Origin: Ktedonobacteraceae bacterium
GTDB taxonomy: Bacteria; Chloroflexota; Ktedonobacteria; Ktedonobacterales; Ktedonobacteraceae
Assembly (NCBI GenBank): GCA_019240835.1
Contig: JAFAXQ010000154.1
Coordinates: 1 to 48,963 of the forward strand
Direction: 5' to 3'
DNA: 48,963 nucleotides
A model generated the notes under the pieces. It was not told the DNA's origin, did not search any database, and saw nothing but the letters and a program-made list of their open reading frames with translations. Below are positions 1-48,963 of this stretch, piece after piece. Each line of letters opens with the position of its first letter. Within the stretch, counting starts at the first letter, position 1. A program made the position numbers and the translations under genes.

Positions 1-62
1 TCGGCTAGCGCGCAGCGTTCGGGACGCTGAGGTCGGAGGTTCAAGTCCTCTCACCCCGACCA
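1..62 (+). tRNA. tRNA-Pro (anticodon CGG), 5' end truncated by window edge
   Basis: Anticodon stem-loop CAGCG-TTCGGGA-CGCTG, T-arm GGAGG-TTCAAGT-CCTCT, acceptor 3' strand CACCCCG-A-CCA ending at 62. Confidence 0.85.
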
Positions 63-406
63 GGATGACGCACATCTCCTTTGGTGTTAGTCATATCAAT
101 TCCACGGGTCAATGAAGGAGTTAAGGAATGCGGAGGTACCAGATACAAGCCACTGCTAACGCAGGCTGCTATCTGACCATCACCGTTATGTGCCCGGCAA
201 ACATAACGCAACAGACGGTGAACAGCGTGCCTCTGGCTGTGCCTTGCTCACCTGGATATGCAAGAGACCTTCGCTCTTATCCATCTAGTCATCGTCGTAG
301 GCGGCGATAAAGGCTGAAGCCAAGGTACATATCTGCCTTGCTTCGTGTTTCTTCCTCGCCGTCTGCCCTGGTTATCGACACTGACAGAGAGGAAGGGAAC
401 GTATTC

Positions 407-949
407 ATGCCTGTTCTTGTATTGAATTCCTCGCTACAGCCTCTCTCGGTCATTCCAGAACGTCGTCTCATCGTCTTGCTCTCCAAGCAGAAGGTCACAT
501 TCGTAGATGAGAATGTTCGTAGGTTGATCGAAGAGAGTATCGCCGCCCGTCGTCTTGATTTGGAGCGCCCTGTGATTGTGCAGTTGCTGGTCAATGTGCG
601 CCTACCACGCATCGCCCTCCAGCCTACCCGAGCCAATATCCTACTACGAGATGACGAAGTGTGTCAGTACTGTGCCAAGCGCAGTCGCGACCTAACACTT
701 GACCATGTCATCCCTCGTTCTCGTGGCGGACAAAGTACCTGGGAAAATCTGGTTGCTTGCTGTAAAACGTGTAACGGCAAGAAGGGCAACCGCTTGCTCA
801 AAGAAGCGAATATGCACCTGATCCGTCAGCCGCGACCCTTGCCGCAAGAGTACGCGGGTGTCTTCCTCTTGCGCTATCCCAAACTGCGTGAGGCCTACGA
901 AGAGTTTATCACGAGCTTCCACAGCGGTGGACAGGGCATGACTGCCTAA
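407..949 (+). CDS. HNH endonuclease family protein
   Basis: HNH core CQYC...LDHVIPRSRGGQSTWENLVACCKTCNGKKGNR; ATG at 407 with GGAAGGG upstream. Confidence 0.88.
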   Translation: MPVLVLNSSLQPLSVIPERRLIVLLSKQKVTFVDENVRRLIEESIAARRLDLERPVIVQLLVNVRLPRIALQPTRANILLRDDEVCQYCAKRSRDLTLDHVIPRSRGGQSTWENLVACCKTCNGKKGNRLLKEANMHLIRQPRPLPQEYAGVFLLRYPKLREAYEEFITSFHSGGQGMTA

Positions 950-956
950 ACTAAGC

Positions 957-998
957 AGAAAGTAATAGAGAGCTTGGGCAAACTTTCTATTACTTTCT
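957..998. terminator. Hairpin terminator downstream of HNH gene
   Basis: Perfect 13-bp inverted repeat AGAAAGTAATAGA (957-969) / TCTATTACTTTCT (986-998). Confidence 0.6.
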
Positions 999-1254
999 CG
1001 TTGATTTGTACCTGTTCGATCTATTAAAACGTATTAATATTACTGTTAGAGGGGCGACCACGATGGTCGCCCGAGCAATCCCGCTGCCAGTACGCCCCTT
1101 GTGTGAGAGACATCTTTTGGGCGGATGTAGCGGATTTATACAACCTGATCAGCATCAAAGGACTTGGTGCATATGGTATAGTTACAAGAGAGAATCTGTG
1201 CTTTGTTCTGGTGGCAACAGTGCTGATTGCTGTACGCCAGAGGAAGGTGATTAG

Positions 1255-2727
1255 ATGTTAGAGCAAATCACATCGGATGAAGCTTCAAAAAGCTCAATGT
1301 TAGGAGCTACGTACCTTTGCTTACATGGACACTTCTACCAACCGCCACGCGAAGATCCATTTAGCGCTGCTATTCCTCCCGAGCCAGGAGCTACTCCCTA
1401 CGCAAACTTCAATGAGAAAATTACCGCTGAGTGCTATCGTCCTAACGCCATGGCTGGCAATTTCGATGCCATAAGCTTTGATCTCGGCCCTACCTTGGCG
1501 TCATGGCTAGAACAGACGCACCCCGATGTGTACCGACGCATCATTGCTGCTGATCAGATGCATATGCTGCGCTACGGCGTGGGTAATGCGCTGGCCCAGG
1601 CTTACAACCATACCATTCTGCCGCTGGCGACGCAGCGTGACAAGCTGACCCAGATACGCTGGGGGCTAGACGACTTCCGCCATCGCTACAACCACGATGC
1701 ATATGGCATGTGGTTAGCAGAGACAGCGGTGGACATAGAGACCCTCGATCTGCTGGCACAATGTGGCGTCACCTATGTCGTGCTGGCCCCTTGGCAAGCA
1801 GCGACGCCGATTGACCCCACAGAACCTTATATCATCCGGCTGCACAATGGTCGCCGTATTAGTGCGTTCTTTTATAACGCACCGCTCTCAGGCGGTGTTT
1901 CTTTCGACTGGGACACGACCAACGATGCCAACATCTTCGCCGCGTCCTACCTGCCCGACCATCTCGTGCATGACAAGCGTGTTGCTGAGGAAGCGCAACT
2001 GCTGCTCATCGCCACCGATGGCGAGCTGTATGGCCACCACAAGCCCTGGCGCGATAAGTTCCTGACCCATCTAGTACGTCATGGCGCTCCCAACTACGGC
2101 TTCGAGGTCTGTACGCTTGAGCGCTATATGATCATGCATCCACCCACGAAAGAGGCACAATTGTGCGTGCCGAGTGCGTGGAGCTGCGCACATGGTATCG
2201 CACGCTGGCACACAGGCTGCGAATGTACCGAAGGAGAAAGTGGTTGGAAGGGCACACTTCGCCAAGCACTCAACAACCTCGCACGACGGGGCAATCTCCT
2301 GTTTGAGCAGTATACAGGCAAATTTCTGCGTGACCCCTGGGCTGCACGCAATGACTACCTCTCGTTGCGCAACGGCTGGCTGTCACCAAAGAGCTTCTGG
2401 GCACGTCATGGTCGATGGGGGCGTCGACCTCTCAATAGACAAGTAGGTCGGCGCGTTCTGCTGCTGCTCGAAGCACAATACTACCAACAGTATAGCTTTA
2501 CAAGCTGTGGTTTCTTCTTTGAGGACCTGGATCGCATTGAGCCGCGCAACAACATCGCTTTCGCCCGCCGTGCTATTAGCCTCACCTGGCAAGCTCTCGC
2601 TGTCGATCTCCAGCGCGACTTCCTGCACGACCTGCAAGCTACTAAGAGCTGGCGTACTGGAGTAACTGGGGCAGACCTGTACAGGCAGTTACCAGTCGTT
2701 GAACACAAGCTGCTACCACCCCTTTGA
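1255..2727 (+). CDS. Glycoside hydrolase family 57-like protein
   Basis: N-terminal YLCLHGHFYQPPREDPF, ATDGELYGHHKPWRDKFL motif typical of GH57-type enzymes. Confidence 0.8.
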   Translation: MLEQITSDEASKSSMLGATYLCLHGHFYQPPREDPFSAAIPPEPGATPYANFNEKITAECYRPNAMAGNFDAISFDLGPTLASWLEQTHPDVYRRIIAADQMHMLRYGVGNALAQAYNHTILPLATQRDKLTQIRWGLDDFRHRYNHDAYGMWLAETAVDIETLDLLAQCGVTYVVLAPWQAATPIDPTEPYIIRLHNGRRISAFFYNAPLSGGVSFDWDTTNDANIFAASYLPDHLVHDKRVAEEAQLLLIATDGELYGHHKPWRDKFLTHLVRHGAPNYGFEVCTLERYMIMHPPTKEAQLCVPSAWSCAHGIARWHTGCECTEGESGWKGTLRQALNNLARRGNLLFEQYTGKFLRDPWAARNDYLSLRNGWLSPKSFWARHGRWGRRPLNRQVGRRVLLLLEAQYYQQYSFTSCGFFFEDLDRIEPRNNIAFARRAISLTWQALAVDLQRDFLHDLQATKSWRTGVTGADLYRQLPVVEHKLLPPL

Positions 2728-2735
2728 AAATGAAT

Positions 2736-2774
2736 GTGATAGTTGGCTCCGACGAAGTCAGAGCCAACTGTCAC
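2736..2774. terminator. Bidirectional terminator-like palindrome between GH57 and ffh
   Basis: GTGATAGTTGGCTC (2736-2749) / GAGCCAACTGTCAC (2761-2774), one G-T wobble. Confidence 0.7.
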
Positions 2775-2775
2775 A

Positions 2776-4275
2776 TCATCTTCTTCCGCTTCTGGCTCTC
2801 TGTTTTCGTTTCTCTTTCCGTGCAGCTTTGTTTTTCTTTTTGTTGGCTGCCCCACTCGGTCGAGGAGGTGTCGCGGTTGCGGCGGGTGCATCTGGTATAG
2901 AGGGCATGCCAGCAATGTCCATAGCGCCGCCGTACTGTCGCGCCAATTGCGCCCACGGACCCTTGCCGCTACTGACCTGGCGCATCATCGTGCGCATCTC
3001 GTTGAACTGGTCTAGCAGTTGATTCAGTTCCTGCACACTCGTGCCACTGCCTTTGGCAATGCGCCTGCGACGACTCCCGTTGATGATGTCGGGGTTGCGC
3101 CGTTCCTCCAAGGTCATTGAAAGGATCATGGCTTCAATATACTTGAGCTGGTCTCCCTCCAGTGCCTCCTCCATGTCAGGCATCGCTGCCAGCTTATTGA
3201 AGCCCGGCAACATCTCCATGACCTGACGCAGCGGACCCATACGCTTCAACTGGCGCATAGCCGTGAGGAAGTCCTCCAGGTCAAACTTTCCCTGTTTGAG
3301 CTTGGCCTGGGCCTTGAGCGCTTCTTCCTGGTCGATGGTCTCCTGGGCGCGCTCGATCAGCGAGAGCACATCTCCCATACCGAGTATACGTGACGCGAGG
3401 CGGTCTGGATAAAAAGGTTCCAGCGCGTCGGTCTTTTCGCCAACGCCCATGAACTTAATCGGCACGCCCGTCACTGAGCGGATGGAGAGGGCGGCACCAC
3501 CCCTGGCATCGCCATCCATCTTCGTCAGAATCATGCCCGTGAGCGAGACCGCCTTATTAAAGTCGTCAGCCACACGTACCGCTTCTTGACCGGTCATGGC
3601 ATCGGCAACGAGCAATATCTCGCCTGGGTGTACTCGGTTGCGAATATTTACAACCTCTTGCATCATACGCTCGTCAATGTTGAGGCGACCTGCCGTGTCG
3701 AGGATCGCCAGGGTGCAGGCTTGCTCACGCGCATAGTCGATTGCATGCGCGCAGATATCAACGGGGTTGGCTCCTGTCGGCTCTGAATAGACAGGGATGG
3801 TGAGTTGTTTGCCCAGCGTCTTCAACTGATTGACAGCAGCGGGTCGGTACATATCAGCCGCGACCAGCAGTGGCCGCTGGCCTTGTTTACGCAAGTAGTT
3901 AGCGAGCTTAGCAGCAGTGGTCGTTTTACCGGAGCCTTGCAGACCTACCAACATAATGAGTGCAGGTGGAGAGCCTCCGAGATTGAGGTTGTTCTTACCA
4001 TCTGTGCCTCCGAGCACCTCAATCAACTCTTCGTTCACGATTGAAAGCACTTGTTGCGCCGGCGAGAGGCTCCCCATGACGTCAGCTCCGATGGCCTTCT
4101 GCTTCACACGTTCAACGAACTGGCGTGCTACCTTCAGATTCACATCAGCTTCAATCAGCGCCAGGCGCACCTCGCGCAGTGCCGCATTGACATCCTCTTC
4201 AGTCAGCTTGCCTTGCCCACCTAAGTTTGTGAAAATTCCTTCGAGTCGTTTTGATAAGCTATCAAACATCGCCAT
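2776..4275 (-). CDS. ffh: Signal recognition particle protein Ffh
   Basis: GLQGSGKTTTAAKLANYL P-loop, DTAGRLNID, TKMDGDARGGAALS, M-domain LKRMGPLRQVMEMLPG. Confidence 0.97.
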   Translation of the reverse strand: MAMFDSLSKRLEGIFTNLGGQGKLTEEDVNAALREVRLALIEADVNLKVARQFVERVKQKAIGADVMGSLSPAQQVLSIVNEELIEVLGGTDGKNNLNLGGSPPALIMLVGLQGSGKTTTAAKLANYLRKQGQRPLLVAADMYRPAAVNQLKTLGKQLTIPVYSEPTGANPVDICAHAIDYAREQACTLAILDTAGRLNIDERMMQEVVNIRNRVHPGEILLVADAMTGQEAVRVADDFNKAVSLTGMILTKMDGDARGGAALSIRSVTGVPIKFMGVGEKTDALEPFYPDRLASRILGMGDVLSLIERAQETIDQEEALKAQAKLKQGKFDLEDFLTAMRQLKRMGPLRQVMEMLPGFNKLAAMPDMEEALEGDQLKYIEAMILSMTLEERRNPDIINGSRRRRIAKGSGTSVQELNQLLDQFNEMRTMMRQVSSGKGPWAQLARQYGGAMDIAGMPSIPDAPAATATPPRPSGAANKKKNKAARKEKRKQRARSGRR

Positions 4276-4668
4276 AATTGCGTTTCCTCTCTCCGCCAGT
4301 TGCTTGTCATGCGCCTTATTATAGCACGTTGTCTAGCTTTGCAACACACGTTTTGCTTCGAGCTTTTGCCCAGTTGTATGAGTACACAAAATGGTGTGAG
4401 GTGACTCGCCCTTCTCCTCGCAAGCTTTGATTGCTCGTTTTATCAACACGCAACGCTCTATTTTTTAACACAATGGAATCTTGCCTATAAGTCAGTACAA
4501 TGATATTATCCTATATATGCGACCGCACCATCTTTCAAGGGAGTTTTCTGTGTAAAGTTGCAGATAAGGCAATGAAAGAGCCTCAAACAGCCTCTTAGAG
4601 GAGATTCTGGGTGCTTACAGTGTCGTCACCCCTTTCATAGCACGTAGATCATAGAAGGAGTACGCTTT

Positions 4669-5886
4669 ATGCATCCACGGAATAGGTGCATCTCTCCGAG
4701 CATCACGCTCGAAGACATCTATGGCCCGAACAGCATTTACAACTCACGCGCATCTGTTTCTGCTTTTGAGTGGATTTTTTACGATTTACCTATGGTTGAG
4801 GCTTATACGGGCAATCAGCAAACCATTATGGGCAGGATGCCAATGATTTGTAGCACTTCTGTCTCCACTGCAGCAGTGCGCGACCTGTTGCAACAAGCAG
4901 GGCTGCAAGGTGCTTTACACCGCTATTCCTACTTCTCCGAAGAGGACTACCAGAAGCTGTTAGCACAGCTCATCAGTAGCCCCTACACGCTTGTCGTGCA
5001 ACACGTCTATCCTCCGTCGGAGCTGCCAGCTCATAAATATTGGATATCGCCCGAGTTGCTCTCATTCTTGAACAACAAGGCTCACCTGACAGACCTTGTG
5101 CCAACAGAGTACGTAGCCCATCGTGTTGTTGTCGAAACCGCAACCATCGCAGAAAACTCTGTGCCTCCTCTTCCATTCCCATGCGTAATGAAAGTCGTGT
5201 CAGGCCGCTCTAGTGGGACTGGAGTTGGTGTCATGATCTGCTCTAACGCTGATGATTTCCAAGCGGCAAAAAAACATTTCCATAGCTGTCAGCAAGTCGT
5301 GGTTGAGGAATTTGTCACGGTGAAACGCAACTTGTGTGTGCAGTTTGCGACGACTCAGCAGGGTGGAATTCAGTATTTAGGTGCAGCCGAACAGGTCACC
5401 ACTGGCCAGGTACACTATGCAGGAAGTTGGCTAGATCCACACGTCCAACCAACAGAGCGTATGCTCCAGGTTGGACAGCGTATTATGGAGAAGGCCGTTG
5501 CATTGGGGTATAAAGGAGTAGCAGGCTTTGATATAGTCTTGTTGCCTGATGACCGTGTAGTCGTGTTAGACTTGAATTTTCGTGTCAATGGTTCCACTGC
5601 TACTATCCTTCTCCAGCGGGGGATCATGGAAGCGTACGGCGTGAGTACCCTACTGTACACTTCTTGGCTGTGGCATGGTGCTACTGCTCAGCGTCTCGCT
5701 CGCGCCCAGCAGTTTATCCAACAGGGCTATTTCATTCCACTCTCTTTCTATAACGCTGAACTGAGTCCATACCCAGAAGCCGCTTCTAGACTGCTTGGTA
5801 TAGTGATAGGGCAGTCACGGGAAGAGGTGGCTGCGAGAAATGAGCAATTCTCGCGAGAATTGGCCGCCACTCCTTCCGTGCTATGA
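4669..5886 (+). CDS. ATP-grasp domain protein, copy 1 (405 aa)
   Basis: VVVEEFVTVKRNLCVQF ... GVAGFDIVLLPDDRVVVLDLNFRVNGST resembles the ATP-grasp catalytic core; about 80% identical by eye to the next gene. Confidence 0.78.
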   Translation: MHPRNRCISPSITLEDIYGPNSIYNSRASVSAFEWIFYDLPMVEAYTGNQQTIMGRMPMICSTSVSTAAVRDLLQQAGLQGALHRYSYFSEEDYQKLLAQLISSPYTLVVQHVYPPSELPAHKYWISPELLSFLNNKAHLTDLVPTEYVAHRVVVETATIAENSVPPLPFPCVMKVVSGRSSGTGVGVMICSNADDFQAAKKHFHSCQQVVVEEFVTVKRNLCVQFATTQQGGIQYLGAAEQVTTGQVHYAGSWLDPHVQPTERMLQVGQRIMEKAVALGYKGVAGFDIVLLPDDRVVVLDLNFRVNGSTATILLQRGIMEAYGVSTLLYTSWLWHGATAQRLARAQQFIQQGYFIPLSFYNAELSPYPEAASRLLGIVIGQSREEVAARNEQFSRELAATPSVL

Positions 5887-6096
5887 GGACCTGCGCGAAG
5901 TAGCCAGTGAGTCAGGTTCTGGCAGGGGGTTCCGACAATAGAAGCAGTGCAAGCCGAAAAGTTTTGTGTGTAGAATTGCAGATGAGGCAGTGACAAAGCC
6001 TCAAACAGCCTCTTCGCGGAGATTCTGGGTGGTTACAATGTTGTCACCCCTTTATAGACAGCTTTTACAGCATATATCACAGAAGGAGTACGCTTT

Positions 6097-7314
6097 ATGC
6101 GTCCAGAGAATAGGTGCATCTCCCCGAGTATCACGCTCGAAGACATCTATGGCCCAAACAGCATTTACAACTCACGCGCATCTGTTTCTGCTTTTGAGTG
6201 GGTTTTTCCAGATTTACCCATGCTTGAGGCTTTTACGGGGAATCAACAGACCATTATGGGCCGGATGCCGATGATTTGCAATTCTTCTGTCTCCACTCCC
6301 GAAGGACTCGACTTGTTGCAACAAGCAGGGCTGCAAGCTGCCTTACGACGCTATACCTACTTCTCTCAAGAGGACTTCCAAAAGCTATTAGCACAGCTTC
6401 TTCCCAGCCCCTACACCTTTGTTGTGCAACACGTCTATCCTCCGGCAGAGCTGCCGGCTCATAAATATTGGATATCGCCCGAGCTACTCTCATTCTTGAA
6501 CAACAAAGCTCACCTGACAGACTTTGTGCCAACAGAATACGTAGCCCGTCGTGCTGTTGTCGAAACCGCAACCATCACAGAAAAGCTTTTTCCATCTCTC
6601 CCATTCCCTTGGGTGATCAAAGCCGTTTCAGATCACTCTAGTGGGGCAGGCACCGCCGTCATGATCTGCTCTAGCGCTGATGAGCTCCAAGCAGCAAAAG
6701 AATATTTCCACATCTGTCAGCAAGTCGTGGTCGAGGAATTTGTCACGGTGAAACGCAACTTGTGTGTGCAGTTTGCGACGACTCAGCAGGGTGGAATTCA
6801 GTATTTAGGTGCAGCCGAACAGGTCACCGATGGGCAAGGTCACTATTTAGGAAGTTGGCTAGACCAAGACGTGAAGCCATCAGAGCGCATGCTCCAGGTT
6901 GGACGACATATCATGGAGAAGGCCGTTGCACTGGGGTATAAAGGAGTAGCAGGCTTTGATATAGTCTTGTTGTCTGATGACCGTGTAGTCGTGTTAGACT
7001 TGAATTTTCGTGTCAACGGTTCTACTGCTGCTGTCCTTCTCCAGCGAGGGACCATGGAAGCGTACGGCGTGAGTACCCTACTGTACAATTCCTGGGAGTG
7101 GCATGGTGCTATTGGTCGTCGTATCGCTCTGGCCCAGCAGTTTATCCAACAGGGCTATTTTGTTCCGCTCTCTTTCTATAACGCTGAAGCCGGTCCATAC
7201 CCAAATTCCGCCTCTATGCTCGTTGGTATAGTGATAGGGCAGTCACGGGAAGAGGTGGCTGCGAGAAATGAGCAATTCACGAAGGAATTAGCTTCCGCCC
7301 CTTCCATCCTTTGA
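6097..7314 (+). CDS. ATP-grasp domain protein, copy 2 (405 aa), tandem paralogue
   Basis: Same length and motifs as 4669..5886; upstream region also duplicated. Confidence 0.78.
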   Translation: MRPENRCISPSITLEDIYGPNSIYNSRASVSAFEWVFPDLPMLEAFTGNQQTIMGRMPMICNSSVSTPEGLDLLQQAGLQAALRRYTYFSQEDFQKLLAQLLPSPYTFVVQHVYPPAELPAHKYWISPELLSFLNNKAHLTDFVPTEYVARRAVVETATITEKLFPSLPFPWVIKAVSDHSSGAGTAVMICSSADELQAAKEYFHICQQVVVEEFVTVKRNLCVQFATTQQGGIQYLGAAEQVTDGQGHYLGSWLDQDVKPSERMLQVGRHIMEKAVALGYKGVAGFDIVLLSDDRVVVLDLNFRVNGSTAAVLLQRGTMEAYGVSTLLYNSWEWHGAIGRRIALAQQFIQQGYFVPLSFYNAEAGPYPNSASMLVGIVIGQSREEVAARNEQFTKELASAPSIL

Positions 7315-7405
7315 GCACTGCCCACGTCGTTTTTTCTGTGAAGTCTGAGTGATGCATTCATGTTAGAGAAAAACACTCGTCTTTGAGCAAGAGGAGCAAT
7401 AGGTT

Positions 7406-9049
7406 GTGCAAAGTGAAACAACAGAGACAGATGCTCTCCAGGTACCAGTGTTGGTTGTTGGAGGTGCCTTGGTAGGACTGTCCATGTCGCTCTTTCTCTC
7501 CTGGCAGGGAGTTCCATCCTTACTAGTTGAGAAGCACCCGCAGCCAGCCCGTCTGCCTCGCGCACGCGGGTATAACGCACGCACGATGGAACTGTTCCGC
7601 GTACTTGGGTTGGAGGAGGCTATTCGTGCAGCTCAGTTGCCCATAGCACAGAATCAGGGAATGGTGCGCGTCGAGTCGCTCGCGGGACGCGAGATTGCCC
7701 GTCTAGATGAGGATGGGCAAGCCGACCTCTCGGCTCTCTCGCCTACTGCAGCATGCATCATCGGCCAGCAACAGCTCGAACCAATTCTGCTCGATGCTGC
7801 AAAGAGGATGGGGAGCGATATCCGTTTCAACAGCGAACTGGTCTCATTTGAGCAGGATGAGACGGGCGTTTCCGCTGTCATTCGTGAACGCGTGACTGGA
7901 CGCGAATGGCGCGTGCGAGCACACTATCTCATCGCTGCCGATGGCGCTCACAGCAGTATTCGTGACGCTCTTGGCATTCAGACCCAAGGACCAGGGACAA
8001 TCTCTTACTCCACCAACGTTTCCTTTGAGGCGGATCTGCGTGAGGCGCTACGTGGGCGGCGCATCTTTCTCTACTATGTGAGCAATCCGCACTTGCCCGA
8101 TGGACAGGCTGGCCTGATGCCAGATGATAATGAGCGACGCTGGTTTTTCGGTACTCCCATCCATCCAGAGCGTGGTGAGCGACGTGAGGATATGACCGAT
8201 GAGCGCTGCATCGAACTCATTCGCATTGCCGTGGGTATGCCTGATCTTGAGGTCAAGATATTGCCTGCCTATCCGTGGGACCCTATAAAAGTGGGTGTGT
8301 GGGAACTGGCGGCACGCTACGCAGAGAGCTATCGCAAAGGGCGTGTTTTTCTGGCTGGTGATGCCGCGCATACGGTGCTGCCAAGTGGTGGGCTGGGTGC
8401 TGGCACTGGTATTCAGGATGCCTTCAATCTGGCTTGGAAGTTGGCTCTGGTCTTGGCAGGCAAGGCTGGTACTGGGTTGCTCGATTCCTATGAATCCGAA
8501 CGGCTGCCAGTAGGCAAACTCGTCGTTGAGCAGACGCTTCAGCGTCAGTTCTATCGTACTGGTACGGCAGAGAGCACGTTAGTTGACAGTGCTGATCTGA
8601 TCTTTGGCTTTCGCTATCGTAGTGCGGCAATCGTTGCCGAACCCGGCGCGAACGAAGCTCCACTTACCCAACATCCTAGTACACTATGCGGTGAGCCAGG
8701 GACACGAGCACCGCATATCATGCTAGAGCGCGATGGCTTACAGATCTCGACCATTGACTTATGTGGAGGCAGATGGACGTTGCTGGTCGGTGACCAGGGT
8801 ACTCTCTGCAACGAGGCGGCGCATCGGGTGAGCAAGCGGCTGGAGCTTCCGCTGTCAGTGTATACCATCGGCGCAGAGCATGGGTTGAAGGATGTCGAAG
8901 GACGGTGGGATGCTGCCTATGGCGTGGGCGCAGCGGGAGCCGTGCTGGTGCGCCCTGATGGCTTCGTCGCGTGGCGTAGCAGCACGGTTGACGAGCAGCC
9001 CGAACTCGCGTTAGAGAAAGCGTTGGTGCGTGTGCTCGCCCTGTGCTGA
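7406..9049 (+). CDS. FAD-dependent monooxygenase (aromatic-ring hydroxylase-like)
   Basis: VLVVGGALVGLSMSLFL FAD-binding, YLIAADGAHSSIRDALGI (DG motif), RVFLAGDAAHTVLPSGGLGAGTGIQDAFNLAWKLA (GD motif); GTG start. Confidence 0.92.
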   Translation: MQSETTETDALQVPVLVVGGALVGLSMSLFLSWQGVPSLLVEKHPQPARLPRARGYNARTMELFRVLGLEEAIRAAQLPIAQNQGMVRVESLAGREIARLDEDGQADLSALSPTAACIIGQQQLEPILLDAAKRMGSDIRFNSELVSFEQDETGVSAVIRERVTGREWRVRAHYLIAADGAHSSIRDALGIQTQGPGTISYSTNVSFEADLREALRGRRIFLYYVSNPHLPDGQAGLMPDDNERRWFFGTPIHPERGERREDMTDERCIELIRIAVGMPDLEVKILPAYPWDPIKVGVWELAARYAESYRKGRVFLAGDAAHTVLPSGGLGAGTGIQDAFNLAWKLALVLAGKAGTGLLDSYESERLPVGKLVVEQTLQRQFYRTGTAESTLVDSADLIFGFRYRSAAIVAEPGANEAPLTQHPSTLCGEPGTRAPHIMLERDGLQISTIDLCGGRWTLLVGDQGTLCNEAAHRVSKRLELPLSVYTIGAEHGLKDVEGRWDAAYGVGAAGAVLVRPDGFVAWRSSTVDEQPELALEKALVRVLALC

Positions 9050-9214
9050 TAGATCATTTCATTTAACTATTGCTTTCGCGTACCTCTGCAAGCGATAGAT
9101 CCCTCATTGCGTATGTGCTAAACTTAGAAGACGAAGCGAAGTAACGAGGCAGTGCAGAAAACAATCACCCAGACTGAGCGCTGAATAGTGCTCAATCATG
9201 TAAGGAGAATAGTT

Positions 9215-10048
9215 ATGAGCAATCCCGACTACCGTGTGGTATGGGTACATGGCATAAGCGATTACAAGGCTGGCTATTCGATGCCGTGGGAGGCAGCATT
9301 TAATACCTACCTGAACTTTCCTGACAGTGACTATCTTGAAGTGCTCTGGTCTAGCGTGTTCACAGGCGTGAACAGGATATCGCTTACCCCCGAAGAGCAG
9401 TTAGCGGCTGATGAGCTACGCAAAGCATTAGCAACAACGTTGCTAGCTCGTGCGACAGCACAACTGCCTGGTGTCTCCGCATTGTTAGGCGAGTGGTCAA
9501 CCCTGACAGACAAGCTAGCTTTGCTCCCTAACCCAGATGACTATATTGGTGAATTCACGAGGTACCTAGCGAGTAGAACCGTACGCAACGCAGTCAAGGA
9601 GAAATTGAAGGAGAAGTTACGCCCGCTGGCTGCGAGCGGAGATGACATCTCACTTATTTCGCATAGCTGGGGAACGGTAGTTGCCTACGAGAGCTTGCTT
9701 GATTTGCAGACAGAGCTTCCTACCTTTAAACTGAGGAACCTGTTCACACTCGGCAGCCCCCTCTGGATGGTACAACTCCTGCTTGATGATCGCTCGGGAC
9801 GCAAGCCAAGCAATACTAGCACCTGGGTGAATATTCATGCTGTAGGCGATCTGATTGGCTCTTGGCTACGTCCAGGCTTCCAGGACGATAAGGATTTTGC
9901 CGTACCCTCATTTGGCACTGGCAATCCTCATTTAAGCTATTTTGTGGCTGGCAATGTGGCAGTGCAACGCGATATCGTCAAAGCCACTATTCTAGGACCG
10001 TATGAAGGCTCAATCAAAGACACATCCCTTGGGGGAATGAGATTGTAA
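9215..10048 (+). CDS. Alpha/beta-hydrolase (lipase)-like protein
   Basis: RVVWVHGISDYKAG, ISLISHSWGTVVAYESL (GxSxG-like SHSWG). Confidence 0.6.
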   Translation: MSNPDYRVVWVHGISDYKAGYSMPWEAAFNTYLNFPDSDYLEVLWSSVFTGVNRISLTPEEQLAADELRKALATTLLARATAQLPGVSALLGEWSTLTDKLALLPNPDDYIGEFTRYLASRTVRNAVKEKLKEKLRPLAASGDDISLISHSWGTVVAYESLLDLQTELPTFKLRNLFTLGSPLWMVQLLLDDRSGRKPSNTSTWVNIHAVGDLIGSWLRPGFQDDKDFAVPSFGTGNPHLSYFVAGNVAVQRDIVKATILGPYEGSIKDTSLGGMRL

Positions 10049-10103
10049 CTTGAGAACTCGGTGGATAATTGTAAAGTAATTATCTACCGAGTTCTCAAGT
10101 TAC
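10045..10103. terminator. Long bidirectional terminator palindrome containing both convergent stop codons
   Basis: GTAACTTGAGAACTCGGTGGATAATT (10045-10070) / AATTATCTACCGAGTTCTCAAGTTAC (10078-10103), 25 of 26 matched. Confidence 0.85.
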
Positions 10104-10717
10104 ATCCCACTCCAGAATTTTTTATCCTCTTTCGACATCGTACTGTGCTTAACCGCCTCGGCAAAGCTTTGCTTGCGTGGCCCCTGCTGCTGTTGTTGCG
10201 CCGCATCACGCGTTTGGCGACGGTTCAGCGTCAAAGCGGGCTGGCTATTGTTGAGCAGATTGCTAAACTGCTCGACACTGACTTGGAAGAAGAGGGCAAG
10301 ATGATTAAGCTGGCGCTGACTCAAACTGATCAATTCTATCGCACCAGCCTCAAACTTGCTCCATACCTCAACGCTAAGCCGTAGAGCTCTGGCGGTTTCA
10401 ACTTTGCTCAGGTTGCGACTCTTGCGCAATTCGGCTAGGGTTGTGGCTTGTGGAGTCTGCATGGTCTGCTCTTGCGGGCTGAAAACGCGCTGCATAGCGG
10501 TCTGCAGGGCACGCTGCGTAAGAGGTAAGAGCGCTGCTTGTTCTTCTCCAGACGGAACAGTAGTAGCGTGATACGTAGCGATGAAGTCGATGAGTGCAGT
10601 CTGTTGCTCTGGATGGTCTCGCAGCAGTTTAAGTTGGGCCTGTGTATCGCCAGCCTCTTTTGCAGCCAGCCATGCCATCTTCAAGTGCTGTAATTCAGGA
10701 GTGTTTGTCTCTTGCAT
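10100..10717 (-). CDS. HTH (XRE-like) domain protein, encoded after sigma factor
   Basis: TLAELRKSRNLSKVETARALRLSVEVWSKFEAG HTH-like; ATG at 10717 with RBS-like AAGGTTGGAAGAG. Confidence 0.55.
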   Translation of the reverse strand: MQETNTPELQHLKMAWLAAKEAGDTQAQLKLLRDHPEQQTALIDFIATYHATTVPSGEEQAALLPLTQRALQTAMQRVFSPQEQTMQTPQATTLAELRKSRNLSKVETARALRLSVEVWSKFEAGAIELISLSQRQLNHLALFFQVSVEQFSNLLNNSQPALTLNRRQTRDAAQQQQQGPRKQSFAEAVKHSTMSKEDKKFWSGM

Positions 10718-10731
10718 CTCTTCCAACCTTT

Positions 10732-11502
10732 CTATCCTTGCTGTGATACTCCGCCTGTCATGGGCGCGTTTACGGGCGGGTTCATCATATATTGTTCTTG
10801 GGCGAGGCATTCACGTAGACGAGTGCGCGCACGCTCGTAGCGTAAGCGTACAGTGCGCTCAGTCTTCTTACAGACAGTGGCGATGTCATCCCATTTCATG
10901 CCTTCTACGCCGCGTAGGACCATAACCATGCGGTCCAAGGGGTCACGCAAGTAGAGCAGAATACGTCGGCTCTCCTCCTGTGCGTGCAAGTGTTCGTATT
11001 GATCGTATGCATCGGCTACGTCGGCTAGGGGGCCACTCTCATCATCAGGCAGGGTTGGACGCAGTGGCTCCACTAATGCACGTGGCACATGTTGTGGACG
11101 CCCCAGCGGACGCCCCTTTTCGTCGCGTCGATACTGCAATCCCTCCTGGCGTAGCACACGATTAAATTCATCAATACAAAGGCAGCGCAGATAGTACATA
11201 AAATTCTGCGTCATAAATACTTCTTGCGCATCCTGTACCTCGCGTAAGAGGTGCTCAGCCATATTCGCAATGGCGTCTTCACGCAGGTCAGGTCGATGGC
11301 GCAGCCCTTGCGTATGGCGCTGAAATATCGGAGCACAACGTTGTAGCAACACCTCCGCTAGGTATTGTACCCCACTCATCTCATGGCTTGCCTTGAGCGT
11401 ACGTATTGCCAACACAAGCTCGGTCTCGCTTATCTCGTAGCATCCCTCTGCTGTCCGACGCTGCAAGCGCTCAGCAAGTGTCGGATCACTCAGATCGATC
11501 AT
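10732..11502 (-). CDS. RNA polymerase sigma factor-like protein (sigma-70 family)
   Basis: C-terminal region-4-like MKWDDIATVCKKTERTVRLRYERARTRLRECLA; region-2-like FMYYLRCLCIDEFNRVLR. Confidence 0.7.
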   Translation of the reverse strand: MIDLSDPTLAERLQRRTAEGCYEISETELVLAIRTLKASHEMSGVQYLAEVLLQRCAPIFQRHTQGLRHRPDLREDAIANMAEHLLREVQDAQEVFMTQNFMYYLRCLCIDEFNRVLRQEGLQYRRDEKGRPLGRPQHVPRALVEPLRPTLPDDESGPLADVADAYDQYEHLHAQEESRRILLYLRDPLDRMVMVLRGVEGMKWDDIATVCKKTERTVRLRYERARTRLRECLAQEQYMMNPPVNAPMTGGVSQQG

Positions 11503-11669
11503 AAGTACCCCCCAAAAGTAGTACTACCTTCTGTGGTTCTCGCTTTCCTGTCTCCTCTATAGTATATTCTTTCTATCGTGGAAAAAGGTGGCAATGTGAA
11601 AGCGATAATATATATGAAAAAACTCTTTTAATTTACCCACATTGTCTAATTCTCAGGGGGAAAGCAGAC

Positions 11670-12761
11670 ATGCTTGAAGTCCTACCAAAAGTTGCGAAGA
11701 TGCAGGCGTCATATGCTCTGGGCAAACCGCTTGCAAACCCGCTCAACCTAACGATTAGTGTCAGCTACCGTTGTAATTCTCGCTGTAAAACGTGTAATGT
11801 CTGGCAACGCCCAAATGACGACTTTACCATCGAGGAATATGATAAGACATTTGCCTCCATCGGTCGTGATGCCTATTGGTTCACCTTCAGTGGTGGTGAG
11901 CCGACGTTGCGTAAGGATCTGCCAGAGATGGTCGAGGCTGCTTATCGGCACTGTCGCCCTGGCATTATCAATATTCCCACTAACGGCATTCAAGACAAGA
12001 TCATTCCGGGGCGCGTCGAGCGCGTCCTGCAGGCAGCTCCCACCTCTGACGTAATTGTCAATCTCTCGCTAGATGGCGTTGGCGAAAAGCATGATATCGT
12101 GCGTGGTGTGAAGGGCAACTTCGAGCGCGCCATGCGTACCTACGCTGGTCTCAAGGCGCTCAAAGAACGTTACAAGAACTTCACGCTTGGCGTCCACACC
12201 GTGATCTCAAACTTCAACGTTGGCGAGTTCGAGGATATCTATGCCTTCGTACGTGATGAACTGAAGCCCGATTCTTTCATCAGCGAGATTGCTGAGGAGC
12301 GCGTTGAACTTGATACCGTCGGTATGGGTATCACACCTCCTATCGAGAAGTACAAACCCGTTATCGACAAGCTGCAAGAAGGTATTCGCAACGCTGAGTT
12401 CAGCGGTGTCTCGCGCATCACCCAGTCCTTCCGTGACCGCTACTACGATCTGGTGAAGCGCACACTCGTCGAGAAGCGTCAGATTATCCCTTGCCTGGCA
12501 GGGATTGCTTCAGCGCAGATTGCTCCCAACGGTGATGTGTGGACCTGCTGTATCCGCGCCGAGTCTGTAGGCAATCTGCGCGAGCACAACTACGACTTCA
12601 GATCAACTTGGAATACAGTCAAGGCCAACGAACTGCGTCGCAGCATCAAAGCAGGGGAGTGCTACTGCCCACTAGCCAACGCAGCATACACCAACATGCT
12701 CTGCCATATACCGACGCTAAGCAGTGTAGCATTTGATGTGGCCAAGAGCGCAATAAACTAG
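11670..12761 (+). CDS. Radical SAM protein with C-terminal SPASM-like domain
   Basis: CNSRCKTC (CX3CX2C), FSGGEPTLRKDL, C-terminal CLAGIASAQIAPNGDVWTCC...CYCP. Confidence 0.93.
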   Translation: MLEVLPKVAKMQASYALGKPLANPLNLTISVSYRCNSRCKTCNVWQRPNDDFTIEEYDKTFASIGRDAYWFTFSGGEPTLRKDLPEMVEAAYRHCRPGIINIPTNGIQDKIIPGRVERVLQAAPTSDVIVNLSLDGVGEKHDIVRGVKGNFERAMRTYAGLKALKERYKNFTLGVHTVISNFNVGEFEDIYAFVRDELKPDSFISEIAEERVELDTVGMGITPPIEKYKPVIDKLQEGIRNAEFSGVSRITQSFRDRYYDLVKRTLVEKRQIIPCLAGIASAQIAPNGDVWTCCIRAESVGNLREHNYDFRSTWNTVKANELRRSIKAGECYCPLANAAYTNMLCHIPTLSSVAFDVAKSAIN

Positions 12762-12855
12762 TAAAAATGTCCTACTGCTATGGAGGGAGGTAGGTTCGCG
12801 TTCGTTACACGAAGTAGTCCCGCTGTAACAGCAGGATACTAGAGAGAGAACTCGC

Positions 12856-13542
12856 ATGCAAGGCACCGAGACTGACGCTCAGGAAAAAGACGAGCAGCCA
12901 AGGCGTATTCGCATCCTGCTTGTTGACGAACACGAAGTAGTACGCAAGGGTCTCTGTGCGATGCTCAAGGAAGAAGCCGATTTCGAGCTGGCCGGACAGG
13001 CCAGCTCTGGCGATGCGGCAGTGATACAGGCTATACAGTTGCAGCCAGATATTGTCCTACTCGGTATCTTCCTTGGAGCATCTGACGGTCTGGATGTAGC
13101 ACAACAGTTACAACGTGCCTGTCCTAGTGTACGCATCGTCATCTTCACGGCAGTGACAGAGGATGAGCATCTCATGCACGCTATGCGTATCGGTGTACAT
13201 GGCTATCTGCAAAAATCGCAGCCGCTTAATGATGTGCTAGCTGCTCTGCGTGCTGTCTACCAGGGGGAACGTGTTGTAAGTAACCCTCGTGCCATCTCTA
13301 AGGTGCTTAGCGAGTTTAGTCGCTTAACCAAGGAGCAACAGCGTCTCCGTTTGGGGCTTAGCGACCTGGAGATAGAGTTGGTACGGCTGGTCGCCGAGGG
13401 ATGTAGTAACAAAGAGATCGCCTCACGTCAATTCTGGAGCGAGGTCACGGTAAAGCGCAAGATGCAGGACATTTACCGCAAGTTGCAGGCGAGCGACCGC
13501 GCCCAGGCAGTAGCCGAGGCTATGCGCTTGGGCCTCATATAA
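12856..13542 (+). CDS. Response regulator, NarL/LuxR type, atypical receiver
   Basis: ILLVDEHEVVRKGL receiver, C-terminal LuxR HTH LSDLEIELVRLVAEGCSNKEIASRQFWSEVTVKRKMQDIYRKL. Confidence 0.9.
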   Translation: MQGTETDAQEKDEQPRRIRILLVDEHEVVRKGLCAMLKEEADFELAGQASSGDAAVIQAIQLQPDIVLLGIFLGASDGLDVAQQLQRACPSVRIVIFTAVTEDEHLMHAMRIGVHGYLQKSQPLNDVLAALRAVYQGERVVSNPRAISKVLSEFSRLTKEQQRLRLGLSDLEIELVRLVAEGCSNKEIASRQFWSEVTVKRKMQDIYRKLQASDRAQAVAEAMRLGLI

Positions 13543-13580
13543 CTTATCCATTTTATCTGCATTGCAAAGGAGGAAAAGTT

Positions 13581-13856
13581 GTGATCATATGTCCGCAGTG
13601 CGATACTGAGAACGAAGATGATGTCAAAAACTGCAAGAAATGCCGTGTGAATATGTACTGGGCATTTCAGCACTATGAAGAGCTAGCATCTCTACGTCAG
13701 GCAAATCAACTGTCGCCACGCCCTCAGTCGGCATCTTTCCTGCTGAATACCAGCAGCAGAATCGACGATGGCCCAACTGTAGGCTGGCTGCGCAACACCA
13801 TCAAGAAATTTGGTTTGAGAGAAGCCGGTAAAAGGGTATGTACCACTACTGAATAG
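13581..13856 (+). CDS. Small zinc-ribbon protein
   Basis: CPQCDTENEDDVKNCKKC; RBS AAAGGAGG. Confidence 0.6.
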   Translation: MIICPQCDTENEDDVKNCKKCRVNMYWAFQHYEELASLRQANQLSPRPQSASFLLNTSSRIDDGPTVGWLRNTIKKFGLREAGKRVCTTTE

Positions 13857-13890
13857 ATTGGCACGAGAAAAATGCCAATCTATCCAGTAG
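13846..13890. terminator. Bidirectional terminator-like palindrome
   Basis: CTACTGAATAGATTGGCA (13846-13863) / TGCCAATCTATCCAGTAG (13873-13890), one mismatch. Confidence 0.8.
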
Positions 13891-13893
13891 GGA

Positions 13894-14934
13894 TTACTTG
13901 TTTGCACCAGCAAGCGGGGCAAACTGACTAGCCTGGGTGACGGACGCTTGAGCCATGCCGCCGCTATTGAACCACTCCGCAGCTAGCTTGATTCCCTCGC
14001 GCAGGTCTACTTTTGGCTGATAACCTAGTTCCCTGCGTGCCTTCTCTACACTATGCATGTTATCAGAACCAAACATCATCGCTCCCAGTTGCGTCAATAT
14101 CGGTTTGCTGTGTGTCACACGGGCAACAATTTTCTCCGCAACAATGCTGCCGCAGTAAATCGGTAGATAGGGGAGATGGATGCTAGGACGATGGCCGCCG
14201 ACGGCATCTGCTATCGCATTGAACATTTCCAACGCTGTGAGAGGATGGTCATTCGTAATATTATAGATATTGCCAGCAGCATTCTCGTGATAGCCAGCCA
14301 GCATAAAGCCCTGAACTATGTCGGTCACATAGCAGAAGGGAAGGTGCTGGTTCCCACTGCCAAGGATATAGGCCTTGCCCTGTCTCGTTCTCTCTGCCAT
14401 ACGCCCGAAGTGCAAGCGATCTCCAGGTCCAAAGAAGGTGCCAGGACGTAAGATGACAGTTTCGGTATCGCTGCTAACCATCAGTTTCTGTATCATACGG
14501 TCTCCCTCAGCTTTTGTTATGCTGTAGGGGTCGGGATCGGGCCGTAACGGGTCTTTCTCCGTCAAATAGCGGCCATGCCCGAGACCGTAGACGGTATGCG
14601 AGCTGGTATGGACAAAGCGGCGCACACCAGCCTTCTGTGCTGCCTTATACAAATTGCTAGAACCGGTCACATTCACTAATCGGTAATCAGACAAGGGACG
14701 CCAGACACCCATCATTCCTGCCAGATGAAACACAAGTTCAACATCTTTCACAGCAGGCTCTAACGTGCTGGCATCGGTAATATCTCCTCGTACTACCTCC
14801 ACACCCTGTGCAACTAACCTATCAGCATCCTCGACAGGCAGCACAAGCGCACGAATCTCCTCGTTACGCTCTTGTAATTCCTTTATCAAGTGCCCACCGA
14901 GTAACCCGGTAGCACCACTAATTAGCACTTTCAT
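13894..14934 (-). CDS. NAD-dependent epimerase/dehydratase (extended SDR)
   Basis: MKVLISGATGLLGGHLIKEL Rossmann motif, YSITKAEGDRM (YxxxK). Confidence 0.92.
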   Translation of the reverse strand: MKVLISGATGLLGGHLIKELQERNEEIRALVLPVEDADRLVAQGVEVVRGDITDASTLEPAVKDVELVFHLAGMMGVWRPLSDYRLVNVTGSSNLYKAAQKAGVRRFVHTSSHTVYGLGHGRYLTEKDPLRPDPDPYSITKAEGDRMIQKLMVSSDTETVILRPGTFFGPGDRLHFGRMAERTRQGKAYILGSGNQHLPFCYVTDIVQGFMLAGYHENAAGNIYNITNDHPLTALEMFNAIADAVGGHRPSIHLPYLPIYCGSIVAEKIVARVTHSKPILTQLGAMMFGSDNMHSVEKARRELGYQPKVDLREGIKLAAEWFNSGGMAQASVTQASQFAPLAGANK

Positions 14935-15092
14935 TACAGTTCTCTCATTTCTCGCCTTAGAATGGCATACGGATGTACAATAAGATAAGAAGGCTATCTG
15001 CTCAACTAAAAATCTACTTGCCCTATTTCCTAACGAGTTAAAGAGATTATAAAAGAATTAGAGATCTTGAAGTACTATAGTAGGAGAGAACT

Positions 15093-15278
15093 ATGTCAGA
15101 CCAGGCACTAGAACAAGCATCAACACCTGACAGAGATAAGGTCACGCAGCAGCGGGCGAAGCCACGGTATCCAGATTGGCCCACTTCAGTGCCAGGGCCA
15201 CTTGCTACTCCGCCACCTCCAGGCCAACATCCCATCAATGCACTGCGCTCCGAACAGGTAGTTGAGAGAAGAGAATAG
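15093..15278 (+). CDS. Small proline-rich hypothetical protein (61 aa)
   Basis: ATG with AGGAGAG upstream, fills intergenic gap; no recognisable domain. Confidence 0.4.
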   Translation: MSDQALEQASTPDRDKVTQQRAKPRYPDWPTSVPGPLATPPPPGQHPINALRSEQVVERRE

Positions 15279-15280
15279 AC

Positions 15281-15793
15281 CTACTCCTCCACAATCGTCT
15301 TAAGCGCTGCCAGTTGTTCAGCGTGTTGTTTGTCATGCGTGGGTAATATATTTACCAGTTGGTAGAATTTGCATTGGTCTCCCCAGCGCTCACTTCTGAA
15401 GGGACGTTCCCACGCCTCAACAGGAAGAGCCGCTAGGTATTCAAAGATCTCCTCGCGTCGTGCAGCCATGCCAGCCAAAACGGCATCAAGCGACACGGGC
15501 GGCTCAGATGCACGAGTGAGATGAGGAGCAAGTTCGCCAAGGTCGGAGACAAGGGGATTGTCCTCGTCTTGTACGCGCCGCATCTGTTCAAGCGCCATAT
15601 CATCGGTAACATAGAGATGATGTGCAAGCTGTAGCGGTGACCACTCACTCCCCATAGGCTCTTGAGCCAATGCCTGTTTGCTGAATTTTGCCAATTGCCC
15701 CATAAACTCGATGCGAGCTGCCACCATCTTGGGCCGCACCTCCTCAAATGGGTTCTCTACAGCAGTCACGAGTTCCTCCAGACTATTCTTCAC
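15281..15793 (-). CDS. DinB-like family protein
   Basis: EWSPLQLAHHLYVTDD ... LVNILPTHDKQHAEQL, spaced His pattern of DinB-like four-helix proteins. Confidence 0.7.
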   Translation of the reverse strand: MKNSLEELVTAVENPFEEVRPKMVAARIEFMGQLAKFSKQALAQEPMGSEWSPLQLAHHLYVTDDMALEQMRRVQDEDNPLVSDLGELAPHLTRASEPPVSLDAVLAGMAARREEIFEYLAALPVEAWERPFRSERWGDQCKFYQLVNILPTHDKQHAEQLAALKTIVEE

Positions 15794-16772
15794 GTTTTAC
15801 CAGTCTGCTATATAAACGTTCAAGCTCATCGTGATTATTGAAGTGTAGGACTACTGTCCCCTTACCCCTGGTATCGCATTTGAGATCCACTTTCACCATA
15901 AGCGCGTCCCGAAACTGCGCCTCCAAGTCTTCTATCTCAGGAGAGCGGCGCAATTTGGGACTTATGCGCTCAAGAGCGGCATCAAGATCTTGGGCAGCTT
16001 TGATCTGTGTAGCAAGCTCTTCAGCTTGTCGTACGTTTAGACGCAGAGCAATAATCTTGCTCATAGCGGTCACCTGATCTTCTTCGCGTGTAATGCCAAT
16101 CAATGCGCGTGCATGGCCCTCGCTGAAATGTTCGGGCTGTTTTATTAACGCCTCGCGCACTTTGGCAGTAAGTTGCAGCAGGCGCAGCGAGTTCGCTATC
16201 GTCGAGCGATCTTTCCCCACCCTTTTCGCTATCAACTCCTGTGTCAGGCCAAACTCCTGCACTAAAGCTTGATAGGCCAGAGCCTCTTCGATAGGGTTGA
16301 GAGCGGCGCGCTGAATATTCTCGATCAGGGCTAATTCGAGCATCTGCTGTGCAGTGACTTCCTTGACTACCACGGGAACTTTGCTTAGACCAGCTAGGCG
16401 CGAAGCTCTCCAGCGTCGTTCGCCTGCGATGATCTGATAACATATGGCATTGGTGCTAGCTGCATTCGACTGCTCATTGTCGGCGAACCAGCCATTGGCC
16501 TCCCTTGTGCTCGTATCAGAACTACTCAGTGGTGTGACGACGATAGGCTGAATCAGCCCATGTTCTTTAATAGAAGCACTCAATTCCAGCAGTTTGGGAT
16601 CATCCTCGCTGAAAGCGCGTCGGGGCTGGCGCGGATTAGGAATGATGCTCTCAATTGCTACTTCAAGCGTCGTGGGGACTTCCGAGGCTTGTTGTGTTGA
16701 GGCCATGACCTCGGATGCACCAGAGATCAGAGCGTCGAGGCCACGTCCCAGGCCGAACTTTTGCTTAGCCAA
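15783..16772 (-). CDS. parB: ParB/Spo0J family partition protein
   Basis: [66 protein letters not shown]. Confidence 0.96.
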
Positions 16773-17535
16773 GAGCCATTACCTCCTCAGCGAATGCACG
16801 ATAGGCCAGTGCTCCTGGAGAAGTAGGCTCATAATCAAGTATCGCCAGTCCAAAGCTGGGAGCCTCGCTCAGGCGCACATTGCGGTGGATGATCGTCTGA
16901 AAGGTTTTTTCAGGAAAGTGCCTGCGTACTTCTTTTACAATGTCGCCAGCTAAGCGCGTGCGTGGATCAAACATAGTAAGGAGAACGCCTGCAATCTCTA
17001 AATCCGCGTTCAGCCTATTCTTGACGATAGTAACGGTATTGAGTAGTTGCGTCAGACCCTCCAGTGCCAGATACTCACACTGAATAGGAATAATCACACC
17101 ATTAGCAGCGACGAGAGCATTGATGGTGAGTAAGCCGAGGGAAGGAGGACAATCGATAATGATATAATCACAGCGCTTCCGAATCGGCTCCAATGCACGT
17201 TTCAATCTCTGCTCACGTGCTATTGCCCCTACCAGTTCCATCTCCGCACCTGCTAGGTCTACAGTGCAGGGTGCGATTACCAATTCACGATGGTGTGACG
17301 GGACGATCACATCAAAGATTGAAAGTTCATCATTATCTTGGACAAGCAAATTGTAAATAGTATACGGCTTTCTGTTCTTTGCTGCGCCAGTGCTGCTAGA
17401 GGTATTAGCCTGTGGGTCCATATCGACGAGCAACACCTTGCGCCCTGCTGCGGCTAGATACGTAGCCAGATTAATGGCAGTTGTCGTCTTGCCTACACCT
17501 CCTTTCTGGTTAGCGATTGCAAACACTCTTGACAC
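16765..17535 (-). CDS. parA: ParA/Soj family partition ATPase
   Basis: [24 protein letters not shown] deviant Walker A; overlaps parB. Confidence 0.97.
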
Positions 17536-17700
17536 AGGTTGCTACCACGCCTTTCGTCTTACGATGTGTGATCCAATGTGACACCTATACGGCTCAGATT
17601 TCCTGCCACACTGCCATTGTAACAAATGTACGAGCCAGTTTCAATCCTCGGTGGTTTGTAGGGCACTGTCGCAAAGCCTGCGATTCGGTTTCTTCCCCGT

Positions 17701-18219
17701 TCACAGTGTAACGCGGTTTCCCCCTGCAGGCATAGTAAAACGCAAAAAGCCACCCCCCGCCAAGCGCGTGCATACAACGCAGAGCGTGAAGAGAGCAAAC
17801 AGCAACGCCATAGTCTTCAGTTCAGAGAAGCCGAAATCGACGAGGCTGAGATGATTGGCACCGAGCGTGAAGAGGCGCACAAGGACTGGACCATGTTGTA
17901 TACCGCCTAGCGAGCTCACGGGCAGACCAAGCGTGAGGCTCGCTACTAGGTCAATACTAAAACAGATCGCTGCCAGCCGTGGTCCGAGCAACCAGAAGCG
18001 CTTACTAAGTCGCTCGTGCTTTGTTGAGGCAATGCGGCGTGTTGCCCAAAAGGGTGCGATAAGGTACTGCAGTGCCAGAAAGAGCAAGGGAGCGGCAACG
18101 TAGGTCCAGTCGGGAAAAATGGCAGGATTGATCAAGGCACCGAGTCGTCCGAGCGTGTAGAGGATAACACCCTCTAGCACGCCACGACGATAACTCACTT
18201 TGTTGAACATGGATGACAA
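17701..18219 (-). CDS. Hypothetical membrane protein
   Basis: Multiple hydrophobic segments; no specific family recognised. Confidence 0.55.
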   Translation of the reverse strand: MSSMFNKVSYRRGVLEGVILYTLGRLGALINPAIFPDWTYVAAPLLFLALQYLIAPFWATRRIASTKHERLSKRFWLLGPRLAAICFSIDLVASLTLGLPVSSLGGIQHGPVLVRLFTLGANHLSLVDFGFSELKTMALLFALFTLCVVCTRLAGGGFLRFTMPAGGNRVTL

Positions 18220-18228
18220 CCCCTAGGG

Positions 18229-18465
18229 TTAGTGGCAACCGCAATCGCCACTGCCACAGGCGCAACCGCTCATCGACGGGGCAGTATCATCATATTCATA
18301 TGATCCATCATCCCCACTGCCATGAGCCAAGGCGAAGAGAGAAAGCAAGCGACGTACTTTTTCGCTATGGCACTTCATACAGACAACGTCATTAGCATGT
18401 CTATGACTAACAAGTAATTCGAACCTGGATTTGCAGTTAGAGCAGTAATACTCGTACAATGGCAT
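18229..18465 (-). CDS. FmdB-type zinc-ribbon protein
   Basis: MPLYEYYCSNCKSRFELLVSHRHANDVVCMKCHSEKVRRLLS. Confidence 0.88.
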   Translation of the reverse strand: MPLYEYYCSNCKSRFELLVSHRHANDVVCMKCHSEKVRRLLSLFALAHGSGDDGSYEYDDTAPSMSGCACGSGDCGCH

Positions 18466-18562
18466 AGTGGGTTACCTCCGGTCTATGAGAAACGCTACAT
18501 AATTATTGCATATTGTAGTGTCTGATTCGGATATCGTCAAGGGAGCATTATACAATCTTTAG

Positions 18563-18618
18563 GCCTTTGATAGCGAAATCTCGCGTTCTAGTGACCGCTT
18601 GCTTTCGCTATCAAAGGC
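18563..18618. terminator. Perfect 16-bp inverted repeat, terminator-like
   Basis: GCCTTTGATAGCGAAA (18563-18578) / TTTCGCTATCAAAGGC (18603-18618). Confidence 0.55.
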
Positions 18619-18687
18619 TTGTTCTTTAGCTTCGTGAGGGGAACGACAATCCTCACTGGATGGACTACCAGGGATGCCAGCATCCCT

Positions 18688-18909
18688 TTACCATCCTCTA
18701 CCCCCTCCGTCCCGAAGGCATTGGGAGCTACTTTGCGTCATGCGCTTGTCCATCTCGGCATAGCGTAGCCATGCCCCACCAGCACAAAAGGTTTGGCGTA
18801 TCTCGTAGAGTGCGGCATTGTACAAGTTTTTGGAGGCAAAGGAAGCTGCATCAATGGCGGCAAAACGGGGGTCACTGCGATTGATAACGTGCTGTTCTGT
18901 TAACTGCAT
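18688..18909 (-). pseudogene. Truncated TnpB (IS200/IS605 OrfB) N-terminal remnant
   Basis: MQLTEQHVINRSDPRFAAIDAASFASKNLYNAALYEIRQTFCAGGAWLRYAEMDKRM resembles TnpB N-termini; then diverges and stops. Confidence 0.65.
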
Positions 18910-18928
18910 GAGACTGCTTCCTTTCGTG

Positions 18929-19285
18929 CTAGAACCCGTAGGAACAGGCCGTCCATCCCCCAATGAAGCCACGTTGCCATTCTCGCTTGTCGACACCGGA
19001 CAGGGTAGCAGGAATGTACTGTCGAGTTAGATGAGCATACTCATAGCCGGTTAGGAAGAGGTATGCGCCCCATTCATCTTCCTCTTCCATCTGCGCATAG
19101 GCGCGGCGTGCGGCAAGATAGCCCTCGTGGAAGGTGGGCGAGACCTCAAAGTGGGACTTGCCCACACGCAGCGGAAGGTACGCACGAAGCTTGACAGAAG
19201 CAGGGGTGCTGTCCTGCTCATCAAGGGTTGTGCTGGCAGGACAAGGAAACGGGGTAGTGGCTGGAACGTGCATCTGATCTAACAT
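18929..19285 (-). CDS. Hypothetical protein (118 aa)
   Basis: ORF with plausible composition; no recognised family. Confidence 0.4.
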   Translation of the reverse strand: MLDQMHVPATTPFPCPASTTLDEQDSTPASVKLRAYLPLRVGKSHFEVSPTFHEGYLAARRAYAQMEEEDEWGAYLFLTGYEYAHLTRQYIPATLSGVDKREWQRGFIGGWTACSYGF

Positions 19286-19384
19286 GATGTTGCATCTCCT
19301 TTGTGCTTGACAGCTAGACCCTCAGGCAGGTATCATCCCGCGTGAGAGCCTAGGTCACGGTTAACTATGGCTAGACTCTTACGG

Positions 19385-19413
19385 CTAGCTCGCGTGTTCG
19401 AGACGCGAGCTAG
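19385..19413. repeat. Perfect 11-bp stem-loop
   Basis: CTAGCTCGCGT (19385-19395) - GTTCGAG - ACGCGAGCTAG (19403-19413). Confidence 0.6.
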
Positions 19414-19530
19414 GTTTTACGCTCTAAGAATAACGCACTACGAGCAATCATGACGACAAGGCTCTCTTGAGGAACGTGCAAGCAACTATGCGCCTAGCCG
19501 TTTCTCAAGTCCGATCAGTTCACCATCTCT

Positions 19531-19626
19531 AACTGTGTCTAGTGTGTGTACTGTGTACTATACATAGTACCTCAAAGATGTTGTTTTGTCAAGTATAAAG
19601 ACACAATACACACATTAGACACAGTT
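19531..19626. promoter_or_regulatory. Operator-like 26-bp inverted repeats upstream of HTH gene
   Basis: AACTGTGTCTAGTGTGTGTACTGTGT (19531-19556) / ACACAATACACACATTAGACACAGTT (19601-19626), 24 of 26 matched; third partial copy AACTGTGTCCATTGTGTTTT from 19646; GTACTAT-AC-ATAGTAC palindrome between. Confidence 0.7.
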
Positions 19627-19721
19627 AGGTACGTATGACAGGGAAAACTGTGTCCATTGTGTTTTGTATGTGAAAGTTTTATAATACAGGAGAGAAACAG
19701 AAATGAGGACAAGCAAAGACG

Positions 19722-20537
19722 TTGAGTTTTCAGCAACTACCAGAAGTTTTTTATAACAATAAAACAGCCCGCGAAAAACTTGGCATGACACGAGATGCCT
19801 TTAATCATTATGTTAAGACAGGAGCCATTACACCCACAAAGATTATCGGAAAGTACCGATACTTTGCGAAAAGCGAAATAGATTTGCTAGCTCGATCTAT
19901 TCAGACAGCGATACTTACCGCCAAATCTCCGCATATTCAGTTCAAAAAGGCAACACTGGATCAGCAAGAGGAGGAATTGGAATTAGCGGAGTTGACATTT
20001 GGCGAGAGAACAAAGGCATTCCACCAGTATCGTCGCCAATTGCTTGAGATAAACCCCGACATGTCGTACTACTTGTACGATGGAAAATACATGACGGCTT
20101 CCATTAACATTGTACCGCTTAGCCATGAGGGCATCCTCAAGTTTAAGGAAGGTGAACGGGGATGGCTCATGGGCGACTATATTGAGCAGTTCAAGCCTGG
20201 CAAAGTAGAGTTGATTATCATTGACATGATGACAACGCCTTTGGCTCCAGCAAATAAACGGAAGGTGTATGCAGTTCGCCTCTTGCTTGGACTAGAAGCA
20301 GTTCTTATTGATTGGGCGAACCTAGGTATTGAGATTGTCAGCATCTATGCGTGCGGGGGAACGCCAGACGGACGAGAAATACTAGAGAATGCACATTTCG
20401 TGTACTTAGGAGAACCGCGCCCTAATCGACATATCTACGAATTAGAGATTGCCACATCCGGCTTGCATGTTCTTGAGCCTTACAGGCAAGCTTTGCAAGC
20501 ATACAAAGAGAAGAATTCCGTAGATGCGGTAGAGTAG
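19722..20537 (+). CDS. HTH (MerR/excisionase-like) protein with uncharacterised C-terminal domain
   Basis: REKLGMTRDAFNHYVKTGAITPTKIIGKYRYFAKSEIDLLA HTH; C-terminal part LLGLEAVLIDWANLGIEIVSIYACGGTPDGREILENAHFV possibly GNAT-like; start codon uncertain (TTG). Confidence 0.6.
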   Translation: MSFQQLPEVFYNNKTAREKLGMTRDAFNHYVKTGAITPTKIIGKYRYFAKSEIDLLARSIQTAILTAKSPHIQFKKATLDQQEEELELAELTFGERTKAFHQYRRQLLEINPDMSYYLYDGKYMTASINIVPLSHEGILKFKEGERGWLMGDYIEQFKPGKVELIIIDMMTTPLAPANKRKVYAVRLLLGLEAVLIDWANLGIEIVSIYACGGTPDGREILENAHFVYLGEPRPNRHIYELEIATSGLHVLEPYRQALQAYKEKNSVDAVE

Positions 20538-20639
20538 ATTCGGACGGAGCTGCGAACAAAAGTGTCAGAAAACGCTAGATTTGTCTACAGTTCTTGAAAC
20601 GTGATCACACTACAGTGTAGCACACTATAGAAGGAACAC

Positions 20640-20890
20640 ATATCTTGTCAAGAACCCCTCCCGTAGAATGGGAGAGGCTTGTGTGCAAGCAGAAGCCTGA
20701 TCTTGACCAGACTCAGCCTGTAAGGGCTCTGTTAGAGACGAATGTATAGGTACCTACGGGTGCGAGGCCAGCCTGTAGCTCTACGGTCACTCATTAAACA
20801 GGTGTACGGGTGAAGCCAGTGTGAGTGACATTTGAAACCGTCGCATAACTTTGTCGAGGCCACCATTACCCTAGCAATAGGAGGCTCATC
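20640..20890 (+). ncRNA. Putative IscB omegaRNA region (exact ends and guide undetermined)
   Basis: Structured 250-nt leader immediately 5' of iscB: CCCCTCCC/GGGAGAGG hairpin, GCTTG-TGTG-CAAGC hairpin, GTCACTCA (20786-20793) / TGAGTGAC (20822-20829). Confidence 0.7.
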
Positions 20891-22207
20891 ATGAGCAAGG
20901 TGTTTGTGCTGGATACGATGCATCGGGCACTTGACCCAGTGCGTCCTGGATATGCACGTACATTGTTATCATCGGGGAAAGCTGCTGTGTTCCGTCGCTC
21001 TCCCTTTACTATTATCCTGAAAAAGGAAGTGCCTGAACCAATTACACCACCACTCCGCTTGAAGATCGACCCTGGCAGCAAAACCACAGGGCTTGCTGTG
21101 GTCAACGATGCATCAGGGGAAGTGGTCTTTGCTGCCGAATTGCAGCATCGGGGACACACAATTAAGAAAGCTTTAGATGTTCGTCGCGCTGTGCGGCGAA
21201 ATCGGAGACAACGCCAAACCCGCTATCGTCAACCTCGCTTCAAGAATAGAAAGAGGTCAAAAGGCTGGCTCCCACCTTCGCTAGAAAGTCGCATTGCCAA
21301 TGTACTAACTTGGGCACAGCGACTTATGCGGTTGTGCCCTATTGCGGCGATCTCACAAGAGGTAGTCAAATTTGACTTACAGAAGCAAGACCATCCAGAG
21401 ATAGCAGGAGTGCAGTATCAGCAGGGAGAACTCTTTGGCTACGAGGTACGAGAGTATCTGCTAGAGAAGTGGGGACGGCACTGTGCCTACTGTAATGCAA
21501 AGGACGTCCCACTGCAAGTGGAGCATATCACACCGCGTGCCAGAGGAGGCAGCAACCGTGTGGGCAATCTCACCCTCGCTTGTGAGCCGTGCAACATGAA
21601 GAAAGGCACGCAAGCTATCACGACCTTCCTTGCCAACAAGCCTGATGTGTTGAAACGGGTACTTGCCCAAGCCAAAGCTCCTCTCAAGGATGCTGCTGCG
21701 GTCAATACCACTCGTTTGGCACTCTATGATCGACTCAAAGCCTTTGGGCTGCCTATAGAATGTGGCTCAGGCGGTTTAACCAAGTACAACCGCACAACAC
21801 GCGGGCTGGCTAAGACCCACTGGTGTGATGCAGCCTGTGTGGGCAAGAGCACGCCCGATGTCCTGTGTGTCAAGGCAGTGGTGCCACTGCTCATCATGGC
21901 GACGGGGCACGGTTCACGACAAATGTGCCGCATGAACAAGCACGGTTTCCCACGCACCGGACCGAAGCAAGCGAAGTCGGTCAAAGGCTTCCAGACGGGG
22001 GATATGGTACGGGCTGTCGTGGCCACAGGTAAGAAGCAAGGAACATATGTCGGGCGTGTGGCCGTACGGACACGTGGCATCTTCAACATCACGACCGCAC
22101 AGGGCGTGGTTGCTGACATTCCTGCTCGTTTCTGTGTCCTTATTGCGCATAGTGATGGGTACAAGTATTCCCAGCGAAAGGAGGCGGCACTTCCTCCCTC
22201 AGCCTGA
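20891..22207 (+). CDS. iscB: RNA-guided endonuclease IscB (RuvC with inserted HNH)
   Basis: RuvC-I IDPGSKTTGLAVV, RuvC-II ISQEVVKFDLQ, HNH CAYCNAKDVPLQVEHITPRARGGSNRVGNLTLACEPCNMKKG, RuvC-III KTHWCDAACVG; bridge helix RRNRRQRQTRYRQPRFKNR. Confidence 0.95.
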   Translation: MSKVFVLDTMHRALDPVRPGYARTLLSSGKAAVFRRSPFTIILKKEVPEPITPPLRLKIDPGSKTTGLAVVNDASGEVVFAAELQHRGHTIKKALDVRRAVRRNRRQRQTRYRQPRFKNRKRSKGWLPPSLESRIANVLTWAQRLMRLCPIAAISQEVVKFDLQKQDHPEIAGVQYQQGELFGYEVREYLLEKWGRHCAYCNAKDVPLQVEHITPRARGGSNRVGNLTLACEPCNMKKGTQAITTFLANKPDVLKRVLAQAKAPLKDAAAVNTTRLALYDRLKAFGLPIECGSGGLTKYNRTTRGLAKTHWCDAACVGKSTPDVLCVKAVVPLLIMATGHGSRQMCRMNKHGFPRTGPKQAKSVKGFQTGDMVRAVVATGKKQGTYVGRVAVRTRGIFNITTAQGVVADIPARFCVLIAHSDGYKYSQRKEAALPPSA

Positions 22208-22237
22208 AGGCGTGCGGGTACCTGTGCCGTGATTTTT

Positions 22238-23407
22238 ATGGCTCTTACTCTCGCTATTATTGGTCTGCCCCAGAGTGGTAAGACAACGTTATTCAATGCA
22301 TTGACAAAAGCGGGTGCGCCTATTAGCGGCTATGCGACTAGCAGCGTGCAGGCTAATGTAGCGGTGGTACAGGTGCCGGATCCACGCCTTGCGCCGCTGG
22401 CCGAGATCTTCAAACCTAAGAAAACCACCTACACGACTGTCGAATTTGTTGATGTGGCAGGTATGGGACAGGCAACGCAATCCTCTAAGGAGAAGCGCGA
22501 GGGATTAAGCCCCGAATTTTTAGGCCATATTCGTAACGCTGATGCGCTAGCCATTGTCCTACGCACGTTCGTCAACGAGAATGTGCCGCATATCTATGGT
22601 AACATCGACCCTGATCGCGACCTAGATAGCCTCAATGCCGAACTGACGCTCACTGATCTTGCTACGGTTGAACGTCGCATCGAACGTACGACCAAAGCAG
22701 CCAAATCCGGTGACAAAAAGTACCAGCAGGAGCTAGAAGTGCTACGGCGCTTGCAAGATGCGCTCAACGAGTTGAACTTGGCCAGCCAAGTTCAACTCTC
22801 GTCACAAGAGGCAAGTATGCTGAACGAACTCTTCTTGCTGACTATGAAGCCGCGTATGTATGTTCTCAATGTGAGCGAGGAAGTACTCGGTGCAGCCAAT
22901 GATATACTCGCTAGCATCGCACGGGGTGAGAGCTGCGAGGATGTTAAAGGTGAGCTGAAAGGCATTGTCACGGTTGCGCAACGGGCAAAAAAAGAAGGGG
23001 CCGAAGTGGTCGCCGTCTCTGCACGCTTAGAGGCCGAACTAGCCGAGCTGGCGGAGGAAGACGCACACGAGTACCTGGAATCGCTTGGCCTACCGCAACT
23101 GGGAGCCGACCGCGTCATTCAGGTAGGGTATCACCTGCTTAACCTGATTACCTTCCTAACCGCAGGCGAAGACGAGGTGCGTGCTTGGACTGTCACCAAA
23201 GGTGCCAAAGCTCCCGAAGCTGCTGGTAAAATTCACTCAGACATTGAACGCGGCTTTATTCGTGCCGAGGTGACGCGCTTCGAGGACTTCATGACTGTAG
23301 GCTCCTTCGCTGCCGCCGTCAAGAAGGGGTTACAGCGGCTTGAAGGGAAAGACTACGTTGTGCAGGATGGTGATATCGTTCACTTCCGCTTTAATGTTGG
23401 TAAATAA
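22238..23407 (+). CDS. ychF: YchF/OLA1-type redox-regulated ATPase
   Basis: LAIIGLPQSGKTTLFNALTKAGA, FVDVAGMGQ, LINLITFLTAGEDEVRAWTV, C-terminal TGS-like YVVQDGDIVHFRFNV. Confidence 0.93.
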   Translation: MALTLAIIGLPQSGKTTLFNALTKAGAPISGYATSSVQANVAVVQVPDPRLAPLAEIFKPKKTTYTTVEFVDVAGMGQATQSSKEKREGLSPEFLGHIRNADALAIVLRTFVNENVPHIYGNIDPDRDLDSLNAELTLTDLATVERRIERTTKAAKSGDKKYQQELEVLRRLQDALNELNLASQVQLSSQEASMLNELFLLTMKPRMYVLNVSEEVLGAANDILASIARGESCEDVKGELKGIVTVAQRAKKEGAEVVAVSARLEAELAELAEEDAHEYLESLGLPQLGADRVIQVGYHLLNLITFLTAGEDEVRAWTVTKGAKAPEAAGKIHSDIERGFIRAEVTRFEDFMTVGSFAAAVKKGLQRLEGKDYVVQDGDIVHFRFNVGK

Positions 23408-23408
23408 G

Positions 23409-23434
23409 TTGTTAGGGGCTGCAACCCCTAACAA
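23409..23434. terminator. Bidirectional terminator between ychF and ada
   Basis: TTGTTAGGGG (23409-23418) / CCCCTAACAA (23425-23434). Confidence 0.75.
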
Positions 23435-23441
23435 CCGTTGT

Positions 23442-24485
23442 TCATGACTGTTCCTGTGCCAGCAAACGCTGCTTACGCTCAATACCCCAGCGATACCCAC
23501 CCAGAGAACCATCTTCTCGCACAACTCTATGGCAAGGAATTACCAACGATACCGGGTTAGTGGCACAGGCTCGCGCCACGGCTCGCGCTTTGTGAGCATC
23601 GCCAAGAGCTTGGGCAATCTCGCTGTACGAACGCGTTGTTCCATAAGGTATAGCACGCAGTTCTTCCCACACCCGCCGTTGAAAAGCTGTAGCCTGTACA
23701 TCCAGCGGCAGATCGAGATGCGGTAGCTCACCTTGCAGATGACGGAGCAGAGTAGCAACGATCTCAGCAAGTTCCGCTGCGTCGCATTTCACCTCGGCAT
23801 GAGGATATTCTTTCATCAGAGCCGTTTCAAGCTCACTATCAGCGCTGCCTATGCTCACAGCGCAGATGCCCTTTTCGGTGACGGCAACCAACAGACGACC
23901 TAGAGGGCAATCGACAATGCTGTAGCGTATGTGCATACCGCGTCCGCCGTGACGATACGTAGTAGGAGTCATGCCAAGACTGTCACCCTCGTAGAGGCGG
24001 CTGCTAGAACTGTAACCCACATCGTACAGTGCCATTGTAACAGATTCTCCCTCTTTAAGTTGAGCTTTGAGCTTTCCCAGGCGCTGTGTCTCGGTATATT
24101 GGCGTGGGGTAACGCTCATAACGTTCTTGAAGACGCGCTGTAGGTGATATGGACTCATATGTACCTGCGCACCGAGCGTAGCTAGCGTTAAAGGTTCGTC
24201 AAGATGCTCGTCAATATAAGCACACAACTGCATGACCAGTTCCACGTGTGCTGTACTTGCTCCATTGGAGGATGCTTCATGCGGCTTGCAGCGTAAGCAG
24301 GGACGAAAACCCGCCTGCTCGGCGACTGTCGGCAGCGCAAAGAAGACCACATGCTCGCGCCGAGGTCGTCGAGCAGGGCAAGAGGGCCTGCAATAGATAC
24401 CCGTGGAGCGTACAGCAAACACAAATGTTCCATCTGCAGTAGCGTCCCTGTTCAACACGGCTTGCCAGTACATATCTTCTTGCAT
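23442..24485 (-). CDS. ada: Ada: bifunctional AraC-type regulator / O6-methylguanine-DNA methyltransferase
   Basis: AdaA Zn motif STGIYCRPSCPARRP...GFRPCLRCKP, AraC HTH, MGMT active site NPVSLVIPCHRVV. Confidence 0.95.
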   Translation of the reverse strand: MQEDMYWQAVLNRDATADGTFVFAVRSTGIYCRPSCPARRPRREHVVFFALPTVAEQAGFRPCLRCKPHEASSNGASTAHVELVMQLCAYIDEHLDEPLTLATLGAQVHMSPYHLQRVFKNVMSVTPRQYTETQRLGKLKAQLKEGESVTMALYDVGYSSSSRLYEGDSLGMTPTTYRHGGRGMHIRYSIVDCPLGRLLVAVTEKGICAVSIGSADSELETALMKEYPHAEVKCDAAELAEIVATLLRHLQGELPHLDLPLDVQATAFQRRVWEELRAIPYGTTRSYSEIAQALGDAHKARAVARACATNPVSLVIPCHRVVREDGSLGGYRWGIERKQRLLAQEQS

Positions 24486-24606
24486 AACATTAGCCTTTCT
24501 GTTGATGAGAGAGTATTCTGTGTATGCTACTATGATAAGGTATGACAAGAGGAGAGTCTATCTGCTTCTTGCGCTGCAAACTCTTTCCATACCTATCAAT
24601 CACATC

Positions 24607-24635
24607 TTGACATAGCAGATTTCTCCGCGTATACT
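24607..24635 (+). promoter_or_regulatory. Consensus-like sigma70 promoter
   Basis: TTGACA (24607-24612) - 17 nt - TATACT (24630-24635). Confidence 0.65.
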
Positions 24636-24776
24636 CAATATTATGAATGCTCATCTGTAAATTACGGCTTGTTGTGTCCTCTAATCTGTATTTCTGTTGT
24701 CCTTTACATGGTGCTGGCAGCCTGTGGTGGGATACCTACCCCTGCTGAGGCACTCCGACCTCCACTAGTGCAACGT
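24607..24776 (+). pseudogene. Decayed partial copy of modA promoter and lipoprotein signal-peptide region
   Basis: GCTGGCAGCCTGTGGTGGGATACCTACCCCTGCTGAGGCACTCCGACCTCCACTAGTGCA matches GCTGGTAGCCTGTGGGGGGACACCTACCCCTGCTGGCAGCACTCCAACGCCCACTAGCGCA at about 32640-32700; shared TTGACA-N17-TATACT. Confidence 0.75.
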
Positions 24777-24802
24777 TGCTCGTCTAGAAAGGTTGCACCC
24801 AC

Positions 24803-26029
24803 ATGACCACAAATGAACCTTCTCTCGGCACGGCCTACAATCCTTTTGATCGGCATTTGGAGAACCCTTATTCGTTTTATACGCAACTGAGGCACGAGGA
24901 GCCTATCACCTTCAGTCCATGTATAAACGCCTATCTCGTTTCGCGCTATGACGATATTCGCTCTATCTTGTCACAGCCCGACATCTTTTTATCCAGGGAT
25001 ACTCTCACTCCTGGTATCACGATGTATCCTCGAACTATCGCCGAGTTGAGCAAGGGTTGCCCGTTTGTGCCCATAGTCGTCAATGCTGATGGGGCCAACC
25101 ATACACGGTTGCGGGAACCGTTACAGAAGATGTTTGCTCCTACACGTATCAGGACAATGGAACCTTTCATCCGTCAAATAGCGACCCGGTTGGTGGACGG
25201 CTTCATCAACGATGGCCATGCCGAAATCATCTCGCAACTGGCGTATCCTCTCCCCCTGGCGGTCGTCCTCACTGTGCTTGGTGTTCCTCAAAAAGATATG
25301 CAGGAGATAAGGAGGCTGTGCGATGATTGGAATGCGCTGATCTTATCACCCCTGCCTGAAGAGCGACAGGTAGCACATGCACAGAGTCTCGTCGCCTTGC
25401 ACCACTATATTGCTCAACTTATCGAGCAACGAAGAAGCTCTCCCCAAGAGGATGGGATTACGGACTTGCTTGACGCCCACATGCCAGGAGAGGAGCCACT
25501 GAGCCAAGAGGAACTCGTCCACACCATCGGAGGCGTCATTATAGCTGGTTATGCCACAACCACTAATCTGATCGGCAACGGCTTGGTGTTGCTCCTCGAA
25601 GAGCCAACGCGCTGGCAAACTCTCTGTGAGCATGCAGATCATATTCCCTTGGCCATCGAAGAGATTCTTCGCTATCATGATCCGGTCCCCGGGCTTACCC
25701 GTACAACAACCAGAGAAGTCACTGTCGGAGGAGTGGTTATGCCTGCTGGGACAAAGCTGTTTCTGCTCTATAGTGCAGGAAATCGTGACGAAACACAATT
25801 TCCTTGTGCCGACCAGTTCGATATGCAACGCAAGCCTAACCGCCACCTTGCCTTTGGTTATGGGGACCATTTCTGTATAGGGGCACCTCTTGCACGCCTG
25901 GAAGGGCGCATAGCCTTTGAGACGCTCACCCAGCGCCTTCCAGCTATGCAGCTTGTGCCCAACCAGAAACTCTCTCATATTCCCAACCTCATACATTATG
26001 GCTATCAACGTGTCGAGGTGCAGTGGTAA
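24803..26029 (+). CDS. Cytochrome P450
   Basis: Heme-binding FGYGDHFCIGAPLARLEGRIAFETL; I-helix GGVIIAGYATTTNLIG; ExxR-like EEILR. Confidence 0.96.
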   Translation: MTTNEPSLGTAYNPFDRHLENPYSFYTQLRHEEPITFSPCINAYLVSRYDDIRSILSQPDIFLSRDTLTPGITMYPRTIAELSKGCPFVPIVVNADGANHTRLREPLQKMFAPTRIRTMEPFIRQIATRLVDGFINDGHAEIISQLAYPLPLAVVLTVLGVPQKDMQEIRRLCDDWNALILSPLPEERQVAHAQSLVALHHYIAQLIEQRRSSPQEDGITDLLDAHMPGEEPLSQEELVHTIGGVIIAGYATTTNLIGNGLVLLLEEPTRWQTLCEHADHIPLAIEEILRYHDPVPGLTRTTTREVTVGGVVMPAGTKLFLLYSAGNRDETQFPCADQFDMQRKPNRHLAFGYGDHFCIGAPLARLEGRIAFETLTQRLPAMQLVPNQKLSHIPNLIHYGYQRVEVQW

Positions 26030-26037
26030 CGAGCGTG

Positions 26038-26570
26038 TCACCGTTTCTTTGGTGCTGGCAGCGAAGCCACCAAGCGATCATGCAACAGCCTGACCAGCTC
26101 AAGAGCTTGCTGCTGTTCTGGCAAGACAGACGGCTGGCTTTCCACCAGCATCTTATAGCCATGAATAGCCACGCCCAAGGCGACCACTTCTTGAAGCGGG
26201 CCTGAATGGTCATAAACGACTCTGGCTTGTCCACAATGCTGTTTCCCCCAAAGCTGGTGGTGCGGCACTCTTGCTCGTACGCTTGCCTGGAGATCTGCAG
26301 CCGCGACTGAGCAGGCTGCTGACTGCGGTCCAGCGTCCACCCCAGCTCGAAACCATCCGGCAGCACGAGCTTGTACTTCTCGCTGCGTCCCCACTTGGGC
26401 AAGAGTTCGTGTGCCACGGTGCCCATGGGCAACAGAATGCGGGTCTGCTTGACGACACAGCCATGCCGCTGCAGCAACGAGACCATCACCGCGTCGCCGA
26501 CCACCGTCTCGTCTACCTGTTCAATGACGGTAATGGGATGTCCTCTTTGCCAAAACGTCTGTTCTGTCAT
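26038..26570 (-). pseudogene. Frameshifted hypothetical gene
   Basis: ORF 25989..26570 (MTEQTFWQRGHPITVIEQ...SIVDKP) appears to continue in the frame of ORF 26038..26394 (ARVVYDHSGPLQEVVALGVAIHGYKMLVESQPSVLPEQQQALELVRLLHDRLVASLPAPKKR). Confidence 0.55.
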
Positions 26571-26609
26571 TGTGCTACTGTTCCTTTCTGTAGTCAGGAG
26601 TTCTTCCTG

Positions 26610-26837
26610 CTATCCCGCCTTCTCGCTATAGGTAGTGACCAGAATGTCTCTAGCTTGCTGCTGCCCGATGTATGTGGCGAGTTCGTCCGCACAGTCACCA
26701 ATCGCTTGATAGCGGTGACGAATAATCTCGTGAGCCGCCACACTGGCTAAGCCGTAGAGGCCGCGATGCAGGGCCTCGCATTCCCGTTCGAGTTGCTGGC
26801 GCAAGCGGGCCACTTCGCTCTTGTTGGTGTTGTCCAT
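26610..26837 (-). CDS. Small hypothetical protein (75 aa)
   Basis: RBS-like AGAAGGAGC upstream; helical composition. Confidence 0.5.
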   Translation of the reverse strand: MDNTNKSEVARLRQQLERECEALHRGLYGLASVAAHEIIRHRYQAIGDCADELATYIGQQQARDILVTTYSEKAG

Positions 26838-27149
26838 ATTATGTGCTCCTTCTGATACTTGGTAAGTGCTCAGATATAGGCTAATGTACCGTGAGTCTAA
26901 ACACGTCCTTGGCGCTTATATGATTGACTTCCTTGCCGTGTAATGACATACTTGCCATTAAAGGAGGCTCTCGTACTCATCGGCCCGTTCCAAAGGGAAG
27001 TCTAGCAAGTGGATAGCTACGAGAGAGATTCTCTCTCTTCCTGATGCGCAGCTATTGCTTCGTTTTCAGCATAGAGGCACTCGACACAGACAAACCTCAT
27101 CGCTATACTTGAAATCAGATGAGCAACTGTATTTCAAGGAGCGTGAAAG

Positions 27150-28439
27150 ATGAATGAGCTATTCTATTGGGGAGAAGATGGTCAGTATGGTCCCTATCAT
27201 AGGCAGGACAATGGGTGGCCCCATGCAGGGGAAGTCATGCGCGACTTTCGCCAGCAAAAGGGCATGAGTGCTGGAGAACTGGGCGAGGTCTATGGCAGAG
27301 TGACCCACAAAGAGCAACAACCGGTCAGTGCGAGACGGATGCAGCAAATGGAAGCAGAAAATGATGTGCCAGCAGATATCGAGCGTCGTCGTGCCTTAGC
27401 TAGCCTACTCGATATTCCTCCCTTCCTCTTTGGCCTTGCCAGCTTGGAGGATGTTGGTATGCAGCCGGCAGGCACACAGCAGGTTTCACCAGCAAGCAGG
27501 CCAGCTACTCAGTCGAAGAAGAGCATGGTGGTGGATCTGGAAGACTATAATAAGTTTTTAACGTTCTGTTGGGCACAACACTACAATAATACAGCTCATA
27601 CTTTTGTGAGCAGTCTGCACAAGCGCATCAGGACGCTTGAAGCCTTTGCTCAAGAGGTGGGTGGTCCACAAGCCGAGCAAGCGAAAAACCTGTTGTGCCC
27701 CTATCATTTCCTGGCTATTGATATTGCCCGCGACCAACGTCACTATGGCATGGCATTTAATCATGTCAACAGCCTGATAGGGTTGGCGCAAGAGCTGAGC
27801 AAAGAGGATATCCTAGCGACGGCTCTGCTTCGCTGTGGCCTCACCAACTATGAAAAGAGGAACTACGGTGCGGCGGCGTTCAATCTTAAGCAAGCCCTTC
27901 CTTTTGTAGAACAGGCTCGTCCACAATTGAAAGGATATGGCTTGCAAACAGCAGGATTGGTCCTTTCTCATATGGCCACAACTGAGCAAGAAAAAGCTTT
28001 TGCCCTCAAGAAAATGGATGAGGCATACACCATTATCAGGGGAAATACGCTTGAGGAAGATGGAAGTTGTGTCAAGGTAACGGAAGGATGGTACTACTTT
28101 GTCAGGTCAAAAGCTCTCATTGCCCAAGGGAGGCCCAAGGATGCTCAACACCTCTCAAAACAGGCAGAGCGAAGTATCGGCCCTGACCAGCCACGTCGAT
28201 ATATCTTTGTCGAGATCAATCAGATTTACATCTACCTAGCTCTTGGCTACTTACCCGTCGCAACTGCTGCTGCACTACATATCCTGGAAATTGCAGAGGC
28301 AATTAGCTCAAAACATGCAGTGCTACAAGTTGCTGCTATCTACAAACGACTGCGCACGAGTGAGTATAAGAACCATGTGGATGTCGCAGAGTTGGGGCTC
28401 AAGTTGGGTCAAGTGAAAGCAAGGTTAAGCATCGTCTGA
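27150..28439 (+). CDS. XRE-family HTH regulator with TPR-like C-terminal domain
   Basis: EVMRDFRQQKGMSAGELGEVYGRV...PVSARRMQQMEAEN HTH, followed by helical repeats (LLRCGLTNYEKRNYGAAAFNLKQALPFVE); same architecture as 47819..48949. Confidence 0.72.
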   Translation: MNELFYWGEDGQYGPYHRQDNGWPHAGEVMRDFRQQKGMSAGELGEVYGRVTHKEQQPVSARRMQQMEAENDVPADIERRRALASLLDIPPFLFGLASLEDVGMQPAGTQQVSPASRPATQSKKSMVVDLEDYNKFLTFCWAQHYNNTAHTFVSSLHKRIRTLEAFAQEVGGPQAEQAKNLLCPYHFLAIDIARDQRHYGMAFNHVNSLIGLAQELSKEDILATALLRCGLTNYEKRNYGAAAFNLKQALPFVEQARPQLKGYGLQTAGLVLSHMATTEQEKAFALKKMDEAYTIIRGNTLEEDGSCVKVTEGWYYFVRSKALIAQGRPKDAQHLSKQAERSIGPDQPRRYIFVEINQIYIYLALGYLPVATAAALHILEIAEAISSKHAVLQVAAIYKRLRTSEYKNHVDVAELGLKLGQVKARLSIV

Positions 28440-28667
28440 TAAAGTAGGAAGTGTGAGCAGTCCACATCCACTGAGAATAGGCCTCAGTGGCCATCAACAA
28501 CTCGGTGACCAAGTGACGATTGCCTTTGTTGCACACTGCTAGGAGGCAGAAGGACAATGTCTCTGGAGGAGAGAGAGTATGCAATCTCATAACAGGAAAC
28601 GTATGGTATAGTTCGAGTGGAATGATTGCTATTTGAGTAGTCAGCAGTGATACGAAAGGAGACACAC

Positions 28668-28760
28668 GTGGTGTATCTCATAGATGTTCTGCATATGGCA
28701 AACTCGCCAATGCCCGATGCAGATCCAAAACCATCCGAAGGTGGGGGGGACGATGACTAA
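28668..28760 (+). CDS. Short peptide ORF (30 aa: MVYLIDVLHMANSPMPDADPKPSEGGGDDD)
   Basis: GTG start 5-6 nt after GAAAGGAGAC RBS; below ORF-track length cutoff. Confidence 0.35.
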   Translation: MVYLIDVLHMANSPMPDADPKPSEGGGDDD

Positions 28761-28895
28761 AAAAGTGTCCCCTTGAACTAAGCCCTTTTTGTATGCTCTC
28801 TCTTTTTGAAGAGAGACGCGTAGGTGTGATTGAAGGAGAGCACATCAGGAGAAGGCAAGTATGATAGCATTTCCTCTCCTGAGTGTTCTGCTGCA

Positions 28896-29669
28896 ATGAA
28901 AAGCAGCAAGGTAGACAGTTGCATTGAGAGTTCTTCTTTCATATTGCATACCCCCAACTTGGACGAAGCAGCCAAGCAGCAGTTGGGCAAAGGGGAAAAC
29001 GTGTTATACGCCATAGACATTGATGGAACGATAGCTCGTCCCGAAGCAGTGCTCATTGCGTTTCATAACCAGGAGTTTGCTCTGGGCTTAACCAGTGAAG
29101 AATTACGCTGTACATACAGCCACTTCTTGCAACTTCCCCAAGTCGCAGAACTTCGTAGAGAAGCCCTGCAAGACTCACGACAACGGGCTCGCACCACACC
29201 GGAGACCGTGCTTGCATATGATGAGGTAGAACATGCGGCAGCGACTCTGAACCTACTAGCCAAACAAGGCGAGATCATGTACTACACAGTACGCCCAGCA
29301 TGCGTGCAGGATGTGACCTACACCTGGTTGCAAAAGAAACATTTTCCTCACCCACACAACATCATCTTGTGCCACAGTGTGCTCAACAAACTGGTGCAGC
29401 TTTTCGTGCATGAGCGAGAGACGCACCACAGGATTGTGCTCATTGATGATCGCTATCAACAGATGATTGAAGACTTCGCCAGACTTGCTCATGGCGAGTT
29501 TTCGCACATCTCAGACTGGCAAGAGGTAGTGCATTTTGCACAGCAACGGGTGCTGCTCGTGGCCTTTGGTGCCACTTGCATGTCTGCCGACACTACGGGT
29601 CTTCAGGTTGTGCCTATGCAGAGTTGGAAACACATAGCTGCCGTACATCAGTTGTCGTTCATAGTCTAG
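28896..29669 (+). CDS. HAD-like hydrolase family protein
   Basis: YAIDIDGTIARPEA (DxD motif I), RIVLIDDRYQQMIEDF (late DD motif). Confidence 0.6.
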   Translation: MKSSKVDSCIESSSFILHTPNLDEAAKQQLGKGENVLYAIDIDGTIARPEAVLIAFHNQEFALGLTSEELRCTYSHFLQLPQVAELRREALQDSRQRARTTPETVLAYDEVEHAAATLNLLAKQGEIMYYTVRPACVQDVTYTWLQKKHFPHPHNIILCHSVLNKLVQLFVHERETHHRIVLIDDRYQQMIEDFARLAHGEFSHISDWQEVVHFAQQRVLLVAFGATCMSADTTGLQVVPMQSWKHIAAVHQLSFIV

Positions 29670-29697
29670 ATCATATCGCTTGAGAAAGGAGTCTAAG

Positions 29698-30270
29698 GTG
29701 TCAATCGCATTCGAGCAAAAGAGAGAAGCATTCGATCAGACAGAAAAGGGGAATGCTCTCCTTGTACAGATTCAACAATGGCCCTATTGGGAGGAAATTG
29801 GTAAGGTGGCCTTCAAGGAATATGGCATGACCGCAGAGCAATATGTAGAGGTCCTTCCAGAGTATCAGCGGTTCTTAACATTAATCTTGCTCGACACTTA
29901 TCCGGGCCTTGGCATGTTTAGTCAACGAGTTGACAATGTATGGCATAGTCATATTTTATCGACGCACCGCTACCAGGATTTCAGTAACCGCTACTATCGT
30001 GGTCTGATGATTCACCATCTTCCATGTTTAGAGCCAAAGCCAAGGGGAAAGTGTTCAGTGTGCAATACCTGTCAGGGATGTAACACCAAGTGCAAGAACT
30101 GTCAGGGTAAGCCACTTATTGAGGTCACTGACCTAAAGTACACGGAGCCCGAGGAACCTAGTGCTCCTGGTTCACCTGAGCACTTTTATCAGGCGTACAT
30201 GGAAGTATTTCAGCATGAGCCACCTGCACTCTGGACCCTTCCACTTGGGGAAGCCGAAGGCTTCGCTTGA
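29698..30270 (+). CDS. Glycine-rich domain-containing protein (GRDP/DUF1399)-like with Cys-rich insert
   Basis: VDNVWHSHILSTHRYQDFSNRYYRGLMIHHLPCLE pattern plus CSVCNTCQGCNTKCKNCQG; GTG start with AAAGGAG. Confidence 0.55.
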   Translation: MSIAFEQKREAFDQTEKGNALLVQIQQWPYWEEIGKVAFKEYGMTAEQYVEVLPEYQRFLTLILLDTYPGLGMFSQRVDNVWHSHILSTHRYQDFSNRYYRGLMIHHLPCLEPKPRGKCSVCNTCQGCNTKCKNCQGKPLIEVTDLKYTEPEEPSAPGSPEHFYQAYMEVFQHEPPALWTLPLGEAEGFA

Positions 30271-30348
30271 GGCATACAGTGTGAGCAATCTACAACTACT
30301 GAGAACCAGCAATGGAAGTGTCTTTTTACTGCTGGGCTGGATGATGTG

Positions 30349-30447
30349 ATGAAAGAGCAATTGGCAACCTTGATGATGCAGTCGAAAAATCGAGAACTTG
30401 CCGTATTTCGTGTAGAGCTACACAACGCTAGAAGGAGACTTGTATGA
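30349..30447 (+). CDS. Short ORF (MKEQLATLMMQSKNRELAVFRVELHNARRRLV), in frame with preceding gene across UGA
   Basis: No stop between 30270 UGA and 30445 in this frame; ATGA overlap with next ORF. Confidence 0.3.
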   Translation: MKEQLATLMMQSKNRELAVFRVELHNARRRLV

Positions 30448-30599
30448 GACACTGTATGACTACTGCCTCATTAAATGTATTACAAGATGATAATCGCCCG
30501 ACTCTCATCGTTGGGACAGGAGGGTGCGGCTCAACGATGCTCTATTCATATGCAAAAAGTCGGTATGCTTACCGTTTTATCAGTGATGGCCCGGCTTGA
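30444..30599 (+). CDS. Short ThiF/E1-like nucleotide-binding fragment (51 aa)
   Basis: PTLIVGTGGCGSTMLYSYAKSRYAYRFISDGPA resembles the GxGGxGS motif of ThiF/MoeB/E1-type proteins; RBS AAGGAG. Confidence 0.35.
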   Translation: MRHCMTTASLNVLQDDNRPTLIVGTGGCGSTMLYSYAKSRYAYRFISDGPA

Positions 30600-30662
30600 C
30601 ACACGCAACTACTCTGTTTTGTTGAGTTTTGTGGTCACTACAGTAGAAAGGTAAGTCTCGCT

Positions 30663-32351
30663 ATGCATGCTCGTTCACATGTACGTCGCGTCCTCTCTCT
30701 GCTGCTCCTTGTAGTGTTGCTTGCCGGAAGTGCGTTTTTATTTGGTCCAATGAGCTATGCTGCCAGCCACGTGGTGCGGTCAAACGCTAACGCGTATAGT
30801 GCCGCACGAGGCGTTGTGACTCGAGTGGGAACAGTCAATCCCCGGCTGTTACCGACTGGAAAGGTGCCGCAGGCTTCGCCGCCTACACGGGTCATCCCCT
30901 ACCACGGGGTACCTAAGCTGCAGAAGCAGACGGGCAAGTCTCCCACTGCCGTAGGAGTGCCATTGCAAAGAGGTACATCTGGGCTGCTCCTGCACAATTT
31001 CGATGCGCTAAAGAGCCTGGATGACCAGAACTTGCTGGGCTATCAGCTTGAGCCACCCGACCAGGGCTTATGTGTTGGTAATGGCTATGTAGTGGAGGTG
31101 ATTAATACCGTCGGTGCTGTGTACCGTCCCGATGGCCTAGCTGCCGTCGGTCCGTTCAATCTGCAGAACTTCTTCCAGGAGGCACCCGGTATTAATGGCA
31201 CGTTTATCTCCGACCCGCGCTGTTACTACGATGCAGTGACACGTACATGGTTCGCCACCATACTGGCCCTTCCCCCGCCGCCCCCCATCTCGCCACCACC
31301 GCCGCCTACCACACGCGTCGATATAGCCGTCAACTCGTCGGGTGATCCAACCACGCCGTGGACGGTCTACCGTTTGGATACTACTGATACCGGTCATGTT
31401 GGCTGTCCCTGCCAGCCCGACTATCCTATCTTGGGCATCGACGCTTTTAACATCTACATCACTACCACCGAATTCCCCCTGTTCAGCGTCGGCTTGAACG
31501 GTGCCCAGATCTACGCTATCGACAAGATGCCGCTAGAGAGTCCCAAAGGCACCGTGAGATTTGTCCAGTTTAGCAACCTAAGCACGGGTGGTTTCCCGAC
31601 TTTTCATCTACAGCCCACAATCACCAACGGCTCTGCCGCTGCCGAGTACCTGATGAACTCAGTGCCTTTCGACAGCCTAGACAATCGTCTGGGTCTGTGG
31701 GCGATAACCAATCAGCAAGCTGTCGGCAAGGGCGGTATTCCCACGCTCAGCACCACCACGCTGACTAGTGAGACGTATATCACTCCTAGCTCGGCACCGA
31801 ACCCGAACGGCAATTTCCTCAGTCCCGATGATGACAGCCTGCAGAGCTTACAGTATAGCAACGGTACGCTCTGGGCGAGTCTGAACACGGCCCTCTTCGT
31901 TTCCGGCGATCCGGTCTCGCGTGACGGAGCTGCTTGGTTCGCCGTGCATCCCAGCATCTCCGGTGGCAATGTGAGCGGAAACATCTTCGAGCAGGGCTAT
32001 GTGGCTTCGCAAGGGCAGTACGTGATCTATCCCGCTATCGCCAGCAGTCCCGATGGCAACACCGTCATGGTCTTCACCGTCACAGGCCGCAATACCTTGC
32101 CTAGTGCCGCCTATGCCGTTCTGTCCAGCAGTGCCTCGTCTTTCGGCCCTGTGACCGTCGCTGCACCAGGAGCCACCACCGACAATGGCTTCTCTTGTGG
32201 CGGTCTCCTCTTCGCCTGCCGCTGGGGCGACTACTCCGCCGCCGTCGTTGACCCTGGCAGCACCAACGTCTGGGTCGCCACTGAATATATTCCGGTTGTC
32301 GGAGCTAACTTCGCGAACTGGGGAACGCGCATATTCGAAGTAGGGGCCTGA
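30663..32351 (+). CDS. Secreted hypothetical protein (562 aa)
   Basis: N-terminal signal peptide VRRVLSLLLLVVLLAGSAFLF...SYAASH; probable extracellular domain, proline-rich PPPPPISPPPPP segment. Confidence 0.75.
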   Translation: MHARSHVRRVLSLLLLVVLLAGSAFLFGPMSYAASHVVRSNANAYSAARGVVTRVGTVNPRLLPTGKVPQASPPTRVIPYHGVPKLQKQTGKSPTAVGVPLQRGTSGLLLHNFDALKSLDDQNLLGYQLEPPDQGLCVGNGYVVEVINTVGAVYRPDGLAAVGPFNLQNFFQEAPGINGTFISDPRCYYDAVTRTWFATILALPPPPPISPPPPPTTRVDIAVNSSGDPTTPWTVYRLDTTDTGHVGCPCQPDYPILGIDAFNIYITTTEFPLFSVGLNGAQIYAIDKMPLESPKGTVRFVQFSNLSTGGFPTFHLQPTITNGSAAAEYLMNSVPFDSLDNRLGLWAITNQQAVGKGGIPTLSTTTLTSETYITPSSAPNPNGNFLSPDDDSLQSLQYSNGTLWASLNTALFVSGDPVSRDGAAWFAVHPSISGGNVSGNIFEQGYVASQGQYVIYPAIASSPDGNTVMVFTVTGRNTLPSAAYAVLSSSASSFGPVTVAAPGATTDNGFSCGGLLFACRWGDYSAAVVDPGSTNVWVATEYIPVVGANFANWGTRIFEVGA

Positions 32352-32484
32352 CTTATCACGCCTGCTACTTGAATTTTTTCAATGGGCAGACAAAGGTTTC
32401 CTCGGCTAAGCCGAGGAAATTTTTTGCCTAAGAGAGGAACTTAATGGCTCAATCTTTCTCCTAGCCGCTGTAATCAACCCTATC

Positions 32485-32513
32485 TTGACACGGCGGGTTT
32501 CTCCGCTTATACT
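32485..32513 (+). promoter_or_regulatory. sigma70 promoter of modA
   Basis: TTGACA (32485-32490) - 17 nt - TATACT (32508-32513). Confidence 0.7.
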
Positions 32514-32588
32514 CAGCGTATGACTATTCATCTATAAAGTATGTCTTGTTGCGTTCTCTTATCTACCATCATGAGGAGGAAGGACCCT

Positions 32589-33422
32589 ATGAAACGTGTA
32601 CTATCTGCATTTCTGTTGTCGGCTGTCCTTTGCACGCTGCTGGTAGCCTGTGGGGGGACACCTACCCCTGCTGGCAGCACTCCAACGCCCACTAGCGCAG
32701 CAGCGCCTATTACTCTCAACGTATTCGCAGCCGCGTCATTAACGGAATCTTTTAACGAAATAGCCAGCACCTATCACCAGATGCATCCTACTATCACTAT
32801 TAAACCAAACTATAACGGCTCGCAGATACTTGAGCAGCAAATCGCTAACGCTGCACCCTGCGATGTCTTTGCCTCTGCTGATCTTACCAATATGCAGAAG
32901 GCGAGCAGTGCCGGATTAGTCAATGCATCCCAAGTGTTTGTGAAAAATCGGTTGGTGGTGATTATTCCGGTCGGCAATCCTGGTCATATCACTTCGCTGA
33001 AAGATCTGGCCAGACGAGGTGTCAAGATCGACCTTGAGGCTTCTACTGTTCCAGCGGGCAAGTACTCACGACAGGCTCTGGCCAACCTCTCTAAGTCCGC
33101 TGACTACGGCTCAGGCTATGGGAGTGCTGTTCTGGCGAATGTTGTTTCGCAAGAGGATAACGTTAAGGCTGTGGTGCAAAAAGTGCAATTGGGCGAGGCC
33201 GACGCTGGCTTCGTCTACCGTACCGATGTGACGGCGGCTGTCGCCAGTAAGCTCACGGTGATAGAGATCCCCGATCCATATAACGTGATCGCTCAGTATC
33301 CCATCGCCGTCGCCAAAAGTTCACCGCATGCAACCGATGCACAGGCATTTGTGAACTTTGTTCTCTCGAAAACTGGTCAGGACATTATGAAAAAGTATAA
33401 CTTTATCCCGGTCAATGCGTAG
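32589..33422 (+). CDS. modA: Molybdate ABC transporter substrate-binding lipoprotein
   Basis: Lipobox LLVACGG; LNVFAAASLTESFNEIASTY, NYNGSQILEQQI, DVFASADLTNMQ. Confidence 0.93.
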   Translation: MKRVLSAFLLSAVLCTLLVACGGTPTPAGSTPTPTSAAAPITLNVFAAASLTESFNEIASTYHQMHPTITIKPNYNGSQILEQQIANAAPCDVFASADLTNMQKASSAGLVNASQVFVKNRLVVIIPVGNPGHITSLKDLARRGVKIDLEASTVPAGKYSRQALANLSKSADYGSGYGSAVLANVVSQEDNVKAVVQKVQLGEADAGFVYRTDVTAAVASKLTVIEIPDPYNVIAQYPIAVAKSSPHATDAQAFVNFVLSKTGQDIMKKYNFIPVNA

Positions 33423-34265
33423 ATGAAGCGCCTAGGGACGCAACTCAGCCTCCTGAAGCAATACTCGGTTGACAGGGCCTGGATACGTTGGCCTGCTAGG
33501 TTGCTCATAGGCGTTCTGGCGGGAAGCTTTTTTCTCTTCCTGGGCATCCCGCTGGCGGCTCTGGTGATACGGGAGCCGCCAGCGACCCTCTGGCAGGCGA
33601 TCCAGCAGCCCGAAGCAATCCAGGCCCTGCAATTGAGTCTCATTACCACATCCATCAGTACACTTCTGACGGTCGTGTTTGGTCTACCCGTAGCCTACGT
33701 GTTGGCGCGAATGCGTTTTCCAGGTCGTTCTGTTCTTGAGACACTCGTGACCATGCCAACAGTCCTGCCTCCGGTTGTCGGGGGCATTGCTCTGCTGATC
33801 ACCTTCGGGCGCTTCGGACTGCTTGGTCGCTACCTTAGCCCGTTGGGGATTACGCTGCCTTTCACCAGCGTGGCCGTCGTGATGGCTCAAATGTTTGTCG
33901 CTGCCCCCTTCTTTGTGAACAGTGCCAAAGCTGGTCTTGAGCAGTTGGACCCACGCTACGAAATGGCTGCCTATACGCTGCGAGCTTCGCCCTTCTATGC
34001 CTTTCGCAGAGTCGTCTTGCCGCTCATTCGCCCTGTCTTGCTTTCGGGCGCAGGCCTAGCGTGGGCACGCGCCCTTGGAGAATTCGGCGCGACCATTACC
34101 TTTGCTGGTAACTTTCCAGGAACTACCGAGACCACACCTATCGCGGTGTATGTCGCAGCCGAGAGCAACCTGGAATCAGCGGTCTCACTGGCAGTTGTCT
34201 TGCTGGCAGTTTCGTTCGGGGTGTTGCTCGCCTTACGGCTAGGTCGCAGTGCAACGCAAAAATGA
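33423..34265 (+). CDS. modB: Molybdate ABC transporter permease
   Basis: LPPVVGGIALLITFGRFGLLGRYL, ALGEFGATITFAGNFPGTTETTPIAVY. Confidence 0.95.
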   Translation: MKRLGTQLSLLKQYSVDRAWIRWPARLLIGVLAGSFFLFLGIPLAALVIREPPATLWQAIQQPEAIQALQLSLITTSISTLLTVVFGLPVAYVLARMRFPGRSVLETLVTMPTVLPPVVGGIALLITFGRFGLLGRYLSPLGITLPFTSVAVVMAQMFVAAPFFVNSAKAGLEQLDPRYEMAAYTLRASPFYAFRRVVLPLIRPVLLSGAGLAWARALGEFGATITFAGNFPGTTETTPIAVYVAAESNLESAVSLAVVLLAVSFGVLLALRLGRSATQK

Positions 34266-34274
34266 GTGGACATA

Positions 34275-35423
34275 TCAGCAATAGGCACGCGCTTCAGTTG
34301 CTTTGAACGCTGCGTAGATAAACTTGCCCTCTTGCAGTTCCAAACGTGCCGTTGAAGCTTCGGTTACCTCGGCAATCAAGGGAAGCGTGGTAGTTTCCGG
34401 CATAACGCTGACGCGCACTCGCCCATCGTGCAGAGGCTGTGTTGCTCCGATTGCACTTTCCATGTGTAAGATCTGGACAATTTCGCCTCGAAATACATTT
34501 GATGCTGAGGTTTCAGGTGCAGTGAGTGAGAGGGTAATACTACGTGGATCAACGACCACGTATGCCTCTTCCCCCTCATGCGGTGCCTGCTCGAAGGGTG
34601 GTTGTCTCTCCAAGGTAGCCTTGATTTCGATTGCCTGCTTGCCATCATCCTGTACCCGCACGGCGCAAATGGCCTGTGATTCACGCCGTGCCAGAAACCC
34701 ACGGAAGAAATTTGTTCCCACTAGTTCGGCAATATATGATGAGCGGGGATGTTCGTGCAGATCGCGCTGATTGCCTTGCTGCAGTATGCTCCCTGCCTCT
34801 AGGACCACGATTTGATGGCCAAAAAGCAGTGCATCCAGGTATTGGTGGGTCACCATGACTGTCGTGATCCCCAATTGTGAGAGGATGCGGCGCAGCTCCT
34901 GTCGCACCTCGCGTCGCGTCTGCACATCGAGCGCAGATAGTGGCTCGTCGAGCAGCAGCAGTTGTGGTTGCAAGGCGAGCGCTCGCGCAATGGCCACCCG
35001 TTGCTGCTGGCCACCTGAAAGCTGTGCAGGACGACGCTGGTCGAGGCCAGACAAGTGAACTTTTTCCAATGCTTCTCCGACTCGCTGTACAATCATCCGT
35101 TGCGGCAGGTGCTGGGTACGTAAACCGAAAGCCACGTTCTCAAACACAGTCAGGTGGGGAAAGAGCACATAATCCTGGAAGACATAGCCAAACGGGCGCT
35201 CCTGTGGTGGAATAGAAATGTGTCGTCTACTATCGAAATACGTTACACCGTCCAATATGATCTGTCCCTGCGCTGGCTGAAGCAGCCCTGCTAGCAGCCG
35301 TAGCACTGTCGTTTTTCCCGAGCCACTCTCGCCAAGCAGGACCGTCGTTTTCCCCTCCTCTGCAGACAGATGCAGTGCGAGATGGAAGCTTCCCAAGGAC
35401 GTATCGAAGCTAGCTGTAAGCAT
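34275..35423 (-). CDS. modC: Molybdate-type ABC transporter ATP-binding protein
   Basis: LLGESGSGKTTVLRLLAGL Walker A, LSGGQQQRVAIARAL signature, LLLDEPLSALD; C-terminal TOBE-like region. Confidence 0.88.
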   Translation of the reverse strand: MLTASFDTSLGSFHLALHLSAEEGKTTVLLGESGSGKTTVLRLLAGLLQPAQGQIILDGVTYFDSRRHISIPPQERPFGYVFQDYVLFPHLTVFENVAFGLRTQHLPQRMIVQRVGEALEKVHLSGLDQRRPAQLSGGQQQRVAIARALALQPQLLLLDEPLSALDVQTRREVRQELRRILSQLGITTVMVTHQYLDALLFGHQIVVLEAGSILQQGNQRDLHEHPRSSYIAELVGTNFFRGFLARRESQAICAVRVQDDGKQAIEIKATLERQPPFEQAPHEGEEAYVVVDPRSITLSLTAPETSASNVFRGEIVQILHMESAIGATQPLHDGRVRVSVMPETTTLPLIAEVTEASTARLELQEGKFIYAAFKATEARAYC

Positions 35424-35451
35424 GGGCCTTCTCCTCCAGAAAAACATCGTG

Positions 35452-35988
35452 TCATAGGTTTTCTGATACTCTCTTGGTAGCGTCACGCAGAAATTGGTGG
35501 AGTTCTTTGGGCGTATGGATGTGAATGATGCGCTTGTCCTTCATGTTGGGGCTATCCAGGAGCTTTATAAGCTCGAGTCTGGAGTGTTTGTGAACCGTGT
35601 AGATCGTCTTCATCATCTGCCAAGTCATGGGCAGCAGTGGGCAGCCTTCGGGACCTCCAAGACGCGGACGGAAAATGGACTGGATTTGTCGTTTCATGGC
35701 CCATCGCAAATGAGTTTGCAAGGAGAAATCAACGAAGATGATGGTGTCGGCTAGCTCGAAACGTTTCTGAATGGTATCCCATGGGCCCCAGCCGTCGATG
35801 ATCCAGTGTCCTTCGCGCAAGATCGCATCATGCTTCTCCCGAACCTCATCCAGCGGAGTACGCACCCAGCCAGGCTTGAATTGAATCTGATCTATCTCAT
35901 AGACCGGCAGATGTAATACATTGTGTAGTCGCAAGCATAACGTTGTCTTCCCACCACCCCCGTTGCCAATGACTGCAATACGATCCAT
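35452..35988 (-). CDS. P-loop nucleoside kinase-like protein (FlaR/topology-modulation type)
   Basis: MDRIAVIGNGGGGKTTLCLRLHNVLHLPVYEIDQIQFKPGW...EGHWIIDGWGPW. Confidence 0.78.
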   Translation of the reverse strand: MDRIAVIGNGGGGKTTLCLRLHNVLHLPVYEIDQIQFKPGWVRTPLDEVREKHDAILREGHWIIDGWGPWDTIQKRFELADTIIFVDFSLQTHLRWAMKRQIQSIFRPRLGGPEGCPLLPMTWQMMKTIYTVHKHSRLELIKLLDSPNMKDKRIIHIHTPKELHQFLRDATKRVSENL

Positions 35989-36171
35989 CACTTTCTGCTC
36001 CTCTCCAAGCGCTTTTTCCTGGATTATAACGCTTTTTGAACTACACGTGAAGCCCAACAGTTTTATTATTCTACGCTCTTGCCAATTATTTGACAAGTTC
36101 TCCGTGCTTGGCAAGAGGTCTACATCGTATAAGTAATAAGGAATATCAAGTTAGCGAAGAGGAGCTTTTCA

Positions 36172-37662
36172 ATGGCACGTTTCATCCTGAGTTTGGATCA
36201 AGGCACTACCAGCTCGCGTGCAATTGTCTTCGACCATAGCGGCTCCGTCGTCAGCGTCGTACAGCAGGAATTCCCACAGATGTATCCTGCCCCTGGACTG
36301 GTGGAGCATGATCCAGAGGCGATCTGGTCGAGCCAATTGACGGTGGCGCAAGAGGCGATAAAGAAGGCAGGAGCTACTGCCCATGACATCGCAGCACTTG
36401 GCATTACCAACCAACGCGAGACGACGATTGTGTGGGAGAAGGCCAGCGGGAAACCTGTCTGCAACGCCATTGTGTGGCAGAGCCGCTTGACGGTTCCTCT
36501 TTGTAACGCACTGGTGGCAAAGGGCTTCGATAAGGAGATTCGCGCCCGCACTGGTCTGGTCACCGACGCCTATTTCTCTGCCACCAAGGTGCAGTGGATT
36601 CTTGACAATATAGCAGGCGTACGTGAGAAGGCCGAGCGCGGCGAAGTGCTCTTTGGCAACGTCGATACCTTCCTTATGTGGCGTCTCTCCAAGGGCCGTG
36701 TCCACGTCACCGACCCCTCTAACGCCTCGCGCACCATGCTCTACAATATCTACCAAGGCGACTGGGACGATGTTATCCTCAAAGAGCTAGCAGTGCCACG
36801 TGCCATGCTGCCCAAGGTCATGCCGTCGAGTGCAGTGTATGGCGAGACTGACCCACAGTTCTTCGGTGCAGCTATCAAGATGGCAGGCGATGCAGGTGAC
36901 CAGCAGGCGGCCACCTTCGGGCAGGCTTGCTACGAAGTCGGTATGGTCAAGAACACCTATGGTACTGGCTGCTTCATGCTGATGAACACGGGAAACAAAG
37001 GCGTACCCTCGAAGAGTGGATTGCTCACCACTCTTGGCTGGGGTATTGGCAATGAGATCGTCTACTGCTTGGAAGGGAGTATCTTCATCACAGGTGCCGC
37101 CGTGCAGTGGCTGCGTGACGGTTTGAAGGTTATTACCAAGAGTGCTGATGTTGAGGGGCTGGCAGCAAGTGTGCCGGACAATGGAGGTGTCTATATGGTA
37201 CCGGCCTTCGTCGGTCTAGGTGCTCCCTACTGGGATCCCTACGCACGCGGCAGCATCATAGGCTTAACACGCGGCTCAACGGTCGCACATGTTGCACGTG
37301 CCACGCTTGAGTCGATGTGTTATCAGACACGCGATGTGCTTGAGGCGATGAGCGCCGATAGCGGCGTGCAAGTCAAGACGCTGCGTGTCGATGGCGGTGC
37401 AGTCGTCAATAACCTGCTCATGCAGTTCCAGGCCGACATTCTTGGTGTTGCCGTCCAGCGCCCGAAAGTAGCGGAGACGACAGCTCTAGGTGCGGCGTAT
37501 CTCGCGGGACTGGCCGTCGGCTTCTGGAGCGGCCAGCAAGAAGTCGCGGAGCAGTGGGCGCTCGACCGCAGCTTCGAGCCGCAGATGAGTGCCGAGCAGC
37601 GTGACGAACTGTACAACGGCTGGAAGAAAGCCGTGCAGCGCTCGCTAGGTTGGGCCGAGTAA
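36172..37662 (+). CDS. glpK: Glycerol kinase
   Basis: [69 protein letters not shown]. Confidence 0.98.
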
Positions 37663-37664
37663 CT

Positions 37665-39359
37665 ATGCAACCCCTCTCATCACGCGTGCGCAGGCAGAAT
37701 TTTGCTAAGCTTGAGCGCGAACATTTTGATGTGCTGGTCATCGGTGGCGGCATCACGGGAGCAGGTGTCGCCCTGGACGCGGCCGCACGTAGCTACAAGG
37801 TAGCACTCGTTGAGAGGGCCGACTTTGCCAGCGGCGCGAGTAGCAAATCAACCAAACTCATTCATGGTGGCATTCGCTACCTCCCCAACTTTGATTTTGC
37901 CTTAGTACATCAAGGGTTGGTGGAGCGTGGCCTGCTGCTACAAAACGCGCCATTTCTGGTTGAACCGTTAGCCTTCGTTCTACCCATCTATGAAGGTGAT
38001 CGTCATCCGGTGGGCATGCCCTTTACCACACCGGGCGGCATTGGACTCGGTCAACTGCTTGATCTCGGTTTGTTGCTCTACGATGGCTTGGCCGGACGCC
38101 GCAACATAAAGCGGCATCGTCATCTCAGCCGGGAGCAGGTACAAGACTACGCGCCAGCACTGGTGACTGAGAGGCTCAAAGAAGGCTTCATGTACTACGA
38201 CGCACACACCAATGATGTGCGTCTGACGCTGGCACTGCTACGTACTGCAGCACAGTTTGGGGCCACTCTCGTCAACTACGCTGAAGTGACCTCTTTTCGG
38301 AAAGAAAGCGGGACAATTACGGGTGCATGTGTCTGTGACCGGATGCGCAACCAGGAGATGATGGTGGGTGCTCGGCACATCGTCAATGCCACAGGCGTTT
38401 TCTCACAGCGGGTTGAAGCACTCACAGGTGCCGTACCTATGGTTCAGATTGAACCAAGCAAGGGCATTCATCTGGTATTCTCACGCGAGGATGTGCAGCT
38501 TGCTGATGCAGCCCTTGTGCTGCCGGAGACAGACGACCGGCGTCTTCTCTTTCTTGTTCCCTGGCAGTCGCGTGTCATCCTGGGTACCACCGATACAGGA
38601 GCGGATGACTTGGATCATCCAATGGCGACTCGCGCTGACGTAGCTTACCTGTTGAATCATCTTAATCGCTACTTCTCTCTCCATCTTACGACGGAGCATA
38701 TCATCAGTACGTACGCTGGCTACCGTCCGTTGGTGAAATCACGCACGGGCGCTGCGACAGCCAAACTCTCGCGTAACCATACGGTGCTGCAGAGTCCATC
38801 GGGCTTGGTCACAATTGTCGGTGGCAAACTCACAACCTACCGCCGCATGGCACAGGATACCGTTGATGTGTTGAGTCGTCGCGATGGTTATAGGCTAGTA
38901 CATCCCACGGAGAACTTACCGTTACAAGGAAGCGTGGGCTGCCTGAAGCTGCAGCAGGTCGCGGGCACAAGCCGAAGCACTGTGGGCACCCTGGATGAAG
39001 AAATCGTAGCACACCTAGGCAGAAGTTACGGTACAGAGACGCAGAAGGTGCTACAATTGATAGCAGAAGACGCCTCGTTAGGCAAAAGACTCGTCGACGA
39101 TCTTCCTTATCTGCGTGCCGAAGTAGTCTACGCCTGTCGGTACGAAATGGCAATGACGCCCTACGATGTGCTAGCACGTCGCACCTCCATCACTCTAGAG
39201 GATCGTCAACGTGGCCTAGGCGTCGTGGATACGGTAGCGCGACTCATGGCACGCGAGCATGGTTGGACGACAGAGCAACGAGCAGAACTGGTTGTCGCCT
39301 ATCGCGCTGCTATTGAGCAGCAAATGGCCGCAGAAGTAGCGAGAGGAGAGACAGCGTGA
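37665..39359 (+). CDS. glpD: Glycerol-3-phosphate dehydrogenase (FAD)
   Basis: [54 protein letters not shown]. Confidence 0.97.
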
Positions 39360-40357
39360 AGAAGCTTATCAATAACGTCGAAGATGTCGTCGAGGATGCA
39401 CTAGCAGGTATGGCTACGGCACATGCCGACCTGCTGCGCGTTGACCTGCCGAGTCAAATCGTGGTACGCAGGAGCGCCCCTGTGTTGGGCAAAGTGGGCG
39501 TGCTCTCCGGTGGTGGTAGTGGGCACGAACCGATGCATGGCGGCTACGTTGGCGTGGGTATGCTGGATGCTGCATGTCCCGGTGCCATCTTTACCTCACC
39601 CGTTCCAGACCAGATGTTAGCTGCCACACGAGCAGTTGATGGCCAAGCAGGGGTGCTGCACATCGTGAAGAACTATACGGGCGATGTGCTAAACTTCGAG
39701 ATGGCCGCCGAACTAGCCGCGGCAGACGGCATCAAGATCGAGAGCGTAGTGACCAACGACGACGTAGCTGTGCAAGATAGTCTCTACACAGCAGGGCGTC
39801 GCGGCGTAGGTGTAACAGTACTGCTAGAGAAGATCGTCGGGGGGCTTGCGGAGACGGGCGCACCATTAGAGCAGGTAGCAGCCCTAGCCAGAAGAGTCAA
39901 CAGGCAGGGGCGTAGCATGGGTATGGCTCTCACTGCCTGCACTGTGCCAGCGGCAGGTAATCCCACCTTCGAGTTGAGCGAGGACGAGATGGAGATCGGT
40001 ATCGGCATTCATGGTGAGCCAGGGCGACGACGCCTCAAACTAGCCTCAGCCGCCCAAATCACCGAGATGCTAGCAACGCCGATCATCGAAGACCTTGAAC
40101 TCAAAGCAGGTGAACAGGTACTCGCCTTTGTGAACGGTATGGGCGGCACACCGCTCATCGAGCTATACATTGTCTACGACTCGCTTAACCGTATTTTAAC
40201 AGACAAAAACATCAAGATTGTACGCAATCTGATAGGCAGCTACATTACCTCATTGGAGATGGCAGGCTGTTCCATCACATTGCTACGCCTTGATGATGAG
40301 ATCACGCGCTATTGGGACGCACCTGTGTACACGCCCGCACTGCGCTGGGGTATGTAA
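39356..40357 (+). CDS. dhaK: Dihydroxyacetone kinase subunit DhaK
   Basis: [53 protein letters not shown]. Confidence 0.97.
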
Positions 40358-40375
40358 ACAATTTTCGTAGGGACC

Positions 40376-40407
40376 CGATTTATCGTGCCCACGATTTATC
40401 GCGCCCA
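40376..40407. repeat. Two tandem 16-bp units (CGATTTATCGTGCCCA / CGATTTATCGCGCCCA)
   Basis: 40376-40391 and 40392-40407, 15 of 16 identical. Confidence 0.85.
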
Positions 40408-40427
40408 GGGGGAGGGGAAAAGTAGTC

Positions 40428-41057
40428 ATGACCAACAAAGACATCATACGCTGGCTAGATTGTATAGCAGACGAGCTAAAAGCAAAAGCAGACTACCTCA
40501 CACAACTGGACTCGCCCATAGGGGATGCAGATCATGGCACCAACATGGAGCGTGGTTTTAGCGCCGTTCATGCTAAATTTCCAACCATGACAGCAATGGA
40601 TATAGCGACCCAATTGAAGACAGTCGGCACAACCCTTGTCTCAACTGTAGGTGGGGCGAGTGGACCGTTGTACGGTACAGCATTTCTGCGAGCGGGAGGC
40701 GCAGTCGCGGGCAAGCAAGAACTGATAGCAAGCGATATCGTTGCCATGCTCGAGGCATTCCTGGGTGGTATCACAGCGCGAGGCAAAGCACAAGTGGGAG
40801 AGAAAACGATGGTGGATGCCTTGACGCCAGCTCTCCATATGGCAAAGCAAGAGCTAGACCAGGGGGCGAGTATCGCAGACATGACGGCCAAGGCGGCTGC
40901 GGCTGCTGAAGAAGGGATGAAGGCGACGATTCCGATGCTGGCAACAAAGGGCCGTGCTAGCTATCTCGCAGAGCGCAGTATCGGTCATCAAGACCCAGGT
41001 GCAACATCAAGCTGGATCATGCTGCGCTGCTTGGCTGAGGTTTGTGCAGAGCAGTAG
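40428..41057 (+). CDS. dhaL: Dihydroxyacetone kinase subunit DhaL
   Basis: LDSPIGDADHGTNMERGFSAV, GASGPLYGTAFLRAG, RSIGHQDPGATSS. Confidence 0.97.
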   Translation: MTNKDIIRWLDCIADELKAKADYLTQLDSPIGDADHGTNMERGFSAVHAKFPTMTAMDIATQLKTVGTTLVSTVGGASGPLYGTAFLRAGGAVAGKQELIASDIVAMLEAFLGGITARGKAQVGEKTMVDALTPALHMAKQELDQGASIADMTAKAAAAAEEGMKATIPMLATKGRASYLAERSIGHQDPGATSSWIMLRCLAEVCAEQ

Positions 41058-41068
41058 GGAGAACATCA

Positions 41069-43690
41069 ATGACAGTGGCACTCGTCATTGTCTCGCACAG
41101 CGCTCAACTTGCGAGCGGTGTTGCCGAACTTGCACGCCAGACGACAAAAGGAGCAGTACCCATTATCCCTACTGGAGGCGTCGGTCAGGTAGATGACAGC
41201 AATGGCGACATTCTGGGGACATCTGCCGACGTTATCCTAGCAGCTATTCAATCCGTTGCCGGGCCAGACGGAGTCCTAGTGCTGTTCGACATGGGCAGTG
41301 CGTTGCTATCCACTGAGATGGCTCTTGAACTGCTTGATGAGCAGCAGCGTGCAACTGTTGTGCTGACCTATGCCCCACTGGTAGAAGGAACCATCGCCGC
41401 CGCTGTAGAAGCTTCTTTAGGACGCTCACTCACGGATGTGAAACGAGCGGCGGAACAGACAGCACAAGTCGAGCAACTCAGAAAACTGAAACCGATAACA
41501 CAGGACGAGACTATAGCGGAGCAGACAGCGCAGCCCGAGACCATACCTATGGTGGGCGAGGTACATGAGATCAGCCTGACACTGCGCAATCCGGCAGGGC
41601 TGCACATGCGACCAGCCAGTCTGTTTGTGCAGACCGCCGCTCGCTTTCGGGCGACCATTCACGTGCAAACACGCGGAAAACAGGCAGATGCCACCAGCAT
41701 TATGAGCGTGCTCTCTCTAGGTGCCCGCCAAGGAGACACCATCGTGCTGCGTGCCACTGGAGCGGACGCTCAGGCCGCGCTAGCGGAGATGATTACGCTC
41801 GTGCATGCCGACTTCTATGAAACTCCCTCCGCTCCATCGACTGCAAACAGCGTTTCTCAGTCCTCCCTTGCCACTGCTACCTCTACCCCGCAGCAGCCCA
41901 ATACATGGCAAGGGATCTCAGCCTCGGCTGGCGTCGCCATTGGCCCAGCGTTCCTCTACACATCAACTGTGCTAGACTTGAGTACAGTGCAGCAACGTAC
42001 TATTGCAGCCACATCCATTGCTACAGAGCAGCAACGACTACAAGAGGCACTGCAGGCTGCAGCTCATGAACTGGACTCACTAGCGCAGCACCTGCAGAAC
42101 CGTGCAGGAAAAGCAGAGGCCGCTATCTTTGTAGCACAGGCTCTGATAGTGCGCGACCCCGCATTGCACGAGACTGCAACACACCTAATTGAAGATCAGC
42201 ACCTCGACGCCTCTTCTGCTCTTACGCTAGCAGCAGAACAGTATGCCTCCCAACTTGCAAAACTGGATAACCCTGTGTTAGCAGCCAGGGCTGCCGATGT
42301 GCGTGACGCAACTAGTCGAGCCGTGCAACGTCTGGGCGGCCCACACGCAGTACAGCAAGACCTCAGTAGCTTAAGCAAACCCATTATTCTCGTTGCCCGT
42401 GACCTCACTCCGTCAGACACCGCACAACTGCACCCCGAAATCGTGCTGGGCATCTGTACCACGCAGGGAGGTGCAACCTCCCACGCCGCAATTCTCGCAC
42501 GCGCACTAGGTATACCTGCCATCGCCGGACTCGATGAATCGCTCCTGGAACGTATTCACTCCAATGACGAACTAGGCTTGGATGCCGACGCGGGCCTGCT
42601 CTACCTGCATCCCAGCGACGAGCTACGCAATACACTCACACAGCGCATTACTGAGCGGCGACAGCAGCAGAGCGCGCTAAAAGCAGCAGCACAGAGCAAC
42701 ATGGCTCCCTTGACGATTGAGGGCAGGCGCATTCTGCTACGAGCGAATGTGGGCAGCGAAGCAGAGGCCGAGGCAGCAAGGCTGTGGGGAGCCGAGGGTA
42801 TAGGCTTGTTGCGCACCGAGTTTCTCTTCGCAGGTGCCACTACTCTACCGGATGAGCAAGAGCAGCGCACACACTACACACGCGTCTTTCAAGCATTTCG
42901 TGGAGACCGCGAAGCCTCTACAGTAGGACCTATCGTCGTACGCACGCTTGACGCTGGAGCCGATAAACCGCTACCAGCGCTGCAACAAATCATCGGCACT
43001 ACCACAGAAGCTAATCCGGCACTGGGATTGCGTGGCATCCGTATCCACCTCGCCCATCAGCATTTGCTCAAGCAGCAACTCCGCGCTCTGCTGCTTGCAG
43101 CTAGTGATACGGGAGTCGAGTTACACATCATGTTCCCCATGATGAGCACCGTCGAGGAGCTACGCACGATCCGCACCCTCTTCACGGACGTGCAGGCAGA
43201 ACTGACACAACGTCAGGCTCTCACACCCCCTGCTTCCTCACACATTCCTCTCGGCATCATGATTGAGGTACCAGCCGCCGCTGTGATGACCACCGAACTG
43301 GCGGAGCTTGCCGACTTCTTCAGCATCGGTGCCAACGACCTCCTACAATACACTCTGGCCGCCGACCGTACCAACACCGCCGTTGCCACTCTCTACAATC
43401 CCATGCAGCCTGCTCTCTTGCGGCTCATCCAACAGATAGCCAACGCTGGACACCGTGCAGGCAAACCTGTAGCCGTCTGCGGCGAGATCGCTAGTGATCC
43501 CCACCTCGCCCCTCTACTCGTTGCGCTCGGCGTTGACGAGCTAAGTATGACTCCCACTGCTCTGCCAGCAATCAGAACTGCTCTGACAGGTCGAACCGCT
43601 CAGGAATTAGCGGTGTTGGCGGAGAGGGCTGTTAATGCTAAGACGGTGGCGGAAGTGGAGGCGATTTGCGCAGCTAAGTGGCTAACTTAG
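41069..43690 (+). CDS. dhaM: DhaM-HPr-Enzyme I fusion (PEP-dependent dihydroxyacetone phosphotransferase)
   Basis: N-term TVALVIVSHSAQLASGVAEL...LFDMGSALLSTEMA (DhaM EIIA-like), HPr RNPAGLHMRPASLFVQTA, EI TTQGGATSHAAILARALGIPAIAG and complete C-terminal PEP-binding domain. Confidence 0.93.
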   Translation: MTVALVIVSHSAQLASGVAELARQTTKGAVPIIPTGGVGQVDDSNGDILGTSADVILAAIQSVAGPDGVLVLFDMGSALLSTEMALELLDEQQRATVVLTYAPLVEGTIAAAVEASLGRSLTDVKRAAEQTAQVEQLRKLKPITQDETIAEQTAQPETIPMVGEVHEISLTLRNPAGLHMRPASLFVQTAARFRATIHVQTRGKQADATSIMSVLSLGARQGDTIVLRATGADAQAALAEMITLVHADFYETPSAPSTANSVSQSSLATATSTPQQPNTWQGISASAGVAIGPAFLYTSTVLDLSTVQQRTIAATSIATEQQRLQEALQAAAHELDSLAQHLQNRAGKAEAAIFVAQALIVRDPALHETATHLIEDQHLDASSALTLAAEQYASQLAKLDNPVLAARAADVRDATSRAVQRLGGPHAVQQDLSSLSKPIILVARDLTPSDTAQLHPEIVLGICTTQGGATSHAAILARALGIPAIAGLDESLLERIHSNDELGLDADAGLLYLHPSDELRNTLTQRITERRQQQSALKAAAQSNMAPLTIEGRRILLRANVGSEAEAEAARLWGAEGIGLLRTEFLFAGATTLPDEQEQRTHYTRVFQAFRGDREASTVGPIVVRTLDAGADKPLPALQQIIGTTTEANPALGLRGIRIHLAHQHLLKQQLRALLLAASDTGVELHIMFPMMSTVEELRTIRTLFTDVQAELTQRQALTPPASSHIPLGIMIEVPAAAVMTTELAELADFFSIGANDLLQYTLAADRTNTAVATLYNPMQPALLRLIQQIANAGHRAGKPVAVCGEIASDPHLAPLLVALGVDELSMTPTALPAIRTALTGRTAQELAVLAERAVNAKTVAEVEAICAAKWLT

Positions 43691-43875
43691 GAGCCATACC
43701 ATTTTGCTTTGAGAGCACGGTGTGCGCTTATCTGAAACAGCCTCGAGTGCAACTCGTCAATTATCACATAGAATAGCTCTTGCATATGGCGCTATTGTTG
43801 TGCTATGATAACACTACGGAACCACAAACGCAACAGGATCGTACAGTCATCGCTAAGAGGGCCTAATAGGCCTTA

Positions 43876-43955
43876 GAAACTGTCTGAAAATGTGCTTGAC
43901 TGTCGTTGCTCATGCCCCTTCTGGAGCCACTTGAGATGACTTTTCAGACAGTTTC
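43876..43955. mobile_element. 80-bp MITE-like element with TTA target-site duplication
   Basis: Perfect 15-bp TIRs GAAACTGTCTGAAAA ... TTTTCAGACAGTTTC, flanked by TTA at 43873-43875 and 43956-43958. Confidence 0.75.
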
Positions 43956-44256
43956 TTATATCAAATCCGGTTAATCAGTGTACATTCACATAACGGCAAG
44001 TTGGCTTCTCAAGCCGATTGTGTCAGCCGAATGTATAGTAATCATCAGGATTCGATATTATTCAGAATCTTGCGAGTGTGTCCAGATTTTGACGAACAGT
44101 GGGTATTGGCTTTTATATCTGAGAGTAATACTTGTAGTGTAACCTGCCCGCAAACCTCAATATGAGATATCTCGTTACAGAGATCAACTTGAGTAGATGC
44201 TAAGCAGAGGGTGATGCTACCAAGTCAAATATGATGCTTTACAGTAGGAGAATTTT

Positions 44257-44700
44257 ATGTTCAATCTGAAGTCTATGGCAACACAACTTAACCGTCGTAG
44301 GATATTATTAGGTGGATGGGCAGGAGCGGTAGGGACATTATTTACTCTTGGCGTGTCTTCGCCTGCACGGGCGGCAAGTAGACCAGCGTCTCATTGGGGA
44401 ACATTTACCAAGGGCAATCCTTTAAGCTATTGCCAACACTTTGCAAAGGAAGCTCTCCAGAGTATTGGTTGCACGATTGCAGCTTCAGATAACTTTCTTA
44501 TTATTGGTACGAGCGGCGATGTATCTGCTAGTGTAACCCTTGTGCCGCTTAGTACTTACAAAACATATATAATTGTGATAGCAAACTCAAGTGATTATGA
44601 AGTTGCAGCGAAGGCAAGAAGTGATATTAGGTCATATATTCAGAAACAGCAGGTTATTGACTATGGTACTAGGTTGAATCCAGTCAAGGAGAGAGTGTAA
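44257..44700 (+). CDS. Secreted hypothetical protein with Tat-like signal
   Basis: LNRRRILLGGWAGAVGTLFTLGVSSPARAAS twin-arginine-type leader. Confidence 0.65.
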   Translation: MFNLKSMATQLNRRRILLGGWAGAVGTLFTLGVSSPARAASRPASHWGTFTKGNPLSYCQHFAKEALQSIGCTIAASDNFLIIGTSGDVSASVTLVPLSTYKTYIIVIANSSDYEVAAKARSDIRSYIQKQQVIDYGTRLNPVKERV

Positions 44701-44705
44701 ATCGG

Positions 44706-44756
44706 GGCTTACGGCTCATTAGGAACAGAAGCTTGGGATAGGAAGTAGGATAAAAC
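44706..44756 (+). repeat. Approx. 50-bp direct repeat, copy 1
   Basis: GGCTTACGGCTCATTAGGAACAGAAGCTTGGGATAGGAAGTAGGATAAA, matches 47711-47758. Confidence 0.7.
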
Positions 44757-44776
44757 AGCAAGGAGGACACATCCTT

Positions 44777-45475
44777 ATGGAGCAACAAGAGCAAAGGCCC
44801 AAGCGACGTCTACCTTCATGGAAGATCTATAGCGTTGCCAAGCAGGTTTCGGAGGTAACGATTTGGATATGGACAGCTGTTATCGTAGCTCTGCTTGTTC
44901 AGATCATACCTGCTTACTTGTTCGCTAACATCAAGGATAACACGGCTTGGGGTTTCACGACCTCTTGGCTCCAAAACACACACCTTGTCTTCCCTTGGAA
45001 TGTTTTGAGAACGCTTGTTGAAGCTGCCGCTCTTCTTCTTATTGTTGTTACCTTTTTGGCATGGGTGATCAAGTACAGCCTACAAAATGCGAATCCAGAT
45101 GCCTTCGACAAACTTGGTCAACTTGTTAGAGTGCTTCAACAAGACTCGTCGCAGTTGGAGTCACTTCAGCAACAGTTCCAACAGCAACTTCAAAAGCAAG
45201 ATGCTTGTATTGAGGCATTGGAGCGCATCTCCAACTTGCTTCAACAGGCTCCTACTTCCTCTAGCTTGCTGGGATTGCAGGTGTTATCTCAGCAACAATA
45301 TGCCTTGCAAAAGGAATTCTCTCGTCTGCTGCAGAATATAGAGACGAGAACCTCCGAACAAGCGCAGTGGTTAGGTGATCTCTATCAACAAGATCAACAG
45401 ACACAGGAAAAGATCTCGGACAGTTTGGGGAAGATCTCTGTTCTCCTTGAGCAAATGCGAGACAGTCTGATGTAA
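44777..45475 (+). CDS. Membrane protein with two TM segments and C-terminal coiled coil
   Basis: Hydrophobic VTIWIWTAVIVALLVQIIPAYLF and AAALLLIVVTFLAWVI, then Gln-rich heptad-like region. Confidence 0.6.
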   Translation: MEQQEQRPKRRLPSWKIYSVAKQVSEVTIWIWTAVIVALLVQIIPAYLFANIKDNTAWGFTTSWLQNTHLVFPWNVLRTLVEAAALLLIVVTFLAWVIKYSLQNANPDAFDKLGQLVRVLQQDSSQLESLQQQFQQQLQKQDACIEALERISNLLQQAPTSSSLLGLQVLSQQQYALQKEFSRLLQNIETRTSEQAQWLGDLYQQDQQTQEKISDSLGKISVLLEQMRDSLM

Positions 45476-45506
45476 ACACGCGAAGAGCGATCAGGAAGGA
45501 GAGAGA

Positions 45507-47387
45507 GTGCAAACCTGTAGACGCTGCCATACGTCAGACCATCCCAATACAGCCAAATTTTGCTCTAAATGCGGAGGCCCTTTAAAGCCGTCCAGGAGGA
45601 AGGAATTTCCGGACCTCTCTCCTTCAGATCTGCCTCATCTGCACACTGGGGGCATGGCTGGCGCACTTACAGCAACTCCGTTGCTCTTGCTCACCGTTGC
45701 TATTCTTATGCTTCTCAGTCCTAGCTTGCTCTTCCCTCGAGACGCTTCTGGCTCCTCCAGAGTAGTTCTGCCACCACCAGCACAACTCTGTCGTCTAAAA
45801 GGTGTAGACTTGGGGAAAGTGCAGCCGGGAAAGAGGGTCTTGAGTGCAATTACTTTTAGCAATTGCGGGGAGCAGCCTTTGGTCTGGCAAGAACTAGGGG
45901 TCGACTTCTCCTGGCTGAAGCTTAACAAGAGTAGTGGTACTCTTGCTCCCAACAGGACTGAGCACATTTCCTTCACTGCGATTGTTCCATTATCTGAACT
46001 GGGGCTCCTCTCTGTTCCTGTAACGATCATCCCTGCTGTCGGTCAGTCCCAGCAGGCAACGGTCACCATGACGGTAGTTTCGCTTCCACCATCACCAGCG
46101 CAACTCTGTGAGGTAAAAGATGTAGACTTAGGGCAGGTAGAGATAGGACGAAGTATCTCAGGCACCATTCCGATCGGCGACTGTGGGGGACAGCCGCTCC
46201 AGTGGAGCATCCAGCAGAAGGACGGCTGGGGTGGAGTTTCTATTAATAACAGCAATGGTACCGTGGTCCCCAACGGCGGTGGTCAAATTTCAGTAACTGC
46301 TCGTGTGGGTTCAGAGCATGCTGGAAAATACCGTACCAGCATCTCCATCACCTCCAACGGAGGGACTCAAGCGGTAACAGTTTCTGTTGAGATAGTTCAG
46401 ACAGCGCCGCCACCTGCTCAGCTTTGTCATGTGCAAGGTGTAGACTTGGGACAAGTACGGCTAGGACAAAGTGTCACAGGCACAGTTACCTTCGGCAATT
46501 GCGGAGGTCAACCTTTGACTTGGCAGGGGCAAGGGGATGGTTCATCGTGGTTGCAGCTTAGTAAACCCAGCAACGGTACGATAGCCCCCAACGGAACAGA
46601 CCAGATTCCCTTCACAGCCACAGCTAGCACATCTGCCCAGGGACTCGTCTCTGCAACCGTTACGATTATCCCTGCTGTCGGTCAACCGCAGCAAGCAGTC
46701 GTCTCCATGACAGTCGTTCCGCTGCGACCCAGGCTGGTCGTCACGTCGAGTACAATAGATGTATTCCAAGAATTACAGAAGAGACCGTCACAGCAGACAT
46801 GGTGTTTCCTTACTGATCTTGATGGGTTGGAATGCACGCTTTCGCTCAGCAATACAGGAGATGCGGCTGATTCCTGGAAAACAACTCAGGGAACAACAAC
46901 TCCACCGTCAGGCGTGCTACCGGTGGGAGCAACGAATCAGCCCATAACAGTCTTTTTAGGAGTGTATTATTGTACCAGCTCGTCGTCCATCATCACAGTC
47001 CAAGGGCAAGCTAATAGCGTCAGTGTGCAGATAACGGATTGTCCAGTGCTGCAGCCGCATCGCATTGCCGCAACAGCGGGCGCATGTACGTATCACTACT
47101 TGCCACCGCAGGGCCCGTTGCAGTTGGGGGGATACTATTGGGCCTGCACAGTTCTGCTTACCAACCTAGTAAAGGCTACTTGGTTTGATACAGGTACCAC
47201 CACCTCCTGGCATACAACCAGTGGAACAACAAAGCCACCGTCAGGCATACTGACAGCAGGAGCAACGAATCAGCCTATAGAAGCAGACATCTATAATGGG
47301 TGTAGCACCTCCATCACGATCCAAGGGGAAGCTAATAGTGTCACTGTGCAGGTAGGGAATTGTGGGCCACCACCAGTCGCCAAGTGA
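45507..47387 (+). CDS. Zinc-ribbon, TM-anchored protein with tandem Ig/BACON-like repeats
   Basis: CRRCHTSDHPNTAKFCSKCGGPL zinc ribbon; TM GALTATPLLLLTVAILMLLSPSLLF; three PAQLC-VxGVDLGxVxxG repeats and two TTTPPSG-L-AGATNQPI repeats. Confidence 0.72.
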   Translation: MQTCRRCHTSDHPNTAKFCSKCGGPLKPSRRKEFPDLSPSDLPHLHTGGMAGALTATPLLLLTVAILMLLSPSLLFPRDASGSSRVVLPPPAQLCRLKGVDLGKVQPGKRVLSAITFSNCGEQPLVWQELGVDFSWLKLNKSSGTLAPNRTEHISFTAIVPLSELGLLSVPVTIIPAVGQSQQATVTMTVVSLPPSPAQLCEVKDVDLGQVEIGRSISGTIPIGDCGGQPLQWSIQQKDGWGGVSINNSNGTVVPNGGGQISVTARVGSEHAGKYRTSISITSNGGTQAVTVSVEIVQTAPPPAQLCHVQGVDLGQVRLGQSVTGTVTFGNCGGQPLTWQGQGDGSSWLQLSKPSNGTIAPNGTDQIPFTATASTSAQGLVSATVTIIPAVGQPQQAVVSMTVVPLRPRLVVTSSTIDVFQELQKRPSQQTWCFLTDLDGLECTLSLSNTGDAADSWKTTQGTTTPPSGVLPVGATNQPITVFLGVYYCTSSSSIITVQGQANSVSVQITDCPVLQPHRIAATAGACTYHYLPPQGPLQLGGYYWACTVLLTNLVKATWFDTGTTTSWHTTSGTTKPPSGILTAGATNQPIEADIYNGCSTSITIQGEANSVTVQVGNCGPPPVAK

Positions 47388-47547
47388 ATTTAAAGTGTAG
47401 TCCACCTTTTGACCAGTCAGAGGCGAACATCTCGTTGGATTAAGAGACTGGCTAGAGGAAAAGTGATGCATAGCATCGCTGAACGTATTCTGTGCGTTAT
47501 CGAACAAGTGCCACATACTTGGATAGACAGAGGAAAGAAGGAAAGAA

Positions 47548-47745
47548 ATGGCAAATCATGAGCATCTTGATCTCATCAAACAGGGCGTAGACGTTTGGGG
47601 AACTCCGTCAGATTTGAGTCAAACGACAGTTGCACATGTGACAATTCATGACAGCTTCCGTGACACTGAGCCAGCACTCTCACTTTGGCAGAAAGTACGG
47701 TATTGTCTGAGGTTTACGGCTCATAGGGACAGAAGCTTGGAATAG
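47548..47745 (+). pseudogene. Remnant resembling the N-terminus of a pentapeptide-repeat-type protein
   Basis: MANHEHLDLIKQGVDVW resembles common MAN-EHL-LKQGV-VWN leaders; no repeats follow before stop. Confidence 0.4.
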
Positions 47746-47758
47746 CAAGTAGGATAAA
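47711..47758 (+). repeat. Approx. 50-bp direct repeat, copy 2
   Basis: GGTTTACGGCTCATAGGGACAGAAGCTTGGAATAGCAAGTAGGATAAA. Confidence 0.7.
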
Positions 47759-47818
47759 TAGGCTATCTGAGAAGCAGAAGAGATGGGCAAGTAGGGCTAT
47801 TTATGCCCCTCTCCGTGT

Positions 47819-48949
47819 TCATCCACGGTTCTGCTCATACAATCTCTCTTTGAATTCTCTTACTGCCTTCACGTCATCATAGCCTTTCTCGGTCAGTTTC
47901 AGCATATGGATGTTTATTTTCGTGAACACGAGCGGTGATTGTAATTGTTTCGTCATCCTCTCATAAAAATCAGACAGTGCCATCATAGATGCTTCTACCT
48001 CATCCATAATGAGGTAAGCCTGCGCGTAGTCCAAAGGTATCCACGCATCCAGATAGTTATTGTTATCCTGCTTTATTTGCTTCTCTATTTCCTCTTGCAT
48101 GCTCATCGTCTTCTTTCCCAACCCTAACTCTATGCATCCATTAGTTTTCTCTTCCAGTATGTCGCTCAAGGTATGGATACAAAAATCTGTACCATCTCCA
48201 TATGCCTTCCCCAAATTCTTCGCAATCCTATATGATGTGTCTATGGTTCTTTCAAAGTTGTAGCTATCGCCATCTTTTGCATAAGAGCGTGCTAAATAGG
48301 CAGTGACAAGGCCCGATAATTGCCTACTCGTCTCAAATGTGTAGTCACGAGCTTGTTCTAAATACCTGATTGCCTCTTTATGGTTGCCTGTTCTCGAATA
48401 ACCTGTACCTATACCCATACAAGCGAGAGCTAAGCCTACTGGATCACCTATCTCTTCCGCAATCTCGCGCATCGTATTGAATGAACGAGTAGCTTCTGCC
48501 TCGTTTCTTTCCTCTACATACACCATGCCCTTCAGCCGCAAAAGCTGTACATAGAGCTTGTTGTACCTTGTTTCCTGTCTTGCTTGATGAGAAGTATAGA
48601 CACGTATATACGTAAATAAATTGTCGAGCCTTTCAATATTCTTAGTAACGACAGGAAAAGAAGCTGTCTGTCTCAATATCCACGCATTATCAATAAGAGC
48701 CTCAATCGCATCTAACGTCTCGTCGTAGAGGTACTTCCCTTTTCCTGGCAACGTAGTAGGATCAAAAGGGTCATACTCACTCAAACCCACTTTCCAGAGG
48801 GGAATATCTAAGATATCACATAAGCGGCGAAGTGTCTGAGAATCAGCAATATACTTTATACCGCGTTCAACATCAGATACGTAACGTACACTTACTCCAA
48901 TCCCACCGCCTGCTTGGGGCCATTTCTCAGCTAATTGTGCCTGTGTCAT
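47819..48949 (-). CDS. XRE-family HTH regulator with TPR-like domain; 5' end probably beyond window
   Basis: MTQAQLAEKWPQAGGGIGVSVRYVSDVERGIKYIADSQTLRRLCDILDIPLWKVG HTH; TPR-like ALACMGIGTGYSRTGNHKEAIRYLEQA; frame open to the window edge. Confidence 0.75.
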   Translation of the reverse strand: MTQAQLAEKWPQAGGGIGVSVRYVSDVERGIKYIADSQTLRRLCDILDIPLWKVGLSEYDPFDPTTLPGKGKYLYDETLDAIEALIDNAWILRQTASFPVVTKNIERLDNLFTYIRVYTSHQARQETRYNKLYVQLLRLKGMVYVEERNEAEATRSFNTMREIAEEIGDPVGLALACMGIGTGYSRTGNHKEAIRYLEQARDYTFETSRQLSGLVTAYLARSYAKDGDSYNFERTIDTSYRIAKNLGKAYGDGTDFCIHTLSDILEEKTNGCIELGLGKKTMSMQEEIEKQIKQDNNNYLDAWIPLDYAQAYLIMDEVEASMMALSDFYERMTKQLQSPLVFTKINIHMLKLTEKGYDDVKAVREFKERLYEQNRG

Positions 48950-48963
48950 ATTAGCTGCCTCGC

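What the first reader, a model, noticed from the sequence alone, without database searches (positions are those of the whole stretch)
20640..22207. Apparently intact IscB RNA-guided nuclease with its own omegaRNA-like leader
The ORF keeps all three RuvC motifs (IDPGSK, SQEVVKF, HWCDA), a complete HNH and an Arg-rich bridge helix. The 250 nt upstream contain several complementary segments, including GTCACTCA/TGAGTGAC, as expected for an omegaRNA scaffold. No transposase gene is visible nearby, so it may be a solo or domesticated copy. IscB/omegaRNA as a class is described; this locus and its guide and target are not determined here.
Basis: partly seen in the sequence, partly recalled or inferred. 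Interest (0 to 1): 0.72.

Follow-up and report, generated by a model that had tools for sequence, protein, structure and literature searches.

The report
IscB transposon wedged before a start codon
This is a complete mobile element carrying IscB, the RNA-guided nuclease ancestral to Cas9; it sits exactly between the ribosome-binding site and the start codon of the host gene ychF, and comparison with relatives suggests that this family often lands there and brings its own replacement ribosome-binding site.

Summary
The ORF at 20891-22207 is a full-length IscB (NCBIfam guided_IscB, 451 bits, cut-off 175) with all RuvC and HNH motifs. Its leader is an omegaRNA (Rfam HEARO, 20647-20869, 123 bits, gathering score 83). 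As a class this is known.

New here are boundaries, guide and target. The element is 20647-22237 (1,591 bp), between the Shine-Dalgarno (SD, AGAAGGA) and the ATG of ychF. The predicted guide, AAGGAACACATATCTT, is ychF's own translation-initiation region; the predicted TAM is ATGG, its start codon. For a related element, two sister genomes show the empty site, SD and ATG rejoined to the base.

Of 44 related elements, 26 abut the start of an ORF of at least 100 aa, against about 5% of comparable intergenic sites. Their right ends share AAAGGAG, a hairpin with covarying arms, about 7-8 nt, then ATGR: apparently a hairpin-bridged ribosome-binding site that restores translation of the displaced gene. 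That last step is inferred and untested.

Domestication is not supported. No intact Y1 transposase was found, so the copy is probably stranded. The original HEARO, ISC and OMEGA papers could not be read, so novelty of the start-codon pattern is provisional.

The parts
20629..20635 (+). Native Shine-Dalgarno of ychF (AGAAGGA), now cut off from its start codon by the element
   Evidence: Rejoining the flanks gives AGAAGGAACACATATCTT-ATGGCTC; ychF relatives keep a similar SD about 8-13 nt before ATG, e.g. AGAGAAGGAATAAATAAAT-ATG
20631..20646 (+). Predicted 16-nt omegaRNA guide AAGGAACACATATCTT (host sequence 5' of the left end)
   Evidence: Lies directly 5' of HEARO position 1; an 18-nt version has no other match with fewer than 3 mismatches in the genome. 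Guide length taken from general knowledge of IscB
20647..22237 (+). Whole IscB element, left end GTCAAGAACCCC to right end ...GATTTTT (1,591 bp)
   Evidence: Ends set by homology to a near-identical pair of copies (L046/L047) and to a related element whose empty site is found in two sister genomes
20647..20869 (+). omegaRNA scaffold (HEARO)
   Evidence: Rfam RF02033, 123.4 bits, model 1-211/211
20786..20829 (+).
   Evidence: Helix of the HEARO model
20891..22207 (+). iscB, 438 aa RNA-guided endonuclease
   Evidence: NF040563 451.4 bits, cut-off 175; RRXRR and HNH; aligned to solved IscB structures
22177..22183 (+). Element-borne Shine-Dalgarno-like AAAGGAG at the 5' foot of the terminal hairpin
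   Evidence: SD core at this position in 21 of 39 elements whose hairpin was found without looking for it; about 2-3 of 39 elsewhere
22184..22230 (+). Right-end hairpin, arms GCGGCAC (22184-22190) and GTGCCGT (22224-22230)
   Evidence: Present in the centroid structure; arms covary across copies
22238..22241 (+). ATGG: predicted TAM / target site, and the start codon of ychF
   Evidence: ychF homology begins at this ATG; 43 of 44 related elements are followed by [AG]TG[AG], a motif that the right-end search partly required
22238..23407 (+). ychF, host gene displaced from its SD
   Evidence: TIGR00092 360 bits, cut-off 279

Best explanation
This is an IS200/IS605-related IscB (HEARO) element inserted, without target duplication or loss, between the SD and the ATG of ychF in a Ktedonobacteraceae genome (Chloroflexota). 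Transcription from the ychF leader would run into the element. The last ~16 nt of the leader then form the 5' guide of the omegaRNA, followed by the HEARO scaffold and the iscB message. The IscB RNP would cut any ychF allele that lacks the element (target AAGGAACACATATCTT, TAM ATGG), so that repair copies the element back. The resident copy is safe because its guide sequence is followed by GTCA, not by the TAM. The insertion displaces ychF from its own SD. The right end supplies AAAGGAG, a hairpin, 7 nt, then the ychF ATG: a hairpin-bridged ribosome-binding site, with the iscB stop codon inside the hairpin, so ychF could still be translated, perhaps coupled to iscB. Shown by sequence comparison: element, boundaries, guide position, SD/ATG split, family-wide recurrence, covarying hairpin. 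Inferred: transcription, cleavage, TAM use, copying back, translation from the bridged SD.
For: IscB and HEARO models match full length. Flank rejoining recreates a normal ychF initiation region that matches relatives. The left end is exact in a 99.8% identical pair of copies in different places. In G016 and G020 the site ...GTAGGAGATGTTCTG|ATGGTTGACC is empty, while in G023 a related element lies exactly at the bar. 26 of 44 elements abut the start of an ORF of at least 100 aa, against 4.9% of intergenic and 20.9% of all [AG]TGR sites in the same flanks; 18 of 41 also have an SD in the rejoined left flank, against 2.4-3.6%. Four of eleven annotated plasmid copies end exactly at an annotated CDS start. 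An SD core peaks sharply at the hairpin foot when hairpins are found without it. Own arms pair better than swapped arms, 0 of 10,000 permutations. The SD lies in all three iscB reading phases, and after the iscB stop in two copies, so coding alone does not explain it.
Against: No empty ychF site of the same species or genus was available; the only same-genus genome (83% complete) has no ychF match. The window's own hairpin is followed by GATTTTT and also scores as terminator-like. For the window the fold is not stronger than shuffles (z = -0.99). About 40% of elements do not abut an ORF of at least 100 aa. No expression, cleavage or translation data exist here. No intact TnpA is found in the assembly.
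Confidence: 0.75

Rival explanations
1. An ordinary IscB element whose right-end hairpin is only a transposase recognition structure or a transcription terminator. AAAGGAG is there because it encodes the iscB C-terminus, and start codons are hit simply because the target motif is ATGA/ATGG and insertions inside genes are lost.
For: The hairpin plus GATTTTT scores as a terminator. Both ends carry a similar CCCCATGCCT..AGGCAGGGG palindrome in relatives, as expected for IS200/IS605 ends. In 41 of 43 copies the SD lies before the iscB stop.
Against: The T run is absent in many copies (GAAAAGAG, GGAATTAG, AAAATCTG, ACGTGAG). The intergenic null already excludes gene interiors and predicts about 5%, not 59%. 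The SD occurs in three reading phases and outside the ORF in two copies.
Confidence: 0.3
2. A domesticated IscB that has been kept for a host function such as regulating ychF or defence.
For: Single full-length iscB copy in the genome and no intact transposase.
Against: Catalytic motifs are intact and both ends are preserved; the guide has no other target in the genome and matches its own insertion joint. None of the 27 relatives whose ychF upstream was read carries the insertion.
Confidence: 0.06
3. A dying relic: the element is stranded and not expressed, and the arrangement has no present function.
For: Only a Y1 fragment next to a deleted TnpB-like ORF remains in the genome; a second right end on contig C288 and a degenerate solo HEARO on C189 look like decayed copies.
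Against: The iscB ORF has no disruption and the scaffold matches HEARO well above its cut-off.
Confidence: 0.25

Closest known systems
IscB / omegaRNA (OMEGA) systems, e.g. OgeuIscB; Rfam HEARO RF02033
   Same: Protein family, domain order, 5' omegaRNA with guide at its 5' end, TAM on the 3' side. ATGR fits the first four positions of the NWRR-type TAMs named for OgeuIscB and OrufIscB (PMC13180657)
   Different: Only distantly similar to solved IscBs. The start-codon insertion and the SD-hairpin-ATG right end did not come up in the papers I could search (PMC9755519, PMC13180657, PMC9640706)
ISC / IS200-IS605 transposons
   Same: Hairpin-bearing ends and insertion without target duplication
   Different: No TnpA in the element; the nuclease is IscB rather than TnpB
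Hairpin-bridged ribosome-binding sites such as phage T4 genes 38 and 25 (from memory, not checked)
   Same: A hairpin placed between SD and start codon brings the two to working distance
   Different: Here the structure belongs to a transposon end and serves whatever gene lies next to it; function untested

Membership tests
IscB / omegaRNA (OMEGA) element | IscB protein with split RuvC, HNH, bridge helix and catalytic residues | tested here: met
   NF040563 full length, 451 bits; motifs read; aligned to solved IscB
IscB / omegaRNA (OMEGA) element | omegaRNA (HEARO) directly upstream of iscB | tested here: met
   RF02033 123.4 bits, above 83
IscB / omegaRNA (OMEGA) element | Guide taken from the left flank, target = rejoined insertion site | tested here: met
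   By anatomy only: flank rejoining for ychF; exact empty sites for a related element
IscB / omegaRNA (OMEGA) element | RNA-guided DNA cleavage with a TAM | not testable with these tools
   Needs protein and RNA
IS200/IS605 transposon | Insertion next to a short fixed motif without duplication or loss | tested here: met
   [AG]TG[AG] follows 43 of 44 right ends, though the search partly required it; clean joint
IS200/IS605 transposon | Y1 TnpA encoded in the element | tested here: not met
   None in the element; only a fragment in the genome. Most IscB loci lack TnpA (PMC9755519), so this fits a non-autonomous member
Hairpin-bridged ribosome-binding site | SD, hairpin, start codon at working distance once the hairpin is looped out | tested here: met
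   in the window itself the fold is not stronger than shuffles
Hairpin-bridged ribosome-binding site | Translation depends on the SD and the hairpin | not testable with these tools
   Needs a reporter assay

The most novel reading that the evidence does not exclude
HEARO-type IscB transposons as a family aim at translation starts: they insert between SD and start codon, use the host gene's own initiation region as guide and its start codon as TAM, and carry a hairpin-bridged SD at the right end that replaces the host's. This would make the insertion nearly harmless while the host promoter drives omegaRNA and IscB.
Probability: 0.5. Interest if true: 0.75.

Novelty: new member of a known kind. 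Interest (0 to 1): 0.58.

Why it matters
IscB is the ancestor of Cas9, and how such elements persist without harming the host is open. If the right end really acts as a portable ribosome-binding site, it explains how they can sit in front of important genes, where the guide comes from, and why the TAM resembles a start codon. It also gives a simple rule (SD | element | ATGR) for reading natural guides and TAMs from sequence. The rule can be tested in E. coli with a reporter.

Tried and rejected
An empty ychF site in the same genus was sought; G001 has no ychF match. An empty site for L143 was sought in its genus; the gene was not found in the other three genomes. For L149 a homologue was fetched but my script could not place its upstream. 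A MAFFT alignment of right ends misplaced the 3' arms, so formal pair counts were dropped for an arm-swapping test. My first right-end detector missed the window because of how it penalised mismatches and was rewritten. Before the statistics six doubtful right-end assignments were dropped and one (L155) was re-set by hand; for four copies I moved the start back by 3 nt, which one search shows was wrong for L045 but does not change its start call. Domestication and defence were considered: PADLOC hits only the shared HNH domain. Literature: Weinberg 2009, Kapitonov 2016 and Altae-Tran 2021 are not held; from memory, Weinberg noted ATGA/GTGA at HEARO insertion sites, which would fit.

Full report
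What was checked. The ORF at 20891-22207 encodes a 438-aa protein with IDPGS, an Arg-rich segment, SQEVVKF, LQVEHITPRARGG and HWCDA. It matches NCBIfam guided_IscB over the whole model at 451 bits (cut-off 175), and Pfam RRXRR and HNH. Solved IscB proteins are found by sequence, among them OgeuIscB. The leader matches Rfam HEARO at 20647-20869 end to end, 123.4 bits against a gathering score of 83.

Where it sits. The genome is an unnamed assembly of 4.34 Mb. Contigs of its family members coincide in length and position with Ktedonobacter and Dictyobacter records, so it is most likely a member of Ktedonobacteraceae, Chloroflexota. It holds one full iscB. The next gene is ychF (TIGR00092), and its homology to relatives begins at the ATG at 22238. 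In relatives the ychF ATG is preceded by an SD about 8-13 nt upstream, for instance AGAGAAGGAATAAATAAAT-ATG. In the window no such SD directly precedes the ATG, but the bases just left of the element are AGAAGGAACACATATCTT. Joined, they give AGAAGGAACACATATCTT-ATGGCTC, a normal initiation region.

Boundaries. Two copies 99.8% identical over 1,605 bp at different places in G024 show that the element begins at GTCAGG (HEARO position 1) and ends ...GAAAAGAG before ATGA; the 96% identical pair L052/L053 agrees. The clearest evidence is a related element in G023 in front of a kinase-like gene. The same gene in G016 and G020 (99-100% identical) is preceded by ...GTAGGAGATGTTCTG|ATGGTTGACC. In G023 a 1,591-bp element lies exactly at the bar, with nothing duplicated or lost. 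By homology the window's element is 20647-22237, also 1,591 bp.

Guide, TAM and self-protection. IscB guides are the host bases at the 5' end of the omegaRNA (general knowledge; PMC9755519 describes the reprogrammable 5' spacer). Here that is AAGGAACACATATCTT (20631-20646), that is, the ychF SD and spacer. The TAM, on the 3' side, would be ATGG, the ychF start codon. An 18-nt version of the guide has no other hit in the genome with fewer than 3 mismatches. In the filled allele the guide sequence is followed by GTCA, so the host copy should be spared. These points are inference from anatomy.

A family pattern. The right end was located in related elements (50-68% identity for nearly all) from Chloroflexota, Myxococcota, Nitrospira, Acidithiobacillus, Halomonas and kin, Marinobacter and Cupriavidus, by a search that did not look at genes. 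After dropping doubtful cases, 26 of 44 elements abut an [AG]TG that starts an ORF of at least 100 aa. In the same flanks this is true of 20.9% of all [AG]TGR sites (mostly in-frame codons inside genes) and 4.9% of intergenic ones. Requiring also an SD in the rejoined left flank, 18 of 41 pass, against 3.6% and 2.4%. Twelve plasmid copies were opened, eleven of them annotated; in four the right end meets an annotated CDS start to the base, including parB with parA on the other side of the element. The 'ATGR' tally is partly built in, since the detector looked for [AG]TG; the ORF and SD results are not, except that L155 was re-set by hand.

The right end as a ribosome-binding site. The ends read AAAGGAG, a 5-16-bp stem in a hairpin of about 40-90 nt, about 7-8 nt, then the start codon. 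In the window: AAAGGAG 22177-22183, GCGGCAC 22184-22190, GTGCCGT 22224-22230, GATTTTT, ATG. When hairpins are found without regard to SD, an SD core sits at the hairpin foot in 21 of 39, and in about 2-3 of 39 when the window is slid elsewhere. Own arms pair better than arms swapped between copies (mean 19.0 against 12.4; 0 of 10,000 permutations), with 30 different 5' arms among 42. The SD lies in all three iscB reading phases and in two copies after the iscB stop; in 35 of 43 the iscB stop lies between SD and host start. That is the layout of a hairpin-bridged SD with possible translational coupling. Limits: the single window fold is not better than shuffles, and the hairpin with its T run also scores as a terminator.

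Mobility. No TnpA lies in the element and only a Y1 C-terminal fragment is in the assembly, beside a deleted TnpB-like ORF. Only a few HEARO nucleases are found with TnpA in general (PMC9755519). The copy is probably unable to move by itself now, but there is no sign of domestication.

Verdict. The locus is a good new member of a known kind. The start-codon insertion and the portable ribosome-binding site are the interesting part; the first is well supported by comparison, the second is a testable inference. I could not read the original HEARO, ISC and OMEGA papers, so earlier notice of the start-codon preference cannot be excluded.

Noticed in passing
L002 1501-1681 (G000:C189:4640-4820): A solo HEARO-like RNA (70.7 bits, below the gathering score) without iscB. 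Its left flank ends ATAGAGGAGTTCC and 181 bp later an ORF begins ATGGCTGG, so it too separates an SD from a start codon. It could be a mini-element or a guide served in trans by the window's IscB.
   Followed up: partly
L036 2953-3014 (G000:C288:17452-17513): A lone right-end relic, 80% identical to window 22176-22245, with AAAGGAGGCGGCAC...GATTTTTAT but no iscB found.
   Followed up: partly
L136 1450-1981 (G000:C45): Remains of a TnpA (last ~42 residues of Y1_Tnp) followed by an internally deleted TnpB-like ORF.
   Followed up: partly
window 19722-20537: 271-aa ORF just upstream with no Pfam, NCBIfam or PADLOC hit but at least five relatives in the same-genus genome G001; an uncharacterised multi-copy family.
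   Followed up: no
window 638-799: A second HNH-containing ORF (338-949) weakly similar to the IscB HNH (35% over 54 aa).
   Followed up: no
window 1-59: A tRNA cut by the contig start (Rfam tRNA 33 bits).
   Followed up: no
L170 1258-2878: In Deinococcus sp. KNUC1210 an IscB element sits between parA and parB of a plasmid, ending exactly at the parB start codon.
   Followed up: partly
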